DNA from: Streptomonospora nanhaiensis
GTDB lineage: Bacteria; Actinomycetota; Actinomycetes; Streptosporangiales; Streptosporangiaceae
Assembly: GCF_013410565.1 (NCBI RefSeq)
Contig: NZ_JACCFO010000001.1
Span: forward strand, 744,001 to 808,000
Direction: 5' to 3'
Length of the DNA: 64,000 nt
The position numbers were made by a program, and so were the translations under genes. Shown one piece after another: positions 1 through 64,000 of this stretch (its first letter is position 1; each line of letters starts with the position of its first letter). A model generated the notes under the pieces. The model was given only the letters and a program-made list of their open reading frames with translations. It was not told where the DNA came from and searched no databases.

Positions 1-80
1 GCGCTCGAACGAGGCTAATCATCACGGCGGGGTCACGGGAACCTCACGCCCGGGTTTTGTGCCATTTGTCACGCGGGTGT

Positions 81-100
81 GGGCGTGGCGCCACACGCCC
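81..100 (-). terminator. GC hairpin after the phosphatase gene
   Basis: Arms GGGCGTG (81-87) and CACGCCC (94-100) pair perfectly around a 6-base loop, 23 bases past the stop codon of the gene ending at 123. There is no T-tract, as is common for actinomycete terminators. The function is inferred from position. Confidence 0.35.
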
Positions 101-122
101 CGCCCCGCCCGCCGGAGGCGCG

Positions 123-1352
123 TCAGCCGGGGTGGTGGCGACGCGGCGGAAGGCCCTGGGGGAACAGTTCGGCGGCGGGGTCGTCCAGGCGGTCGCCGCT
201 GAGGGCGGCGACGGTGGCCGAGAGTTCGGGGTTGTCCAGGTGGCCCTCGACGGTGCGGATGACGCGTTCCAGCGCCTCGCGCACGTCGGCGCCCCGGCTG
301 CGCACGGCGTAGAGCGCGGCGACGGCCGGAGTGCGCGACTGCCCGGCGGCGCAGTGCAGCAGCACCCGCTTGCCCTCGGCGCGCAGCGCGGCCACGGCGG
401 CGGCGGCCTCCTCCAGCACGAAGGGCAGGTTGGGGTTGGCGCCGGGGTGGTCGGCCAGCCACACCTCGACGCGGTCGCGGGCCGGCACCCCGGTGTGGAC
501 GTCCTCGGGGCCGATGCGGTTGAGGCTCACCACGGCGTCGATGTCGGGCCGTGCGCGCAGGTAGGTCAGGTTGCCCAGGATGACACCGGGGTCGTAGGGG
601 TGGGGCGTGTGGAAGGGCAGGTAGATGCCCTTGGAGTCGCCGGTGTGGTACCCGGAGCGCTCCGGCCAGGAGGCGGGGTCGCTGCCGCGCGCCATGACCA
701 CGCCGCGGATGACGAGTTCGCGGGGGGCGATGATGTCGGCGAGGCGGCGCTGGGCCGCCAGCGGGACGCCCGATGCGCCCCAGCGGGCGCCGGCCAGCGC
801 GCCGGCGTAGAGGGCGGCCACGCCGCCGCCCAGGTCGAGGGCGCGCCGCACCGCGTCGGCGAAGTGGCGGCAGGGGAAGGAGGGGCCGCGCAGGTCGGGC
901 TCGGGCACGGGCGTCTCGGTCACGGCCCGCAGGGCCGCGCCTCGGGGGTCGCCGGGCGCGGGGACGGGGGTGCCGGGGGCGGGCGGGCGGCCTTCGGCGC
1001 AGGCGCGGCGCACCGCCAGCGCGAAGGCGCGGTCGTGGGGGTCGGCCAGGGCGGTGTCGAGGTCGAGCGGGGCGTCGATGCGGGTGATGGCGGCACGGAT
1101 CAGCCCGGCCAGGCGCGCGGGACCGGAGTCGGTTGCGGGGGCGGCGGCGGTGCCGGGTCCGGCGTCGGCGGCCGACGCGCTGACGAGTTCGGTGACCAGC
1201 GCCGCCGGGGCGTCCACCAGGCACCCGGCCGCGGCGGCGCCCACCCAGGCGCCCGCGGCGCGGTCGTGTCGCGGGTCGTCACGGTGCCACGCGGAGGCCG
1301 GAAGGGAGGAATCGGTGGAGCCGGAGGGTGCGGACAGGGCGTCAGAGGGCAT
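123..1352 (-). CDS. Dual-specificity phosphatase with degenerate ADP-ribosylglycohydrolase-like N-terminal domain
   Basis: 409 aa. The C-terminal third (about 220-390) is a tyrosine/dual-specificity phosphatase: HCAAGQSRT at 333-341 gives the CX5R loop with nucleophile Cys334 and Arg340. The N-terminal half (about 28-215) resembles an ADP-ribosylglycohydrolase, with the end-of-domain pattern GGG..ALYAGALAGARWG at 175-192. However, the family's metal-binding GGDTDT is replaced by GGGVAA and the N-terminal GDA motif by GCLVDAP, so hydrolase activity looks lost. The ATG at 1352 is chosen because the frame upstream of it reads into low-complexity DNA. The gene stands alone, with 1.4 kb of non-genic sequence upstream. 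Likely a cytosolic phosphatase whose pseudo-domain binds a substrate or ligand; the substrate is unknown. Confidence 0.8.
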   Translation of the reverse strand: MPSDALSAPSGSTDSSLPASAWHRDDPRHDRAAGAWVGAAAAGCLVDAPAALVTELVSASAADAGPGTAAAPATDSGPARLAGLIRAAITRIDAPLDLDTALADPHDRAFALAVRRACAEGRPPAPGTPVPAPGDPRGAALRAVTETPVPEPDLRGPSFPCRHFADAVRRALDLGGGVAALYAGALAGARWGASGVPLAAQRRLADIIAPRELVIRGVVMARGSDPASWPERSGYHTGDSKGIYLPFHTPHPYDPGVILGNLTYLRARPDIDAVVSLNRIGPEDVHTGVPARDRVEVWLADHPGANPNLPFVLEEAAAAVAALRAEGKRVLLHCAAGQSRTPAVAALYAVRSRGADVREALERVIRTVEGHLDNPELSATVAALSGDRLDDPAAELFPQGLPPRRHHPG

Positions 1353-1560
1353 GCCACTCCCGGTGTCGGGCGATAGCCGTCGGGTGCGAGTATGCCCGCC
1401 GCCCCGCCGACGGGCCAGCGCCGCTCCCGTTCGGCACCCGGTGGGATGACAGGTGCGGGGGCTGGAGCGGGAAAGGCCTGGGGCGGAAAGGGCGGGGATG
1501 TGGCCCGGGGAGGCCGTCACCGCCCATCGAGCCCGAGCCCAGTGGCGCGGGCCGCAACGG

Positions 1561-2020
1561 AGGCACCAAGGACGCCAGGGGTACAGGCATCCGAGCACCG
1601 TCCTGGAGGGCGGACGGCACAGGCGCCAACGGGCACCGAGGCCGATGAGGGCCCGGGTCGGCGGCCACCGGTACCGGTGGCCGGCGGTCGGGGTGGCGAC
1701 AAGAGCGGCGAGGCGAGCGACACCAACCCGAGGCGATCACCGTCCAGCCGCACAGACAGGCAGGGCCCTGACAAGGCGCCAAGGACGCCGGGGGTACTGG
1801 GCGGCGACCCCCGGCCCTCAGAGCGGACAGCGCGGGTGCCAACGGGCACCGACAGCACCGGCCGCTCAGGACAGCGATCACCGGACAGGTGGCAGATGTC
1901 GCAACGGGAGCGGCGAGGGAGGCGCCGCCGCAACGAGGGCTCCGGGGTTCAGGGCGGCGACCACCGGCACCGGTGGCCCTATGGCAGGGACGGCAGACAT
2001 CGCGGCGGGAGCGGCGACGG
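1561..2020. repeat. Diverged tandem repeat, three copies with a palindromic core
   Basis: Copy A (1561-1713) and copy B (1774-1918) share a 24-base block (1561-1584 and 1774-1797, 2 differences) and a 30-base block (1610-1639 and 1823-1852, 4 differences), both offset by exactly 213 bases. Each copy continues into a palindromic core and then GAGCGGCGAGG (1703-1713, 1908-1918). A compressed third copy spans about 1935-2020. In copy A the core (1662-1683) is a perfect 22-base palindrome; in copy C it is CCACCGG-CA-CCGGTGG (1961-1976); in copy B it is degenerate. The period is a multiple of 3, but codon usage does not support a gene. Confidence 0.7.
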
Positions 2021-2735
2021 CGCCAGGGCTCGGTCGCCGTTCGCCGGGTCTGCCCATGGCGGCGAGGTACGCAACCGGCGGGGTCGGATGAGCAAGAACC
2101 GCAGGATCGTCTGCTCATACGCGGACCTTTTGGGCTGATTGCCCGGTTTACGCTTTCACTCGCCTGTCACCCGAGCATCACAAACGGCCTCACCGGCATC
2201 ACATGTCCACATTTTGAGACACCCTGAGTACTCCAGGCACCCCTTTGTCTCCTATGTCGCGTTCTCGAAGCCACGAGTCTGCCCTTTTCGCCACTTCGGC
2301 GCCCACCGGGCATAGATCGTCGAAGACGGGGCCATATTCTTCTCACTATGTGAGATTTCCAAGCCTGCATGCCCCGTTTGCCCACATATGCCCTTCGGAG
2401 GGTCGCCGGCAATGGAGGACAGGCCGGAGCCGGCGGAGCCGGTCCGTGGTCGCGCGCGGCAGGACACCCATCCCGGCCTCGCTCCGGCCGCCTGCTCCGC
2501 CAGGTCTACGGCGCCCGACCGCCGGGCCACACCCTCGCGCGGACCGGCAACGGCTGAGGCCCGCCTCCACCGCACCCCACCGCCACGCGACCCGCTGACC
2601 ACTCACCCCGGCCACCCACCGCCCTCGGCGCCCCCGCCGCACCCCGGACCCTGCACCCGGAGAACCGGCGACCGCACGCCCCAGCCCTCAGCCGCCTCGG
2701 CGCCCCGCCACGGCCTCAGCCGTCCACCCCGCGGA

Positions 2736-2752
2736 CCGGTGACCGTCACCGG
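2736..2752 (-). terminator. Palindrome downstream of cbiX
   Basis: CCGGTGAC-C-GTCACCGG is a perfect inverted repeat with a single-base centre, 50 bases past the cbiX stop codon. It may end the nirBD-hemD-cbiX transcript. With so short a loop it could equally be a protein-binding site. Confidence 0.35.
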
Positions 2753-2801
2753 CCCCACGGCCCGGGCGCGGCGGCGTCTGCGGCGTCGGTGTCGGCGGCG
2801 G

Positions 2802-3554
2802 CTATGCGGCGGCGCGGACGGCCGCGTGGTAGCGGGCGGCGACGATGTCGGCCACGGCCGGGTCGGGGCACAGCGGGGCCGCGACGGTGTCGGCGCCGGC
2901 CTGGGCCAGGCGCCGGTGGAACAGGCCGGGCGCCAGCAGCCAGGCGGCGACGCCGACGCGGGCGGCGCCTTGCTCGCGCAGCCGCGCGACCGCCTCGCAG
3001 ACCGTGGGGCGGGCGGTGGCCACATAGGCCTGGGCCACCGGGGTGGCCAGGTGGGCGGCCAGCCGCGCGGCGGCGTCGGCCACCTCGGCGCGGGCGGCCG
3101 GGTCGGAGGACCCGGCCGCGGCCAGCACGACGGCGTCCCCGGGCCGCCACCCCGACCGGCGCAGGCGGCGTGCGGCGGCGGTGACGAGCCGGTCGTCGCC
3201 GCCCAGCGCGGGGGTGAGCACCGCGTCGGCGCGGCCGGCGCGCTCCAACTGCCCGGGGATGTCCACGCGCACGTGGTAGCCGGCCGCCAGGAACGCCGGC
3301 ACGACGACCAGGGGGCCCTCCGCGGTGGCGGCGACCTCGCCGACGTCGGGGGCCAGCACGTCGGCGAACGCCAGCCGCACCGGGGCGCCGGTGCGCCGCG
3401 CCGCCGCGCGCGCCAGCCCGCGCGCGGCGGCCGTTCCGCGCGGGTCGCGGGTGCCGTGCACGGCCAGCAGCAGGGTCGGTGCCGCTCCCCCGCCCACCGG
3501 CCGGCGCGGCAGGACGGCGGCGCCGCGGGGGGCGCGCTGTGCGGTGGCGGCCAT
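2802..3554 (-). CDS. Sirohydrochlorin chelatase family protein (CbiX-like)
   Basis: 250 aa, cytosolic, no signal peptide. The family inserts Fe2+ (or Co2+) into sirohydrochlorin. The metal-site pattern AVHGTRDPRG (His33) and the second-site AGYHVRVDIP (His94) are present. The second half repeats the fold with weaker motifs, the two-half architecture usual in actinomycete CbiX. The ATG overlaps the hemD stop by one base (TGATG), so it is translationally coupled. It is the last gene of nirB-nirD-hemD-cbiX, where NirB needs siroheme; the local role is therefore very probably siroheme iron insertion. It could also serve cobalamin synthesis, but no cob genes are nearby. Confidence 0.85.
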   Translation of the reverse strand: MAATAQRAPRGAAVLPRRPVGGGAAPTLLLAVHGTRDPRGTAAARGLARAAARRTGAPVRLAFADVLAPDVGEVAATAEGPLVVVPAFLAAGYHVRVDIPGQLERAGRADAVLTPALGGDDRLVTAAARRLRRSGWRPGDAVVLAAAGSSDPAARAEVADAAARLAAHLATPVAQAYVATARPTVCEAVARLREQGAARVGVAAWLLAPGLFHRRLAQAGADTVAAPLCPDPAVADIVAARYHAAVRAAA

Positions 3555-4774
3555 CAGTCTCCTTCGGGCAGGCAGTCGCCGCTGTCCAGGGCCAGGCGGT
3601 AGCCGCGCTTGACGACCGTCTGGATGATCTTGGGGTCGCCCAGCGCGGTGCGCAGCCGGGCGACGGCGGTCTCCACGGCGTGGGCGTCGGCGTCGCCGCC
3701 CAGGGAGGCCAGCAGGTCGGCGCGGTCGCGGACCTGTCCGGGGCGCCGCGCCAGTTCGCGCAGCACCCGCATCAGCGCGGGCGAGACCGGACGCACCGTG
3801 CCGTCCACCAGGGCGGCGTGGCCGCGCAGCCGCAGCCGGTGGCCGGCCACCGGCAGGCTGGGGAAGCGCCCGGGCAGCTCCTCGGCCAGGCGCTTGACCA
3901 GCGCGCCGATGCGGGCGCGGCCCGGCCACACGGTGGGCACGTCGTAGGCCATCAGCGGGCGCGCCGTGACGGGCCCCACGCACATGGCCAGGGCGTCGCG
4001 GGTCAGCGCCCGCACCAGGGGGGCGCGCATTCCCACGGCCTCGGCGCGGTCCAGCAGCCCGGCGGCGGCCGGGGCGCTGGTGAAGGTGACCGCGTCCACG
4101 CCGCCGCCGGTGATGTCCTCGATGAGCCGGTCCAGCGCCGCCACGTCGTCGGGCAGGGTCCACCGGTAGACGGGCACCTCCACCACCTCCGCGCCGGCCA
4201 GGCGCAGCGCCGCGCAGAAGTCGGGCAGCGGCTCGCCGTGCAGCTGCACGGCCACGCGCAGCCCCTCCACGCCGGTGGCCAGGAGGTAGTCCAGGACCTC
4301 GGCGGAGGACTCCGAGGGCGGCGACCACTCCTCGGTGAGCCCGGCGGCGCGGATGGCGCCCTTGGCCTTGGGGCCGCGCGCCAGCAGCCGGGAGTTGTGC
4401 ATGGCCGCCAGCAGCGGCTCGGCCGTGCCCCAGGTCTCGCACGCCTCCACCCAGCCGCGGAACCCGATGCCGGTGGTGGCCACCACGACGTCGGCGGGCC
4501 GGCGGATCAGCTCGCGCGAGGCCGCGGCCAGGCGCTGGTCGTCGCTGAGCGGCACGATCCGCAGCGCCGGCGCGCACACCACCTCCGCCCCCTTGCGGCG
4601 CAGCATGGCCGCCAGCTCGTCGGCGCGGCGCGCGGCGGTGACCGCCACGGTGAACCCGGCCAGCGGGGCGACCGTGGCGGCGGGCTCGCCGCGGGTGTGG
4701 GGCCGCGCCGGCGCGGGTGCGGGGTCCTCGGCGCCGGTGCCGGCCGCGGACAGGGGCGAAGGCGTCGCGCTCAT
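3554..4774 (-). CDS. hemD: Uroporphyrinogen-III synthase fused to a C-terminal winged-helix domain
   Basis: 406 aa. Residues about 40-285 are a HemD fold: two alternating lobes with the FTVAVTAARRADELAAML start and the VDAVTFTSAPAA region. The enzyme cyclizes hydroxymethylbilane to uroporphyrinogen III, the precursor of siroheme, haem and cobalamin. Residues about 300-395 are an OmpR-type winged helix (RPVSPALMRVLRELARRPGQ ... VVKRGYRLA). This fusion is known in actinobacteria, where the protein is annotated as both enzyme and regulator. It overlaps nirD by 4 bases (ATGA) and cbiX by 1 base. Whether both halves are active cannot be told from sequence; a second, stand-alone hemD elsewhere would favour a regulatory role. 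Confidence 0.85.
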   Translation of the reverse strand: MSATPSPLSAAGTGAEDPAPAPARPHTRGEPAATVAPLAGFTVAVTAARRADELAAMLRRKGAEVVCAPALRIVPLSDDQRLAAASRELIRRPADVVVATTGIGFRGWVEACETWGTAEPLLAAMHNSRLLARGPKAKGAIRAAGLTEEWSPPSESSAEVLDYLLATGVEGLRVAVQLHGEPLPDFCAALRLAGAEVVEVPVYRWTLPDDVAALDRLIEDITGGGVDAVTFTSAPAAAGLLDRAEAVGMRAPLVRALTRDALAMCVGPVTARPLMAYDVPTVWPGRARIGALVKRLAEELPGRFPSLPVAGHRLRLRGHAALVDGTVRPVSPALMRVLRELARRPGQVRDRADLLASLGGDADAHAVETAVARLRTALGDPKIIQTVVKRGYRLALDSGDCLPEGD

Positions 4775-5148
4775 GTGGTGGCCTCGTCCGGTTGGGTGCT
4801 GACGTCGATCGAGCCGTCGCGCACGCGTACGGCGTAGGTGGGCAGCCGCACGGCGGGGTCGTCCAGGCAGTGACCGGTGCGCAGGGAGAACACCTGCTTG
4901 AGCATGGGAGAGGCGACGGTGGGCTCGCCCGCCCGGTCGCCGACGATGCCGCGGGAGATCACCGCGGCGCCGCTGAAGGGATCGATGTTGCCCACGGCGT
5001 AGAGCACGTCGTCGTGCGTGCGGAACACGGCGACCTGTCCTCCGTCGGGCAGGAGGACGGCGACCCCGCGCTCCGGGGTGAGCCTATCCCAGCGGCAGGC
5101 GGCGACCCACAGCCGCTCGGTGCGGACGGGCAGGGTTGGCGTGCTCAT
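4771..5148 (-). CDS. nirD: Nitrite reductase (NADH) small subunit NirD
   Basis: 125 aa, a usual NirD length, with a Rieske-like fold without the cluster-binding Cys/His pairs. Recognizable stretches are the opening WVAACRWDRLTPERGVAVLL, FRTHDDVLYAVGNIDPFSGAAVISRGIVGD, and the C-terminal strand LPTYAVRVRDGSIDV. It pairs with NirB to form assimilatory nitrite reductase in the cytoplasm. Its start lies about 100 bases after nirB, and its end overlaps hemD in an ATGA. Confidence 0.93.
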   Translation of the reverse strand: MSTPTLPVRTERLWVAACRWDRLTPERGVAVLLPDGGQVAVFRTHDDVLYAVGNIDPFSGAAVISRGIVGDRAGEPTVASPMLKQVFSLRTGHCLDDPAVRLPTYAVRVRDGSIDVSTQPDEATT

Positions 5149-5244
5149 GGCGGTCGACCTCCGGTTGTACGGGTTCTCGGCGCGGCGCGGGTGCGGGGAC
5201 GGGAGTCGGCGGCGGAACGGGAGTCGGCTCGGGGCGGGTCCGGG

Positions 5245-7800
5245 TCAGCGCGGGCCGGCGCCCGCGGGGGCGGGCATGCCCGGCATGCCCAGCGGCACGG
5301 GCGCCGCGGGCACCGGCTGCTCGCGCTCGACCTCGAAGGAGATGGTGGGGTCGGGCGCCTCGGGGGCGTTGGCGAAGGACACGAACCGGGCGAGCTTGTC
5401 GGGGTCCTCCAGGACGCCGCGCCACTCGTCGGCGTAGCCGGCGACGTGGCGGGCCATGGCCGCCTCCAGCTCCTCGGCGATGCCCAGGCTGTCCTCGACC
5501 ACGACGGCGCGCAGGTGGTCCAGCCCGCCCTCCAGGTTCTCGATCCAGGCGGAGGTGCGCTGGAGGCGGTCGGCGGTGCGGATGTAGAACATCAGGAACC
5601 GGTCGATGTAGCGGATGAGGGTGTCGTCGTCGAGGTCGGAGGCCAGCAGTTCGGCGTGGCGGGGCGTGAACCCGCCGTTGCCGCCGACGTAGAGGTTCCA
5701 GCCGTGCTCGGTGGCGATGACGCCGAAGTCCTTGCCGCGCGCCTCGGCGCACTCGCGGGCGCAGCCCGAGACCGCCGACTTCAGCTTGTGCGGCGAGCGC
5801 AGGCCCCGGTAGCGCGTCTCCAGGCGGATGGCCATGCCCACCGAGTCCTGCACGCCGTAGCGGCACCAGGTGCTGCCCACGCACGACTTCACGGTGCGCA
5901 GCGCCTTGCCGTAGGCGTGGCCGGACTCGAACCCGGCCTCCACCAGGCGGCTCCAGATGGCGGGCAGCTGCTCCACGCGGGCGCCGAGCAGGTCGATGCG
6001 CTGGGCGCCGGTGATCTTGGTGTAGAGGCCGAACTCGCGGGCGACCTCGCCGATGACGATGAGCTTGTCGGGGGTGATCTCGCCGCCGGGCACGCGCGGC
6101 ACCACCGAGTAGGTGCCGTTGCGCTGGATGTTGGCGAGGAAGTGGTCGTTGGTGTCCTGGAGGGCGGCCTGCTCGCCGTCGAGGATGTGGCCGCCGCCCA
6201 GGGAGGCGAGGATGGAGGCCACGGCGGGCTTGCAGATGTCGCAGCCGCGCCCGCTGCCGTGCCGGGCGATCAGCTCCGAGAAGGTGGCGATCCCGGTGGC
6301 CAGGACGATCTCCACCAGCTCGGCGCGGGAGTGGGCGAAGTGCTCGCACAGCGCGGTGGACTGCTCGATGCCGGAGTCGGCGAGCAGGTTCTTGAGCATC
6401 GGCACGCACGAGCCGCAGCTGGTGCCGGCGCGGGTGCACGCCTTGATGGCGGGGATGTCGGTGCCGCCCTCGGCGATGGCGGCGCGCACGGCGCCTTTGG
6501 TGACGGCGTTGCAGGAGCAGACCTGGGCGTCGTCGGGCAGCGCGGAGACACCGATCCCGCCGCCGGCGCCGCGTTCGGGGGCGATCAGCTCCAGGGGGTC
6601 GCCGGGCAGTTCGCGGCCCACCAGAGGGCGCAGCCCGGCGTAGGCGGAGGCGTCGCCCACCAGCACGCCGCCCAGCAGCGTGGTGGCGTCGTCGGAGACC
6701 ACGAGCTTGGCGTAGCGGCGGCCGGGTGCGTCGTTGAGGACGACCTCCAGGGCGCCCTCGGTGGTGCCGTGGGCGTCGCCGAAGCTGGCGACGTCCACGC
6801 CCAGCAGCTTGAGCTTGGTGGAGGTGTCGGCGCCGGTGAAGACGGCGGCACCGCCGGCCAGGCGGTCGGCCACCACCTCGGCCATGGCGTTGCCGGGGGC
6901 GATGAGGCCGTAGACGGTGCCGTCGGCGCTGGCGCACTCGCCGACGGCGAAGACGCGGGGGTCGCTGGTGCGGCAGGCGGTGTCGACGGCCACGCCGCCG
7001 CGCGGGCCCAGCTCCAGGCCGGCGGCGCGGGCCAGGTCGTCGCGGGGGCGCACGCCCACGGAGAACACCACGATCCCGGCGTCCACGGTCAGCTGGTCGG
7101 GGCCCTCGCCCAGCAGGACCCGCAGCCCCCGCCCGCCGGGGCCGGGTTCGATCCCGGTGAGCGCGGCGGCGGTGTGCACGGTGACCCCGGTGTCGTCGAT
7201 GAGGCGGCCCAGCACGGCGCCGCCGCCCTCGTCGACCTGGCGGGGCATCAGCCAGGGCGCCATCTCCACGACGTGGGGGCGCAGGCCCAGCAGCCGCAGC
7301 GCGTTGGCCGCCTCCAGGCCCAGCAGGCCGCCGCCGATGACGACGCCCTCAGCGCCCCCGCCCCCGTGGGCGGCGGTGGCGGCGCGGGCGGTGGCGGTGA
7401 TGTGCTCCAGGTCCTCGATGGTGCGGTAGACGTGGCAGCCGGGGAGGTCGCGACCGGGCACCGGGGGCACGAAGGCGGTGGATCCGGTGGCCAGGACGAG
7501 GGCGTCGTAGCCGATGACGGCGCCGGCGGCGGTGGTGACGGTGCGGGCGGCGCGGTCGACGGCGGTGGCCGGCTCGCCCAGCCGCAGCTCCACCCCGGGG
7601 TGGACGGTGAGGTCGGGCAGCCGCAGGTCCTCCTCGCCGGCGCCGTCGAAGTAGGAGGACAGCGCCACGCGGTCGTAGGCCGGCCGGGGCTCCTCCCCCA
7701 GCACGACGATGTGCCACTCGCCGGCGGTGTCGCGGCTGCGGACGGCCTCCACGAGGCGGTGGCCGACCATGCCGTTTCCGATGACCACGAGCTGTCTCAT
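5245..7800 (-). CDS. nirB: Nitrite reductase (NADH) large subunit NirB
   Basis: 851 aa, full length for the family. Order: FAD/NADH oxidoreductase (about 1-310; IGNGMVGHR, ATGST, VGECA), a BFD-type [2Fe-2S] domain (Cys428, Cys430, Cys462, Cys465), a ferredoxin-like half-domain, and a sulfite/nitrite-reductase domain with siroheme-[4Fe-4S] ligands Cys640, Cys646, Cys680 and Cys684. It reduces nitrite to ammonium with NADH in the cytoplasm. It leads nirB-nirD-hemD-cbiX. A purine-rich ribosome site (GAGGAGAGG) precedes the ATG, and a GlnR-like half-site pair lies about 115 bases upstream. All expected cofactor residues are present. Confidence 0.95.
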   Translation of the reverse strand: MRQLVVIGNGMVGHRLVEAVRSRDTAGEWHIVVLGEEPRPAYDRVALSSYFDGAGEEDLRLPDLTVHPGVELRLGEPATAVDRAARTVTTAAGAVIGYDALVLATGSTAFVPPVPGRDLPGCHVYRTIEDLEHITATARAATAAHGGGGAEGVVIGGGLLGLEAANALRLLGLRPHVVEMAPWLMPRQVDEGGGAVLGRLIDDTGVTVHTAAALTGIEPGPGGRGLRVLLGEGPDQLTVDAGIVVFSVGVRPRDDLARAAGLELGPRGGVAVDTACRTSDPRVFAVGECASADGTVYGLIAPGNAMAEVVADRLAGGAAVFTGADTSTKLKLLGVDVASFGDAHGTTEGALEVVLNDAPGRRYAKLVVSDDATTLLGGVLVGDASAYAGLRPLVGRELPGDPLELIAPERGAGGGIGVSALPDDAQVCSCNAVTKGAVRAAIAEGGTDIPAIKACTRAGTSCGSCVPMLKNLLADSGIEQSTALCEHFAHSRAELVEIVLATGIATFSELIARHGSGRGCDICKPAVASILASLGGGHILDGEQAALQDTNDHFLANIQRNGTYSVVPRVPGGEITPDKLIVIGEVAREFGLYTKITGAQRIDLLGARVEQLPAIWSRLVEAGFESGHAYGKALRTVKSCVGSTWCRYGVQDSVGMAIRLETRYRGLRSPHKLKSAVSGCARECAEARGKDFGVIATEHGWNLYVGGNGGFTPRHAELLASDLDDDTLIRYIDRFLMFYIRTADRLQRTSAWIENLEGGLDHLRAVVVEDSLGIAEELEAAMARHVAGYADEWRGVLEDPDKLARFVSFANAPEAPDPTISFEVEREQPVPAAPVPLGMPGMPAPAGAGPR

Positions 7801-7914
7801 GCCGGGTGCCTCTCCTCGCTCACGTGCGGGGCGCCAACCGCCGGCGGCGGGGGTGCGGGCACTGCTCGCACTCCCAGCACTGCCGCCGACGCGCTTTCAG
7901 GCAACCTGGGACGT

Positions 7915-7930
7915 GTTTCGCACCCGTCAG
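7915..7930 (-). promoter_or_regulatory. Candidate GlnR site of nirB (imperfect)
   Basis: On the minus strand this reads CTGAC-gggtgc-GAAAC, against the GlnR consensus GTNAC-n6-GNAAC (one mismatch). It lies about 115 bases before the nirB start. nirBD is a known GlnR target in Streptomyces and mycobacteria. The match is short, so this rests partly on context. Confidence 0.45.
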
Positions 7931-8200
7931 CCGTCCGTGAAGGGGATGTTTCGTTTCCCTGTCATCGCAGGTGAAGACCGCGTGAGGGGCTGGACCTGGG
8001 GTTTTGCGGCGGGGGCGAAACCCGGTGGGGCCGGGTCGGTGCGGCGGGGCCGCGGCGCGAGACCGGGAGCCTAACCGCGGCGCGGCCGCGGGGGCGGCGG
8101 GGGCGCCGCGGGTGTGTCAGGTCGGCTCCCCGCGCCGGAGCGGCGCGGCCGGGGCCGGGGCGCGCGGGGCCGTCGACCGGGAACGGGGGCGGTGCGGCGG

Positions 8201-8252
8201 CGGGCGCGCGGCGGGGCCGGGACTCATCCGCCCCGGCCCCGCCGCGCGCCCG
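8201..8252 (-). terminator. 21-bp perfect GC hairpin after the PaoABC-like operon
   Basis: Arms 8201-8221 and 8232-8252 are perfectly complementary over 21 bases with a 10-base loop, 35 bases past the stop codon of the large subunit. There is no T-tract. The function is inferred from position and length. Confidence 0.6.
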
Positions 8253-8286
8253 CTCCGGCCGCCCTGACCGCACCGGCGGCGCCGGT

Positions 8287-10395
8287 TCAGCCGCCCGCGC
8301 CGGGCAGGAAGTCGTCCAGCCGCAGCGGGACGCGCCGCACCCGCACGCCGGTGGCGTGGTAGGCGGCGTTGGCCACCGCCGCCGCCGTGCCCACGATGCC
8401 GATCTCGCCGATGCCCTTGGCGCCCAGCGGATTGACCAGCGGGTCGTGCTCGTCGATCCAGTGCGCCTGGATGTCGGCCACGTCGGCGCTGGCCGCGATG
8501 TGGTACTCGGCGAAGTCGGCGTTGACGACGTGGCCGAAGCGCGGGTCCAGCACGCTCTCCTCGTGCAGCGCCATCGACAGCCCCATGGTCATGCCGCCGA
8601 CGAACTGGGAGCGTGCGGTGCGCGGATTGACGATGCGCCCGGCCGCGAAGACGCCCAGCAGGCGCGGCACCCGCACCTCGCCGGTGTCGGCGTTGACGCG
8701 GACCTCGGCGAACTGGGCGCCGTAGGCGTGCATGGCGTAGTCGTCGCGGTGGGCGGCCTCGGGCAGGTCGGCCGCCGCCTCGGCGCCGGGCGGGGGGTCC
8801 TCGCCGTGGCGCGCGCGGAAGGCGGTGGCGGCGGCGTGGACCGTGGAGCCCCACGACATCATGCCGGTGGAGCCGCCCGCCAGCGACGCCAGGGGCAGCG
8901 CGCTGTCGCCCAGGCGGACCTCGACCCGGTCCAGGGGCACCTCCAGCACGTCGGCGGCGACCTGGGTGAGCGCGGTCCAGGCGCCGGTGCCGATGTCGGC
9001 GGCGCCCAGCGACACCACGTAGTGGCCGTCGCCGGTGTGGCGCACCAGGGCGCGCGAGCCGCTCACCGGCGGCACCACGGGGTAGAACGACGCCGCCACC
9101 CCGGTGCCCACCAGCCAGTCGCCCTCGCGGCGGGTGCCCGGCCGCGGGGAGCGGTCGTGCCAGCCGAAGCGGTCGGCGCCCTCGCGCAGGCAGGCGATGA
9201 GGTTGCGGGTGGAGAACGGCTTTCCGGTGGCCGGGTCGCGCTCGGGCTCGTTGCGCACCCGCACCTCGACGGGGTCCAGCCCGCAGGCCGCCGCCAGTTC
9301 GTCCATGGCGACCTCGGGCCCGAACATGCCGGGGCACTCCCCCGGCGCGCGCATCCAGGTGGGCACCGGGACGTCCAGGCGGGCGGCGCGGTGGCCCATG
9401 CGCCGGTTGGGCGCGGCGTACATCGACTTGGCGGGCCCGGCGGCCTCCTCGATGAAGTCGCCCAGGCGCGCGCTCTGCACCGTGGCGGTGACGTCGATGC
9501 CCGTCAGGCGGCCCTGGGCGTCGGCGCTCAGCCGCACCCGCTGCACGGTGGGGCTGCGGTAGCCCACCAGGCTGAACATCTGGCGCCGGGTGGCGGCCAG
9601 CTTGACCGAGCGGTGCGGCACGGCGCGGGCGCCCAGCACCGCCAGCACGGTGGGGGCGTGCAGCGGGCCCTTGGAGCCGAACCCGCCGCCCACGTAGGGC
9701 GCCACGACGCGGACCCGGCCCTGCTCCAGGCCCAGCAGTTCTGCCACGGTCTCGCGGACCATGTGGGCGCCCTGGGTGGACTCGTGCAGGGTGATGGCCT
9801 GGCCGTCCCAGCGGGCCATGGTGGAGTGCGGCTCCATGGGGTTGTTGTGCTGCATGGGGGTGGTGTAGGTCTGGTCGACCACGACCTCCCCCTCGGCGGC
9901 GCCCACGTCGCCCTGGCGGTGGTCCTCCTCGGGGGCGACCAGGTCGGTGCGGTCGCCGGAGAAGTCGGCGTCGTGGGGCAGCTGCTCGTAGGTGACGGTG
10001 ACCAGCGCGGCGGCGTGCTGGGCGGCCTCGAAGGTCTCGGCGACGACCGCGGCCACCGGCTGGCCCCGGTAGTGGACCTCGGGCGACTGCAGCACGTGCA
10101 GCTCGCCGGGCTGCTGGAGCCCGGGCAGCTCGGCGTCCTCGCGCAGCCGGGGCGCGTTGCCGTGCCACAGCACCGCCAGCACGCCCGGCGCGGCCTCGGC
10201 GGCGGCGGTGTCCACCGCGGCCACCCGGCCGCGGGCGACGGTGGCCTGCACGGGCGCCAGGTAGGCGGCGTCGGCGGCCTGGTACTCGTAGGCGTAGGGC
10301 GCGGCGCCGGCGACCTTGCGGGGCCCGTCGACGCGGCGGGGGTCGGCGCCGATCGCGCCGGTGCGGGCGGTGGTCCGTTCCCCGGTGGTGCTCAC
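8287..10395 (-). CDS. Molybdopterin-binding large subunit, xanthine dehydrogenase/aldehyde oxidase family (PaoC-like)
   Basis: 702 aa. This is the molybdenum-cofactor subunit of a three-subunit hydroxylase. It begins with the family N-terminal pattern RVDGPRKVAGAAPYAYEY, and the catalytic-Glu region GAKGIGEIGIVGTAAA lies near residue 655. The GTG at 10395 is chosen because it overlaps the stop of the FAD gene (GTGA); the open frame continues upstream only inside that gene. Together with the [4Fe-4S]-type FAD subunit, it resembles E. coli PaoABC, an aldehyde oxidoreductase, more than true xanthine dehydrogenases. No Tat signal is seen in any subunit, so it is probably cytosolic. The substrate is unknown. 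Confidence 0.88.
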   Translation of the reverse strand: MSTTGERTTARTGAIGADPRRVDGPRKVAGAAPYAYEYQAADAAYLAPVQATVARGRVAAVDTAAAEAAPGVLAVLWHGNAPRLREDAELPGLQQPGELHVLQSPEVHYRGQPVAAVVAETFEAAQHAAALVTVTYEQLPHDADFSGDRTDLVAPEEDHRQGDVGAAEGEVVVDQTYTTPMQHNNPMEPHSTMARWDGQAITLHESTQGAHMVRETVAELLGLEQGRVRVVAPYVGGGFGSKGPLHAPTVLAVLGARAVPHRSVKLAATRRQMFSLVGYRSPTVQRVRLSADAQGRLTGIDVTATVQSARLGDFIEEAAGPAKSMYAAPNRRMGHRAARLDVPVPTWMRAPGECPGMFGPEVAMDELAAACGLDPVEVRVRNEPERDPATGKPFSTRNLIACLREGADRFGWHDRSPRPGTRREGDWLVGTGVAASFYPVVPPVSGSRALVRHTGDGHYVVSLGAADIGTGAWTALTQVAADVLEVPLDRVEVRLGDSALPLASLAGGSTGMMSWGSTVHAAATAFRARHGEDPPPGAEAAADLPEAAHRDDYAMHAYGAQFAEVRVNADTGEVRVPRLLGVFAAGRIVNPRTARSQFVGGMTMGLSMALHEESVLDPRFGHVVNADFAEYHIAASADVADIQAHWIDEHDPLVNPLGAKGIGEIGIVGTAAAVANAAYHATGVRVRRVPLRLDDFLPGAGG

Positions 10396-11432
10396 CCCTG
10401 CTCCTCTCCGCGGCCGCCGGGCCCGCCGTGGCCGTCGCCGCCGAGCACCTCGGCGTGGACCTGGCGCAGGGTGGCGGTGATGGCCGAGCGGGCCAGGGCG
10501 ACCTTGAACGTGTTGCCGGGCAGGGGGCGGGCCTCGGCGAGTTCGGCCTCGGCCGCCGCCGCGAAGCGCTCCTCGGTGGCGGGGCCGTCGCGCAGCGCCT
10601 CCTCGGCGCGCAGCGCCCGCCACGGCTTGTGCGCGACCCCGCCCAGGGCGATGCGGACGTCGGAGACGGCGCCGTCGGCGCCCAGCGCCATGGTCGCGGC
10701 CACCGACACCAGCGCGAAGGCGAAGGAGGCGCGGTCGCGCACCTTGCGGTAGCGGGCGTGGACGGCCATGGGCATGTCGGGCAGTTCCACGGCGGTGATG
10801 AGGTCGCCGTGGTTGAGGACGGTGTCGTGCTCGGGCGCCTCGCCGGGCAGGCGGTGCAGCCGGGCGATGGGCACGCGCCGCTCCACGGCGGCGTCCTGCA
10901 CCACCACCTGGGCGTCCAGGGCGGTCAGCGCCACCGCCATGTCGGAGGGGTGGGTGGCCACGCAGTCGGGCGAGGCGCCCAGGATGGCGTGGTAGCGCTG
11001 GTAGCCGTCCAGCGCCGAGCAGCCGGTGCCGGGCTCGCGCTTGTTGCAGGGTGTGCTGGTGTCCTGGAAGTACACGCAGCGGGTGCGCTGGAGCAGGTTG
11101 CCGGCGGTGGTGGCGAGGTTGCGCAGCTGGCCCGAGGCGCCCGAGAGCAGCGCCTGGGACAGCACGGGGTAGCGGCGGCGGATGAGCGGGTGGGCGGCCA
11201 GGTCGCTGTTGCGGACGTTGGCGCCGATGCGCACCCCGCCCTCGGGCAGCGCCTCCACCTCGTCCATGGGCAGGTGGGTGATGTCGACGAGCACGTCGGG
11301 GGCCGCCACGCCCAGCTTCATGTGGTCCACGAGGTTGGTGCCGCCGCCCAGGAAGGCCGCGCCCGGATTGTCGGCGACCATGGCGGCGGCTCCGGCGGCG
11401 TCCTCGGCACGCCGGTAGGCGAAAGGGTTCAT
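10392..11432 (-). CDS. FAD-binding subunit with [4Fe-4S] insertion (PaoB-like)
   Basis: 346 aa. It is the FAD subunit of a molybdo-flavoprotein hydroxylase: FLGGGTNLVDHMKL near the N-terminus binds FAD, and TTAGNLLQRTRCVYF follows. The cysteine-rich insertion RTRC..F......CNKREPGTGC matches the extra [4Fe-4S] cluster of E. coli PaoB, which ordinary xanthine dehydrogenase FAD subunits lack. The gene overlaps both neighbours by 4 bases, so all three subunits should be made together. It passes electrons from the molybdenum site and the [2Fe-2S] subunit to an unknown acceptor. Confidence 0.88.
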   Translation of the reverse strand: MNPFAYRRAEDAAGAAAMVADNPGAAFLGGGTNLVDHMKLGVAAPDVLVDITHLPMDEVEALPEGGVRIGANVRNSDLAAHPLIRRRYPVLSQALLSGASGQLRNLATTAGNLLQRTRCVYFQDTSTPCNKREPGTGCSALDGYQRYHAILGASPDCVATHPSDMAVALTALDAQVVVQDAAVERRVPIARLHRLPGEAPEHDTVLNHGDLITAVELPDMPMAVHARYRKVRDRASFAFALVSVAATMALGADGAVSDVRIALGGVAHKPWRALRAEEALRDGPATEERFAAAAEAELAEARPLPGNTFKVALARSAITATLRQVHAEVLGGDGHGGPGGRGEEQG

Positions 11433-12031
11433 CGCCGGCCCCCTTCGGGCGCCGGGCGGGGTATGCCCGAGGCGGCCGCGGCGTGGGTGCGGCGGGCGGC
11501 GTCGCCGATGGCCGCGACGATGCCGGCGTAGGCGCCGCAGCGGCACAGGTTGCCGCTCATGCGCTCGCGGATCTCGGTGTCGTCCAGTTCGGCCACGGCG
11601 CCCTCGGCCGAGGCGCGCGGCGGGGTGGCGGCGCTGGGCCAGCCGGCGGCGGCCTCGTCCAGCATGCCCACGGCCGAGCAGATCTGGCCGGGGGTGCAGT
11701 AGCCGCACTGGAAGGCGTCGTGGTCCATGAACGCCTCCTGCATGGGGTGCAGGTCGCCGCCCTCGGCCAGGCCGGCGGCCGTGACCACCTCGGCGCCGTC
11801 GCCGGCCGCGGCCAGCACCAGGCAGGTCACGACGCGGCGGCCGTTGAGCAGGACGGTGCAGGAGCCGCACTGGCCGTGGTCGCAGCCCTTCTTGGGCGCG
11901 GTGACGCTCAGGTTCTCCCGCAGCGCGTCGAGGAGGGTGGTGCGGGTGTCCACCCGCAGCTCGTGCGTGCGTCCGTCGACGGTCAGGGTGATGTCGGCAT
12001 ACATGGGTTCTGTCCCGGTTGCGCGCTGCAT
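11429..12031 (-). CDS. [2Fe-2S] subunit of molybdo-flavoprotein oxidoreductase (PaoA-like)
   Basis: 200 aa. Two [2Fe-2S] clusters are evident: a plant-type ferredoxin set (GCDHGQCGSCTVLLNGR) and a second set (FQCGYCTPGQI and NLCRCGAY). The ATG at 12031 gives MQRATGTEPMYADITL; the ATG at 12004 (MYADITL) is an equally plausible start, with GGGA nine bases upstream. Neither start yields a Tat signal peptide, unlike periplasmic PaoA. It is the first gene of a three-gene coupled operon lying between the nitrate- and nitrite-reductase genes, 117 bases after the flavoprotein gene. Confidence 0.87.
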   Translation of the reverse strand: MQRATGTEPMYADITLTVDGRTHELRVDTRTTLLDALRENLSVTAPKKGCDHGQCGSCTVLLNGRRVVTCLVLAAAGDGAEVVTAAGLAEGGDLHPMQEAFMDHDAFQCGYCTPGQICSAVGMLDEAAAGWPSAATPPRASAEGAVAELDDTEIRERMSGNLCRCGAYAGIVAAIGDAARRTHAAAASGIPRPAPEGGRR

Positions 12032-12054
12032 GGTCACCCCGGTCCCATGACCCA

Positions 12055-12083
12055 GCGGGGCGGCGGTAAACACGCCGCCCCGC
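12055..12083 (-). terminator. 11-bp hairpin after the NasA-partner flavoprotein gene
   Basis: GCGGGGCGGCG (12055-12065) pairs perfectly with CGCCGCCCCGC (12073-12083) around a GTAAACA loop. It separates the nitrate-reductase genes from the PaoABC-like operon. It also sits just before that operon's start, so a regulatory role is possible. Confidence 0.45.
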
Positions 12084-12147
12084 CGCCGAGGGGGCCGGGG
12101 GCGCGGCGCGGCGGCGGGGCGGGCGGGGCTTGCGGGCGGCCGCCGGG

Positions 12148-13590
12148 TCAGGGGGTGGGGATGGGCTCCCGCCCGTTCCAGCCCGAGAGCAGGGCGTCGA
12201 CGTCGCGGGTGCAGCCGCCGCAGCCGGTGGTGGCGCGGGTGGCCCGGGCCATGGCGTCGCGGGTGCGCGCGCCGTCGAGCCAGGCGGCCTCCATGTCGTC
12301 GCGGCTGACCGCGTTGCAGCGGCACACCAGCGGCGCGGGGCCGGGCTGGTCGGCGGGCGCCTCCGGCTGGGCGCGGCCCATGAGCAGGGCGAGGCGGTCG
12401 CCGGGGACCGGGGCGCGCCCGTCGTAGAGCTGGGCGATGGCCGAGGCTGGCTCGGGCAGGCCCAGCAGCACCGCGCCCACCACGCGGTCGTCGCGCACCG
12501 ACAGCTTGGCGTAGCGGCCGCCGTGGGGGTCGGCGATGGTGACGGTCTCGGCGGTGTCGTCGGCCTCGGGGTCGCCCATGGAGGTCAGCTCGATGCCCTC
12601 GGCCTTGAGCCGGGTGACGGGCCGGGCCCCGGTGTAGCGGGCGTCCAGGCGGGTGCCGGTAAGCAGGTCGGCCAGCACCGCGGCCTGCTCCCAGCCCGGC
12701 TGCACCAGTCCGCCCCCGCCGCCGGGGTGCTGGGCGCAGTCGCCGATGGCGTGCACACGGGGGTCGCTGGTGGCCAGCGTGTCGTCGACGAGCACCCCGC
12801 GGTCCACCTCGATGCCGGCGGCCTCGGCGAGTTCGGTGTTGGCGCGCACCCCGGCGGTGACGACGAGCGCGTCGCCGGCCAGCAGCCGGCCGTCGTCCAA
12901 CTCCAGCCCGGTGCCGGGGATCCAGCGCGCGGCCACCCGCCAAGAGTGCACCGCCACGCCCAGCCGTGTGTAGTGGTGGGCCAGGATCTGGGCGGCGGGC
13001 TGGTCGATCTGGCGGCGCATGATCCAGGGGGCCGACTCCACCAGCGACACGCGCATGCCGCGCTCGGTCAGCGCGCGGGCGGCCTCCAGGCCCAGCACGC
13101 CGCCGCCCAGCACCACGACGGGGCCGCCGGGGCGGGCCAGCGCCGCCAGGCGGCGGCAGTCGGCCAGGTCGCGCAGCGCGGTGACGCCGGGCTCGGGCGT
13201 GCCGTCGGGCGAGGCCAGGCCCTGGACCGGGGGGAAGGCGGCGCGGGCGCCGGTGGCCAGGACGAGTTCGTCGTAGTCCAGGGCGGTGCCGTCGTCCAGG
13301 CGGACGCGGCGCCGCTCGGTGTCGAGCGTGACCGCGGCCACGCCGGTGCGCACGCTGACCGCGCCGGTCTCGGGCACGGGCAGGCGGATGTCCTCGGGGG
13401 CGTAGCGCCCGGCCAGGACGCCGGGCAGCAGGACGCGGTTGTAGGCGGGCTCGGTCTCCTCGCCCACGACGCTGACCCGCAGGCGCTCGCCCCGGGGGTC
13501 GCGGCGGGCGACCTCCTCGGCGAAGCGGGCCCCGGTCATGCCGTTGCCGATCACCACGACGTGGCGCGCGGTGTCCGTGTCAGTGACCAT
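12148..13590 (-). CDS. FAD-dependent electron-transfer subunit for assimilatory nitrate reductase (NasB/NasC-type)
   Basis: 480 aa. It is a pyridine-nucleotide-disulfide reductase fold with VVIGNGMTG and VVLGGGVLGLEAAR dinucleotide loops and the HAIGDCAQHPGG FAD segment. A C-terminal BFD-like [2Fe-2S] domain has Cys423, Cys425, Cys457 and Cys460. It is homologous to the first half of NirB and lacks any siroheme domain. It lies 150 bases after nasA on the same strand. Its probable job is to carry electrons from NAD(P)H to NasA, which has no [2Fe-2S] domain of its own. Naming of this subunit varies between species, so no symbol is given. Confidence 0.82.
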   Translation of the reverse strand: MVTDTDTARHVVVIGNGMTGARFAEEVARRDPRGERLRVSVVGEETEPAYNRVLLPGVLAGRYAPEDIRLPVPETGAVSVRTGVAAVTLDTERRRVRLDDGTALDYDELVLATGARAAFPPVQGLASPDGTPEPGVTALRDLADCRRLAALARPGGPVVVLGGGVLGLEAARALTERGMRVSLVESAPWIMRRQIDQPAAQILAHHYTRLGVAVHSWRVAARWIPGTGLELDDGRLLAGDALVVTAGVRANTELAEAAGIEVDRGVLVDDTLATSDPRVHAIGDCAQHPGGGGGLVQPGWEQAAVLADLLTGTRLDARYTGARPVTRLKAEGIELTSMGDPEADDTAETVTIADPHGGRYAKLSVRDDRVVGAVLLGLPEPASAIAQLYDGRAPVPGDRLALLMGRAQPEAPADQPGPAPLVCRCNAVSRDDMEAAWLDGARTRDAMARATRATTGCGGCTRDVDALLSGWNGREPIPTP

Positions 13591-13739
13591 GGCGTGTCGG
13601 CGCGCGGTGCGGGCCGCTGCGGTGTGGCCCGGTGCGCGCGCCGCCTCCCTTCGTTGCCGCTTGCTTCGTGGGGTTACCTGCTGGGGGGCGTGCGCGGGGT
13701 CCCCGGGCGCGCGGAGGCGCGCTGCGGGGCGCGGTGGTC

Positions 13740-15853
<2,114 letters not shown>

Positions 15854-15857
<4 letters not shown>

Positions 15858-17254
15858 GGCGCCACCGGTTCGTCGGCGCCGGCCGAGGCCGCGGCGGGCC
15901 GGCGGGCGGGGGCGGCCGGGGCGCGCAGGTAGACCCGGTAGGTCACCGCCATGCAGACCAGGTAGAATACCCCGAAGGCGATGTAGGCGGGGGTGGCGCC
16001 GCCGAAGCTGAGGAAGGACTGGCGGAACACCAGGTTGATGGCGACCCCGCCCAGCGCGCCCACGGCGCCCACCAGGCCCAGCACGGCGCCGGCCACGCGC
16101 TTGGTGTGGGCCAGCACCTCCTCGCGCGGCGCGCCGGCGGCGATGCGGTTCTGGGCCTCGGCGGCGTAGATGGCCGGGATCATCTTGTAGGTGGAGCCGT
16201 TGCCGATCCCGGCGAGCACGAACAGCACCGCGAAGGCGACCGTGAACAGCCACAGCGACTGCTGGAAGCTGGCGAGCACGATCACGGCGATACCGCCGGC
16301 CATGGCGGCGAAGTTCCACAGCGTCACCCGCGCCCCGCCGAACCGGTCGGCCAGGCGGCCGCCCACCGGGCGGATCAGCGAGCCCAGCAGCGGGCCCAGG
16401 AAGGTGAGGGCGGCGGCCTCCAGCGGGGTGCGGCCGAACTGGTTCTGCAGCAGCAGGCCGTAGGCGAAGGAGAACCCGATGAAGGACCCGAAGGTGCCGA
16501 TGTAGAGGAACGACATGATCCAGAAGTGGCGGTCGCGCGCGGCGGCCACCTGCGCGCCGACGTCGGCGCGCGCCCCCACCAGGTTGTCCATGCGGGTCCA
16601 GGCGATCACCGAGGCCAGCAGCAGCAGCGGCACATACAGGGCGGCCAGCAGGTAGCCCTGGCCCACGCCGAAGGCGGCGATGACCCCCAGGCCGGCCAGT
16701 TGGACGACGGCCACGCCGATGTTGCCGCCGCCGGCGTTGAGGCCCAGCGCCCAGCCCTTGTGGCGCTCGGGGAAGAACGCGTTGATGTTGGACATGGAGG
16801 AGGAGAAGTTGCCGCCGCCCAGTCCGGCGGTGGCGGCCAGCACCAGGAACAGCCAGTAGGGGGTGTCGGGGCGCTGGATGAGCACGACGGCGATCACCGT
16901 GGGCACCAGCAGGGCCGAGGCCGACACCAGGGTCCAGTTGCGGCCGCCGAACTTGGGCACGGCCAGGGTGTAGGGCACCCGCAGGACGGCGCCGACCAGG
17001 GTGACCACCGAGACCAGCAGGAACTTCTGCTCGGGGGTGTAGTCGAACCCGGTCTCGGGCGTCATGAACAGGGTGAGCACCGACCAGATGCTCCAGATGG
17101 AGAAGCCCAGGTGCTCGGCGAGGATCGACGCCCACAGGTTGCGGTTGGCGATCCTGCGCCCGGAGGCGGCCCAGAAGCCGGTGTCCTCGGGGTCCCAGTC
17201 GGCGATCCAGCGTCCGCGGGCGCGGTGCGGTGTCGGCGTGTGCGGTGAGGTCAC
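15854..17254 (-). CDS. narK: Nitrate/nitrite transporter, MFS NarK family
   Basis: 466 aa with about 12 membrane segments. Nitrate-signature glycine-rich stretches are visible (AATAGLGGGNFSSSMSNINAFFP, GLNAGGGNIGVAVVQLAGL), which mark the nitrate/nitrite porter branch. The GTG start at 17254 follows AGGAAGG at good spacing. It is the first gene of narK-nasA-flavoprotein. A perfect GlnR-type box lies 83-98 bases upstream. It imports nitrate and may also export nitrite. Confidence 0.92.
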
Positions 17255-17336
17255 GACCCGGCCTTCCTCGATCGAGGGCGACTCATGGAAACGCCAACGA
17301 CGTTAGGTAGCCGGGGTTGCCGGTGCGTATCTTTCG

Positions 17337-17352
17337 GTAACACCCGGGAAAC
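17337..17352 (-). promoter_or_regulatory. GlnR-type box upstream of narK (perfect consensus)
   Basis: GTAAC-ACCCGG-GAAAC on the plus strand matches GTNAC-n6-GNAAC at every defined position, 83 bases before the narK GTG. GlnR is the global nitrogen regulator of actinomycetes and activates nitrate and nitrite assimilation when nitrogen is limiting. No glnR gene lies in the window. Confidence 0.7.
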
Positions 17353-17505
17353 GGAGACCTCACGGCGGCGCCGGGCGCGCGGTGAGGTCCAGGTCAGGCC
17401 GGGTGCGGGGCGGGTGGGCCGGGTGGGGCGGGTGGGAAGCCGCGGGGCGGCCCGCGCCGCCGCGCAGACCGCCCTGGTGGCCAGGTCGTCCCCGCGGCGG
17501 CGGGG

Positions 17506-18369
17506 TCAGCGCGCGGCGGCGCGCCCGGCCGCGCGCCGGCGCACCAGCACGCCGTGGCGCGGCGCGAACAGGTAGGCCAGCGCGAACACCACCGCCTGGG
17601 CGACCACCACGGCCCCGCCGGTGGCGATGTCGGCGTAGAAGCTGACATAGGTGCCCACCACCGAGGCGCCCACCGAGACCGCCGCGGCGATGGCCAGCAT
17701 CCGCTCGAAGCGGTCGGTGAGCAGGTAGGCGGTGGAGCCGGGGATGACCAGCATGGCCACCACCAGGATGATGCCCACGGCCTGCAGGGCGATCACCACG
17801 GTGACCGACAGCAGGCCCAGCAGCAGCGCCTCCAGGCGGCGCGGGCTGAGCCCGATGGCGTGGGCGTGGACGGGGTCGAAGGCGTAGAGGGTGAGGTCGC
17901 GGTGCTTGAGCAGCACCACGGCCGTGGTCAGCGCCGCCATCACCAGCACCTGGGCGATCTCGCCGTCGGAGACCCCCAGCACGTTGCCGAAGAGGATGTG
18001 CATGAGGTCGGTCTCGGAGGGGACGCGGGAGATGAGCACGACCCCCACGGCGAACATCGCGGTGAACACGATGCCGATGGCGGCGTCCTCCTTGACCCGG
18101 GAGGTGCGGTTGACCACGCCGATGAGGGCCACCGACCCGGCGCCGAAGACCAGCGCGCCCAGGGCGAAGGGGAGTCCCAGCAGGTAGGACAGCACCACGC
18201 CGGGCAGGACGGCGTGGGAGACGGCGTCGCCCAGCAGCGACCAGCCGGTCAGCGTCATCCAGCACGACAGCAGCGCGCACACGCCGCCGGCCACGGCGCT
18301 GACCAGCAGCGCGCGCACCATGAAGTCGAACTGGAGAGGCACGGTGACCCACTCGATCAGACCGGACAC
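17506..18369 (-). CDS. Mn/Zn-type ABC transporter permease (ABC-3 family)
   Basis: 287 aa with about 8 membrane segments. The family pattern WSLLGDAVSHAVLPGVVLSYLLG near residue 45 and SRVKEDAAIGIVFTAMFAVGVVL near 90 are typical of ABC-3 permeases (MntB, SitC, ZnuB). It forms the membrane channel for the ATPase and binding protein upstream on the same strand, starting about 110 bases after the ATPase gene. The linked MntR-type regulator 7 kb away and the MntR-like operator favour manganese, but zinc cannot be excluded. Confidence 0.88.
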   Translation of the reverse strand: MSGLIEWVTVPLQFDFMVRALLVSAVAGGVCALLSCWMTLTGWSLLGDAVSHAVLPGVVLSYLLGLPFALGALVFGAGSVALIGVVNRTSRVKEDAAIGIVFTAMFAVGVVLISRVPSETDLMHILFGNVLGVSDGEIAQVLVMAALTTAVVLLKHRDLTLYAFDPVHAHAIGLSPRRLEALLLGLLSVTVVIALQAVGIILVVAMLVIPGSTAYLLTDRFERMLAIAAAVSVGASVVGTYVSFYADIATGGAVVVAQAVVFALAYLFAPRHGVLVRRRAAGRAAAR

Positions 18370-18481
18370 GGCGTGCTCCCCAGGGCTGCGGCCGGCCCCG
18401 CGGTGGCGGAGTCGGGAGGCGGTTCGGCGGCGGGCGTGCCGGCGCGGGCGCCGACGGTGCGGGGGGCGGGGGTGCGGCGGT

Positions 18482-19264
18482 TCACGCGGCGCGGCCCTCC
18501 TCGGCGGCGGGCGCGGGGCCGGCGCCGAAGGCCGACATCAGCCGTTCGGGCGTCAGCACCTCCTCGGGGGTGCCGTGGGCGACCACGCGGCGCTGCAGCA
18601 GCACCGCCTCGTCGCACCACCGGGGCACCCCGGCCAGGTCGTGGGTGGAGACGAGCAGGGTGTGGCCCTCGTCGCGCATGGCGGACAGGACCTCGATGAT
18701 GGTGGCCTCGGAGGGCCGGTCCACCCCGGCGAAGGGCTCGTCGAGGAGGAACACCTGGGCGCCCTGGGCGATCCCGCGCGCCACGAACGCGCGCTTGCGC
18801 TGGCCGCCGGAGAGCGCGCCGATCTGGCGGTGGGCCAGGCCGGTGAGCCCGGTGCGCTCCAGGGCGGCCTCGACGGCCTCGCGGTCGGCGCGGCGCGGGC
18901 GGCGCAGCGGCCCCATGCGGCCGTAGCGGCCCATCATGACCACGTCGACCACGCGCACCGGGAACGCCCAGTCGACCTGCTCGGACTGGGGCACATAGCC
19001 CAGCAGGCCCGCGCGGCGGGCGGCGGCGGGGGTGCGGCCCAGCACGCGCACGGTGCCGCGCGCGGCGGGGGCAAGGCCCAGGACGGTGCGCAGCAGGGTG
19101 GACTTGCCCGAGCCGTTGGTGCCCAGCAGGGCGCACAGCCGGCCCTGGGTGAGGCGCAGGCGGACGTCGTCGAGGGCCAGGACGTCGCCGTAGCGCACGG
19201 TGGCGCCCTCCACCTCCACGGCCGGCGGCGGGGGTGCGGTCTGCGGTCCGGGGACGCTGCTCAC
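18482..19264 (-). CDS. Mn/Zn-type ABC transporter ATP-binding protein
   Basis: 260 aa. Walker A is GTNGSGKST, the signature is LSGGQRKR, Walker B is VFLLDEP, and the switch His is in LLVSTHDLAG. The GTG start at 19264 overlaps the stop of the binding-protein gene (GTGA), which settles the start. It energizes import through the ABC-3 permease downstream. Confidence 0.88.
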   Translation of the reverse strand: MSSVPGPQTAPPPPAVEVEGATVRYGDVLALDDVRLRLTQGRLCALLGTNGSGKSTLLRTVLGLAPAARGTVRVLGRTPAAARRAGLLGYVPQSEQVDWAFPVRVVDVVMMGRYGRMGPLRRPRRADREAVEAALERTGLTGLAHRQIGALSGGQRKRAFVARGIAQGAQVFLLDEPFAGVDRPSEATIIEVLSAMRDEGHTLLVSTHDLAGVPRWCDEAVLLQRRVVAHGTPEEVLTPERLMSAFGAGPAPAAEEGRAA

Positions 19265-20202
19265 AGGGTCTCCTCTCGGGTGAGGCCGTCGGCGATGGCC
19301 TCGGTGTCGTGGCGCAGCAGGTCCAGGTAGGTGGGCACGGGGCCGTCGGGCCCCGACAGGGAGTCGACGTAGAGGGGGCGGCCCAGCCGCGCGCCGGTCT
19401 CGGCGGCGACCCGGCGCTGGGCGCCGTCGTTGACGGTGGACTCGCAGAAGACGGTGGGGACGTCGCGGGCGGAGACGAACTCCACCGCGGCGGCGACCTG
19501 CTGGGGGGTGCCCTCGTTGTCGGCGTTGACCGGCCACAGGTAGCGCTCGGCCAGGCCGGCGTCGCGCGCCAGGTAGGAGAAGGCGCCCTCGCAGGTGACC
19601 AGGGCGCGGCGGTCGGGGGGCACCTGTTCCAGGTCGGCGCGCAGGTCCTCGCCGATGGCGCGGATCCGCTCCTTGTAGTCGGCGGCGTTGGCGGCGTAGT
19701 CGCGGGCGTGGGCGGGGTCGAGGTCGCTGAGGGCGGCGGCGATGTTGTCGACGTAGACCAGGGCGTTGTCCGGCGACATCCAGGCGTGGGGGTTGGGCGC
19801 GCCCCGGTGGGCGCCCGCGGCGATGGGGATGGTCTCGACGCCCTCGCTCAGGGTGGCGGTGGGCGCCTCGACGCGTTCGCTGAACTGCGCCAGCCAGCCC
19901 TCCAGGCCCAGGCCGTTGTCCAGCAGCAGGTCGGCGCCGGCGCCGCGGACGAGGTCGCTGGGGGTGGGTTCGTAGGTGTGGATTTCGGCGCCGGGGCGGG
20001 TAACGGACTCCACGCGGATGTGCCCGCCGGCGACGTTGCGGGTCATGTCGGCCAGGACGGTGAAGGTGGTCAGGACGGCGGGGCGGCCGTCGTCGTGGAC
20101 GCCGTCGGGGCCGGCGCAGGCGCCCGCCGCCAGAAGGGCGGCGGCCGCGGCCAGCGCGGTGGCGTACCGAGTTGAAGCGCGGCGATCTCTCAAGTTCGGC
20201 AC
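19261..20202 (-). CDS. Mn/Zn-type ABC transporter substrate-binding lipoprotein
   Basis: 313 aa of the ZnuA/TroA/MntC cluster A-I family. The N-terminus is a lipoprotein-like signal (RDRR, a hydrophobic stretch, then Cys29 in LLAAGACAG, an imperfect lipobox). Metal-site regions include PNPHAWMSPDNALVY, VTCEGAFSYLARDAGL and NADNEGTPQQVAA. There is no His-rich loop of the kind that marks many ZnuA proteins, which slightly favours manganese. The GTG at 20202 is the only start open to the upstream stop codon. It has no Shine-Dalgarno sequence and lies inside a DtxR/MntR-like palindrome, so the message may be leaderless. Confidence 0.87.
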   Translation of the reverse strand: MPNLRDRRASTRYATALAAAAALLAAGACAGPDGVHDDGRPAVLTTFTVLADMTRNVAGGHIRVESVTRPGAEIHTYEPTPSDLVRGAGADLLLDNGLGLEGWLAQFSERVEAPTATLSEGVETIPIAAGAHRGAPNPHAWMSPDNALVYVDNIAAALSDLDPAHARDYAANAADYKERIRAIGEDLRADLEQVPPDRRALVTCEGAFSYLARDAGLAERYLWPVNADNEGTPQQVAAAVEFVSARDVPTVFCESTVNDGAQRRVAAETGARLGRPLYVDSLSGPDGPVPTYLDLLRHDTEAIADGLTREETL

Positions 20203-20210
20203 GCCTAACT
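20193..20210 (-). promoter_or_regulatory. DtxR/MntR-like palindrome overlapping the binding-protein start codon
   Basis: AGTTAGGCGTGCCGAACT is an 18-base imperfect palindrome (14 of 18 positions symmetric) whose half TTAGGC matches the half-site of MntR/DtxR-family operators. It covers the GTG start at 20202-20200, so repressor binding would block transcription start or the earliest message. The likely ligand protein is the MntR-type regulator at 27035-27760; this link is inferred. Confidence 0.5.
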
Positions 20211-20392
20211 ACTACCATAGGCGCGCCGATCCATACATGGCGGACAGGTGCGGTTGCTCCCGGTGCGCGTCCCCGCCCCCGCGACACGGCGCCCCCGCGC
20301 CCGGCGCCGCCTCGCGGGCGGCCCGGGCGCGGGGGCGCCGGGGTGGTGCGGGCGCGCCGCTCGGGCGGCGCGGGCGGGACCGGGGTCCGGGG

Positions 20393-21424
20393 CTACTCGG
20401 CCTCGCCCTCGACCGCGGCGGCGAGGTCGCCGGTGTAGTCCTCCAGGACCCAGGGCAGGGTCAGCGGGTTGGGGGTGGAGATGGCCATGGCGGTGGCGGG
20501 GTCGTCGTAGGCGACGTAGCCGCCGTTGCGCACGGCGTCGATCTGCTGGAAGACCGGGTTCTCCTCCAGCCTCTCGCGCTCCTCGGGCGTGTTGTACCAC
20601 ATGACCAGCACGTCAGCGTCGATGTCCTCGGCCTTCTCCATGCTGAGGGTGCCGTAGAACTGGCCGTCGGGGACGGTGATGTCGTCGAGGAAGCCCGCGG
20701 GCGCGAAGCCGAGCCGCTCCATGAGGACCGAGCGGGCGTCCTGCTCGACGTAGAAGCCGAACTCGTTGGTGTCGGGCACCACCGAGCCCACCGCGAAGGT
20801 GGTGCCGGCGAACTCGGGGTGGGCCTCGGCCGCGTCCTCGACCCGGGCGGCGGTCTCCTCGGCGAGGTCCTGGGCCTCCTGCTCCATGCCCACGGCCCGG
20901 CCGATGGCCAGGGTCTGGTCCTGCCAGTCGGTCATCCAGGGCTGGTCGAGGTAGGGGACGGTGGGGGCGACCTGGGAGAGCTGCTCGTACTCCGACTCCT
21001 CCATGCCCGACTGCACGCCCAGGACGAGGTCGGGGCGCAGGTTGGCGACCTGCTCGGCGGAGATGCCGTCGTCGGTGTTGATCAGCTCGGGCTTGTCGGC
21101 GTCCAACTCCTCCAGCTTCTCCAGGTCCCAGGGGAGGTAGCCGTCCTTGTCGCCGGCGTAGGTGGAGGCGGTCATGCCCACCGGGACGATGCCCAGCTCC
21201 AGCAGGGTGGCCTCGTCGGACCAGCCCACGGTGACGATGCGCTCGGGCTTCTCCGTGATCTCGGTGGATCCGTAGGCGTGCTCGATGGTGACCGGGGTCC
21301 AGTCGCCGCCGGAGGCGCCGTCCTCGGTGTCGGCGGGGGCGCCGCAGCCGGCGGCGGCGAGCGCCGCGGCGGCCGCCAGGGCGAGGCGCGAGGTCAGGGC
21401 CGGGGCCCGGAGGGGCGAGCGCAT
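20393..21424 (-). CDS. Iron-siderophore ABC transporter substrate-binding lipoprotein
   Basis: 343 aa. The signal peptide ends in a good lipobox (LAAAGC, Cys27). The mature part is a class III (FhuD/FepB-type) binding protein: TEITEKPERIVTVGWSDEATLLELGIVPVG near 60, then LRPDLVLGVQSGM and MEKAEDIDADVLVMWYN. It should capture a ferric siderophore outside the cell for an ABC permease that is not in this window, so it is an orphan binding protein. An iron box lies 50-68 bases upstream. Confidence 0.9.
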   Translation of the reverse strand: MRSPLRAPALTSRLALAAAAALAAAGCGAPADTEDGASGGDWTPVTIEHAYGSTEITEKPERIVTVGWSDEATLLELGIVPVGMTASTYAGDKDGYLPWDLEKLEELDADKPELINTDDGISAEQVANLRPDLVLGVQSGMEESEYEQLSQVAPTVPYLDQPWMTDWQDQTLAIGRAVGMEQEAQDLAEETAARVEDAAEAHPEFAGTTFAVGSVVPDTNEFGFYVEQDARSVLMERLGFAPAGFLDDITVPDGQFYGTLSMEKAEDIDADVLVMWYNTPEERERLEENPVFQQIDAVRNGGYVAYDDPATAMAISTPNPLTLPWVLEDYTGDLAAAVEGEAE

Positions 21425-21473
21425 GGGTGGGTGTACCTCTTCTGATCAGGAATGACAACCGCCGCTTCGACGG

Positions 21474-21492
21474 CAAGGCAAGGCTACCCTAA
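21474..21492 (-). promoter_or_regulatory. IdeR/DmdR-type iron box
   Basis: On the minus strand TTAGGGTAGCCTTGCCTTG matches the iron-box consensus TTAGGTTAGGCTAACCTAA well in its first 12 bases. It lies 50 bases before the siderophore-binding gene, the expected place for Fe2+-dependent repression by IdeR/DmdR. Confidence 0.6.
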
Positions 21493-21593
21493 CCACCCGA
21501 AGGCCACGGCGCCACCCCCGCCCCCGCCTTACCACCCGCCTCCTTCCCGCGGGCCCGCCCGCGCGCCGCCGGGCCGGGCGGGGGCGCGGCGCT

Positions 21594-22463
21594 TCAGCGC
21601 AGGGAGGGGTGGCCGCCGGTGTCGGAGCGCGAGCGGCGCGGGGACGCGGCCGACGCGCCCGCGCGTGCCACCCGCGCGCACGCGTCCTCCCAGGCGCGCA
21701 GCCGCGCGGGCGCGCTGGTGCCGCAGCCGCGCACGAACGCCAGCACGTTGACCGGGGTCGGCTCGGCCTCGCCCAGCAGCAGGTTGCGCAGGGTGCTGTG
21801 CGAGCGCGAGCGGTGCTTGAGGGGGTCGGCGCCACCGGGCAGGCGCCCGCTGAGGCGCTCCATCTCGCGGTAGGAGGGCCGGCCAGCCGAAACCCGCAGC
21901 AGCCGCAGCGCCTCGATCAGCTCCTCGCGGGTGCGCACGGTGCGGGGGTCGGCGGCGGGGAAGGCGCCCACGCCGTCCAACTCCTCCCACTCCTCGCCCT
22001 CGGGCGGGGCGGTGGCCTCGCGGACCTCGCGCGGGCGCTCGCGGCGGGCCCGGCGGCCGCGCCGGCGGGGGTCCTCGGCGGCGGGGCGGGGCGGACGCGG
22101 GCGGCCCGCGGCGGCGGGGTCGTCGCGCCCGGGGGCCCCGGCGCGCCCGGTGGCGAACTCGGCGTGCAGGCCGCCGCTGTAGAGCAGCAGCGCGGCCAGC
22201 AGGTCCCAGCCGTGGCCGGCGCGCGCCAGCGCGGCGTCGAGCGCGCCGGCGTCGTCGCGGACCAGCGCCGCCACCACGTCGTCGGGCACCCCCAGGCGAG
22301 CCGCGGCCGGGCGCACCTGGTGCTCCTCGACCGAGGAGGTGCCCAGGACGATGAAGACCATGGCCCGCAGCCGCTGCTGGGCGCTGTAGCGCGGCAGGGG
22401 GTAGACCTGGTCGAGGATCTGGCAGACCACCGTGGGCGATCCGCCCCAGACGTCGCCCGCCAT
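21594..22463 (-). CDS. Unknown protein with C-terminal helix-turn-helix-like domain
   Basis: 289 aa. An N-terminal helical region (about 1-100) is followed by a long charged, Arg/Pro-rich linker (about 105-160). A C-terminal segment (PSYREMERLSG ... SRSHSTLRNLLLGEAEPTPVNVLAFVRGCG, about 195-250) resembles the small helix-turn-helix domain often found at the N-terminus of actinomycete regulators. There is no signal peptide or membrane segment. Codon use is like its neighbours, so the gene is real. It is separated from the siderophore gene by the iron box. The function is not recognized; a DNA-binding role is inferred only from the C-terminal motif. Confidence 0.7.
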   Translation of the reverse strand: MAGDVWGGSPTVVCQILDQVYPLPRYSAQQRLRAMVFIVLGTSSVEEHQVRPAAARLGVPDDVVAALVRDDAGALDAALARAGHGWDLLAALLLYSGGLHAEFATGRAGAPGRDDPAAAGRPRPPRPAAEDPRRRGRRARRERPREVREATAPPEGEEWEELDGVGAFPAADPRTVRTREELIEALRLLRVSAGRPSYREMERLSGRLPGGADPLKHRSRSHSTLRNLLLGEAEPTPVNVLAFVRGCGTSAPARLRAWEDACARVARAGASAASPRRSRSDTGGHPSLR

Positions 22464-23279
22464 GCGCTAGGGCCGCGCGGTGCGGCGGGCGCCGTGGGCG
22501 CGGCGGGCGGCTCCCCGGGGCCCTCCGCCCGCGCGTGGCGCGGGCGCCGCAGCGGCGGGGGCCGGGCCGCTGGGGGTCACTCGGGGTCCAGGTTCCATCG
22601 GGGCTCCATTCGGGTCTTCCAACGTTTTCTCGGACACGCCGAAACCAGCGCGCGCGGAAGCGGGGAGCGAGGCGGTCCGCCGCCGGGGGCTGTCGGCCGC
22701 TCGCCGAAGAGCTTGCAGAGCACTATGCCACTTCGGGGGCGCGCATAGCGCCGCGGCCGGGGTCCGAATTGTCACCACCGCTCCGGCCCGCGCGGCCCGC
22801 AGCGGCGACCTGCGGTTTTGCACGCGTTTCAGCACGCAACCGAACGCGCGGGAAATGTCATTTCGCCGTAGGCGGCGGGATTCACGTGCATTTGTGTTTA
22901 CGCGGGCGAGCACGGCCGCGCGCCGGCCGCGTTTTCCGCCGCGCCATTGGCGGCGCGCCGTCCGGCAACGGCGCCCGCGCCCCGGCGCGCACGGGCGGGC
23001 GCGCGCGGCTCCGCGCCGGCGGCCGAGTGCGGACTGCGGACTGCGGAGCGGACGCGCCGGCTTTCGGCGGCGTGCGGCGCCGGGAGCCGGCCTTGCGGCC
23101 CGGGGCGGATTTCGCCCGGCCGCCGGAGGGGCAGCCGGTTTACCTGTGCGTTGACCGCAAACGGCCAGTTCACCCCCCTTGCCGCAAAAGGACACATCCG
23201 TAGGGTTGCGTTTACTCGGAATTCACAATTAACAAATACGCCATACCAGCGAAAACACCGACATTCAGGACAACGGACC
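22464..23279. other. Long non-genic region upstream of the MHYT gene
   Basis: Frames on both strands are open here but show no recognizable protein. One small perfect inverted repeat, GAAATG-T-CATTTC, lies at 22852-22864. The last 130 bases become AT-richer and presumably hold the MHYT promoter. Confidence 0.6.
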
Positions 23280-24077
23280 ATGATCGAACACTTCGCCTAC
23301 GGGTGGACCACCCCCGCGATCGCCTACGCCGTCTCCTTCGTCGGCTCGCTGGTGGGCCTGCAGGCCGCCGCCCGCGCCCGCCGCGCCGCCGGCGGCTCCC
23401 GCCTGGCCTGGGTGCTGCTGGGCGCGGTCTGCCTGGGCGCCGCCGCCATCTGGGCCATGCACTTCATCGCCATGATGGGGTTCTCCGTCCACGCCACCGC
23501 CCTGCGCTACAACGTCGTGCTCACCGTGCTCAGCGGCGTCGTCGCCATCGCCGTGGTGGCCGTGGGCCTGCTGCTGACCGTGGTGCGCCCCGGCTGGACC
23601 AGCGTGCTCAGCGGCGGGGCCGTGATGGGCGGCGGCGTGGTGGCCATGCACTACATGGGCATGGCCGCCGTCCAGATGCACGCCGAGACCGCCTACGACC
23701 CCCTGCACGTCGCGGCCTCGGCCGCCATCGCCGTGGCGGCCTCCACCGTGGCGCTGCTGTTCGCCATCCGCCTGGAGGGCACCTGGGCGCTGGCCGGCGC
23801 CGCGCTGGTCATGGCCGCCGCGGTCTCGGCGATGCACTACACCGCCATGCTGGGCACCAGCGTGCACCACCTGCCCGAGGACCCCTTCGCGGAGCCGCCC
23901 GCCGGCGCGACCATGATGGACTTCTTCCTGCCGATGTTCGTGGGGCTGGGCTTGCTGCTGATGATCGTCTCGCTGATACTGATGCTCTCGCCGCGCGACG
24001 GCGCCGCGGACCGCGCCCCGCACCGCCGCCCCGCGCCCTCCCCCGCCTCGGACTCGGTGTTCACCAAAAGGACCTGA
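23280..24077 (+). CDS. MHYT-domain integral membrane protein
   Basis: 265 aa with about 7 membrane helices and nothing else. Three MHYT units are evident: MHFIAM at 60-65, MHYMGM at 123-128 and MHYTAM at 185-190, with further His at 71, 134, 196 and 197. The family is proposed to bind copper and sense O2, CO or NO at the outer membrane face. Elsewhere it is often fused to GGDEF/EAL or kinase outputs; here there is no output domain. The ATG at 23280 is chosen over upstream extensions because those are non-hydrophobic and Arg/Ala-rich. Its stop codon is followed at once by the ATG of the FhuF-like gene, so the two should be co-translated. Confidence 0.88.
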   Translation: MIEHFAYGWTTPAIAYAVSFVGSLVGLQAAARARRAAGGSRLAWVLLGAVCLGAAAIWAMHFIAMMGFSVHATALRYNVVLTVLSGVVAIAVVAVGLLLTVVRPGWTSVLSGGAVMGGGVVAMHYMGMAAVQMHAETAYDPLHVAASAAIAVAASTVALLFAIRLEGTWALAGAALVMAAAVSAMHYTAMLGTSVHHLPEDPFAEPPAGATMMDFFLPMFVGLGLLLMIVSLILMLSPRDGAADRAPHRRPAPSPASDSVFTKRT

Positions 24078-24818
24078 ATGACCCACGCCGACCTGCGCCG
24101 GGCCCTGGACGACGCGGGCGGCGTCAACCCCTTCTTCGCGGTGCCCGAGGCCCCCGCCGCCGGCGGCTGGGCCCCGCTGCCCGACCTGTGGCGGCGTCCG
24201 GGCCTGCTGGCCGCCGAGGTCGCCGCCGTGCGCGCCCGGCTCGCGGCGGGCCGCCCGGTCGCGGTCGTCGAGGTCCGCGTCGCGGCCTCCCTGCTGTTCC
24301 AGAGCCTGGCCTCGCGGCTGCTGTCCCCCGCCGCGGCCACCGCGCTGTCCCACGGCCTGCTGGCCCCGCCCGAGGCGCTGCGCTGGCGGCCGGCCCGTCC
24401 CGCCGGGCTCGCCCTGGCCCTGGCGGCCGGGGCCCGACCCGTTCCGGTGGCGGAGCGCACCCCGCGGGCCGCCGCCGAGGCGGTGGCCCGCCACGTGGTG
24501 GCCGGCGCGCTGGCCCCGGCCGCCGACGCGCTGCGCGCCCAGGTGCGCCTGGCGCCCCGGCTGCTCTACGGCAACGCCGCCTCGTCGCTGGCCGGGACCG
24601 TGCTGGCCCTGGCCCGCGCCCGCCCGCCCCTGGCCGCCGACGCGTTCGCGCTGGGCCGCGCCCTGCTGGCCCGCCCGCCGCTGGCCGGCCTGGGCTCCTT
24701 CACCGGCACCGGCCCCGCCCAGGCGGCGTTCACCCGCACCACCTGCTGCCTGTACTACCGGCTGCCCGGCGGCGGCTACTGCGGCGACTGCGCGGTGGCC
24801 GCCCGCCGCACGCGCTGA
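24078..24818 (+). CDS. FhuF-like (2Fe-2S)-binding protein
   Basis: 246 aa. The C-terminus has the FhuF [2Fe-2S] signature CC-x10-C-x2-C (Cys223, Cys224, Cys235, Cys238; TCCLYYRLPGGGYCGDC). FhuF of E. coli reduces ferric siderophores in the cytoplasm. The remainder is Ala/Leu-rich and only loosely FhuF-like. It begins one base after the MHYT stop and no siderophore-biosynthesis gene adjoins it. The role is probably reductive, perhaps on iron or copper handled with the MHYT protein; this is inference. Confidence 0.82.
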   Translation: MTHADLRRALDDAGGVNPFFAVPEAPAAGGWAPLPDLWRRPGLLAAEVAAVRARLAAGRPVAVVEVRVAASLLFQSLASRLLSPAAATALSHGLLAPPEALRWRPARPAGLALALAAGARPVPVAERTPRAAAEAVARHVVAGALAPAADALRAQVRLAPRLLYGNAASSLAGTVLALARARPPLAADAFALGRALLARPPLAGLGSFTGTGPAQAAFTRTTCCLYYRLPGGGYCGDCAVAARRTR

Positions 24819-24950
24819 GCGGCCTGCGGGGTCCTTAACCCGGTGCGGCCCGGCGGTTGCCTTTCGCATTAACACCCCAGGGGTACACGGCCCGCGGGCG
24901 GGTGCCGGAGGGGGCGCCCGCCGCGCGTTCCACGGCGAAAGGGCGGTGCA

Positions 24951-26501
24951 GTGGTGGACAACGACGGCGCCGGTCTGCGGATCGGCCCCTATGACTGGCG
25001 CTATCCCACGCTCCGGCGCGGCTACAACCCCCGCTGGACGGCCGACCCCGCCTACATCCGGCTCGTGGCCACACCCCAGGAGGCGGTGCGGGCGCTGGAG
25101 ATCGCCGTCAACGAGGCCGACACCGCCACGGGCGGCAACCGGCGCTCCCGCATCACCGTGCGCTCGGGCGGCCACTGCTACGAGGACTTCGTCTCCTCCC
25201 CCGACGTCCGGGTCATCATCGACGTCAGCCTGATGAACGGGATCTACTGGGACGCGCACCGCCAGGCGGTGTGCGTGGAGGCCGGGGCCAGCAACTGGGA
25301 CATCGGCGAGAAGCTGACCAAGAAGCTCGGCCTGCTCATGCCGGGCGGCTCCTGTCCCACGGTGGGCGTCGGCGGGCACATCACCGGCGGCGGGTTCGGC
25401 CTGTTCTCCCGCCAGCACGGCCTGACCGTCGACTACCTCGACGCGGTGGAGGTGGCCGTGGTCCGGCGGCGCTCGCCCGCCGGGCGCCTGGAGGTGGACC
25501 TGGTCACCGCCTCCTGCCAGGACACCGGCGAACTGCGCGAGCTGTGGTGGGCCCACACCGGCGGCGGGGGCGGCAACTTCGGCATGGTCACCCGCTTCTG
25601 GTTCAAGGACCTGCCCCAGGCGCCCTCGGGCGCGCTGCGGGTGGAGGCCGGCTGGAAGTGGGCCGACATGGACTACGCGTCGTTCAAGCGGCTCGTCGAC
25701 AACTTCGGCGGGTTCTTCCGCGACCACCAGGACGACGACCGCTACGGCCCGCTCTTCGGGATCCTGCTGCTGACCCCGCGCACCTCCGACCAGATCGGCC
25801 TGATCGCCCAGATCGACGCCACCCTGCCCGAGGCGCGCCAGCGGCTGACGGAGTTCGTGCGCGCCCTGGACCACGGGGTGGGAGCGGACCTGGACCACCG
25901 CTCCCAGGCCCACGGCGAGCACCCCGTGCTCACCGGCTCCAAGGACCCCGTGCACGTCGACATCTCCGAGTTGACCGCCGTGCCGCTGCTCGCCAACGAC
26001 CAGGCGGGCAAGTACAAGTCGGCCTACATGCGCACGCCGCTGCCCGAGCACCACGTCCGGGCGGTCTGGGAGGCGCTGACCAACCCGCCCGAGGCGGTGC
26101 GCGACGCCACCGTGCAGATCGACTCCTACGGCGGGGCGATCAACCGGCGCGACGCCGCCGACACCGCCGTGGCCCAGCGCGACTCCGTCGTGAAGCTGCA
26201 GTACCAGGTCTACTGGCCCAGCGGCGGCGACCCCGCGCCGCGCCTGAAGTGGATCCGCGAGCTGTACCGGGCGGTCTACGGCGACGCCGAGGGCCGCCCG
26301 GGGGTGCCGGTGCCCGACGCCACCACCGACGGCTGCTACATCAGCTACCCCGACGCCGACCTGAGCGACCCCGAGTGGAACCGATCGGAGGTCCCCTGGT
26401 CCGCGCTGTACTACAAGGAGCACTACCCCCGGCTGCGGCAGGTGAAGCGGACGTGGGACCCCTTCAACGTGTTCCGCCACCGGCAGTCGGTGGAGCCCTA
26501 G
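24951..26501 (+). CDS. FAD-binding oxidase, berberine-bridge-enzyme (BBE) type, probable bicovalent flavin
   Basis: 516 aa. An FAD_binding_4 domain (about 35-215) is followed by a substrate domain and a C-terminal BBE segment (WDPFNVFRHRQSVEP). Both flavin attachment residues of the bicovalent subgroup are present: His75 in RSGGHCYED and Cys135 in GGSCPTVGVGGHITGGGFG. Such enzymes oxidize sugars or secondary-metabolite alcohols with O2. There is no signal peptide, so it is likely cytosolic. The start is GTG at 24951 or the next codon. It stands alone, 130 bases after the FhuF-like gene. The substrate is unknown. Confidence 0.87.
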   Translation: MVDNDGAGLRIGPYDWRYPTLRRGYNPRWTADPAYIRLVATPQEAVRALEIAVNEADTATGGNRRSRITVRSGGHCYEDFVSSPDVRVIIDVSLMNGIYWDAHRQAVCVEAGASNWDIGEKLTKKLGLLMPGGSCPTVGVGGHITGGGFGLFSRQHGLTVDYLDAVEVAVVRRRSPAGRLEVDLVTASCQDTGELRELWWAHTGGGGGNFGMVTRFWFKDLPQAPSGALRVEAGWKWADMDYASFKRLVDNFGGFFRDHQDDDRYGPLFGILLLTPRTSDQIGLIAQIDATLPEARQRLTEFVRALDHGVGADLDHRSQAHGEHPVLTGSKDPVHVDISELTAVPLLANDQAGKYKSAYMRTPLPEHHVRAVWEALTNPPEAVRDATVQIDSYGGAINRRDAADTAVAQRDSVVKLQYQVYWPSGGDPAPRLKWIRELYRAVYGDAEGRPGVPVPDATTDGCYISYPDADLSDPEWNRSEVPWSALYYKEHYPRLRQVKRTWDPFNVFRHRQSVEP

Positions 26502-26506
26502 AGGGG

Positions 26507-26530
26507 CCGCCCGGCAGGGCGCGCGGGCGG
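26507..26530. terminator. Hairpin between convergent genes
   Basis: CCGCCCG (26507-26513) pairs with CGGGCGG (26524-26530) over a 10-base loop, in the 43-base gap between the convergent oxidase and DUF2795 genes. It could serve both strands. Confidence 0.45.
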
Positions 26531-26544
26531 TGTTGCCGGGTCCG

Positions 26545-26874
26545 TCAGGACTTGCGGTTCTCGCCCAGCTCCTCCTCGATGGGGTTGACCGGGCCGGTCT
26601 CGCGGGACGAGGCCGCCATGCCCTGCGGCGGGTGGCGCTGCTGGTAGCGCTCGGTCTCCGAGCGGCGCTGCCCGCCCAGCTCGCCCTGGGGCACCGCGCG
26701 CAGCACCTCGTTGGGCTCGTTGTAGTCGGCCTGCGGCATCGCCTGCAGGGCGCTGAGCAGGGACCGGTCGGCGCCCTGGTCCTGGGCGTACTCCACGATC
26801 CGGTCCTTGCCCACGGGGAAGTCGAGCCCGGACAGGATCTGCCGGAGTCCCTCGACGTCGTGCAGCACGGCCAT
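26545..26874 (-). CDS. DUF2795 domain protein
   Basis: 109 aa, soluble. The first 65 residues match DUF2795: VEGLRQILSGLDFPVGKDRIVEYAQDQGAD then LLSALQAMPQADYNEPNEVLRAV. The tail is polar and disordered. AGGAG seven bases before the ATG at 26874 fixes the start; an upstream in-frame GTG at 26892 would place this ribosome site inside the gene. The function of the family is unknown. Confidence 0.82.
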   Translation of the reverse strand: MAVLHDVEGLRQILSGLDFPVGKDRIVEYAQDQGADRSLLSALQAMPQADYNEPNEVLRAVPQGELGGQRRSETERYQQRHPPQGMAASSRETGPVNPIEEELGENRKS

Positions 26875-27034
26875 GGCATCGCTCCTTTCCACCGCGTGGC
26901 CCCGGCGCCGCCGAGCGGTGTGGGCGCGGTCGGCGCGGCTCGGCGCCGCCGGGCGTGCGCGGGGACGACTACCCGGCGCACCACCGGGCCATTCGCGCGG
27001 CTGCCGGTGAGGGCGGCGGCGGGGCGCCGGACGC

Positions 27035-27760
27035 TCAGCCGCCGGAGCGGGGGGCGCGGGGCGGGTGCTGCTCGGGCGCCGGCGCGATCCACAGGGCCTC
27101 GGCCGCCTGCAGGCCCAGTGCCTGGTCGCGCTGGTCGCCGGGGGCGCCCACGCGCACCATCAGCGAACCGCCGAAGGGCTGGCGGCCCACCAGCTCCACG
27201 CGCATGCCGATCCCGATGCGCTCCTCGGACAGGTAGCGCAGCAGGTCGGGGTCGGAGTCGTTGACGCGCACGATGACGCCCACGGTGCCGGGCTCGGCCG
27301 CCGACAGCAGCCGGGTCTCGCGCTCGACCACGCGGCCGTCGCGGGTGGGGATGGGGTCGCCGTGCGGGTCGACCAGGGGGTCGCCCAGGTGGGCGGCGAT
27401 GCGGTCGACGAAGCGGTCGGAGACCACGTGCTCCAGGATCTCGGCCTCGTCGTGGACCTCGTCCCAGGAGTAGCCCAGGGCCTCCACCAGGTAGGTCTCC
27501 AGCAGCCGGTGGCGGCGCAGCACGGCCAGGGCCGCCTTGTCGCCGGTCTCGGTGAGGCGGACGTCGCCGTAGCGGCGGTGCTCCACCAGCCCCAGCTCGC
27601 TCAGTTTGCGCAGCATGCCCGAGACCGAGGAGTTGGACACCGCCAGCCGCTCGGCCATGGCGGAGATGGTCACCCGGCCCGAACCGCGCTCCTGCAGGTC
27701 GTAGATGACCTTGACGTAGTCCTCGACCGAGGTGGACGGCCGCTCCCCTGGGTTGCCCAT
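27035..27760 (-). CDS. mntR: DtxR-family metalloregulator, MntR type
   Basis: 241 aa. The N-terminal winged helix (about 10-70; TSVEDYVKVIYDLQERGSGR, AMAERLAVSNSSVSGMLRKL) is followed by the metal-binding/dimerization domain (HRLLETYLVEALGYSWDEVHDEAEILEHVVSD) and a C-terminal FeoA/SH3-like domain. The architecture fits MntR/IdeR. The wording of the dimerization helix fits the manganese branch often linked to ABC-3 transporters, though specificity cannot be proved here. On the minus strand TACCGT ends 7 bases before the ATG, so the transcript is probably leaderless. The candidate operator is at 20193-20210. Confidence 0.82.
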   Translation of the reverse strand: MGNPGERPSTSVEDYVKVIYDLQERGSGRVTISAMAERLAVSNSSVSGMLRKLSELGLVEHRRYGDVRLTETGDKAALAVLRRHRLLETYLVEALGYSWDEVHDEAEILEHVVSDRFVDRIAAHLGDPLVDPHGDPIPTRDGRVVERETRLLSAAEPGTVGVIVRVNDSDPDLLRYLSEERIGIGMRVELVGRQPFGGSLMVRVGAPGDQRDQALGLQAAEALWIAPAPEQHPPRAPRSGG

Positions 27761-27767
27761 GCTCGCT

Positions 27768-27773
27768 ACGGTA
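27768..27773 (-). promoter_or_regulatory. -10 box of mntR (leaderless)
   Basis: TACCGT on the minus strand, followed by 7 bases and the mntR ATG. The spacing puts the transcription start at or next to the start codon. No Shine-Dalgarno sequence is present. Confidence 0.5.
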
Positions 27774-27927
27774 TCGCGCCCCAGGGGAACCGGGCGCGGG
27801 CCGCCGGGCGCGCGGGCCGCCAGGTCCGAAACCGCCGGGGTTTCCGGCCCCAGGCCGCCGTGACCGAAACCCGGGACGGTCTTTTACCAGGTCACGGTTT
27901 TGTCGGCGATCATGGGTGCGCTATTCT

Positions 27928-27943
27928 TCGTACAAAGGTTCGA
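27928..27943 (+). promoter_or_regulatory. LexA (SOS) box upstream of dnaE2
   Basis: TCGTAC-AAAG-GTTCGA differs from the actinobacterial SOS box TCGAAC-n4-GTTCGA at one position. It lies 140 bases before dnaE2, which is damage-induced in mycobacteria and other actinomycetes. Confidence 0.6.
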
Positions 27944-28007
27944 TTTCGGCCTGTCTTCCCCGAGGGTGCCTCCGCGCCCCTCCGGCCGCGGCATTCGGGG
28001 GGAAGCC

Positions 28008-28085
28008 ATGGCCGTACCGCTCACCGCCAGACCCGCGCGCACCGCGCCCGGCGCCGCCGCGCCGGCGGGGGGCCGCGCGCGATGA
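28008..28085 (+). CDS. Possible 25-codon leader peptide upstream of dnaE2
   Basis: An ATG preceded by GGGGGAA at good spacing opens a 25-codon frame (Ala/Pro/Arg-rich) whose stop overlaps the dnaE2 start (ATGA). It could couple translation to dnaE2. No homologue is recognized, and an open frame of this length is common by chance in GC-rich DNA. Confidence 0.25.
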   Translation: MAVPLTARPARTAPGAAAPAGGRAR

Positions 28086-31000
28086 CCCCGCCCGCCGACC
28101 CCTTCGTCCACCTGGACGTGGTCTCCTCGGCGTCCATGCGCCACGGCGCCACCCCGCCCGCCGCCCTGGTGGAGCGCGCGGCCGAACTGGGCATGGACAT
28201 GCTCGCGCTCACCGACCGCGACGGCGTCTACGGCGCCGTCAAGCACGTGCGGGCCTGCCAGGCCGCCGGGATCCGCCCCCTGCTGGGCGCCAGCCTGGCC
28301 GTGGCCGCCCCCGAGGGGGGCCGCGTCACCCTGCTGGCCCGCGGCGCCCGCGGCTGGGCCTCGCTGTGCCGCCTGGTCAGCGCCGCCCACGCCGAGGGCG
28401 CGCGAGGGGTGCCCGCCCTGTCCCGCACCGCCCTGGCCGCCCACGCCGAAGGGCTGGTGGTGCTGCTGGGGCCCGAATCCGACGTCGCCCGGGCCGCCGC
28501 CCAGGGCCACCTGGAGGGCGCGCGCCGCCGCCTGGAGCGCTGGCGCGAGGTCGCCGAGACCGCCGTCGAACTGGTCGACCACTACGGCCCCGGCCAGCAC
28601 CGCCGCGCCGCCGCCCTGCTGCGCCTGGCCGCCGACACCCGCACCCTGGCCGTGCTGGGCAACGCGGTGCGCTACGCCCGCCCCGGCGAGGCCGAGGTCG
28701 CCCGCGTGCTGGACGAGGCCCGCCGCTGGCTGCCCGGCGGCGCCCCGCCCGAGGTCCCCGACACCGGCGAGGCCCACCTCAAGGGCACCGCCGAGATGGC
28801 CGCCGTGGCCGAGCGGATCTGCGGCCCCGACCCCGCCGCCGCCCGCCGGCTGCTGGCCCACACCCGCGCCCTGGCCGCCTCCTGCGCCCTGGACCCGGGC
28901 GCCGACCTGGGCATGGACCGCCACCACCTGCCCGAGGTCCCCGGCGCCCGCGACCGGCTGTGGCTGGCCTGCCGGGAGGGCATGGACCGGCTGGGCAAGG
29001 CGCGCGACACCCGCGCCCGCGACCGGCTTGCCCACGAACTGGACATCATCGAGCGCAAGGGGTTCTCCGCCTACTTCCTCACCGTCGCCGACATCGCCCG
29101 CCGCATCCGCGCCGCCGGCATCCGCTGCTCCATCCGCGGCTCGGGCGCCGGCAGCCTGGTCAACCACCTCATCGGCATCTCGGCGGTGGACCCCCTGGCC
29201 CACGGGCTGCTCATGGAGCGGTTCCTCACCCACAGCCGCACCGGCCTGCCCGACATCGACCTGGACGTGGAGTCGGCCCGCCGGCTGGAGGCCTACGGGG
29301 TCGTCATGGGCGCCTACCCCGACGCCGCGTGCGTGTCGATGATGGAGACCTACCGCGCCCGCAGCGCCATCCGCGACGCCGGCACGGTCATGGGCGTGCC
29401 GCCCCACGAGATCGACGTGCTGGCCAAGGCGTTCCCCCACATCCGCGCCCGCCAGATCCGCACCGCATGCGCCGACCTGCCCGAACTGCGCTCGGTGGGG
29501 CTGGGCGGCGCCCAGGTGGAGACGCTGTTCCGGCTGGCCGAGCGGCTGGACGGGCTGCCCCGCCACATCGCCATGCACCCCTGCGGGATCGTGGTGTCGG
29601 ACTCCTCCCTGCGCGACCGCGCCCCCCTGGAGCCCAGCCGCGTGGGCTACGACATGGTCCAGTACGACAAGGACGACGTCGAGGAGATGGGCCTGATCAA
29701 GCTCGACGTCATCGGGGTGCGCATGCAGTCGGCCATGACCCACGCCCTGGCCGAGATCGAGCGGGTGGAGGACACGCGCGTGGACCTGGACGCGCTGCCC
29801 CCCGACGACCCCGCCACCTACGCCATGATCCGCTCCTCGGGCACCCTGGGCTGCTTCCAGATCGAGTCGCCCGGCCAGCGCGAACTGGTCTCGCGGCTGC
29901 GCCCGGCCCACATGGGCGACCTCATCGCCGACATCTCCCTGTTCCGCCCCGGCCCGGTCAACAGCGACATGATCACCCCCTTCATCGCCGCGCGCGGCCG
30001 CGACCGCGCCCTCGACCTGCCCAGCCCCGTGCTGGAGGGCGTCCTGGCCGAGACCGGCGGGGTGGTGATCTTCCACGAGCAGGTCATCGGGGTGCTGCAC
30101 GCCATGACCGGCTGCGGGCTGGACCAGGCCGAGGCGATGCGCCGGCAACTGGGCACCGAGGAGGGCCGCGAGGAGGTGCGCCGGCGCTTCACCGCCATGG
30201 CCGCCGACTGCGGCCACGACCCCGCGGTGGTGGAGCGGGTCTGGCAGGTGCTGGCCTCCTTCGGCGCGTTCGGGTTCTGCAAGGCCCACGCCGCGGCCTT
30301 CGCACTGCCCACCTACCAGTCGGCCTGGCTCAAGCGCCACCACCCCGCCGCCTTCTACGCCGGGGTCCTCACCCACGACCCCGGCATGTACCCGCGCCGC
30401 GCCGTCATCGACGACGCCCGCCGCTTCGGCGTGCCGGTGCTGGGCGTGGACGTCAACCGCTCCGACGCCGGATGGCGGGTGGAGCCCGCCGGCAACGGCC
30501 GGCTGGGCATCCGCGCCGGACTGGCCGACGTCAAGGGCATCACCGAGGCCGAGGTCGAGGCGCTGGTGGCCGGGCGGCCCTACACCTCCCTCAGCGACGC
30601 CGCCCGCCGCGCCCGGCCCTCCCGCGACGTGCTGGACCGCCTGGTCCAGGTGGGCGCCTTCGACTCCCTCTACGGCATCGGCACCGACCCCGGCGCGCCC
30701 ACGCGGCGCGACCTGCTGCTGCGGGCGGGCGCCCTGGAGCGGGCCGGGCGCCGGGCTCTGGGCGGGGGCCAGCTGCCCATGGCCCTGGAGGCGGTGGAGG
30801 CCCCGCCGGAGGAGGGGCTGCCGGCGATGACGCCCGCCGAGGAGGTGCAGGCCGAACTGGAGGTGCTGGGCTACGACGCCTCCCGGCACCTGCTGGACTG
30901 CTACGCCGAGCTGACCGCGGAGCTGGAGGCCGGGTGCGGCGCCGTGCGCGCCCGCGACCTGGCGCGGGTCCCCGCCGGCGCCGAGGTGCTGGTGGTGGGG

Positions 31001-31450
31001 GTGAAGGTGGCCACCCAGACCCCGGCGGTGCGCTCGGGCCAGCGCATCATCTTCGCCACCCTGGACGACGCCACCGGCCTGGTGGACCTGACGTTCTTCG
31101 AGTCGGTGCAGGAGCGCTGCGCGGCCACCGTGTTCGGCTCCTGGCTGCTGGCGGTGCGCGGCCGGGTGCGGCGGGTGGGGTCGGGGATGGCCACGGTCAA
31201 CGCCACCCACGCCTGGGACCTGGAGGAGCTGGCGCGGACCTACCACGAGGCCGGCCCCGACGCGCGGCGGGCGCTGCGCCGCCGCCTGGCCGAGGACCCC
31301 GCGCGCGCCCGGCTCAGCGGCGTGGGCGGGCGGCGCATCCGCTACGCCAGCGGCTACGAGCTGTCCACCTACGCCGACATCGCCCCGGCCGGCGCCGCGG
31401 CGGCCCCGCGCCGGCTCTGGCACGCCAGCCCCGGCAGCGCGGGACGGTGA
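28082..31450 (+). CDS. dnaE2: Error-prone DNA polymerase III alpha subunit, DnaE2/ImuC
   Basis: 1122 aa, the length of DnaE2 rather than replicative DnaE1. The PHP domain (about 5-280) is degenerate: the first metal motif reads HLDVVSSASMRHG where HLHV is usual. The catalytic aspartates are retained: PDIDLDVES near 390 and LIKLDVIGVR near 537. The palm, finger and helix-hairpin regions (FGFCKAHAAAFALPTYQSAWLKRHHP) follow, then an OB fold near the C-terminus. Its role is translesion synthesis after DNA damage with ImuA'/ImuB, neither of which is in the window. An SOS box upstream fits LexA control. The ATG at 28082 has GGGGG upstream; the protein's family homology begins there. Confidence 0.9.
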   Translation: MTPPADPFVHLDVVSSASMRHGATPPAALVERAAELGMDMLALTDRDGVYGAVKHVRACQAAGIRPLLGASLAVAAPEGGRVTLLARGARGWASLCRLVSAAHAEGARGVPALSRTALAAHAEGLVVLLGPESDVARAAAQGHLEGARRRLERWREVAETAVELVDHYGPGQHRRAAALLRLAADTRTLAVLGNAVRYARPGEAEVARVLDEARRWLPGGAPPEVPDTGEAHLKGTAEMAAVAERICGPDPAAARRLLAHTRALAASCALDPGADLGMDRHHLPEVPGARDRLWLACREGMDRLGKARDTRARDRLAHELDIIERKGFSAYFLTVADIARRIRAAGIRCSIRGSGAGSLVNHLIGISAVDPLAHGLLMERFLTHSRTGLPDIDLDVESARRLEAYGVVMGAYPDAACVSMMETYRARSAIRDAGTVMGVPPHEIDVLAKAFPHIRARQIRTACADLPELRSVGLGGAQVETLFRLAERLDGLPRHIAMHPCGIVVSDSSLRDRAPLEPSRVGYDMVQYDKDDVEEMGLIKLDVIGVRMQSAMTHALAEIERVEDTRVDLDALPPDDPATYAMIRSSGTLGCFQIESPGQRELVSRLRPAHMGDLIADISLFRPGPVNSDMITPFIAARGRDRALDLPSPVLEGVLAETGGVVIFHEQVIGVLHAMTGCGLDQAEAMRRQLGTEEGREEVRRRFTAMAADCGHDPAVVERVWQVLASFGAFGFCKAHAAAFALPTYQSAWLKRHHPAAFYAGVLTHDPGMYPRRAVIDDARRFGVPVLGVDVNRSDAGWRVEPAGNGRLGIRAGLADVKGITEAEVEALVAGRPYTSLSDAARRARPSRDVLDRLVQVGAFDSLYGIGTDPGAPTRRDLLLRAGALERAGRRALGGGQLPMALEAVEAPPEEGLPAMTPAEEVQAELEVLGYDASRHLLDCYAELTAELEAGCGAVRARDLARVPAGAEVLVVGVKVATQTPAVRSGQRIIFATLDDATGLVDLTFFESVQERCAATVFGSWLLAVRGRVRRVGSGMATVNATHAWDLEELARTYHEAGPDARRALRRRLAEDPARARLSGVGGRRIRYASGYELSTYADIAPAGAAAAPRRLWHASPGSAGR

Positions 31451-31558
31451 GGGCCGGTGCGCACAGGGCGCGGGGCACCGGGCTAGAGTGCGCGCTTGGC
31501 GGGGGCGCCGCGCCCTGGCCCGGCCCGCGCGGCCGCGGACACGCGGAGGAGCGACCGG

Positions 31559-32353
31559 TTGTTCACTCTGGCCCACATCAGTGACCTGCACGTCGACGGC
31601 GGGCCGCGCGCCCGCGAGCGGGTGGGCCGCGTGATGGCCTACCTCGACGCGTTCGCCGGCACCCTGGACGCGGTGGTGGCCACCGGCGACCTCACCGACC
31701 ACGGCACCCCCGAGGAGCTGGAGGAGGCGCGCGCGCTGCTGTCGGGGCGGCTGCCGGTGCTGACCTGCCCGGGCAACCACGACGTGCCCAAGGAGGGCCG
31801 CGCCCCCTACCGGCGCGTCCTGCTGGGCGGCGCGCCGCAGCCGCACAACGTCGAGGCGCCCCTCAACACGGTGCACCGCACCGGACGCGGCACGGTGGTG
31901 CTGGTGGACGGCACCCTGCCCGGCGAGGGCGGGGGCCGCCTGGCGCCCGAGACCCTGGAGTGGCTGGAGGCGGTCCTGGCCGAGTCGGCCGGCGTGCCGG
32001 TGGTCCTGGCCCTCCACCACCCGCCGGTGCCCCTGCACATGCCCGCCGTCGACGGCATCGGGCTGGCCAACGCCGCCGACCTGGCGGCGGTGCTGGAGCG
32101 CCACCCCCAGGTGGCCGCGCTGCTGTGCGGGCACGCCCACACCCCGGCCGCCACCCTGTTCGCGGGCCGGCCGCTGCTGGCGGCCCCGGCCACGGTGTGG
32201 ACGGCGCCGCTGCCCTGGGAGGACGCCGAGCGCGTGTACGCCGCCCACCCGCCGATGGTGGCCTTCCACGTGGTGGGCGACGACGGGCGGGTGACCTCCC
32301 ACTTCCGGGTGGTTCCCGAGCCGCGGCCGGCGGGGACGCCGGCCCGGGCCTGA
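31559..32353 (+). CDS. Metallophosphoesterase, cyclic-nucleotide phosphodiesterase (CpdA/Icc) type
   Basis: 264 aa. All five metallophosphatase blocks are present: SDLHVDG (Asp9, His11), ATGDLTD, CPGNHDVP, LALHHPPV and LCGHAHTP. The arrangement matches class III cAMP/cGMP phosphodiesterases, but the family also includes nucleases and other phosphodiesterases, so the substrate is not certain. The start is most likely TTG at 31559: GGAGG ends nine bases before it, and the fold begins immediately (FTLAHISDLH). The frame is open further up to 31496, but that extension is Pro/Arg-rich and unlike the family. Confidence 0.87.
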   Translation: MFTLAHISDLHVDGGPRARERVGRVMAYLDAFAGTLDAVVATGDLTDHGTPEELEEARALLSGRLPVLTCPGNHDVPKEGRAPYRRVLLGGAPQPHNVEAPLNTVHRTGRGTVVLVDGTLPGEGGGRLAPETLEWLEAVLAESAGVPVVLALHHPPVPLHMPAVDGIGLANAADLAAVLERHPQVAALLCGHAHTPAATLFAGRPLLAAPATVWTAPLPWEDAERVYAAHPPMVAFHVVGDDGRVTSHFRVVPEPRPAGTPARA

Positions 32354-32380
32354 GCCCCGGCCCGGCGCGCCGGGGCTCAG
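32350..32380. terminator. Bidirectional hairpin overlapping two stop codons
   Basis: CTGAGCCCCGGC (32350-32361) pairs perfectly with 32369-32380 around a 7-base loop. It includes the TGA of the phosphodiesterase gene and the stop of the convergent gene at 32377. It probably ends both transcripts. Confidence 0.6.
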
Positions 32381-32985
32381 CCGCGCTCCAGCAGCTCCTT
32401 GAGCACGCCCAGCCGCTGCCGCCGGTAGACCTTCATCCGGGCGGCGGCCTCGGCGCCGGCCGGCTTCTCGTGCTGCAGGCCCACCCGGGTGCGGCCGCCC
32501 TGGGCGGTGCGGTAGACGGCCACCAGGGTGCCGTCGGCGCACCAGCCGGCGCGGAAGGAGGCGGGTGCGGTGGCGGTGCGCACGGCCGTCTCGGCGCCGG
32601 GCAGCCACGCGCGGCGCCGGGCGGGGTCGGCGAAGGCGGCGAAGACGCGTTCGGCGGGGGCGGCCACGGTCTTGGACGCCCCGGCCGCGAACCGGCCGTC
32701 GGCGCGCTGGCCGGAGGCGCGGCGACCCCGGGCCTGCTCGTAGGCCACGGTGATGTGCTGGACCCACCAGCCCTCGACGCCGTGGTGGGCGGTGAGGCGG
32801 CGGGCGATCTCGGTGTGGGTGCGCTCGGCGGCGCCCCAGGCGTCCAGCGCCGCGAACCGGTCGGCCGGCGCGCGCCCGGTGCGGCGGGCCACCGCGTCCT
32901 CGGCGCCCGGGAAGGGCCCTACGGGCGCGGGCGCAGCGGGGCCGTCGGGCGCCGGTGCCGGGCCCTCGGATCGCCGGGCGGTCAT
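32377..32985 (-). CDS. DUF4287 / SRPBCC-domain protein
   Basis: 202 aa. Residues about 45-95 match DUF4287 ([35 protein letters not shown]). Residues about 98-200 form an AHSA1/SRPBCC-like domain ([27 protein letters not shown]). The combination is common in actinomycetes and has no assigned reaction; SRPBCC folds bind hydrophobic ligands. There is no signal peptide. A -10-like TAGCGT lies about 30 bases upstream on the minus strand. Monocistronic. Confidence 0.82.
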
Positions 32986-33128
32986 GGCGGCCCCCCGTCG
33001 CGGTACCGGTCCTCCACGCTAGTGCCGCCCCGCTGACCTGGGCAACGGCGGGCAGCGGGGCCCAGCGGCCCCGCGCCCGGCCGTCTCCTCGGCGGCCCCC
33101 TGAAAAGGCGTACCGCACCCGCGAATGC

Positions 33129-34355
33129 TCAGGCGCCGCCGCCCTCGCGGGCGGCGGCGATGGCGGCGTTGACGGCCTCGGGGGCCAGGACGCGGTCCAG
33201 GACCATGGCGGCGGCGCCGCGCAGCCCCGCCTCGTCGCCGGCGGTGTTGGGCACGATGCGCAGCTGGCGGGTGGCCAGCGCGGTGGAGCGCTGGAAGACG
33301 ATCTCGCGCACCCCGGCCACGAGGTGGTCATAGGCCCCGCCCAGCAGCCCGCCCAGCACCACCACCTCGGGGTTGAGCAGGTTGACCGCGCCGGCCAGGA
33401 CCTCGCCCAGGCGGCGCCCGGCCCCGCGCACCAGGGTCACCGCCGCGGCGTCGCCCTCCTGGGCCAGCGCGGCGAGTTCGGCCAGGCCGCCCAGCGGCCG
33501 CCCGGCGCGCTCCATGGCGGCCAGCAGCGCGTGCCCGCCGGCCACCGCCTCCAGGCAGTCGGTGTTGCCGCAGCGGCAGGGGGTGCCCGCGCCGTCGCGC
33601 ACGGGGATGTGGCCCAGTTCCCCCGCGGCGCCCAGGGCGCCGCGCAGCAGTACGCCGCCGGCCACGATGCCGGCGCCGATACCGGTGGAGACCTTCACGA
33701 AGACCAGGTCGCCGACGTCGCGGTGGTGGGTGCGGTGCGCGCCCAGCGCCATCACGTTGACGTCGTTGTCCAGCAGGACGGGGGCCTCGAAGCGCTCGGC
33801 CACCAGCGGGCGGATCTCGATGCCGCCCCAGCTGGCCAGCACCGGCGGGGTCTCGGCGCGCCCGGTGGCGAACTCCACGGTGCCGGGCACCCCGATCCCG
33901 GTGCCGCGCACGTCGCCCGGCCCGCGCCCGCACTTGGCCAGCAGGTCCGCCCAGGTGTCCAGCAGCCAGGGCAGGGCGGCGTGGGGGCCGTGCTCGACGT
34001 CGGGGGAGCCGGAGTCCTGCACCAGCACCCGCCCCGCCAGGTCGCACACGGCGATCTGGCTGGTGGAGATGCCCAGCGTGGCGGCGAGCACGACCCCGCC
34101 GGCGGCGTTGAACTCCAGGCGCCCGGGCGGGCGCCCGCCGCTGGAGGGGGCGGCCTCGCCCTCGGTGACCAGCCCCTGGCGCATCAACTCGCCCACGCGC
34201 AGGGCCACCGCCGGGCGCGACAGGCCGGTGAGGCGGCCGATGTCGGCGCGGGTGGCGGCCCGGCCGTCACGGACCAGTTGCAGGACGTGGCCGCTGGAGA
34301 CAGCCGCGGCCGAGGCGGGCTTGGGCATGGCCCATTCAAACACGTTCGTCCCCAT
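33129..34355 (-). CDS. ROK-family transcriptional repressor
   Basis: 408 aa. An N-terminal MarR-like winged helix (about 15-80; [29 protein letters not shown]) precedes a ROK sugar-kinase fold with [23 protein letters not shown], and the zinc motif [15 protein letters not shown]. It lacks a clear kinase-type ATP loop, as in NagC/Mlc/XylR repressors. The ATG at 34355 is used; the ATG at 34328 (MPKPASAAA) is also possible. It is divergent from edd-glk-eda, with a perfect-armed palindrome between. It is therefore probably the repressor of the Entner-Doudoroff operon, with a sugar or sugar acid as inducer. Confidence 0.87.
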
Positions 34356-34802
34356 TGGGGCGCACGCCGGCCGGTCTCCCGCACCGTATCGGTGTCAAAG
34401 TCCCGTACTTTTGTCATGAAAAGTTCAGAAGTTAAGCTTGTCACGTCGCCGAAGTTCCGGTTATGTTGCCGGAAGCTCACAAACCCCGAGGGCGGGTCGC
34501 CTTCAGCGCCCCGCCTTCGGCGGCGCCACCCGGCCCTGACCCCGCCGGGCGCCCCGCCGCCCGCCCCGCCCGCCCTCCGCTCGCCGTCCCGCCCGCCGCC
34601 TCTGGAGTCCGCCGCCCATGCCCGCCACCCCGGCACCCCCGCCGCCTGCGGCGGACGGCCGCCCGGCGCCGCGCGGCGCACCGCCCCCCGCGGCCGGCCG
34701 CAGGCCCGCCCCGGCCGCCCCCCGCACCCCCACCGCAGCCGCCGCCCGTCCCGGCGGGCAGGCGCCCCCGCACCGCGCCCGGCACCCAGAGGAGCCCTCG
34801 CC
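34356..34802. other. Divergent regulatory region ROK / edd
   Basis: The first 120 bases are comparatively AT-rich and contain the palindrome at 34407-34424. The rest (34500-34800) is very C-rich with an open frame of 62 codons ending on the edd start; it is Pro/Ala low-complexity and not called as a gene. Confidence 0.55.
34407..34424. promoter_or_regulatory. Candidate ROK operator
   Basis: ACTTTTGTCATGAAAAGT: perfect 6-base arms (ACTTTT / AAAAGT) around a 6-base centre, 52 bases from the ROK start and about 380 from edd. It is one of the few AT-rich symmetric sites in the window. The assignment to the adjacent ROK repressor is inferred. Confidence 0.45.
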
Positions 34803-36613
<1,811 letters not shown>

Positions 36614-36617
<4 letters not shown>

Positions 36618-37624
36618 TCGCCTCCGCCGCCCGCGTGGCCCCGCCCTCCCCCCACCGCCCCTGGCTCGTCGCCGACATCGGCGGCACCAACGCCCGCTTC
36701 GGCCTGCTGGAGGCCCCCGGCGCCCGCCCCGCCCGGGTGGCGCGCCTGGAGGGCGCCGACCACGCCGACCTGGCCGCCGCCGCCACCGCCTACCTGGCCG
36801 GCGCCGGGGCGGCCGGGCCGCCGGCGGCCGCGTGCGTGGCGGTGGCCGGTCCCGTCACCGGCGACCGCGTCAAGCTCACCAACTCCGCCTGGGACTTCTC
36901 GGTGGCCGACACCCGCCACCGCCTGGGTCTGGCCCACCTGGAGGTCGTCAACGACTTCGCCGCGCTCGCCATGGCGCTGCCCCGCCTGGAGGACGGCGAC
37001 ATCGTCTCCCTGGGCGGGCCGCCGCACCGCGCCGAGGGCCCCAAGGCCGTGCTGGGCCCGGGCACCGGGCTGGGCGTGGCCGGGCTGGTCCCCGTGCCCG
37101 GCGGCGGCTGGGTGCCGGTCTCGGGCGAGGGCGGCCACGTCGACGTGCCCGCCGTGGCCGAGCGGGAGGTGGCGGTGGTGGAGCTGCTGCGCGCCGAGCA
37201 GGGCACCGTCACCGCCGAGTGCCTGCTGTGCGGGCCGGGCCTGGCCCGGCTGCACGGCGCCCTGGCCCGGCTGCGCGGCCTCCCCGACCCCGGCCGCACC
37301 GCCGCCCAGATCTGCGCCGAGCGCGGCGACCCGCTGTGCGCGGAGACCCTGGAGGTCTTCTGCGACCTGCTGGGCGGGTTCGCCGGCAACGCCGCCCTCA
37401 CCCTGGGGGCGACCGGCGGCGTGTACCTGGGCGGTGGCATCCTGCCTCGTATCACCGCGCTGGTGCAGGCGAGCGGGTTCCGCCGCCGCTTCGAGGAGAA
37501 GCAGCGGATGACCGACTACCTCAAGGGCATCGCCACGTCGCTGATCGTGGCGCGCGACCCGGCCCTGCTCGGCGCGGCCGCCCGCCTGGAGCAGTGCCTC
37601 GACCCCCAAGGAGACGCCCGATGA
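36614..37624 (+). CDS. glk: Glucokinase, E. coli Glk type
   Basis: 336 aa. [15 protein letters not shown] (phosphate loop), [33 protein letters not shown] (catalytic Asp), [15 protein letters not shown] and SGEGGHVD identify the non-ROK glucokinase family (PF02685), unlike the ROK glucokinase typical of Streptomyces. It phosphorylates glucose with ATP. The GTG start overlaps the edd stop and the gene overlaps eda (ATGA), so all three are translationally coupled. Confidence 0.93.
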
Positions 37625-38259
37625 CCCCGCGCAGCAGCGACGACCTCTTCGCCCTGGCCCCCGTGATCCCGGTTGTGGTACTGGACTCGGCGGAGACGGC
37701 GGTGCCGCTGGCCCGGGCCCTGGTGGCGGGCGGGCTGCCCGCCATCGAGGTGACGCTGCGCACCGAGGCGGGGCTGGCCGGCATCGAGCGCATCGCCGCC
37801 GAGGTGCCCGAGGCCGTGGTGGGCGCCGGCACCGTGACCACGCCCGAGCAGGTGCGGGCCTCGGCCGAGGCCGGCGCGGCGTTCCTGGTCTCGCCCGGCT
37901 GCACCCCGCGCCTGCTGGGGGCCGTGCGCGACAGCGGCCTGCCCGCCCTGCCCGGGGCGGCCACCGCCTCCGAGGCCCTTGCGCTGCTGGAGCAGGGCGT
38001 GCACGCCATGAAGTTCTTCCCCGCCGAGGCGGCGGGCGGGCGCGCCTACCTGAAGTCCCTCTCCGGCCCGCTGCCCCAGGCGCGGTTCTGCCCCACCGGC
38101 GGCATCACCCCCCAGACGGCGCCCGGCTACCTGGCCCTGCCCAACGTGGGCTGCGTGGGCGGCACCTGGCTCACCCCGGCCGACGCGGTGGCGGCGGGCG
38201 ACTGGGGCCGCGTGGAGGAGCTGGCCCGCGCGGCGGCGGCGCTGCGCCCCGCCGCCTGA
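37621..38259 (+). CDS. eda: KDPG aldolase (2-dehydro-3-deoxy-phosphogluconate aldolase)
   Basis: 212 aa TIM-barrel class I aldolase. The Schiff-base lysine is in [11 protein letters not shown]. The catalytic Glu is in [12 protein letters not shown], and the phosphate-binding end is [16 protein letters not shown]. It cleaves KDPG to pyruvate and glyceraldehyde 3-phosphate. Last gene of edd-glk-eda; a GC hairpin follows at 38304-38328. zwf and pgl are not in the window. Confidence 0.95.
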
Positions 38260-38303
38260 GCCCCCGCGGGCCGCGCGGCCCGCACGCCCACACCCCCGCG
38301 CCC

Positions 38304-38328
38304 GGCCGCCGGCACCGCGCCGGCGGCC
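38304..38328. terminator. 10-bp hairpin between convergent eda and pabAB
   Basis: GGCCGCCGGC (38304-38313) pairs perfectly with 38319-38328 around ACCGC. It lies 45 bases past eda and 2 bases past the stop of the convergent gene, so it may serve both. Confidence 0.6.
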
Positions 38329-38330
38329 GC

Positions 38331-40508
38331 TCAGCCCCGGGCCCGGTCCCACCGCCCGGCCCCCGCCAGGGCGGCCAGCGGCACGCCCGCCTTCAGCAGC
38401 ATCTCGGCGTACTCCTCCTCGGGGTCGGAGTCGAGCACGATCGCGCCCCCGGCCCCGGCGGTGAGGCTCCGGCCGTGGCGCACGGCGGTGCGGATGACCA
38501 CGCTGAGGTCGGCCGTGCCCTGGTGGGAGAGGTAGCCCAGCGCGCCGGAGTAGACGCCGCGCGCCGAGTGCTCCAGGTCGTCGATGACCTCCATCGTCCG
38601 CTTCTTGGGCGCCCCGGTCATCGACCCGGCCGGAAAGCAGGCGCGCACCGCGTCGACGGGGTGGACGTCGGGGCGCAGCCGCCCGCGCACCGTGGACACC
38701 AGCTGGTGCACGGCGGCGTGGGACTCGGTGTACATGAACGCCGGGACCTCCACGCTGCCCGCCCGGCACACCCGCGCCAGGTCGTTGCGCAGCAGGTCCA
38801 CGATCATCAGGTTCTCGGCGCGGGTCTTGGCGCCGGTGCGCAGCGCCTGCGCCAGCCGGGCGTCGGTGCCGGGGTCGGGGTGGCGCGGCGCGGTGCCCTT
38901 GATGGGGCGGCTCTCGGCGCGCCCGTCGGGACCGATCCGCAGGAACCGCTCGGGTGAGGCGCTGAAGACGGCGGTGTCGCCCAGCCGCAGCAGCGCGGCG
39001 TAGGGCGCGGGGGCCGCGCGGCGCAGCCGCCGGTAGAAGGCCAGGTCGTCCTCGCCGGGCGCGGGGGCGCGCAGCCGGTTGGTCAGGCAGATCTCATAGC
39101 TCTCGCCCTGGGCGAGCAGCCCCAGGCACTCCTTGACGTCGGCCAGGTAGCCCGACCGCCCGCGCTCCAGCAGCGCCTCCCACCGCGCGGCCGCGGCGCC
39201 GCCGGGCGGCGCGGGGGCGGGGTCGAGCGCGGGGCCGGGGTCGGCGGGCAGACCGGCCAGCCGCGCGGCGGTGGCCGCCGCCCACTCCCGGGCGCCGGCG
39301 CCCGAGGCCACCGCGTAGGTGCGGCGCCCGGTGCGGTCCACGGCCACGAACCGGTCGCAGCGCAGCCACACCGCGTCGGGGGTGTCGGCGCGGTGGGCGG
39401 CGCGCCCGCCGCAGTCGGCCTTGACCTCATAGCCCAGGTAGCCCACGTAGCCCCCGGTGAAGTCGAAGGGCAGCGCGGGGGCCGGGCGCGGCCGGCCGGG
39501 CAGGCGCCGGCGCAGCGCGTCGAAGACGGTGCCGGCCTCGCGCCGCTCGGGGGCGCCGGGGCGGGCCACGCGCACCGCGCCCTCGCCGACGCGGTAGGTC
39601 AGCACCTCCTGGTGCGGGCCGCGGACGTCGCCCAGGAAGGAGAACCGGCCGGTGGCGCCCAGCCGCCCGCTGTCCAGCCAGAAGGCGTGGCCGGAGCCGG
39701 CGTGGAGGAGGGCGAAGGCGGCGTCGGGGTCCACCGCCCGGGGCAGGACGGACACGGCGAGGTCGCCGCCGCCGGGGGGCGGGGGGTCCGACGCCGGCGG
39801 CGCGGCGCGGCGGGCCCGGGCCGCGCCCCCGTGGCGGGCCGGGCCCGGTGCCGGCGCCTCGGGCCGACCCGCCGCGGGGGCGCCACCGGGCGCGGCCGTC
39901 CGCACCGGGCGGCCGGCGCGGACGGAGCGCGCGGCGCGGGCCAGGGCGGCGAAGTTGGCCAGCAGGTCGCCGCCGTGCTCGGAGGCCACGGACTCGGGGT
40001 GGAACTGCACGCCCCAGCGGGGCAGGAGGCGGTGGCGCAGCGCCATCAGCACGCCGTCCTCGGCCCGCGCCAGCGCCTCCAGGTCGGCGGGCAGGGGCTC
40101 CGACACGGCCAGGGAGTGGTAGCGCACCGCCGTGAACCCGTCCGGCAGCCCGGCGAAGAGGCCGGTTCCGGCGTGGGTGACGGTGGTGAGGTGGCCGTGG
40201 CGGGGCACCGGGGCGGCAGCGACCGAGGCCCCGGCCAGGTGGGCGACGGCCTGGTGGCCCAGGCACACCCCCAGCACGGGCAGGCGCGCGCCCGCCAGCA
40301 GGCGCGGCAGGGCGCCCAGGTCGCGGGGGTTCGCGGGCCGGCCCGGCCCGGGCGACACCACCAGGGCGTCGAAGGCCGACAGGTCCAGGTCGGCCAGGCG
40401 GGGGTCGTCGTGGGTCAGCACGCGGGGGGCGGCACCGGTCACCCCGGCCACCAGGTGGGCCAGGTTGTAGGTGTAGGAGTCGTGGTTGTCGACGAGCAGG
40501 ACCCGCAT
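38331..40508 (-). CDS. pabAB: Aminodeoxychorismate synthase, fused glutaminase (PabA) and PabB
   Basis: 725 aa fusion. Residues 1-190 are a glutamine amidotransferase with GVCLGHQ (nucleophile Cys82) and a WGVQFHPESVASEHGG His-Glu pair. A Pro/Ala-rich linker (about 200-250) leads to a chorismate-binding PabB domain. Its end shows ESRPIKGTAPR, ENLMIVDLLRNDLARVCRAGSVEVP, and FPAGSMTGAPKKRTMEVIDDLE. It makes 4-amino-4-deoxychorismate for folate; in actinomycetes such fusions also serve antibiotic pathways (chloramphenicol, candicidin types). PIKGT favours ADC synthase over anthranilate synthase. No aminodeoxychorismate lyase is adjacent. The ATG at 40508 is where the glutaminase fold begins (MRVLLVDNHDSYTYN). 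Confidence 0.9.
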   Translation of the reverse strand: MRVLLVDNHDSYTYNLAHLVAGVTGAAPRVLTHDDPRLADLDLSAFDALVVSPGPGRPANPRDLGALPRLLAGARLPVLGVCLGHQAVAHLAGASVAAAPVPRHGHLTTVTHAGTGLFAGLPDGFTAVRYHSLAVSEPLPADLEALARAEDGVLMALRHRLLPRWGVQFHPESVASEHGGDLLANFAALARAARSVRAGRPVRTAAPGGAPAAGRPEAPAPGPARHGGAARARRAAPPASDPPPPGGGDLAVSVLPRAVDPDAAFALLHAGSGHAFWLDSGRLGATGRFSFLGDVRGPHQEVLTYRVGEGAVRVARPGAPERREAGTVFDALRRRLPGRPRPAPALPFDFTGGYVGYLGYEVKADCGGRAAHRADTPDAVWLRCDRFVAVDRTGRRTYAVASGAGAREWAAATAARLAGLPADPGPALDPAPAPPGGAAAARWEALLERGRSGYLADVKECLGLLAQGESYEICLTNRLRAPAPGEDDLAFYRRLRRAAPAPYAALLRLGDTAVFSASPERFLRIGPDGRAESRPIKGTAPRHPDPGTDARLAQALRTGAKTRAENLMIVDLLRNDLARVCRAGSVEVPAFMYTESHAAVHQLVSTVRGRLRPDVHPVDAVRACFPAGSMTGAPKKRTMEVIDDLEHSARGVYSGALGYLSHQGTADLSVVIRTAVRHGRSLTAGAGGAIVLDSDPEEEYAEMLLKAGVPLAALAGAGRWDRARG

Positions 40509-40939
40509 CACGGCTCCCTCGGGCGGGCGGTGGGGCGCACCCCAGGCTACGGGTGCGCCCATTGTTCACCGGCTCCGGGGGTTGGCCGGCGCGCGGAGGG
40601 GAACAGGGTGCGGCGGGCGGGCGTGGCCGTGTGCGGCCACGGGCCCGCGGCGGCCGCGCGCGGGCCGAACCGGACCCAACGGCCGGCTGCGCCATGGCCG
40701 CCACCTGCGGCGACCGCCCGCCGGGGCGCGGCTCCCGCCGGGCCGCCCCGCGCCGGTGGGCGCCGGGCGCGGCGTCCGCCGCCCGCACGCGCCCCCGGTT
40801 TCGGACACCCCCTTATCCGGGGCCGAAACGGGCGAGGGACGCGGAGACCGGCGCGACCTGAGACACTGTCCCCGCCGCGCCCTCCGGCACCACGCCACGG
40901 CAGCCGCGACCCCCGGGCGCCGCCGTTCGGAAAGGACCC
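40509..40939. other. Intergenic region with a hairpin upstream of a small gene
   Basis: GC-rich, with no recognized gene. It contains the stem-loop at 40798-40829. Confidence 0.55.
40798..40829 (+). other. Stem-loop upstream of the 82-aa gene
   Basis: GTTTCGG (40798-40804) pairs with CCGAAAC (40823-40829), and an inner CCCC/GGGG pairing tightens the stem. There is no T-tract on either side. It lies 110 bases before the small gene at 40940 and could be a transcript leader structure or an operator. Confidence 0.35.
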
Positions 40940-41188
40940 ATGCTCCCCGTCACGCACCTCTTCGGCCACATCATGGCCCTGCTGCACGCAACCCCCGACG
41001 CGGTCATCGCCGTCTCCGACGACGGCACCGTCCGGATATGCCCCCGCAGCGAGGTCGCCGCCGGCGAGCACGCCGTCTACTCCCGCGACCGCATGCTCTC
41101 CGAAGGGCTGGTCTTCACCCCGGCCGCCCTGGAGGCGCTCGCCGCCCGCATCACCGCCAAGCTCAGCGACTGGGAACTGGTGGCCTGA
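40940..41188 (+). CDS. Small protein of unknown function
   Basis: 82 aa, soluble, mildly acidic. The pattern PDAVIAVSDDGTVRICPRSEVAAGEHAVYSRDRML looks like a short beta-rich unit followed by an amphipathic helix (LEALAARITAKLSDWEL). A clear ribosome site (GGAAAGGACCC then ATG) and high third-position G+C support a real gene. No family is recognized. It could be a small regulator or an antitoxin-like protein, but nothing in the neighbourhood supports either. Confidence 0.65.
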   Translation: MLPVTHLFGHIMALLHATPDAVIAVSDDGTVRICPRSEVAAGEHAVYSRDRMLSEGLVFTPAALEALAARITAKLSDWELVA

Positions 41189-41247
41189 GACCCTCGGCGC
41201 GCCCGCCCGCCGCCGACGCGGTTGCGCCCGCCCGCAGCGGGGTAGGG

Positions 41248-41267
41248 GCCAGCATCGGCCAGCATCG
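41248..41267 (+). repeat. Perfect 10-base tandem duplication upstream of the TIGR03086 gene
   Basis: GGCCAGCATC occurs twice without a gap, one helical turn apart, 29 bases before the start at 41296. It may be a regulator-binding repeat or a chance duplication in the promoter. Confidence 0.5.
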
Positions 41268-41295
41268 TCCATGCCCCAGTGCGAGGAGAACGCCG

Positions 41296-41856
41296 ATGTC
41301 CGAACTGCTGGACCTGCACGGCCAGGCCGTGTCCGAGTTCGACCAGCGGGTGCGCGCCGTCCAGGTCACCCAGTGGGCCGACCCCACCCCCTGCACCGAA
41401 TGGGACGTCCACGACCTGGTCAACCACATCACCGGTGAGCAACTGTGGGTGCCCTACCTGCTGGCCGGCGGCGACACCGCCGCCGCCGGGGACCGCTTCG
41501 ACGGCGACGTGCTGGGCGACGAACCCGTCGCCACCTGGGAGGTCGCCGCGCGGGAGGCGCGTGCCGCCTGGCTCCAGCCCGGCACCCAGGAGCGCACCGT
41601 CCACCTGTCCTTCGGCGACGCCCCCGGCGAGGTCTACCTGTGGCAGATGACCTTCGACCTCACCGTGCACGCCTGGGACCTGGCCCGCGCCGTCGGCGCC
41701 GACGAGCGGCTCGACCCCGCCCTGGTCGACGCGGTCCTGGACTGGACCCGGGGCCAGGACTTCAGCGGGTCCGGCATCTTCGCCGACCCCGTCCCGGTGC
41801 CCGACGACGCCGACGCCCAGACCCGCCTGCTGGCCCTCACCGGCCGCCGGGCCTGA
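41296..41856 (+). CDS. TIGR03086-family DinB-like metal-binding protein
   Basis: 186 aa. It has the four-helix mycothiol-maleylpyruvate-isomerase N-terminal/DinB fold: ADPTPCTEWDVHDLVNHITGEQLWVPYLLAG near 30, and a late His in FDLTVHAWDLARAVGADERLD. Members bind a divalent metal with His residues and many are thought to use mycothiol, a thiol of actinomycetes. GAGGAG precedes the ATG. The reaction is unknown. It is the first of a run of plus-strand small genes but has its own promoter region. Confidence 0.85.
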   Translation: MSELLDLHGQAVSEFDQRVRAVQVTQWADPTPCTEWDVHDLVNHITGEQLWVPYLLAGGDTAAAGDRFDGDVLGDEPVATWEVAAREARAAWLQPGTQERTVHLSFGDAPGEVYLWQMTFDLTVHAWDLARAVGADERLDPALVDAVLDWTRGQDFSGSGIFADPVPVPDDADAQTRLLALTGRRA

Positions 41857-41963
41857 CCCGGCGGCCCGCCGCGGCGGCGCCCCGCCGCGGCCTCCTCCCC
41901 CGGCCCCGGCCGCCCCGCCCGGCCGCGCGCGAAAAGCGCCCGGACACCGCGACCGGCCCGGGG

Positions 41964-41969
41964 TAGGCT
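41964..41969 (+). promoter_or_regulatory. -10 box of leaderless GNAT gene
   Basis: TAGGCT followed by 7 bases and the ATG at 41977. No Shine-Dalgarno sequence lies between, which is the arrangement of leaderless actinomycete genes. Confidence 0.5.
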
Positions 41970-41976
41970 GCGCGGC

Positions 41977-42591
41977 ATGGACCACCGCGCCGCCTCCCCC
42001 GGGGCCCTGAACCCCGGCACGCGCCTGCGCACGCCCCGCCTCCTCCTGCGCCCCTGGCGCGCCGCCGACCGCGAGCCCTTCGCCCGGCTCAACGCCGACC
42101 CGCGGGTGATGGAGCACTTCCCCGCCCCCCTGACCCGCGCCGAGTCCGACGCCCTGGCCGACCGCATCGAGGCCGGGCTGGCCGCCAACGGGTTCGGCCT
42201 GTGGGCGGTGGAGGTCGCCGGCACCGGCGCCTTCATCGGCTTCACCGGGCTGTCCCGCCCGGGGTTCAGCGCCCACTTCACCCCCGCCGTGGAGGTCGCC
42301 TGGCGCCTGGCCCGCCACGCGTGGGGCCGCGGCTACGCCACCGAGGCCGCCACCGCCGCCGTGCACCACGGCTTCACCCGCGCCGGGCTCAGCGAGATCG
42401 TCTCCTTCACCGCCCGCGAAAACCACCGCTCCCAGGCTGTCATGCGCCGCCTGGGCATGACCCGCGATCCCGCCGACGACTTCGACCACCCCGCCCTGCC
42501 GCCCGGCCACCGCCTGACCCGCCACGTCCTCTACCGGCTGCGCCCCGAACAGGCGCCCCCGCCGGCCACGATCACCGCCCAGGGCGGCTAG
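41977..42591 (+). CDS. GNAT-family N-acetyltransferase (RimJ/RimL type)
   Basis: 204 aa. LRTPRLLLRPWRAADREPFARLNADPRVMEHF is the typical RimJ/RimL opening. The acetyl-CoA loop region is VAWRLARHAWGRGYATEA near 108-125, followed by IVSFTARENHRSQAVMRRLGM. It should acetylate an amino group on a protein or small molecule; the substrate is unknown. Probably leaderless. Its TAG stop is part of the -10-like hexamer of the next gene. Confidence 0.87.
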   Translation: MDHRAASPGALNPGTRLRTPRLLLRPWRAADREPFARLNADPRVMEHFPAPLTRAESDALADRIEAGLAANGFGLWAVEVAGTGAFIGFTGLSRPGFSAHFTPAVEVAWRLARHAWGRGYATEAATAAVHHGFTRAGLSEIVSFTARENHRSQAVMRRLGMTRDPADDFDHPALPPGHRLTRHVLYRLRPEQAPPPATITAQGG

Positions 42592-42602
42592 GCTCACCAC
42601 TC

Positions 42603-43085
42603 GTGCGAATCGAGATCAGGGAGACCCCCTGGGACGACCCCGCCGGGGCGAGCCTGCGCGCCGACCAGGAGCGCGAGACCCTGCAGCGCTACGGCGCCGA
42701 CCTGGAGGCCGGCGCCAAGCCCTCGGCCGACAGCGTCGCGGTGTTCCTCACCGCCCACCACGCCCAGACCGGCGAGACCATCGGCTGCGGGGCCCTGCGC
42801 CGGATCGACGACACCGCCTTCGAGATCAAGCGCATGTACGTGGTCCCCGCGTGGCGGGGCCGCCGCATCGGCGAACTGCTGCTGCGCGCCCTGGAGGAGG
42901 CCGGGCGCGAGCGCGGAGCCACGGTCATGCGCCTGGAGACCGGCCCGCTGCAACCCGAGGCCATCCGGCTCTACACGCGCCGCGGCTACCGCGAGATCCC
43001 GCAGTTCGGCCCCTACGTCGGCGCCGAGGCCAGCGTGTGCTTCGAGCGCCGCCTGACCGGCGAACCCAGCACCGCCCCGGTCTGA
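42603..43085 (+). CDS. GNAT-family N-acetyltransferase
   Basis: 160 aa, a second and unrelated GNAT directly after the first. The acetyl-CoA motif is MYVVPAWRGRRIGELLLRALEEAGRERG near 80, and the C-terminal pattern GPLQPEAIRLYTRRGYREIPQFGPY is typical of this subgroup. The GTG start at 42603 is chosen because the fold begins there (VRIEIRETPWDD). TAGGCT sits 8 bases upstream, using the stop codon of the previous gene, so the gene may have its own leaderless promoter. Confidence 0.85.
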   Translation: MRIEIRETPWDDPAGASLRADQERETLQRYGADLEAGAKPSADSVAVFLTAHHAQTGETIGCGALRRIDDTAFEIKRMYVVPAWRGRRIGELLLRALEEAGRERGATVMRLETGPLQPEAIRLYTRRGYREIPQFGPYVGAEASVCFERRLTGEPSTAPV

Positions 43086-43112
43086 GGCCGCCCCCGGCGA
43101 CAAGGAGCCCGC

Positions 43113-43733
43113 GTGCACGACCTGGTGTGGTACGCAAGCTACGGCGCCAACATGTCCCGCGGCCGCTTCGACTGCTACCTGGCCGGGGGCGTGCCGCCCG
43201 GCGGCAGCCGCGCCAACCCCGGCTGCCGCGACACCTCGCCCCCGCGCGCCGAGCGGCGGGTGTGGCTGGGCGGCGGCGTCTACTTCGGCCTGGCCTCGCC
43301 CATGTGGGGCGGCGGGCTGGCCATGCTCGACCCCGACCTGCCCGGAGCCGCCCCCGCGCGCGCCTACCTGGTCACCCCCGGGCAGTTCGCCGACATCGCC
43401 GCCCAGGAGATGTACCGCGACCCCGCGGCCGAACTCGACCTGGCCGCGCTCGCACCCGGCGACCGGCTGCGGCTGGGCCCGGGCCGCTACGAGACCGTCC
43501 TGCGCCTGGGCGACATCGACGGCCGCCCCGCCTTCACCTTCACCGCCCACTGGTCCCGGGCCGACGTGGCGGCGGCCGCGCCCGCGGCCGCCTACCTGAC
43601 CGCGATCGGAACGGGGCTGTGCGCCGCCCACGGCTGGCCGCCCGAGCGGGCGGGCGCCTACCTGGCGGGGCGCCCCGGCGCCGCGGGCGCCTGGGACGGC
43701 GCCCGGGTGGCCGCGCTGCTGCGGGCACGCTGA
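43113..43733 (+). CDS. Gamma-glutamylcyclotransferase-like (GGCT/AIG2-fold) protein
   Basis: 206 aa. WYASYGANMSRGRFDCYL at the N-terminus is the YGSN-type opening of the GGCT/AIG2 fold. The middle strand EMYRDPAAELD lies where the catalytic Glu is found in active members. Similar actinomycete proteins are sometimes mislabelled histone deacetylase. The GTG follows AAGGAG. It sits 27 bases after the GNAT gene and is probably co-transcribed with it. A cyclotransferase or amine-transfer reaction is possible but unproved. Confidence 0.75.
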   Translation: MHDLVWYASYGANMSRGRFDCYLAGGVPPGGSRANPGCRDTSPPRAERRVWLGGGVYFGLASPMWGGGLAMLDPDLPGAAPARAYLVTPGQFADIAAQEMYRDPAAELDLAALAPGDRLRLGPGRYETVLRLGDIDGRPAFTFTAHWSRADVAAAAPAAAYLTAIGTGLCAAHGWPPERAGAYLAGRPGAAGAWDGARVAALLRAR

Positions 43734-43734
43734 A

Positions 43735-43784
43735 GGCGCGGCCCGCCCGCCCGCGGCTCGGCGCGGGAGGGGCGGGTCCGCGCC
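43735..43784. terminator. Hairpin between convergent genes
   Basis: GGCGCGG-CCCGCCC (43735-43748) pairs with GGGCGGG-T-CCGCGCC (43770-43784 region) with one bulged base. It fills the 52-base gap between the GGCT-like gene and the convergent YiaAB gene. Confidence 0.5.
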
Positions 43785-43785
43785 G

Positions 43786-44079
43786 CTAGACGGCGTCGAC
43801 CTTGAAGGGGTCGTGCTCGGAGAGCAGCTTGTCCAGGCGGGCCTGCTCGACCCGGCTGCTGACGGTGGTCTCCTCGTGGCGGTCGCGCACGCACTTGGCG
43901 AGCGTGAACGCCGAGGTGACGACGTAGAGGACGCCCAGGGCCAGGAACGCGCGCATCCAGGCGTCCACGGGCAGGAACACGATGCCCGCCGACACCGCGA
44001 TCCCCGAGACCCCGAAGGACAGCGCCGACTGCAGGAAGAAGGCGGAGGTGGTGCTGGGCCGGACCGGTGTGGTGCTCAT
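43786..44079 (-). CDS. YiaAB two-helix-domain membrane protein
   Basis: 97 aa. Two membrane segments (about 14-36 and 40-62: FFLQSALSFGVSGIAVSAGIVFLP, AFLALGVLYVVTSAFTLAKCVRD) match the yiaA/B two-helix domain; the tail is charged and cytosolic. The ATG at 44079 (MSTTPVRPS) is preferred over an ATG at 44130, which adds only Arg-rich sequence. Function unknown. Confidence 0.8.
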   Translation of the reverse strand: MSTTPVRPSTTSAFFLQSALSFGVSGIAVSAGIVFLPVDAWMRAFLALGVLYVVTSAFTLAKCVRDRHEETTVSSRVEQARLDKLLSEHDPFKVDAV

Positions 44080-44162
44080 GGCACCATGCTGGGCCGCGCG
44101 GCGCCCGCGCGCCCGAGTACGCGTACTCAACTGCCCGCCGGCCGGGCCGCCCCGCGCCCCCG

Positions 44163-44205
44163 CGCGCCCGGCCCGCCCCCGGTGCGGCGGGGCGGGCCGG
44201 GCGCG
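44163..44205 (-). terminator. 17-bp perfect GC hairpin after the acyltransferase gene
   Basis: Arms 44163-44179 and 44189-44205 pair over 17 bases around a 9-base loop, 10 bases past the stop at 44215. There is no T-tract. Confidence 0.6.
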
Positions 44206-44214
44206 GCTGCCGCC

Positions 44215-46293
44215 TCACACCCGCAGCGTGTCGCCGGCGGCCTCCTCCAGGTAGGGCGCCAGCAGCCGGGAGTAGGTGGCGGTGAGGTGGTGGCTGTCGC
44301 GGTAGACCAGCACGTTGCCGATGACCGGCGGGCAGGTGCCGCCCACGCAGAACTCGTCGGTGAGGTCGACGACCGTGACGTCGGCGTCGGTCTCCTGGGC
44401 GGCGATCAGCTGGGGGTCGTCCTCGGCGAACGCCTCGGCCTGGGTGTTGGCGCACTCCCCGGGCGCGCGGGTGTGGCGCGCCACGCACTCGGGCAGCCGG
44501 GGCCGCGACTTGGGGGTGTCGCGGATGACCACCAGCTCGCTTCCGGCCTCCTCCAGCGGCTCCCACAGCCGGGCCATGCCCGCGGCGATCCCGGCGCGGT
44601 CCTGGGCCACCGACTCGGCGCCGGAGAGGTCGGCCATGGTGCTGGAGCTGGTGAACACCAGGTCGGGGCGCAGCTCACCGGTCAGCTCCTCGACCACGGC
44701 GTCGTTGTACTCCACGCACTCGGAGTAGTCGCGGTTCTTGTCCGACAGCCACAGCGTGGCCGAGGTGAACCCGCAGGAGGACTTGGTGAAGGTGTGCACC
44801 CGCCAGTCGCGCTCCTCAGCAAGGCGCTGCAGCGCCGGCACCCAGTGCGCGGCGTGGGAGTCGCCCACCACCGCCACCGTGGTCTCGGCGTCCTCGGGCC
44901 CGTAGACGCAGGGGTTAAGCGCGGTCTCGGGGACCGACGCCTGGCAGCCGTCGCCGTAGACCGAGGGCAGGTCGTCGGCGGCGGTCACCGGGGAGGGGTA
45001 GGTGGGCTCCTCGGGCGAGCCCTCCGGCTCGGAGGTGGCCAGCGCCGAGGGCCCCACGTGCACCACCGGGTCGAACCGGACGCTGCGCAGCCCCTCGAAG
45101 CGGGCGTACTGGCCGGCCGCGATCAGCCCGACCGCCAGCGCCGAGACCACCGCGAACACCGCCGCCGCGCGGCCGGTGCGCAGCAGGCCGTAACGGCGAA
45201 CCGGGTCCTCCACCGCCACCTTGGTGCCCCAGGCCAGCAGGACGGACGCCACCACCACCAGCGCGCCGTAGAGCGGCGAGAAGGTGTCGGCGTCGGTCAT
45301 GCTGATGGTGAACACGATCAGCGGCCAGTGCCACAGGTACAGGGCGTAGGAGATGTCGCCGACGAAGCGGGCGGGTGCGCTGGAGAGCACCTGGTAGGTG
45401 GACCAGCGCCCGCCGTTGTGGCCGGCGGCGATCACGGCGGCCGCGCCCAGCACCGGCAGGGCCGCCGCCCACCCCGGGAACGCGGTCTCGTCGCTGTAGT
45501 ACCAGGCGGCGGCGCCGATGGCGGCCAGGCCCGCCCAGCCCAGCGCCCACCGCAGGCGGGCGGGGACCTCGCGGCGGCTGAGCACCACCGCCAGCACGCC
45601 GCCCACCGCCAGCTCCCACATGCGGGTCTGCGGCAGGAAGTAGGCCTGCTGGGGGCTGTCGGGGGTCATCGCCACGGAGAAGGCGAAGGAGGCCGCCAGC
45701 ACCGCCGCCGCGGCCGCCAGCACCGTCCACGCGCGGCGCCACCGGCGCGGCAGGGCGGCCCAGCCCACGAACAGCAGCGGCCACAGCAGGTAGAACTGCT
45801 CCTCCACGGCCAGGGACCAGAAGTGCTGCACCGGGCTCGCGGCGGTCTCGGCGGCGAGGTAGTCCACGGCCTGGTCGGCCAGGAACAGGTTCTCGACGTA
45901 GAACGCGCTCGCGGCCAGCTGCATCGCGGTGTCCATCAGCCGCGGCGAGGGCAGGAGCACGAAGGACAGCGCGCCGGTGACGGCCAGCACCAGGCCGGCC
46001 GCCGGCAGGATGCGGCGGACGCGGCGCACGTAGAACCCGGCGAGGGACACGCGGCCGCTCTCACGGGCCTCGCGCAGCAGCAGCGTGGTGATGAGGAAGC
46101 CGGAGATCACGAAGAACACGTCGACGCCGACGTAGCCGCCGGGCAGCAGGTCGTGGTCGACGTGGTAGATCAGCACCAGCAGCACCGCCACCGCGCGCAG
46201 CCCCTGCACCTCGGGCAGGAACCGGCGCGCGGCCGCGGGCGCGGCGGAGGACGACGGGGGACGGTGGAGTGCGGAGCGGGTGTCTATGGTCAC
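44215..46293 (-). CDS. OafA/YrhL-type acyltransferase with C-terminal SGNH domain
   Basis: 692 aa membrane protein. The N-terminal acyltransferase-3 domain (about 25-370) has about 10 helices with LPEVQGLRAVAVLLVLIYHV and GGYVGVDVFFVISGF near the start and FYVRRVRRILPA. The extracytoplasmic C-terminal SGNH domain (about 430-690) shows the nucleophile block VAVVGDSHAAHWVPAL and a late CPPVIGNVLVYRDSHHLT catalytic pair. Such proteins O-acetylate cell-wall or surface polysaccharides. The GTG at 46293 is preferred; a GTG at 46335 is also in frame but lacks a ribosome site. Monocistronic. Confidence 0.87.
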   Translation of the reverse strand: MTIDTRSALHRPPSSSAAPAAARRFLPEVQGLRAVAVLLVLIYHVDHDLLPGGYVGVDVFFVISGFLITTLLLREARESGRVSLAGFYVRRVRRILPAAGLVLAVTGALSFVLLPSPRLMDTAMQLAASAFYVENLFLADQAVDYLAAETAASPVQHFWSLAVEEQFYLLWPLLFVGWAALPRRWRRAWTVLAAAAAVLAASFAFSVAMTPDSPQQAYFLPQTRMWELAVGGVLAVVLSRREVPARLRWALGWAGLAAIGAAAWYYSDETAFPGWAAALPVLGAAAVIAAGHNGGRWSTYQVLSSAPARFVGDISYALYLWHWPLIVFTISMTDADTFSPLYGALVVVASVLLAWGTKVAVEDPVRRYGLLRTGRAAAVFAVVSALAVGLIAAGQYARFEGLRSVRFDPVVHVGPSALATSEPEGSPEEPTYPSPVTAADDLPSVYGDGCQASVPETALNPCVYGPEDAETTVAVVGDSHAAHWVPALQRLAEERDWRVHTFTKSSCGFTSATLWLSDKNRDYSECVEYNDAVVEELTGELRPDLVFTSSSTMADLSGAESVAQDRAGIAAGMARLWEPLEEAGSELVVIRDTPKSRPRLPECVARHTRAPGECANTQAEAFAEDDPQLIAAQETDADVTVVDLTDEFCVGGTCPPVIGNVLVYRDSHHLTATYSRLLAPYLEEAAGDTLRV

Positions 46294-46591
46294 GGGCGCA
46301 TTTCCGTACGGGGCCACGGGGTCACAGAGGGTCACGGGTTCACCGGATGCCGAACCGCCCGGCGCAGCGCGGCGGCGTCACCCGACGATCCCACCATGGT
46401 GGCGTGATCTGCTCGTTACAAACAAGTCGCTGCACCGAAATTCCTGTGAATTCTCTCAGGGAGGCCCAGGGAGGCCCGCAAAGCGCATCCCCCGCGCGCC
46501 TTCCATCCCCGGCACACCGGCCCGCCGAAAGAATTTCTCGAAATATGAGACGGAAATACCAATTAGTGAGACAACACGGTAGGTTGCCCCC
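46294..46591. other. Divergent promoter region, acyltransferase / methyltransferase
   Basis: 298 bases, AT-richer than average (46400-46590), with TAGGTT just before the methyltransferase start. No gene seen. Confidence 0.6.
46580..46585 (+). promoter_or_regulatory. -10 box of leaderless methyltransferase gene
   Basis: TAGGTT, 6 bases, then the ATG at 46592. No Shine-Dalgarno sequence is present. Confidence 0.55.
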
Positions 46592-47350
46592 ATGGCAGCA
46601 CACCAGTGGGACGCCCACCTCTACGACACCCGCCACGCCTTCGTCGCCGCCTACGGCTCCGACCTCATCACCGACCTCGCCCCCCGCCCCGGCGAACGCG
46701 TCCTGGACGCCGGATGCGGCACCGGCGACCTCACCGACGCCCTGCGCCGCACCGGGGCCCGCGTCGTCGGCGTCGACGCCAGCCCCCAGATGATCGAACG
46801 CGCCCGCCACCGCTTCCCCGACCTCGACCTGCGCGTCGCCGACCTGCGCCGCCTCGACCTCGACGGCACCGGATTCGACGCCGTCTTCAGCAACGCCACC
46901 CTCCACTGGATCCCCGACGCCCAGGCCGCCGCCACCGCGCTGGCCGCCGCCCTGCGCCCCGGCGGGCGCCTGGCCGCCGAGTTCGGCGGCGCCGGCAACG
47001 TCACCGCCATCGACACCGCCGCCCGCGCCCTGCGCGCCGAGCAGAACCTTCCCGCCGCCGCCCAGCCCTGGTACTTCCCCGACATCGCCGAGTACTCCGC
47101 CGTGCTCGACGCCGCCGGCCTCACCGTCACCGGCGCCTGGCTGTTCGACCGCCCCACCCGCCTGGAGGGCGAGGACGGCCTCACCGCCTGGGTGCGCATG
47201 TTCGCCCCCCACCTCGTCGAAGGCGCCCCCGACCCCGACGCCTTCCTCGCCCACCTCGCCGACCGCCTGCGCCCCCGCCTCCACCACAGCGGCTCCTGGT
47301 GGGCCGACTACCGCCGGCTGCGCGTCTTGGCCGCCAAGCCCGCCCCCTGA
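46592..47350 (+). CDS. Class I SAM-dependent methyltransferase, trans-aconitate methyltransferase-like
   Basis: 252 aa. SAM-binding motif I is VLDAGCGTGDLTDALR near 38-53, the acidic residue ending strand 2 is VVGVDASPQMIERA, and FDAVFSNATLHWIPD near 90-105 is the post-motif characteristic of the Tam/BioC group. The C-terminal region (WVRMFAPHLVEG ... WWADYRRLRVLAAKP) closes the fold. It probably methylates a small carboxylic acid; the exact substrate cannot be told. Likely leaderless. Confidence 0.87.
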   Translation: MAAHQWDAHLYDTRHAFVAAYGSDLITDLAPRPGERVLDAGCGTGDLTDALRRTGARVVGVDASPQMIERARHRFPDLDLRVADLRRLDLDGTGFDAVFSNATLHWIPDAQAAATALAAALRPGGRLAAEFGGAGNVTAIDTAARALRAEQNLPAAAQPWYFPDIAEYSAVLDAAGLTVTGAWLFDRPTRLEGEDGLTAWVRMFAPHLVEGAPDPDAFLAHLADRLRPRLHHSGSWWADYRRLRVLAAKPAP

Positions 47351-47419
47351 CCGCGCACGCCCCCACCCCCACCGCCCCGCACCCCCGCTGATTCCCGCCC
47401 CGCCGGGCCTCAGCGGCTC

Positions 47420-47425
47420 TAAGGT
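47420..47425 (+). promoter_or_regulatory. -10 box of leaderless ureohydrolase gene
   Basis: TAAGGT, 6 bases, then the ATG at 47432. The spacing places the transcription start on the start codon. Confidence 0.55.
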
Positions 47426-47431
47426 GGGTCC

Positions 47432-48265
47432 ATGGTCTGGAAGCGCGACGTCGATCTGGTGGTCCCCCTCTGGCAAGGCGCCGACGACCTCCGCGTCGCC
47501 GCCGGCGCCGCCGAACTCGCCCGCCTGGTCCCCACCAGCACCGCCCGCCTGCACGTCGCCGTCTTCGACGGCCCCCGCCACACCCGCGACGGCGTCCGCA
47601 ACCTCGACGCCGTCGCCGACACCCTCCAGCGCACCCGCGACCGCCTCATCCACCGCGACCCCCACCGCGTCCTCACCCTCGGCGGCGACTGCGCCTGCGA
47701 CATCCCCGCCGTCCAGCACCTCGCCGCCCGCCACCCCGGCCTCACCCTCTACTGGGTCGACGCCCACGCCGACCTCAACACCCCCCGCACCTCCCCCAGC
47801 GGCACCGCCCACGGCATGGGCCTGCGCGCCCTCCTCGGCGAAGGCCACCCCGACATCACCGGCACCCCCGACCGCCCCGCCCTCACCCCCGCCCAGATCG
47901 TCCTCGTGGGCACCCGCGACCTCGACCCGCCCGAACGCGACCACATCAGCGCCCACGGCATCGCCCACGTCACCCCCGCGGAACTCGCCGAGGCTCCCCG
48001 GGCCGTCACCGCCGCCCGCCGCACCGGCTCCCCCGCCTACGTCCACCTCGACCTCGACGTCTGCGACCCCGCCGACCTCCCCGCCGTGGGCGTCCCCGCC
48101 CCCGGCGGCCCCCGCCCCGCCCAGGTCGCCCGCGCCCTGGCCGCCATCACCGCCCACCACGACCTCGTGGGCGTGGCCGTCTGCGAGTACGCCCCCGTCC
48201 TCGAACACGACCAGCGCCACGTCACCGCCCTGCTCGCCGCCCTCGACCTCACCGCCCCCGGCTGA
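47432..48265 (+). CDS. Ureohydrolase (arginase/agmatinase/formimidoylglutamase) family protein with altered metal site
   Basis: 277 aa. The core motifs are VDAHADLNTPRTSPSGTAHGMGL (Asp110, His112, Asp114) and VHLDLDVCDPADLPAVGVPAPGG (Asp207, Asp209), giving most of the binuclear Mn ligands. The first ligand motif, usually GGDH, reads GGDCACD, so Cys87 replaces the His. The family hydrolyses guanidino groups to release urea or formamide. Some actinomycete members share GGDC, so the change may be lineage-specific rather than a loss. Probably leaderless. Substrate unknown. Confidence 0.83.
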   Translation: MVWKRDVDLVVPLWQGADDLRVAAGAAELARLVPTSTARLHVAVFDGPRHTRDGVRNLDAVADTLQRTRDRLIHRDPHRVLTLGGDCACDIPAVQHLAARHPGLTLYWVDAHADLNTPRTSPSGTAHGMGLRALLGEGHPDITGTPDRPALTPAQIVLVGTRDLDPPERDHISAHGIAHVTPAELAEAPRAVTAARRTGSPAYVHLDLDVCDPADLPAVGVPAPGGPRPAQVARALAAITAHHDLVGVAVCEYAPVLEHDQRHVTALLAALDLTAPG

Positions 48266-48289
48266 CCCCGCCCCCGCCCGATCAGCCCC

Positions 48290-48295
48290 TATGCT
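48290..48295 (+). promoter_or_regulatory. -10 box of leaderless zinc-finger gene
   Basis: TATGCT, 6 bases, then the ATG at 48302. GGGG just before the ATG is too close to act as a ribosome site. Confidence 0.5.
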
Positions 48296-48301
48296 GCGGG
48301 G

Positions 48302-48505
48302 ATGGACCTGATGATCGTGTGCCAAGCCTGCCAGGGCAGCGGACTGCGGGTCACCGTCGTCGGCTACGGCGGCAGCGACCTCACCGGCGAGATGGTCGTC
48401 CCCCGCCGCTGCCGCGAGTGCGACGGCTCGGGCCGGGTGCGCACCAGCGGCTGGACCAGCCGCCCCGACCCCGCCGACGACCCGCCCCGGCCCGACCCCG
48501 ACTAG
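48302..48505 (+). CDS. Small DnaJ-type zinc-finger protein
   Basis: 67 aa. Two CxxCxGxG knuckles, CQACQGSG (Cys7, Cys10) and CRECDGSG (Cys37, Cys40), are spaced to form one zinc site like half of the DnaJ cysteine-rich domain. The tail is Asp/Pro-rich and disordered. There is no J domain. It may act as a small zinc-dependent chaperone helper or RNA-binding protein. The pairing with the leaderless promoter and codon use supports a real gene. It ends 7 bases from the convergent acyltransferase. Confidence 0.72.
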   Translation: MDLMIVCQACQGSGLRVTVVGYGGSDLTGEMVVPRRCRECDGSGRVRTSGWTSRPDPADDPPRPDPD

Positions 48506-48511
48506 CCCGGC

Positions 48512-49531
48512 CTACCCCAGCCGCAGCCAGCCCGTACGCACCCGCCAGTGCCGGCCCGACCGCAGATGCGCCACCACCGCCCGCTCCAGCCGCGTGCGCT
48601 GCGGCACGGCGTCCACCTCCACCCCGGGCCGCCAGAACACGAACCGGAACACGTCGGAGTCCCCCACCACCTCCCGGTCCTCCTCCACCAGCGTGAACCG
48701 CCGCTGGAAGGCCACGATGTTGGACGACTCCGGCAGGTACTCGGCCAACTGCGGGTCCAGCAGCCACGACGAGCACGTCGCCAGCGGGTAGTCCACCCCG
48801 AACCGCTCCGCGAAGAACCCCCGCGCCCGCCCCAGCGACTCCCCCACCCGCCCCGGGTCCAGCGGCCCCTGCACCGGGATGTGCAGCCGCAGCACCGGCG
48901 CGCCCCACGCCCACTCCGGCCCCCGCTCCGCCGCCTCCTCACGCGGGTACCAGGCCACCGGCCCCTCCGCGCCCGCCCGGTTCGGCTCGTACTGCAACCG
49001 CCCCAGCTCATAGAGCCCCCCGCGGAAGTGCAGCGCCATCCACGTGCTCGTCTCCAGCCCCAGCAGCCCGTACATCGTCCGCGTCTGGGCCACGTGCCGC
49101 CCGGTGTCGGCCAGCGTCGCCGCCGACACCTCCTCCTCCACCCCGTGAGCGGCGTGGTGGGCCCGCAGCAGCGGCACCGCCGCCGCCAGCGCCACCAGGA
49201 CCGTGCACCGCACCCGCACGTCGCCGGCCCCCACCAGCACCGGCCAGTCGCGCCACTCCCGCCCCCCGCGCGCCAGGTCGTCGGCCAGCCGCGCGTACAT
49301 CCGCTCCACCACCCACAGCAGCTCCACCGGCCACCCGGCGTCAGGCCACACCGCCACCAGTTCGTCGGCGTCACGCGGCGCCAGCCCCAGCGGCGCCACC
49401 GCCTCGCGCGCCCGCTCCGGCGGCGCCAGCGGCACCCCGCCATCGGGCAGCGGCAGGTCCGCAGCCTCCTCCAGCCACACCCGCACCGCCTCGTCCAGCC
49501 CGAACCGTCGTGTCACCGCAGCAGCGTCCAT
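48512..49531 (-). CDS. Acyltransferase-domain protein (DUF5596 / GNAT_C type)
   Basis: 339 aa. The N-terminal half is helical (LAPPERAREAVAPLGL ... VELLWVVERMYARL). The C-terminal half (about 180-335) has the family core TSTWMALHFRGGLYELGRLQYEPNRAG, LRLHIPVQGPLDPGRVGESLGRARGFF, CSSWLLDPQLAEYLPESSNIVAFQRRF. This arrangement is annotated as an acyltransferase with a GNAT fold in many actinomycetes, but no substrate is known. The ATG at 49531 is the sensible start. It is divergent from the AMP-forming acyl ligase, with 159 bases between, suggesting shared regulation and perhaps a shared acyl-CoA. Confidence 0.78.
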   Translation of the reverse strand: MDAAAVTRRFGLDEAVRVWLEEAADLPLPDGGVPLAPPERAREAVAPLGLAPRDADELVAVWPDAGWPVELLWVVERMYARLADDLARGGREWRDWPVLVGAGDVRVRCTVLVALAAAVPLLRAHHAAHGVEEEVSAATLADTGRHVAQTRTMYGLLGLETSTWMALHFRGGLYELGRLQYEPNRAGAEGPVAWYPREEAAERGPEWAWGAPVLRLHIPVQGPLDPGRVGESLGRARGFFAERFGVDYPLATCSSWLLDPQLAEYLPESSNIVAFQRRFTLVEEDREVVGDSDVFRFVFWRPGVEVDAVPQRTRLERAVVAHLRSGRHWRVRTGWLRLG

Positions 49532-49690
49532 GCCCCCATACTGGCGAGCCCGGTTCCGCGCCGCCACACCGCTCCCCCGCTCCCTGAGACCTGCGTCGCG
49601 CGCGCGAGAGGCGACCATCACACACAGGGACATACTCTGGTACGAGAACGCACCAACCCGCCCAACCACCGGACAAGGGGACCACCAGCG

Positions 49691-51319
49691 ATGCCCGACC
49701 CCGCGCAGCACGTCCGCGACTGGCTGGCCGCCTACGACAGCCCCACCGCCGCCGTCGCCCACCTGCTGTGCGAGCGCCACCCCCGCGACCGCGTCGCCCT
49801 CACCGAGATCGGCCCCGACCTCGACTCCCGCGACCTCACCTACGGCGAACTCGCCGACCGCTCCGCCGCGCTCGCCGCCGGCATGGCCGCCGCCGGGATC
49901 GGCCGCGGCGACCACGTGGCCACCCTGCTGGGCAAGGGCACCGATCTCGCCGTCACCGCCCTGGCCGTCTGGCGCCTGGGCGCCGTGCACGTCCCCCTCC
50001 TGACCGCGTTCGCCCCCACCGCCATCGCCCACCGGCTCGCCCGGCCCGCCGTCAAGCTCGTGGTCTGCGACGACGACCAGCGCGCCAAGCTCGCCCCCGG
50101 CCCCGGCATGCCCGCCGACCCCCACCGGCTCATCGCCACCACCGGCCGCACCGCCCGCGAGGGCGACCACACCCTGGACTCCCTCGCCGCCCTGGGCGCC
50201 GGCGCCCCGCCCCCGCCCCCCGCCGCCGTCGGCGGCGCGGCCCCGTTCCTGCTCCTGCACACCTCCGGCGCCGCCGGCCCCGCCAAGGCCATCCCCGTGC
50301 CCGTGCGCGCCCTGGCCGCCTTCCACGCCTACCACCACTACGGCCTGGACGTCGACGCCGACGACGTCTACTGGAACACCGCCGACCCCAGCGGCACCTA
50401 CGGCCTCTACCACGGCCTCATCTCACCGCTGCTGGCCGGGCACCGCACCCTGCACCTGCGCGCCGGCTTCGACCCCGAACTCACCCTCGACGTCCTGGCC
50501 ACCTACGAGGTCACCAACCTCGCCGCCTCCCCCACCGTCTACCGGTCGCTGCGCGCCACCCTGAAGACCATGCCGCCCGAGATCGCCGTGCGGCACCTGT
50601 CCAGCGCCGGCGAACCCCTCAGCGCCGACGTCGTCGACTGGGCCGCCGACGCCTTCGGGGTCGCCGTACGCGACCACTACGGCCAGACCGAGCTGGGCAT
50701 GTGCGTGGGCCACCCCAACCACCCCGACCTCTCCGCCGAGCCGCGCCCCGACTCCCTGGGGATCGCGCTGCCCGGCTGGGCGGTGACCGTGCTGGAGCCC
50801 GTCGCCGACGAGGAGGCGCCCCCCGGCGCCTTCGGCCGCATCGCCGTCGACACCAAGGCCAGCCCGCTCATGTGGTTCACCGGCTACGCCGACGCCCCCA
50901 CCGCCACCGCCGCGCGGTTCACCCCCGACGGCCGCTGGTACCTCACCGGCGACACCGGCACCCGCGACCGCGAGGAGCGGCTGTACTTCGCCTCCCGCGA
51001 CGACGACGCCATCCTCACCTCGGGCTACCGCATCGGGCCCTTCGACGTGGAGTCGGCGCTGCTGGAGCACCCGGCGGTGGCCGAGGCCGCGGTCTACGGG
51101 GTGCCCGACGACCTCCACGGGCAGCTGGTGGCCGCCACCGTGGTGCTGCGCGACGGCGTCCAGGGCGACGACCGGCTGGCCGAGGAGCTGCGCGAGACCG
51201 TGCGCACCCGGTTCGCCGCGCACGCCTACCCGCGCCGGATCACCTTCGCCGACCAGCTGCCGCGCAGCCCCTCGGGCAAGATCCGCCGCGCCCGGCTGGC
51301 TCCGCCGCCGCGCGGCTGA
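49691..51319 (+). CDS. AMP-forming acyl-CoA synthetase (medium-chain/acetyl-CoA synthetase-like)
   Basis: 542 aa ANL-superfamily ligase. The phosphate-binding loop LLHTSGAAGPAKAIP is a variant of TSGTTGxPK that keeps the Lys. It also has DHYGQTELG near 335, WYLTGDTGTRD, YFASRDDDAILTSGYRIGPFDVESAL, and the C-terminal catalytic Lys in LPRSPSGKIRRARL. It activates a carboxylic acid through acyl-AMP, most likely to acyl-CoA; an acyl-ACP or amide product cannot be excluded. The GHGxx-type pocket is of the acetate/medium-chain kind (WNTADPSGTYGLYHGLISPLLAG). Confidence 0.86.
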   Translation: MPDPAQHVRDWLAAYDSPTAAVAHLLCERHPRDRVALTEIGPDLDSRDLTYGELADRSAALAAGMAAAGIGRGDHVATLLGKGTDLAVTALAVWRLGAVHVPLLTAFAPTAIAHRLARPAVKLVVCDDDQRAKLAPGPGMPADPHRLIATTGRTAREGDHTLDSLAALGAGAPPPPPAAVGGAAPFLLLHTSGAAGPAKAIPVPVRALAAFHAYHHYGLDVDADDVYWNTADPSGTYGLYHGLISPLLAGHRTLHLRAGFDPELTLDVLATYEVTNLAASPTVYRSLRATLKTMPPEIAVRHLSSAGEPLSADVVDWAADAFGVAVRDHYGQTELGMCVGHPNHPDLSAEPRPDSLGIALPGWAVTVLEPVADEEAPPGAFGRIAVDTKASPLMWFTGYADAPTATAARFTPDGRWYLTGDTGTRDREERLYFASRDDDAILTSGYRIGPFDVESALLEHPAVAEAAVYGVPDDLHGQLVAATVVLRDGVQGDDRLAEELRETVRTRFAAHAYPRRITFADQLPRSPSGKIRRARLAPPPRG

Positions 51320-51348
51320 TCCGCCCGCCGCCCGCGCCGCGCCCGCGG

Positions 51349-51654
51349 TCAGGGCCGGGGCAGCGCCTCGGCCGCCAGCGCGTCGATCCGCGCGGCCAGG
51401 TCCAGGTCGGCCTGGGTGATCCCGCCGGCGGCGTGGGTGGTCTGGTGGAACGTGATCGTGGTGTAGCGGATGTCGATGTCGGGGTGGTGGTCGACCTCCT
51501 CGGCGACGTGGGCGACGGCGGTGACCAGATGGATCCCGCTGATGAAGTCGGGCATCTCCACGCTGCGCCGGATCGCCCCGGCCTTGCGGTCCCACTCCCA
51601 GCCCTCCAGCCCCGCCAGGCCCTCGGTGATCCGCTCCTCGCTCAACAGCCCCAT
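51349..51654 (-). CDS. 4a-hydroxytetrahydrobiopterin dehydratase (pterin carbinolamine dehydratase)
   Basis: 101 aa, the normal PCD length. The active-site set is VAEEVDHHPDIDIRY (His56, His57) with TTHAAGGITQADLDLAARID (His74). It dehydrates pterin-4a-carbinolamine after aromatic amino acid hydroxylation. No phenylalanine hydroxylase is in the window; in bacteria without one, the protein may support molybdopterin or folate metabolism. AAGGAGG precedes the ATG at ideal spacing. Confidence 0.93.
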   Translation of the reverse strand: MGLLSEERITEGLAGLEGWEWDRKAGAIRRSVEMPDFISGIHLVTAVAHVAEEVDHHPDIDIRYTTITFHQTTHAAGGITQADLDLAARIDALAAEALPRP

Positions 51655-52310
51655 GGCCGGGCCTCCTTTTTCCGCCTTCTTCCGGAGTGCGTCGCCTGTG
51701 TTCTCCCGCGTTGGGCGTCCTACCGCGCCGCCGGGCGTGTCAACCGTGTCGAGGAGTGGCGGTGGGCGGGCGACTGTTCGGGGGAGTGCTGGACTACATC
51801 GAAACGACCGCCTTTACATCGTAGATTCGCATAGGGCTGCGCGGCGGCCGGCACGACACATGAGAGCGCAAGAGAACTCCCGGCCCCGACCACCGCCCCC
51901 GACGACCGAGGACTGGACACCCGACGGGAGCACCGAGGGGGAAGCCGGAGCCGGGCCGGGCCCCATGGCGTCCCCGCCCGCCTCTCCCCCACACCCGCCC
52001 GAGAGCACGCCCCGGGCCCGGGCACCGGGGCTCGCCCCCGCGCCGGAACCGGAGCCCGCACGGAACCCTCCCCTCGGCGAGACCGCCGCCTCCCAACCCG
52101 AGAACCGATGTCCGCCCCGCCGAACCCCCGCGCGCTCGTTGCTCCGACACCGCGCCGCCTCCGCACTAACCGCACGACAACAGCGCCGCCCAACCCCCAC
52201 CCGCCGTCACAGCCCCGACGCAAGCCCCGCCACCCACCACGGGACCCGACAGCCGCGGCGCCCAGGCCGCAACTTCGCCGAACCGCGTCCGACCAGCGCC
52301 TACCCGTCCC
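51655..52310. other. Gap between PCD and kinase-like genes
   Basis: Frames are open for a long way on the plus strand but encode Pro/Arg/Ala low-complexity sequence that runs on antisense to the next gene; no gene is called. A direct repeat (51795-51821) lies about 140 bases upstream of the PCD gene. Confidence 0.6.
51795..51821 (-). promoter_or_regulatory. Direct repeat TACATCG, two helical turns apart
   Basis: TACATCG at 51795-51801 and 51815-51821, 20 bases start to start, in a locally AT-richer stretch upstream of the PCD gene. The spacing is that of a tandem regulator site. No regulator is assigned. Confidence 0.3.
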
Positions 52311-53105
52311 CTACGCCTGGTCGCCGGGGTCCAGCGTGGGCCCGCCCTGCGGGTAGTCGTCCTCGTCCAACTCCACCGAGGGCACGTCGCCGCTGGGCGA
52401 CACCGACGGGGTGCCCGCCGAGGGCGTGGGCCGGGGCTGGTTCCCGTCCTCGTCGGGGGTGGTCCCCTCGCCCGTGGGCGAGGGCGCCTCGGTGGGCGGC
52501 TGGGAGCCCGGGGTGTAGGAGGGCGGCGGGGGCGGGGTCTGACCGGCCCGGGGCGCAACGGTCTGCAGGAGCAGGAACAGCACCACCATCAGCACGCCGA
52601 ACAGCAGCAGCACCAGCAGCAGCGCCGCCACCACCGTCCAGTTGGGGTGCGCCGCCGCGGCCTCGCCCTGCGGCCCGCGCCGCAGTCCCACGGCCCGCGA
52701 CCACACCGACGACGCCGGCCGGCCGGCGCGCCCGGCCCAGTAGGGCGCGTAGGACGGCGCCGCGCCGGCGGCGCCGAAGTCCGCCCCGGCCATGCCCACC
52801 GGCGCCAAGAACGCCTCGGCGCTGCCCTGCCCCTCGCGCACCGCCACCCACACCGCCGCCGAACCCGACAGGTTGGAGCCGGCCACCCGCGGGGCGCCGG
52901 ACACGCCCGCGCCCTTGCGCACCGCCGCGCGGAAGCGGTCGCGCGCCGCCGGGTCGGCCGCCGCGCCCGCGCTGAGCATGGCCACGGTCACCGCGCGCCC
53001 GCGCGCGTCGCGCCCGCGGTACACCACGCCCTCGGCACGGGAGCCGATCCGCTCGCTCAGCCGGAAGGGCCCGAGCTGGCGCGGATCGTCCTCTGCCAGC
53101 GGCAC
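52311..53105 (-). CDS. Kinase N-lobe fragment with single membrane helix and Pro-rich C-terminus (pseudokinase-like)
   Basis: 264 aa. Residues about 8-70 match the first strands of a Ser/Thr kinase N-lobe: RQLGPFRLSERIGSRAEGVVYRGRDARGRAVTVAML. However, the Gly-rich loop is broken, the usual VAIK Lys is replaced (VTVAML), and there is no HRD, DFG or any C-lobe. A hydrophobic segment (about 156-181) is one membrane helix; the remaining 80 residues are Pro/Thr/Ser-rich and probably outside the cell. The GTG at 53105 follows GAGGA. It is divergent from moxR-DUF58-VWA, with 158 bases between. It is not a catalytic kinase; a sensor or scaffold role is inferred. Confidence 0.75.
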   Translation of the reverse strand: MPLAEDDPRQLGPFRLSERIGSRAEGVVYRGRDARGRAVTVAMLSAGAAADPAARDRFRAAVRKGAGVSGAPRVAGSNLSGSAAVWVAVREGQGSAEAFLAPVGMAGADFGAAGAAPSYAPYWAGRAGRPASSVWSRAVGLRRGPQGEAAAAHPNWTVVAALLLVLLLFGVLMVVLFLLLQTVAPRAGQTPPPPPSYTPGSQPPTEAPSPTGEGTTPDEDGNQPRPTPSAGTPSVSPSGDVPSVELDEDDYPQGGPTLDPGDQA

Positions 53106-53182
53106 GGCGGTGTCCTCCTCGCGCTTGTCGCAACATCCACACCAATGCCCCGGCACGACCGGTTCCTCACGGCGCGAACGGG

Positions 53183-53188
53183 TAGCAT
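53183..53188 (+). promoter_or_regulatory. -10 box of the moxR operon
   Basis: TAGCAT, giving a transcription start near 53195 and a leader of about 69 bases to the moxR ATG. A GTG at 53198 is also in frame, but the ribosome site lies before 53264. Confidence 0.35.
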
Positions 53189-53263
53189 CGCCGGTGCGTG
53201 ACCATCAACGTACCCGGCGGCGGAGCCCAGGCGTGTCCCGCCGCCCGCGGAAAGGCGGGAGAC

Positions 53264-54343
53264 ATGCCGGACACCGATGCCGCTGCCGGGCACGAGGACG
53301 GCGCCGAGCCGCGCCGGCGCGGGGCGGCGGAGTCCACCGGCGAGCCCACCCGGCTGCTGCGCGCCGCCCTGCAGGAGGTCTCCACCGTCATCGTCGGCCA
53401 GGACCAGATGGTCGAGCGCACCATGGTCGCGCTCATCGCCCGCGGCCACTGCCTGCTCGAAGGCGTCCCCGGCATCGCCAAGACCCTGGCGGTGTCCACC
53501 CTGGCCAAGGTCACCGGCGGCTCGTTCTCCCGCGTGCAGTTCACCCCCGACCTCGTGCCCTCCGACATCGTGGGCACCCGCATCTACCGCTCCTCCGCCG
53601 AGCGCTTCGACGTCGAACTCGGCCCCGTCTTCGCCAACTTCGTGCTGGCCGACGAGATCAACCGCGCCCCGGCCAAGGTGCAGTCGGCGCTGCTGGAGGT
53701 CATGGCCGAGAAGCAGGTCTCCCTGGGCGGCACCACCTACCCGCTGCCCGACCCCTTCGTCGTCATCGCCACCCAGAACCCCGTGGAGTCCGAGGGCGTC
53801 TACCCCCTGCCCGAGGCCCAGCGCGACCGCTTCCTGATGAAGGTCGTGGTGTCCCACCCGCGCGCGCACGAGGAGATGGAGATCCTGCGCCGCATGAGCA
53901 CCAGCCCGCCCGAGCCGCACCAGGTCCTCGACCCGGTCACCCTGCTGGAGCTGCAGCGCGACGCCGAGCAGGTGCACGTCCACCAGCTCATCGCCGACTA
54001 CGTCGTGCGCCTGGTCATGGCCACCCGCGAACCCGAGAACTACGGCGTGCCCGAACTCCGCCGCGTCCTGGAGGTCGGCGCCAGCCCGCGCGCCACCCTG
54101 GGCCTGGTGGCGGCCGCCCGGGCGCTGGCCCTGATCCGGGGCCGCGACTACGTCCTTCCCGAGGACGTCCGCGTGCTGGCCCGCGACATCATGGCCCACC
54201 GCCTGGTGCTCACCTTCGACGCCCTGGCCGACGGCGTCACCACCACCCAGATCGTCGACCGGGTGCTGGCCACCGTGCCGCCGCCCCGCGTCATCTGGGA
54301 CGACCCGCCGGGCGGCGACCCCGCCGCCATGGCCGCGCGGTAG
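53264..54343 (+). CDS. moxR: MoxR-family AAA+ ATPase
   Basis: 359 aa. Walker A is GVPGIAKT (68-75), Walker B is FVLADEINRAP (Asp130, Glu131), and sensor 1 is VIATQNPVESEGVYPLPEAQRDRFLMK. MoxR ATPases act as chaperones that activate or insert cofactors into partner proteins together with VWA proteins. The ATG at 53264 is supported by GGGAG at -8. The first gene of a three-gene operon (DUF58 follows in 9 bases, VWA about 100 bases later). Confidence 0.9.
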   Translation: MPDTDAAAGHEDGAEPRRRGAAESTGEPTRLLRAALQEVSTVIVGQDQMVERTMVALIARGHCLLEGVPGIAKTLAVSTLAKVTGGSFSRVQFTPDLVPSDIVGTRIYRSSAERFDVELGPVFANFVLADEINRAPAKVQSALLEVMAEKQVSLGGTTYPLPDPFVVIATQNPVESEGVYPLPEAQRDRFLMKVVVSHPRAHEEMEILRRMSTSPPEPHQVLDPVTLLELQRDAEQVHVHQLIADYVVRLVMATREPENYGVPELRRVLEVGASPRATLGLVAAARALALIRGRDYVLPEDVRVLARDIMAHRLVLTFDALADGVTTTQIVDRVLATVPPPRVIWDDPPGGDPAAMAAR

Positions 54344-54352
54344 GCGCCCGCC

Positions 54353-55330
54353 ATGGCCGAGCGCTACGTCGCGCCGGGTTTCGACCCGCGCATGCACGCC
54401 GCCCTGCACCGCCTGGACCTGCGGGTCATCCGGCGCCTGGAGGGGCTGCTGCACGGCGAGCACCTGGGGCTGCGGGCCGGGCCCGGCAGCGAGCCCGCCG
54501 AGGCCCGCATGTACCAGCCCGGCGAGGACGACGTCCGGATGATGGACTGGTCGGTCACCGCCCGCACCACCCTGCCCCACGTCCGCGACCTGGTCGCCGA
54601 CCGCGAACTGGAGAGCTGGACCCTGCTGGACCTCTCGGCCAGCATGGACTTCGGCACCGTGCGCGAGCAGAAGCGCGAGATCGCCATCGGCGCCCTGGCC
54701 GCCGTCACCGTCCTCACCCAGCGCGTGGGCGACCGCTTCGGCGCGCACTTCCTGCACCGGGGCCGGCTGCGCCGCTGGCCCGCCCGCTCCGGCAAGGCCG
54801 CGCTGATGGCGCTGCTGTCCACCGTGGCCGCCGCTCCGCCCAGCGGGCCGGTGGAGCCCGGCGGCGCCACGCTGGCCGACGCCCTGGACGACCTCGCCCG
54901 CGCGCGCGGGCGGCGCGGGCTGCGGGTGGTCGTCTCCGACTTCCTGGACACCCCACCCGAGGCCGGCCCCGCCGCCCCCGCCGCCTGGGAGCGGCCGATG
55001 CGCAGCCTGGCCGGGCGCCACCAGGTGCTGGCGGTCGAGATCCTCGACCCCCGCGAACTCGACCTGCCCGACATAGGATTGGTCACGATGGAGGATCCCG
55101 AGACCGGGCGCACGCGCGAGGTCCGCCTCACCCCCAAGGTGCGGGAGGACTACCGCCGGGCCGCCCAGGCCCAGCGTGCCGCCGTGCGCGCGGGGCTGCG
55201 CCGCTGCGGTGTGCCGCACCTGGTGCTGCGCACCGACCGCGACTGGGTCGTCGACATGGCCCGGTTCGTGATCGAGCAGCGGCGCACCGCCCACCGCCTG
55301 GCCCGCCACACCCCGGCGGTGCCGCGCTGA
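54353..55330 (+). CDS. DUF58-domain protein of the MoxR operon
   Basis: 325 aa, soluble. YQPGEDDVRMMDWSVTARTTLPHVRDLVADRELESWTLLDLSASMDFGT is the DUF58 signature, read here as YQPGEDDVRMMDW (about 59-71) and LLDLSASMD (about 92-100), the latter a VWA-like MIDAS (DxSxS). C-terminal HLVLRTDRDWVVDMARFV closes the domain. DUF58 proteins are routinely paired with MoxR. It starts 9 bases after moxR. Confidence 0.9.
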   Translation: MAERYVAPGFDPRMHAALHRLDLRVIRRLEGLLHGEHLGLRAGPGSEPAEARMYQPGEDDVRMMDWSVTARTTLPHVRDLVADRELESWTLLDLSASMDFGTVREQKREIAIGALAAVTVLTQRVGDRFGAHFLHRGRLRRWPARSGKAALMALLSTVAAAPPSGPVEPGGATLADALDDLARARGRRGLRVVVSDFLDTPPEAGPAAPAAWERPMRSLAGRHQVLAVEILDPRELDLPDIGLVTMEDPETGRTREVRLTPKVREDYRRAAQAQRAAVRAGLRRCGVPHLVLRTDRDWVVDMARFVIEQRRTAHRLARHTPAVPR

Positions 55331-55430
55331 GCCGAGCCCGCGGGGGGCGCGGCGCCGCGGCCCCCGCCGCCGAACCGCACCCTCGCGCCGCGCGGCGCGA
55401 CCCACGCAGGCAGGCAGAAAGGACGACCGG

Positions 55431-56378
55431 GTGACCTTCCTCTCCGCTGGATGGCTGTGGCTGCTGCTGGTCCTGGCCGCCCTCGTCGCCGTCTACGTGC
55501 TGCTGCAGTACCGCCGCCGCGAGTACACGCTGCGCTTCACCAACCTCGCGCTGCTGGACCGGGTCGCGCCCGCGCGGCCGGGCTGGTGGCGCCACCTCAG
55601 CTCGGCCCTGTTCTTCCTGACCGTGGCGGTGCTGATCGGCGCCATGGCGCGCCCGGCCATGCCGGTGGAGGTCCCGCGCGAGCGCGCCACCATCATGGTC
55701 GCCATCGACGTCTCGCCCTCCATGGCCGCCAACGACGTCGACCCCAACCGCCTCACCGCGGCCAAGGAGTCCGCCCGCGGGTTCGTGGAGTCGCTGCCCG
55801 ACCGCTTCAACGTCGGCCTGGTGGTGTTCTCGGCCACCGCCAGCGTGGTGTCCTCCCCCACCCAGGACCACCAGGCGGTCACCGACTCCATCGAGAACCT
55901 GCAGATGACCCCGGGCACCGCCATCGGTGAGGGCGTGTTCACCTCGCTGCAGTCCATCAGCTCCTTCGACGAGGAGGCCGGCGAGGACCCCCCGCCCTCG
56001 GCCATCGTGCTGCTCTCCGACGGCGAGAACACCAGCGGCAGACCCATCACCGCCGCCGGCCGCGCGGCCGCCGACATGGGCGTTCCCGTCTCCACGATCG
56101 CCTTCGGCACCGGCGCGGCCATCATCGAGATCAACGGCGAACCCGTCGAGGCCGACATCGACAAGGACGCCCTGGAGCGGCTGGCGCAGGACACCGACGG
56201 CCACTTCTACGAGGCCGAGTCCGAGGCCGAGCTGACCGAGGTCTACGACGACATCGGCTCCTCCCTGGGCAGCGAGACCGTCGACCGCGAGATCGTCACC
56301 CACTTCGTGGCCATCGCCCTGCTGCTGGCCGGCGCCACCGCCGTGGCCGCCCTCGCCTTCGGCCAGCGGGTGCCCTGA
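55431..56378 (+). CDS. VWA-domain membrane protein (BatA-like)
   Basis: 315 aa. Membrane helices lie at about 5-25 and 57-75, and again at 290-312. The central VWA domain (about 85-270) has a complete MIDAS: Asp93, Ser95, Ser97 in DVSPSM, the Thr in TPGTAIGEG, and Asp in LLSDGENTSG. It resembles BatA/BatB proteins that display a metal-dependent adhesion domain at the membrane. The GTG at 55431 follows AAAGGA. Last gene of the MoxR operon; with MoxR and DUF58 it should form one membrane-associated chaperone assembly. Confidence 0.9.
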   Translation: MTFLSAGWLWLLLVLAALVAVYVLLQYRRREYTLRFTNLALLDRVAPARPGWWRHLSSALFFLTVAVLIGAMARPAMPVEVPRERATIMVAIDVSPSMAANDVDPNRLTAAKESARGFVESLPDRFNVGLVVFSATASVVSSPTQDHQAVTDSIENLQMTPGTAIGEGVFTSLQSISSFDEEAGEDPPPSAIVLLSDGENTSGRPITAAGRAAADMGVPVSTIAFGTGAAIIEINGEPVEADIDKDALERLAQDTDGHFYEAESEAELTEVYDDIGSSLGSETVDREIVTHFVAIALLLAGATAVAALAFGQRVP

Positions 56379-56438
56379 CCCCGCCCGCACCCGGTCCCCG
56401 CTCCCGCACCCGCCCGGCCGGCCGCCTGCCGGCCCCCG

Positions 56439-56456
56439 GCCCCGGCCCGCCGGGGC
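56439..56456 (+). terminator. 7-bp hairpin after the MoxR operon
   Basis: GCCCCGG (56439-56445) pairs with CCGGGGC (56450-56456) around CCCG, about 60 bases past the VWA gene. Confidence 0.4.
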
Positions 56457-56655
56457 GTGGCCTGATCCGGCCACACGGGAGCCGCGCCGCCGCGCACGCC
56501 CTCCAACCCAGCGCACGCCCCGCGAGGGTGCGCGCTCGGGGCCGCGCGGCGCACCGGCCAGTCCGCCCTCAACGGACCGCCCCACCGCGTTTCCCCAGCT
56601 CGCCGAGTATCGTGGGGATGTTTGCCCCCAAGTCGGGATACACGGAAAAGGACCC

Positions 56656-57408
56656 ATGCCCGCTACAGCCCCCGCCCCCGAGGCGATCTTCTTCGACCTC
56701 GACGACACCCTGCTCGACGACCGCGCCGCCAGCTCGGCCGGGCTGCGCACCCTCATGGAACTCCTGGGCCACCCCGACTTCGGCGCCGCGCGCCGGCTCT
56801 GGGACGTCCAGACCGACATCTCCTTCGGCGCCTACATCGCCGGCCGGCTCACCCTGGCCGAGCAGCGCCGCGAACGCGTGCGCGCCCTGGCCGTCCAGGC
56901 CGGCCACGCCCACATCGCCGACGCCCACTGCGACGACCTCTACCAGCGCTACCTGGCCGCCCACCGCGCCGCCTGGACGCCCTTCCGCGACGTCGCCCCG
57001 GTGCTCAACGACCTCGCCGGCAACGGCGTGCGCCTGGCCGTGGTGACCAACGGCATCGAGCAGCTGCAGACCGACAAGCTCGCCCGCCTGGGCATCGCCG
57101 AGTACTTCGGCGCGGTCGTGTGCGCCGACTCCGTGGGCGCCGGCAAGCCCGACCCGCGCATCTTCCACATCGCCTGCCAGCGCGTGGGCGTGCCTCCGGA
57201 GCGCGCCTGGCACGTGGGCGACCAGCTGCGCGCCGACGCGCTGGGCGCCATCGCCGCCGGCCTGCACCCCATCCTCATCGACCGCCACGAGCGCGGCGAG
57301 GCCGCCGCCCACCACGACATCACCGTCGTCACCGGCCTGGACGAGGTGCGCAACCTGGCCCGCGCCGCGCACACCGCCGCCGCCCGCCCCGCCGGCCCGG
57401 TCCTGTGA
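56656..57408 (+). CDS. HAD-family hydrolase
   Basis: 250 aa. Motif I is FFDLDDTLLDD (Asp14, Asp16), motif II is LAVVTNG, the motif III Lys is in GKPDPRIFHIAC, and motif IV is HVGDQLRADALGA. The cap is the C1 helical type of the phosphoglycolate phosphatase/YjjG/haloacid dehalogenase group. It is a cytosolic phosphatase of unknown substrate. A ribosome site (AAAAGGA) precedes the ATG. Its stop overlaps the Nudix gene start (TGATG), so the two are coupled. Confidence 0.9.
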   Translation: MPATAPAPEAIFFDLDDTLLDDRAASSAGLRTLMELLGHPDFGAARRLWDVQTDISFGAYIAGRLTLAEQRRERVRALAVQAGHAHIADAHCDDLYQRYLAAHRAAWTPFRDVAPVLNDLAGNGVRLAVVTNGIEQLQTDKLARLGIAEYFGAVVCADSVGAGKPDPRIFHIACQRVGVPPERAWHVGDQLRADALGAIAAGLHPILIDRHERGEAAAHHDITVVTGLDEVRNLARAAHTAAARPAGPVL

Positions 57409-58286
57409 TGGGCGGCCCCTCCGCGCCGCGCCGGGCCCGCCGCGTCACCGCGCACCTGCTGTGGACCGACCCCGAGGGCCGCGCCGTGCTGCCGCCCCCG
57501 CCCGCCGACCCCGAGGGCCCGCCGCACGGCGGCGAGGTGCTGCCCGGCGCCCGGGTGCTCTTCGGGCAGGACCCCGCCGAGGTGGCCCGCGCCGCCGGCG
57601 GCGCGCCGCCCGGCACCCACCTGGTCCCCTACGACGTGCGCACCGAGCTGACGCTGCTGCACGACTCCCAGGGCGCCCTGGAGCTGCACACCGACCGCAT
57701 CTACTACACCGCGCCGCTGGCCGCGGCCCCCGCGGCCCCCGGCGGGCGGCGGGTGCCCCCGCGCGCCGCCGTCGCCCTGCCCGCGCTGCCGGCCGCCGCC
57801 GACCTCGCCGAGGAGGAGCCCGCGCGCACCGGCCGGTCCCTGCGCCGCCTGGCCGCCTACGGCGTGGTCACCGACCCCGCCGGGCGCCTGCTGCTCAGCC
57901 TGATCGCCCCCGGCTTCCCCGGCGAGAACACCTGGCACCTGCCCGGCGGCGGGGTGGACCACGGCGAGAACCCGCGCGCGGCGCTGCGCCGCGAGATCGC
58001 CGAGGAGACCGACCAGGACGCCGGCGTGGGCGGCCTCATCACCATCACCCACCACCACAGCGAGCGCCGGCCCGACCCCCACACGCCCACCACGGAGACC
58101 TACGCCGTGTGGACGTTCTTCCACGCCCACGTCGCCGAGCCCGGCACGCCCCGCGTCACCGAGGTGGAGGGCTCCACCGCCGACTGCGCCTGGTTCGCCC
58201 CCGAAGACCTCGCCGCCGTCCCGCTGTCGCGCACCGCCCAGCAGGGCCTGGCCGCGGTCGCCCGCGCGGCGGGCGTCAGCGGCTGA
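57408..58286 (+). CDS. Nudix hydrolase with extra N-terminal domain
   Basis: 292 aa. The Nudix box G-x5-E-x7-REIAEET lies near 179-203 (GGVDHGENPRAALRREIAEET), preceded by WHLPGG. The N-terminal 140 residues form an additional domain (TAHLLWTDPEGRAVLPP, VPYDVRTELTLLHDSQGALELHTDRIYYT) seen in related actinomycete Nudix proteins and not assigned. It hydrolyses a nucleoside diphosphate derivative; the substrate is unknown. The ATG overlaps the HAD stop by one base, so it may act on a product handled by the HAD phosphatase. Confidence 0.87.
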   Translation: MGGPSAPRRARRVTAHLLWTDPEGRAVLPPPPADPEGPPHGGEVLPGARVLFGQDPAEVARAAGGAPPGTHLVPYDVRTELTLLHDSQGALELHTDRIYYTAPLAAAPAAPGGRRVPPRAAVALPALPAAADLAEEEPARTGRSLRRLAAYGVVTDPAGRLLLSLIAPGFPGENTWHLPGGGVDHGENPRAALRREIAEETDQDAGVGGLITITHHHSERRPDPHTPTTETYAVWTFFHAHVAEPGTPRVTEVEGSTADCAWFAPEDLAAVPLSRTAQQGLAAVARAAGVSG

Positions 58287-58291
58287 CCCGC

Positions 58292-58345
58292 CGCTCCTGA
58301 GCGCCCGCCGCCCCGACCGGGCGGGGCGGCGGGCGCTCAGGAGCG
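58292..58345. terminator. 24-bp perfect inverted repeat between convergent genes
   Basis: Arms 58292-58315 and 58322-58345 are perfectly complementary over 24 bases around a 6-base loop. The right arm includes the last codons and the stop of the permease gene (58337). It is the longest perfect hairpin seen in the window and very probably a bidirectional terminator. Confidence 0.65.
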
Positions 58346-59605
58346 CAGGCCCGGCAGGACCCGGCGCACCCACCACAGGGCCGCGCCCAGGGCGAGCACG
58401 CCGACCCCGGCGATCACCGAGTTCAGCGGCAGGCTGAAGGCCAGCACCACGCACCCGGCCAGGCCCACCACCGGTACCAGCAGCGGCGGCCGGTTCTCGT
58501 CGGGCCCCAGCCGCAGCGCCGAGGCGTTGGCGATGGCGTAGTAGGCCAGCACGCCGAACGCCGAGAACCCGATCGCGTCGCCCAGGTCGGCCGCCAGCAC
58601 CAGGACGCACACCCCGGCACCCACCGCGAGTTCGGCCCGGTGGGGCACCCCGAAGCGGTCGTGCACGCGGGCCAGGAAGCGCGGCAGGTGGCCGTCGGCG
58701 GCCATGGCCGCGACCGTGCGCGACACCCCCAGGATCAGCGCCAGCAGCGCCCCCAGGCTGGCCGCCGCCGCGCCCGCGGTCACCGCCGGCACCAGCTGCG
58801 GCCAGCCGGTCGCCACCGCGGTGTCGGCCAGCGGCGCGGCGCTGGCGGCCAGCCGCTCGCGGCCCAGCACCGTCAGCACCGAGGCGCCCACCAGCAGGTA
58901 GACCACGAACACCCCGGCCAGGGCCAGCCCGATCGCGCGCGGGATGGTGGTCGAGGGGTCGCGCACCTCGCCCCCCAGCGTGGCGATCCGGGCGTAGCCG
59001 GCGAAGGCGAAGAACAGCATGCCGGCCGCGCCCAGCAGCCCGAAGAAGCCGGGCCACTGCGTGGAGACGTCCAGGTGGCGGGCGTCGGCCTCGCTGCCGC
59101 CCAGGGCCACCGCCACCACCGCGGCCAGCACCGCCAGCACCAGGGCCAGCAGGATGCGGGCCACCCCGGTGGACTTGCGCAGCCCGGTGTAGTTGACCGC
59201 CGTCAGGCACACCACCGCGCCCACCGCCAGCGGGCGGCTCCACTCCGGCGCGACGTAGGCGGCGAAGGTCAGGGCCATCACCGCGCACGAGGCCGTCTTG
59301 CCCACCGTGAACGCCCAGCCGGCCAGGTAGCCCCACATCTCGCCCAGGCGCTCGCGCCCGTAGACGTAGGTGCCGCCCGACTCGGGGTGGCGCGCGGCCA
59401 GGCGCGCCGAGGACGTGGCGTTGCAGTAGGCGACCACGGCGGCGATCAGCAGCGCCACCAGCAGCCAGGCCCCCGCCTCCTCGGCGGCCGGGGCGAACAC
59501 CGCGAACACCCCGGCGCCGACCATGGCCGACGCCCCCAGGGTGACGGCATCGGCGGTACCCAGCACCCGGGAGGGGCGGGCCTGCGATCCTGAAGAGGTG
59601 GTCAT
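58337..59605 (-). CDS. APC-family amino-acid permease
   Basis: 422 aa with about 12 membrane helices. The opening VLGTADAVTLGASAMVGAGVFAVFAPAA carries the G-x-G helix-1 break of the APC fold; FFAFAGYARIATLGGEVRDPSTTIPRAIGLAL is helix 6-7 of the YfnA/CAT-like group. It imports an amino acid or amine by proton symport; specificity is unknown. The ATG at 59605 is preferred because the upstream frame is Arg-rich and not membrane-like. Confidence 0.87.
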   Translation of the reverse strand: MTTSSGSQARPSRVLGTADAVTLGASAMVGAGVFAVFAPAAEEAGAWLLVALLIAAVVAYCNATSSARLAARHPESGGTYVYGRERLGEMWGYLAGWAFTVGKTASCAVMALTFAAYVAPEWSRPLAVGAVVCLTAVNYTGLRKSTGVARILLALVLAVLAAVVAVALGGSEADARHLDVSTQWPGFFGLLGAAGMLFFAFAGYARIATLGGEVRDPSTTIPRAIGLALAGVFVVYLLVGASVLTVLGRERLAASAAPLADTAVATGWPQLVPAVTAGAAAASLGALLALILGVSRTVAAMAADGHLPRFLARVHDRFGVPHRAELAVGAGVCVLVLAADLGDAIGFSAFGVLAYYAIANASALRLGPDENRPPLLVPVVGLAGCVVLAFSLPLNSVIAGVGVLALGAALWWVRRVLPGLRS

Positions 59606-59761
59606 AGTGCCTGAGTCTGCCCCAGCATGATCACGCCTCAGTGAACTCCGGTGTGACCCTGTGCGACCACATCCGGCCGGATCGCGCCGAAGCGCCGCCC
59701 CGACGGGCGCGGCAGGGTTGCGCGCCCGCCCGCACGGGGTGGGAATCGGCACACTCCGCAA

Positions 59762-60037
59762 TCACACGCTCCACGGCACCCCCGTGTGCTCGTCGATGTC
59801 CTCGGCGGCGACCTGCCGCAGCTGCCGGGACAGGTCGGCCAGCGCCCGGGAGACGGCGAGTTCGTCGCCGATCTCGGGCACGTCGGCGTCGGCCGGGTGC
59901 TTGCGCGCCATGCCGTGCCCCCGCAGCCCCGGGCCGTCGTCGGCCACCAGGCCGACCTCGGCCAGGGTGCGGGCGGTGTCGCCCTCGCTCTCCTCCGACA
60001 ACACAACGTCGATGTTCCACCGCTTCGTGGTGTGCAT
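59762..60037 (-). CDS. DUF1876 (dsRBD-like) protein
   Basis: 91 aa. The whole protein matches DUF1876: KRWNIDVVLSEESEGDTARTLAEVGL, GLRGHGMARKHPADADVPEIGDELAVSRALADLS. The family is small, soluble and actinobacterial, with a dsRBD-like fold and unknown role. It follows the DUF1918 gene by 34 bases on the same strand. Confidence 0.87.
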   Translation of the reverse strand: MHTTKRWNIDVVLSEESEGDTARTLAEVGLVADDGPGLRGHGMARKHPADADVPEIGDELAVSRALADLSRQLRQVAAEDIDEHTGVPWSV

Positions 60038-60071
60038 CGCACCCACCTCCAGCGTCGCGGGCCGACCGGGC

Positions 60072-60275
60072 TCAGCGCCCGGCCGCCTCCCGTTCGATAT
60101 GGGCGTCGGGTCCGGGATAGACCAGCGTCTCGGTATGGGAGGCGTTGTCCAGCCAGCGCACCCGGTAGGGCGGCGCGCCCTGCCCGCCGCGCACCTCGGT
60201 GACGACACCGGTGCGGCGGTGGGCGTCGTCGCGCCGCGCCTCGACCACGAGCCGGTCGCCGACACGTGCTCTCAT
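60072..60275 (-). CDS. DUF1918 protein
   Basis: 67 aa. VGDRLVVEARRDDAHRRTGVVTEVRGGQGAPPYRVRWLDNASHTETLVYPGPDA matches DUF1918, a small SH3-like beta-barrel family of actinobacteria, read here in pieces: VGDRLVVEAR (about 5-14) and PPYRVRWLDN (about 34-43). It often neighbours DUF1876. Function unknown. Confidence 0.87.
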   Translation of the reverse strand: MRARVGDRLVVEARRDDAHRRTGVVTEVRGGQGAPPYRVRWLDNASHTETLVYPGPDAHIEREAAGR

Positions 60276-60457
60276 GGCGACTCCCCTCGCGAACGCGTGG
60301 GCGCCGAAGGCGGGGCCGCCGGCGCCCGGTCCTCACATCTGGGGGCTACCCACCATCCTCCGCCTCACCACGGGTGAATTCAAGCAGGTCACCGGCTTTG
60401 CGCGGGGCCGAACAGGCAGCCGCGGCGAGACGGCCGCCCGCGCCCGGGCGCGGCGGC

Positions 60458-61216
60458 CTACTCCACTCCGGCGCTGAGGGTCCGCCCGCCGTCGAGGGTG
60501 AGGGTCTGGCCGGTGACCCAGGAGGCGTCGTCGGAGGCGAGGTAGGCGATCGCCGCCGCGACGTCCTCGGGCTCGCCCAGGCGGCCCAGCGGGTAGCCGG
60601 CGGCGACCTTGTCCTCGTCCTCGGCGAACAGCGCGGTGGCGAACCGGGTCTTGACCACGGCCGGCGCCACGGCGTTGACCCGGACGCGCGCTGCGGCCAA
60701 CTCGTAGGCCAGCTGCTGGGTGAGGTTGATCAGCGCGGCCTTGCTGGCGCCGTAGACGCCGATGCCGGGCGAGGGGTGCTGGCCGGCCAGCGAGGCGACG
60801 TTGACCACCGCGCCGCCGTTGCCGGCCATCCAGGCGCGGTGCACGGCGCTGACCCACGCGGCGGCGGCGATCACGTTGACCTCGAAGATCTTGGCCATGG
60901 CGGCGGGCTCGACGTTGACGATCGCGTCGAAGACCGGGTTGGTGCCGGTGTTGTTGACCAGGACGTCGACACGGCCGAACTCCGCCATGGTGCGCTCGAC
61001 CGCCTCCGCTCGGTGCTCGGGGTCGTGGGCCTTGCCCGCCACGCCCAGCGCCACCCCGGCACCGCCGAGCTCCTCCACCGCCTTTTCCAGGGGCTCGGGC
61101 TTGCGGCCGGTGATCACCACGCGGCCGCCCTCCTGCACGATGCGCTGCGCGGTGGCCAGCCCGATCCCCCGGCTGGCACCGGTGATGATGGCGACCCTGC
61201 CGTCGAAACGTCCCAC
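60458..61216 (-). CDS. Short-chain dehydrogenase/reductase
   Basis: 252 aa classical SDR. The cofactor loop is TGASRGIG (12-19), the NNTG motif is at 88-91, and the catalytic set is Ser142, Tyr155, Lys159 (YGASK). Arg38-Lys39 after the second strand suggests NADP(H). The C-terminal SWVTGQTLTLDGGRTL is of the FabG/3-oxoacyl reductase kind. The GTG at 61216 follows AAAGGA. A TetR-type palindrome lies about 47 bases upstream. Substrate unknown; a 3-hydroxyacyl compound is plausible. Confidence 0.9.
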   Translation of the reverse strand: MGRFDGRVAIITGASRGIGLATAQRIVQEGGRVVITGRKPEPLEKAVEELGGAGVALGVAGKAHDPEHRAEAVERTMAEFGRVDVLVNNTGTNPVFDAIVNVEPAAMAKIFEVNVIAAAAWVSAVHRAWMAGNGGAVVNVASLAGQHPSPGIGVYGASKAALINLTQQLAYELAAARVRVNAVAPAVVKTRFATALFAEDEDKVAAGYPLGRLGEPEDVAAAIAYLASDDASWVTGQTLTLDGGRTLSAGVE

Positions 61217-61262
61217 GAGGCTGCGTCCTTTCGTCGGTCATGACGGGGTTTCCTCAACCTTA

Positions 61263-61274
61263 CCGACCGGTCGG
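61263..61274. promoter_or_regulatory. TetR-type operator CCGACCGGTCGG
   Basis: A perfect 12-base palindrome, flanked by TTA and ATT, in the divergent promoter of the SDR and methyltransferase genes. ACCGACCGGTCGGT-like sites are common for TetR regulators in actinomycetes. No tetR gene lies in the window. Confidence 0.5.
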
Positions 61275-61420
61275 ATTGTGACGCGCGCCGCCCCGCCCGC
61301 CGGGCACCGCCGGTCCCCGCCCGGCGGGCCGCCCCGGCAAGGGCGTCGGCCCTGGTAACGTTCGCGGCTGGATTCCACCGGCGGGCGGGGACGGCCCGCC
61401 GCCACCGAACGGAGGAGGCC

Positions 61421-62095
61421 GTGCCGCAACGGGACGGCGGCCCGCGCGACGACGCGCCGCGGGGCCCCCAGCACTACTTCACCGCCGACCCCGGCGCGGC
61501 GAGCCGGCCGGCGAGCGTGGACGTCGTGCTGCCCGACCTGCACCTGCGCCTGGCCACCGACCGCGGCGTGTTCTCCGCCGACCGGGTGGACCTGGGCACC
61601 CGCGTGCTGCTGGAGTCGGTGCCCCCGCCTCCCCCGCGCGGCCGGCTGCTGGACGTGGGCTGCGGCTACGGTCCCATCGCGCTGGCCATGGCCGCCCGCG
61701 CCCCCGGGGCCGCGGTGCTGGGGGTGGACGTCAACGCGCGCGCGGTGGACCTGGCGCGGGCCAACGCCGCGGCCAACCACCTTGACAATGTAGATTTCCA
61801 GGTGGTGGCGGCCGACGGCGCGCCCGCCGCGGGCACCGGCCCCGCCGCCCTGGCCGGCCCCTTCGACGCGCTGTGGTCCAACCCGCCCATCCGCGTCGGC
61901 AAGGGCGCCCTGCACGCCCTGCTGCGCACCTGGCTGGGCCGGCTGGCCCCCGGCGCCCAGGCCCACCTGGTGGTGCAGCGCAACCTGGGCGCCGACTCCC
62001 TGCACCGGTGGCTGGAGCAGGACGCCGGGCTGGCCACCGAGCGCGCGGCCTCGCGCGCGGGCTTCCGCGTGCTGCGGGTGACCGCCCCCTCCTGA
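61421..62095 (+). CDS. Class I methyltransferase, RsmC-like small domain
   Basis: 224 aa. Opening PQHYFTADPGAASRPASVDVVL is typical of the group. SAM motif I is LLDVGCGYGPIALAMA near 71-86, and the catalytic NPPI motif (SNPPIRVGKGALHALLRTWLG) is near 150, as in 16S rRNA guanine-N2 methyltransferases. The gene covers only the C-terminal catalytic domain of E. coli RsmC, which is normal in actinomycetes. Start GTG at 61421. Possible target: 16S rRNA G1207. Confidence 0.87.
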   Translation: MPQRDGGPRDDAPRGPQHYFTADPGAASRPASVDVVLPDLHLRLATDRGVFSADRVDLGTRVLLESVPPPPPRGRLLDVGCGYGPIALAMAARAPGAAVLGVDVNARAVDLARANAAANHLDNVDFQVVAADGAPAAGTGPAALAGPFDALWSNPPIRVGKGALHALLRTWLGRLAPGAQAHLVVQRNLGADSLHRWLEQDAGLATERAASRAGFRVLRVTAPS

Positions 62096-62238
62096 CCTCC
62101 CCTCCCCCGCCCCGGGCACCCGCGCGGCCCCGCCGCGCCGGGCGGCGGCACCTTCCGGGACGCGGGCGGCGGACGGTATCGTGGTGGCGGGCCGATCCGG
62201 CCCCCTGGACCCGACCGGACACGAGGAACACACCGCAG

Positions 62239-62835
62239 GTGAGCACGCAACTGCGCCCCACCGACGTCAAGCGACTCAACCGCCAGTGGCGCAGGCGCAC
62301 CGAGGGCCGCGTCTCCCTGATCGTGGAGTCGGTGACCCAGCCCTTCAACCTGGGGTCGATCCTGCGCACCTGCGCCGCGTTCGGCGTCGAGACCGTGTGG
62401 CTCACCGGCAACTCCGTCGAGCCCACCCACCCCCAGGTCGGCAAGACCGCCCTGGGCACCGAGCACAAGCTGCGGTGGGAGAAGCTGCGCACCACCCCCG
62501 AGGCGATCGCCGCCGCGCGCGGCGACGGCTACCGGGTGGTCGCCGTGGAGCTGGCCGACACCGCGCTGCCCCTGCACGAGGCCCCTCTGGAGGGCGACGT
62601 CTGCCTGGCCGTGGGCGCCGAGGACCACGGCTGCTCCCCGGCGCTGCTCAACGGCGCCGACGCCCTGGCCTACATCCCCCAGATCGGCCGGGTGGGCTCC
62701 CTCAACGTCGCGGTGGCCACCGCGATCGCCGTGGCCGAGACCCGCGGCCGCGAATGGCGCCGTCCCGTGGCGGTCGCCGAACCCGCCGAAACCACCGCCG
62801 CCGCACCCGCCCCCGAGGCCGCCGGACCGCGCTGA
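62239..62835 (+). CDS. TrmH-family SPOUT RNA methyltransferase
   Basis: 198 aa. The three SPOUT motifs are present: TQPFNLGSILRTCAAFGV (motif 1, Arg), VGAEDHGCSPALL (motif 2), and IPQIGRVGSLNVAVATAIA (motif 3). The group includes tRNA Gm18 2'-O-methyltransferase; the exact RNA target is not certain. The C-terminal tail is Ala/Pro/Glu-rich. The GTG at 62239 follows GAGGAA; a TATCGT -10-like element lies near 62177. Confidence 0.88.
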   Translation: MSTQLRPTDVKRLNRQWRRRTEGRVSLIVESVTQPFNLGSILRTCAAFGVETVWLTGNSVEPTHPQVGKTALGTEHKLRWEKLRTTPEAIAAARGDGYRVVAVELADTALPLHEAPLEGDVCLAVGAEDHGCSPALLNGADALAYIPQIGRVGSLNVAVATAIAVAETRGREWRRPVAVAEPAETTAAAPAPEAAGPR

Positions 62836-62988
62836 CCTCGCCCTGGGCACCCGCCGCGCGGGTGCGCCCGCCCGTGGCGGCCGGGCCCGCCGATCACCTC
62901 GCGATCGCAGGGTTCAACCCGGCGCCGCCCGGGAATTTTTCCAGCTCCACGTTCGTCAGCACCCTAGACACGAGATGAGAGAGGATAC

Positions 62989-63114
62989 GTGGACCCGTCC
63001 CGAAGTACCGGCAGCGTCCTGATCACCGGACGCGCCTCCGAACCCGACGAGCCGCCATCACCAGGTAGCGTGCGCACCGAGTTTCCCCGCTCCGAGGCGG
63101 TGCGCGCGACATGA
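62989..63114 (+). CDS. Possible 41-residue leader peptide before the CNNM-type gene
   Basis: A GTG preceded by GAGAGGA opens 41 codons and stops in an ATGA overlap with the next gene. Third-position G+C (about 75 %) is lower than in neighbouring genes, and no homologue is recognized. It could be a coupled leader or a chance open frame. Confidence 0.3.
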   Translation: MDPSRSTGSVLITGRASEPDEPPSPGSVRTEFPRSEAVRAT

Positions 63115-64000
63115 GCGTCGTTCTCAGCATCCTTCTCGGAGCACTGGTGATCCTGGCGATCACCGCGGCGACGGGCTACTTCGTCGCCCAGGAGTTCGGC
63201 TACATGGCGGTCGACCGCTCCCGCCTGAAAGCCCGCGCCGCCCAGGGCGACTCCGGCGCCCGGCGCGCCCTCGCGATCACCAACCGCACCTCGTTCATGC
63301 TCTCCGGCGCCCAGCTCGGCATCACCGTCACCGGTCTGCTGGTCGGTTACGTGGCCGAGCCCATGATGGGCGAGGGCGTGGGCGAGCTGCTGGGCTGGGC
63401 CGGTGTTCCGGCCGGCACCGGACTGGCCGTGGGCACCGTGTTCGCGCTGCTGTTCTCCACCATGGTGCAGATGGTCTTCGGCGAGCTGTTCCCCAAGAAC
63501 CTCGCCATCGCCCGCCCCGAACCCGTCGCACGCTGGCTGGCGCTGTCCACCGGCGTGTACCTGCGGGTCTTCGGCTGGCTGATCTGGCTGTTCGACCAGG
63601 CGGCGATCCTGCTGCTGCGCGCGGTGCGGATCCAGCCGGTGGAGGACGTCCAGCACGCGGCCACACCGCGCGACCTGGAGCACATCGTCGAGGAGTCGCG
63701 CGAGAGCGGCGACCTGCCCGCGGAGCTGTCCACGCTGCTGGACCGCACGCTGGACTTCCACGACCGCACCGCCGAGCACGCGATGATCCCGCGGCCGCAG
63801 GTCTCGACCGTCGAGGCGGGCGAGCCGGTGAGCCGCGTGGTGGAGCTGATGGCCTCGGGCCACTCCCGCTTCCCCGTGCTGGGCGACGGCGTGGACGACA
63901 TCGTCGGCGTCATCTGCCTGCGCGACGTGCTGGCGCTGGGCGAGCGCGACCTGGACTCCGTGCGGGTGTCCGACGTCGCGCGGTCGGCCGTGCTGGTGCC
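63111..64000 (+). CDS. CNNM/CorC-type (HlyC/CorC) membrane protein, truncated by the window end
   Basis: The first 296 residues are visible. An N-terminal DUF21/CNNM domain with about 4 membrane helices (LVILAITAATGYFVAQEFGYMAVDRSRLKARAAQGD, FMLSGAQLGITVTGLLVGYVAEP, MVFGELFPKNLAIARPEPVARWL) is followed by the start of a CBS pair (MIPRPQVSTVEAGEPVSRVVELMASGHSRFPVLGDGVDDIVGVICLRDVL). Such proteins export or regulate Mg2+ or Co2+. The ATG at 63111 is chosen by membrane topology. The remaining CBS and CorC-C domains lie past 64000. Confidence 0.9.
   Translation, partial: MSVVLSILLGALVILAITAATGYFVAQEFGYMAVDRSRLKARAAQGDSGARRALAITNRTSFMLSGAQLGITVTGLLVGYVAEPMMGEGVGELLGWAGVPAGTGLAVGTVFALLFSTMVQMVFGELFPKNLAIARPEPVARWLALSTGVYLRVFGWLIWLFDQAAILLLRAVRIQPVEDVQHAATPRDLEHIVEESRESGDLPAELSTLLDRTLDFHDRTAEHAMIPRPQVSTVEAGEPVSRVVELMASGHSRFPVLGDGVDDIVGVICLRDVLALGERDLDSVRVSDVARSAVLV

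Follow-up and report, generated by a model that had tools for sequence, protein, structure and literature searches.

MucR, NbdA and CdgB are MHYT-GGDEF-EAL proteins, and we know of no MHYT domain with a partner that is not fused to it; nor do we know of MHYT or FhuF proteins as members of MntABC-MntR loci. In CoxC of Afipia carboxidovorans, an MHYT-LytTR protein, the MHYT domain needs copper and senses CO (PMC11347149). FhuF of E. coli, for its part, bears a C-C-x10-C-x2-C cluster motif; the paper that we searched reports it as loosely membrane-associated and names no electron donor (PMC8068687). The literature that we searched yielded no paper joining MHYT with FhuF.

Here we analyse a 64,000-nucleotide stretch of the Streptomonospora nanhaiensis genome (hereafter the window), in which a gene for a stand-alone MHYT membrane protein runs directly into one for a FhuF-like protein (Table 1). 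The original prediction, made from the sequence, held that the two could be a coupled system: a membrane metal or gas sensor with an Fe-S partner, or a copper/iron reductase. We propose instead, with a probability of roughly 0.6, that they are two old and separable proteins sharing an operon at the level of the genus, lodged within a manganese/iron acquisition locus.

Table 1. Features of the MHYT-FhuF locus (positions in the window)
Feature	Position	Strand	Detail
ABC-3 permease, Mn ABC transporter	17506..18369	-	Pfam ABC-3 1.2e-78
ATPase, same Mn ABC transporter	18482..19219	-	ABC_tran 1.4e-25
MntA/MntC-type Mn-binding protein of the same transporter	19261..20202	-	Pfam ZnuA 1.9e-79
Putative MntR-type operator GTTxGGCxxGCCxAAC	20192..20211	.	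Overlaps apparently leaderless GTG start of mntA
Ferric-siderophore-type substrate-binding protein	20393..21424	-	Peripla_BP_2 3.6e-25
Stand-alone MHYT membrane protein	23280..24077	+	265 aa, three MHxxxM units, no output domain
Coupled MHYT/FhuF junction	24065..24080	+	SD-like AAAAGGA within MHYT 3' end, then TGA|ATG
FhuF-type [2Fe-2S] protein	24078..24818	+	246 aa, CC-x10-C-x2-C
Berberine-bridge-type FAD oxidoreductase	24951..26501	+	FAD_binding_4 2.3e-15, BBE 4e-14
MntR/DtxR-family regulator with FeoA domain	27035..27760	-	Pfam Fe_dep_repr_C 1.2e-30

Two known families at one junction

The components themselves are as first described. The TGA of the MHYT gene (24075-24077) is followed with zero spacing by the ATG of the FhuF-like gene (24078-24080) in the open reading frames, and a purine-rich, Shine-Dalgarno-like stretch lies inside the MHYT gene at its 3' end. 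All three MHxxxM units (MHFIAM, MHYMGM and MHYTAM, at residues 60, 123 and 185 respectively) are intact. MHYT is the sole Pfam domain in the 265 residues (E=7.5e-31; 106 bits against a cut-off of 21), and the same scan detected no fused LytTR, GGDEF, EAL or kinase output. The FhuF cysteine set is likewise in place in the second protein, as C223-C224-x10-C235-x2-C238, and all four cysteines are invariant among 34 aligned relatives. The source genome (6.28 Mb) encodes two further FhuF_C proteins besides the MHYT-adjacent one.

The predicted model of the MHYT protein (pLDDT 90.7) has seven long helices. In it, the MHxxxM motifs are predicted to sit at the outer ends of TM2, TM4 and TM6, with the charged tail inside, an orientation that follows the positive-inside rule by turning the positively charged loops and tail inward. 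A search for a known fold gave no sequence match and no significant Foldseek match, and structure comparison of the model returned generic seven-helix membrane proteins with Z of 6 or less. In the tree, MHYT topology follows the family: Streptomonospora proteins form one clade (100/97), and the protein of one further genome, G015, is adjacent to that clade and to Nocardiopsis. Stand-alone MHYT proteins, that of the window (24048-24074) and its relatives, commonly carry a short aromatic motif at the C-terminus, such as SVFT[KR]R, DVWTRRR or SLFTPRN, that perhaps serves for docking.

The FhuF-like protein matches FhuF_C above its cut-off (E=1.1e-8) and lies below it for the main FhuF Pfam model (18.5 versus 25.2 bits). 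It also misses the FhuF equivalog models TIGR03951 (39.4 versus 63.85 bits) and PRK10647 (18.9 versus 300 bits), and we therefore file it as a divergent FhuF-like family member, not as an equivalog. The fold is nonetheless that of FhuF in the predicted model (pLDDT 93.7), which aligns with the E. coli structure (PDB 7qp5) over 225 residues with Z 19.3 and an rmsd of 3.1 A; a family profile finds the same structure at E=3.2e-10. The model contains zero transmembrane segments, and the protein should thus be cytoplasmic.

The pair within and beyond Streptomonospora

The adjacency is not a peculiarity of one genome. MHYT and FhuF genes lie side by side in all six Streptomonospora genomes searched, at protein identities of 58-87% (for MHYT, 87% to the window protein in S. 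mangrovi and 67% in S. alba). In five of these species the genes abut, overlap or nearly do so: they abut in the window species and S. mangrovi, overlap by GTGA in one genome and, in two others, have the likely fhuF start at or just past the MHYT stop; S. alba has a longer gap. What surrounds the pair is far less stable. The Berberine-bridge-type oxidoreductase gene downstream, together with a putative regulator, is found in the window species and S. mangrovi only, and other species carry luciferase-like and aldo-keto reductase genes at the flanks. Retention of the pair in six of six genomes while flanking genes come and go points to an adjacency beyond chance. To judge by the arrangement of the genes, the two are likely to be co-transcribed and translationally coupled across the genus. 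Both genes diverge less at nonsynonymous than at synonymous sites (ratios 0.34-0.76, with synonymous changes probably underestimated in so GC-rich a genome). The MHYT tail keeps [SP]-[VA]-F-T in all six species. In 6/6 species a gene for a small DUF2795 protein (26545-26892 in the window) lies near fhuF or converges on it.

One Streptomonospora genome, G004, has a degenerate MHYT protein (ATHFIAM, MHHLAT, MHYTAA) encoded by an intact gene that still adjoins fhuF. In this protein (L165 10147-10935 / L117), the alignment shows the loss of three unit methionines and of the second-unit tyrosine. Such loss of ligands with the pair retained is not what a joint sensor under tight constraint would lead one to expect.

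Outside the genus, the evidence that the pair is absent is strong among the matches listed. At about 100 non-Streptomonospora MHYT loci, each taken with 2-12 kb of DNA (78 came from a scan of the genome collection, 24 from genomes of the family and the class), no FhuF-motif neighbour was found. Nor did the matches listed for 246 genomes sampled across the class include a second MHYT-FhuF pair less than 10 kb apart. The neighbours of MHYT elsewhere are unrelated genes, among them dnaG, rsgA, a diol dehydratase and a catechol dioxygenase. We also considered a copper theme around other stand-alone MHYT genes and dropped it, the ten neighbours scanned being unrelated proteins.

FhuF, on the other hand, has kept its own company. 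In at least nine genomes of four other genera (G011, G013, G026, G076, G100, G103, G128, G149 and G167), a FhuF ortholog of 51-59% identity fills the corresponding slot next to MntABC with no MHYT gene there, divergent from the permease gene and 2-4 kb away from it; in G023 the ortholog adjoins MntR. The reverse is seen in G015, with MHYT in the slot beside MntABC and FhuF not found in the genome. Nocardiopsis departs from this pattern: its FhuF gene lies tens of kb from MntABC among the matches listed, and its MHYT genes often form a tandem pair elsewhere. There, FhuF adjoins a HisKA_3 histidine kinase and a LuxR-type response regulator (L195:6689-9614, L197, L199). The Mn-locus, MntR-adjacent, Nocardiopsis and Streptomonospora FhuFs nevertheless form a single clade (99/97), in which the MHYT-adjacent ones are one subclade (100/96).

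Across 297 genomes of the family, 124 carry both proteins, 74 FhuF only, 58 MHYT only and 41 neither (p=0.53, treating the genomes without correction for phylogeny), and an MHYT match is absent from 7 of 12 examined genomes that carry this FhuF clade. We thus rejected an obligate MHYT-FhuF system: each protein occurs in the same locus alone, and their presence and absence are independent across the family.

A probable operon in a metal-uptake locus

The setting that the original prediction overlooked is one of metal uptake, comprising MntABC, a siderophore-binding protein and MntR. The MntA/MntC-type protein is closest to solved MntC-type manganese transporter proteins (E~1e-101), and it keeps a Glu (CEGAFSYLAR) that we take, from established knowledge of PsaA and MntC, to be the Mn-type ligand. 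The siderophore-type binding protein matches iron-compound-binding proteins of the PDB (E=8e-52). It is an orphan found between mntA and MHYT in 6/6 Streptomonospora genomes; no such gene was found in the mntA-side slot of other genera. The regulator matches the NCBIfam MntR model at 1e-56, under its cut-off. The gene at 28082-31450, whose product is presumably the alpha subunit of a DNA polymerase III of the error-prone DnaE2/ImuC type, adjoins MntR in several genera.

The start of mntA bears a 16-bp palindrome, GTTxGGCxxGCCxAAC, in 22 of 22 loci examined. In the window it occurs once, where about 0.05 would be expected per shuffled window, and its form and place suggest that it is the MntR operator. 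A TATGGTA-like -10 element lies just upstream of it in 22/22 related loci. A scan of the window showed no such palindrome before MHYT, FhuF or the regulator gene, and alignment of the regions upstream of MHYT across the genus, searched for a shared operator, revealed a TTTAC-like element only and no visible palindrome. MntR control of the pair was accordingly discarded, the only putative operator in the window sitting on mntA. Thus the pair lies in a metal-uptake locus and yet, with the operator at mntA only, gives no sign of MntR control.

To explain these results we propose that the FhuF lineage is the older resident, which in several genera has its place next to MntABC and MntR, and that MHYT arrived in front of fhuF in Streptomonospora, where the two would now be co-expressed and translationally coupled. 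The cytoplasmic FhuF-family [2Fe-2S] protein most likely reduces ferric iron and so releases siderophore-bound iron, and the adjacent siderophore-binding protein would help to deliver the ferric siderophore. MHYT would be an ordinary stand-alone actinobacterial membrane protein that, by analogy with CoxC, probably binds copper or a diatomic gas through ligands at the outer face. The pair would be co-transcribed, and we infer no obligate physical complex between its members. A dedicated sensor complex is unlikely because most close relatives have just one of the two genes and the older neighbour of FhuF is manganese uptake. Several observations do sit uneasily with this separable operon. Five of the six species, though divergent, retain a coupled junction, which hints at some selection for co-production, and the conserved tail could be a docking motif. 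In addition, scores below the equivalog cut-offs leave room for a substrate other than a siderophore, and common metal regulation is unsupported, given that no MntR-type operator precedes the pair.

It is those junctions and that tail, together with the copper-dependent CO sensing of CoxC, that speak for a true two-protein sensor, in which a copper-binding MHYT would sense CO, NO or O2 and control FhuF, its non-covalent output module, through the C-terminal tail. We consider this unlikely. FhuF of the same clade does without MHYT in other genera, many genomes have MHYT without this FhuF, and G004 has kept the pair with its units degraded. The sensor with an Fe-S partner, as originally put forward, is likewise unsupported: FhuF stands in the locus without MHYT in four other genera and MHYT without FhuF in G015, and the two do not co-occur beyond chance in the family.

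Equally doubtful is the possibility that this FhuF clade works for the manganese system, perhaps as a reductase of Mn(III)- or Fe(III)-siderophore complexes that enter the cell upon induction of MntABC, with MHYT incidental. Its position beside MntABC, MntR or both in several genera and the single clade formed by those FhuFs favour the idea. Against it stand the lack of an MntR-type operator at fhuF and mhyt, and Nocardiopsis, whose FhuF is remote from MntABC and next to a two-component system.

A more elaborate sensor in Streptomonospora, with MHYT as a membrane copper or gas sensor whose cytoplasmic tail docks FhuF, so that iron release would follow the status of gas or copper through FhuF as a non-covalent redox output, we regard as improbable. 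An electron-transfer pair, with MHYT as the membrane redox partner passing electrons to FhuF, or else a copper/iron reductase, has little to recommend it: gene adjacency and the unnamed donor of the loosely membrane-associated E. coli FhuF (PMC8068687) would fit, but FhuF exists without MHYT and, with the metal site predicted outside, the transfer would need to span the membrane through no known relay. The copper/iron reductase that was originally offered as an option is topologically awkward, the MHYT ligands being predicted on the outer side, where TM2, TM4 and TM6 end, and FhuF in the cytoplasm. That the genes are neutral neighbours sharing a promoter and nothing further would agree with the differing MHYT neighbours among genera and the lack of statistical co-occurrence. 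We hold it to be very unlikely, since five of the six species have preserved the junction through exchanges of other genes nearby.

Comparison with described systems

Overall, the original prediction is supported in part: it named the parts correctly, and their coupling as a system is unsupported. If MHYT and FhuF were a system, it would provide a non-fused partner for the MHYT domain. The tie of a FhuF-type lineage to the manganese-uptake/MntR locus in several genera did not appear in the papers that we searched, and it is a testable hint of cross-talk between manganese and iron. Relatives with FhuF only or MHYT only offer natural controls for experiments.

The FhuF-like protein shares with E. 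coli FhuF (7qp5; PMC8068687) the fold, as predicted over 225 residues, and the CC-x10-C-x2-C motif; it differs in its identity of about 20%, below the curated cut-offs, and in its MntABC/MntR locus. With CoxC (PMC11347149) the window MHYT has in common a membrane domain with MHxxxM units, but it lacks a DNA-binding or other output domain, and any binding of gas or copper by it is a prediction. MucR, NbdA and CdgB share the MHYT membrane domain as well, their GGDEF/EAL output being absent from the window protein. Closest are the stand-alone MHYT proteins of Nocardiopsis, Streptomyces and other Streptosporangiales, with the same length, seven transmembrane helices and about 33-51% identity. On sequence these clearly belong to the same family as the window MHYT, and they differ in having unrelated gene neighbours and no adjoining FhuF in the loci and samples examined. 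Finally, the window holds the full MntABC set and MntR-type regulator of an MntABC-MntR locus, to which MHYT and FhuF are additions without an MntR-type operator of their own. What is new does not go beyond the way in which known families are arranged, and the association of FhuF with MntABC and MntR is the more durable result.
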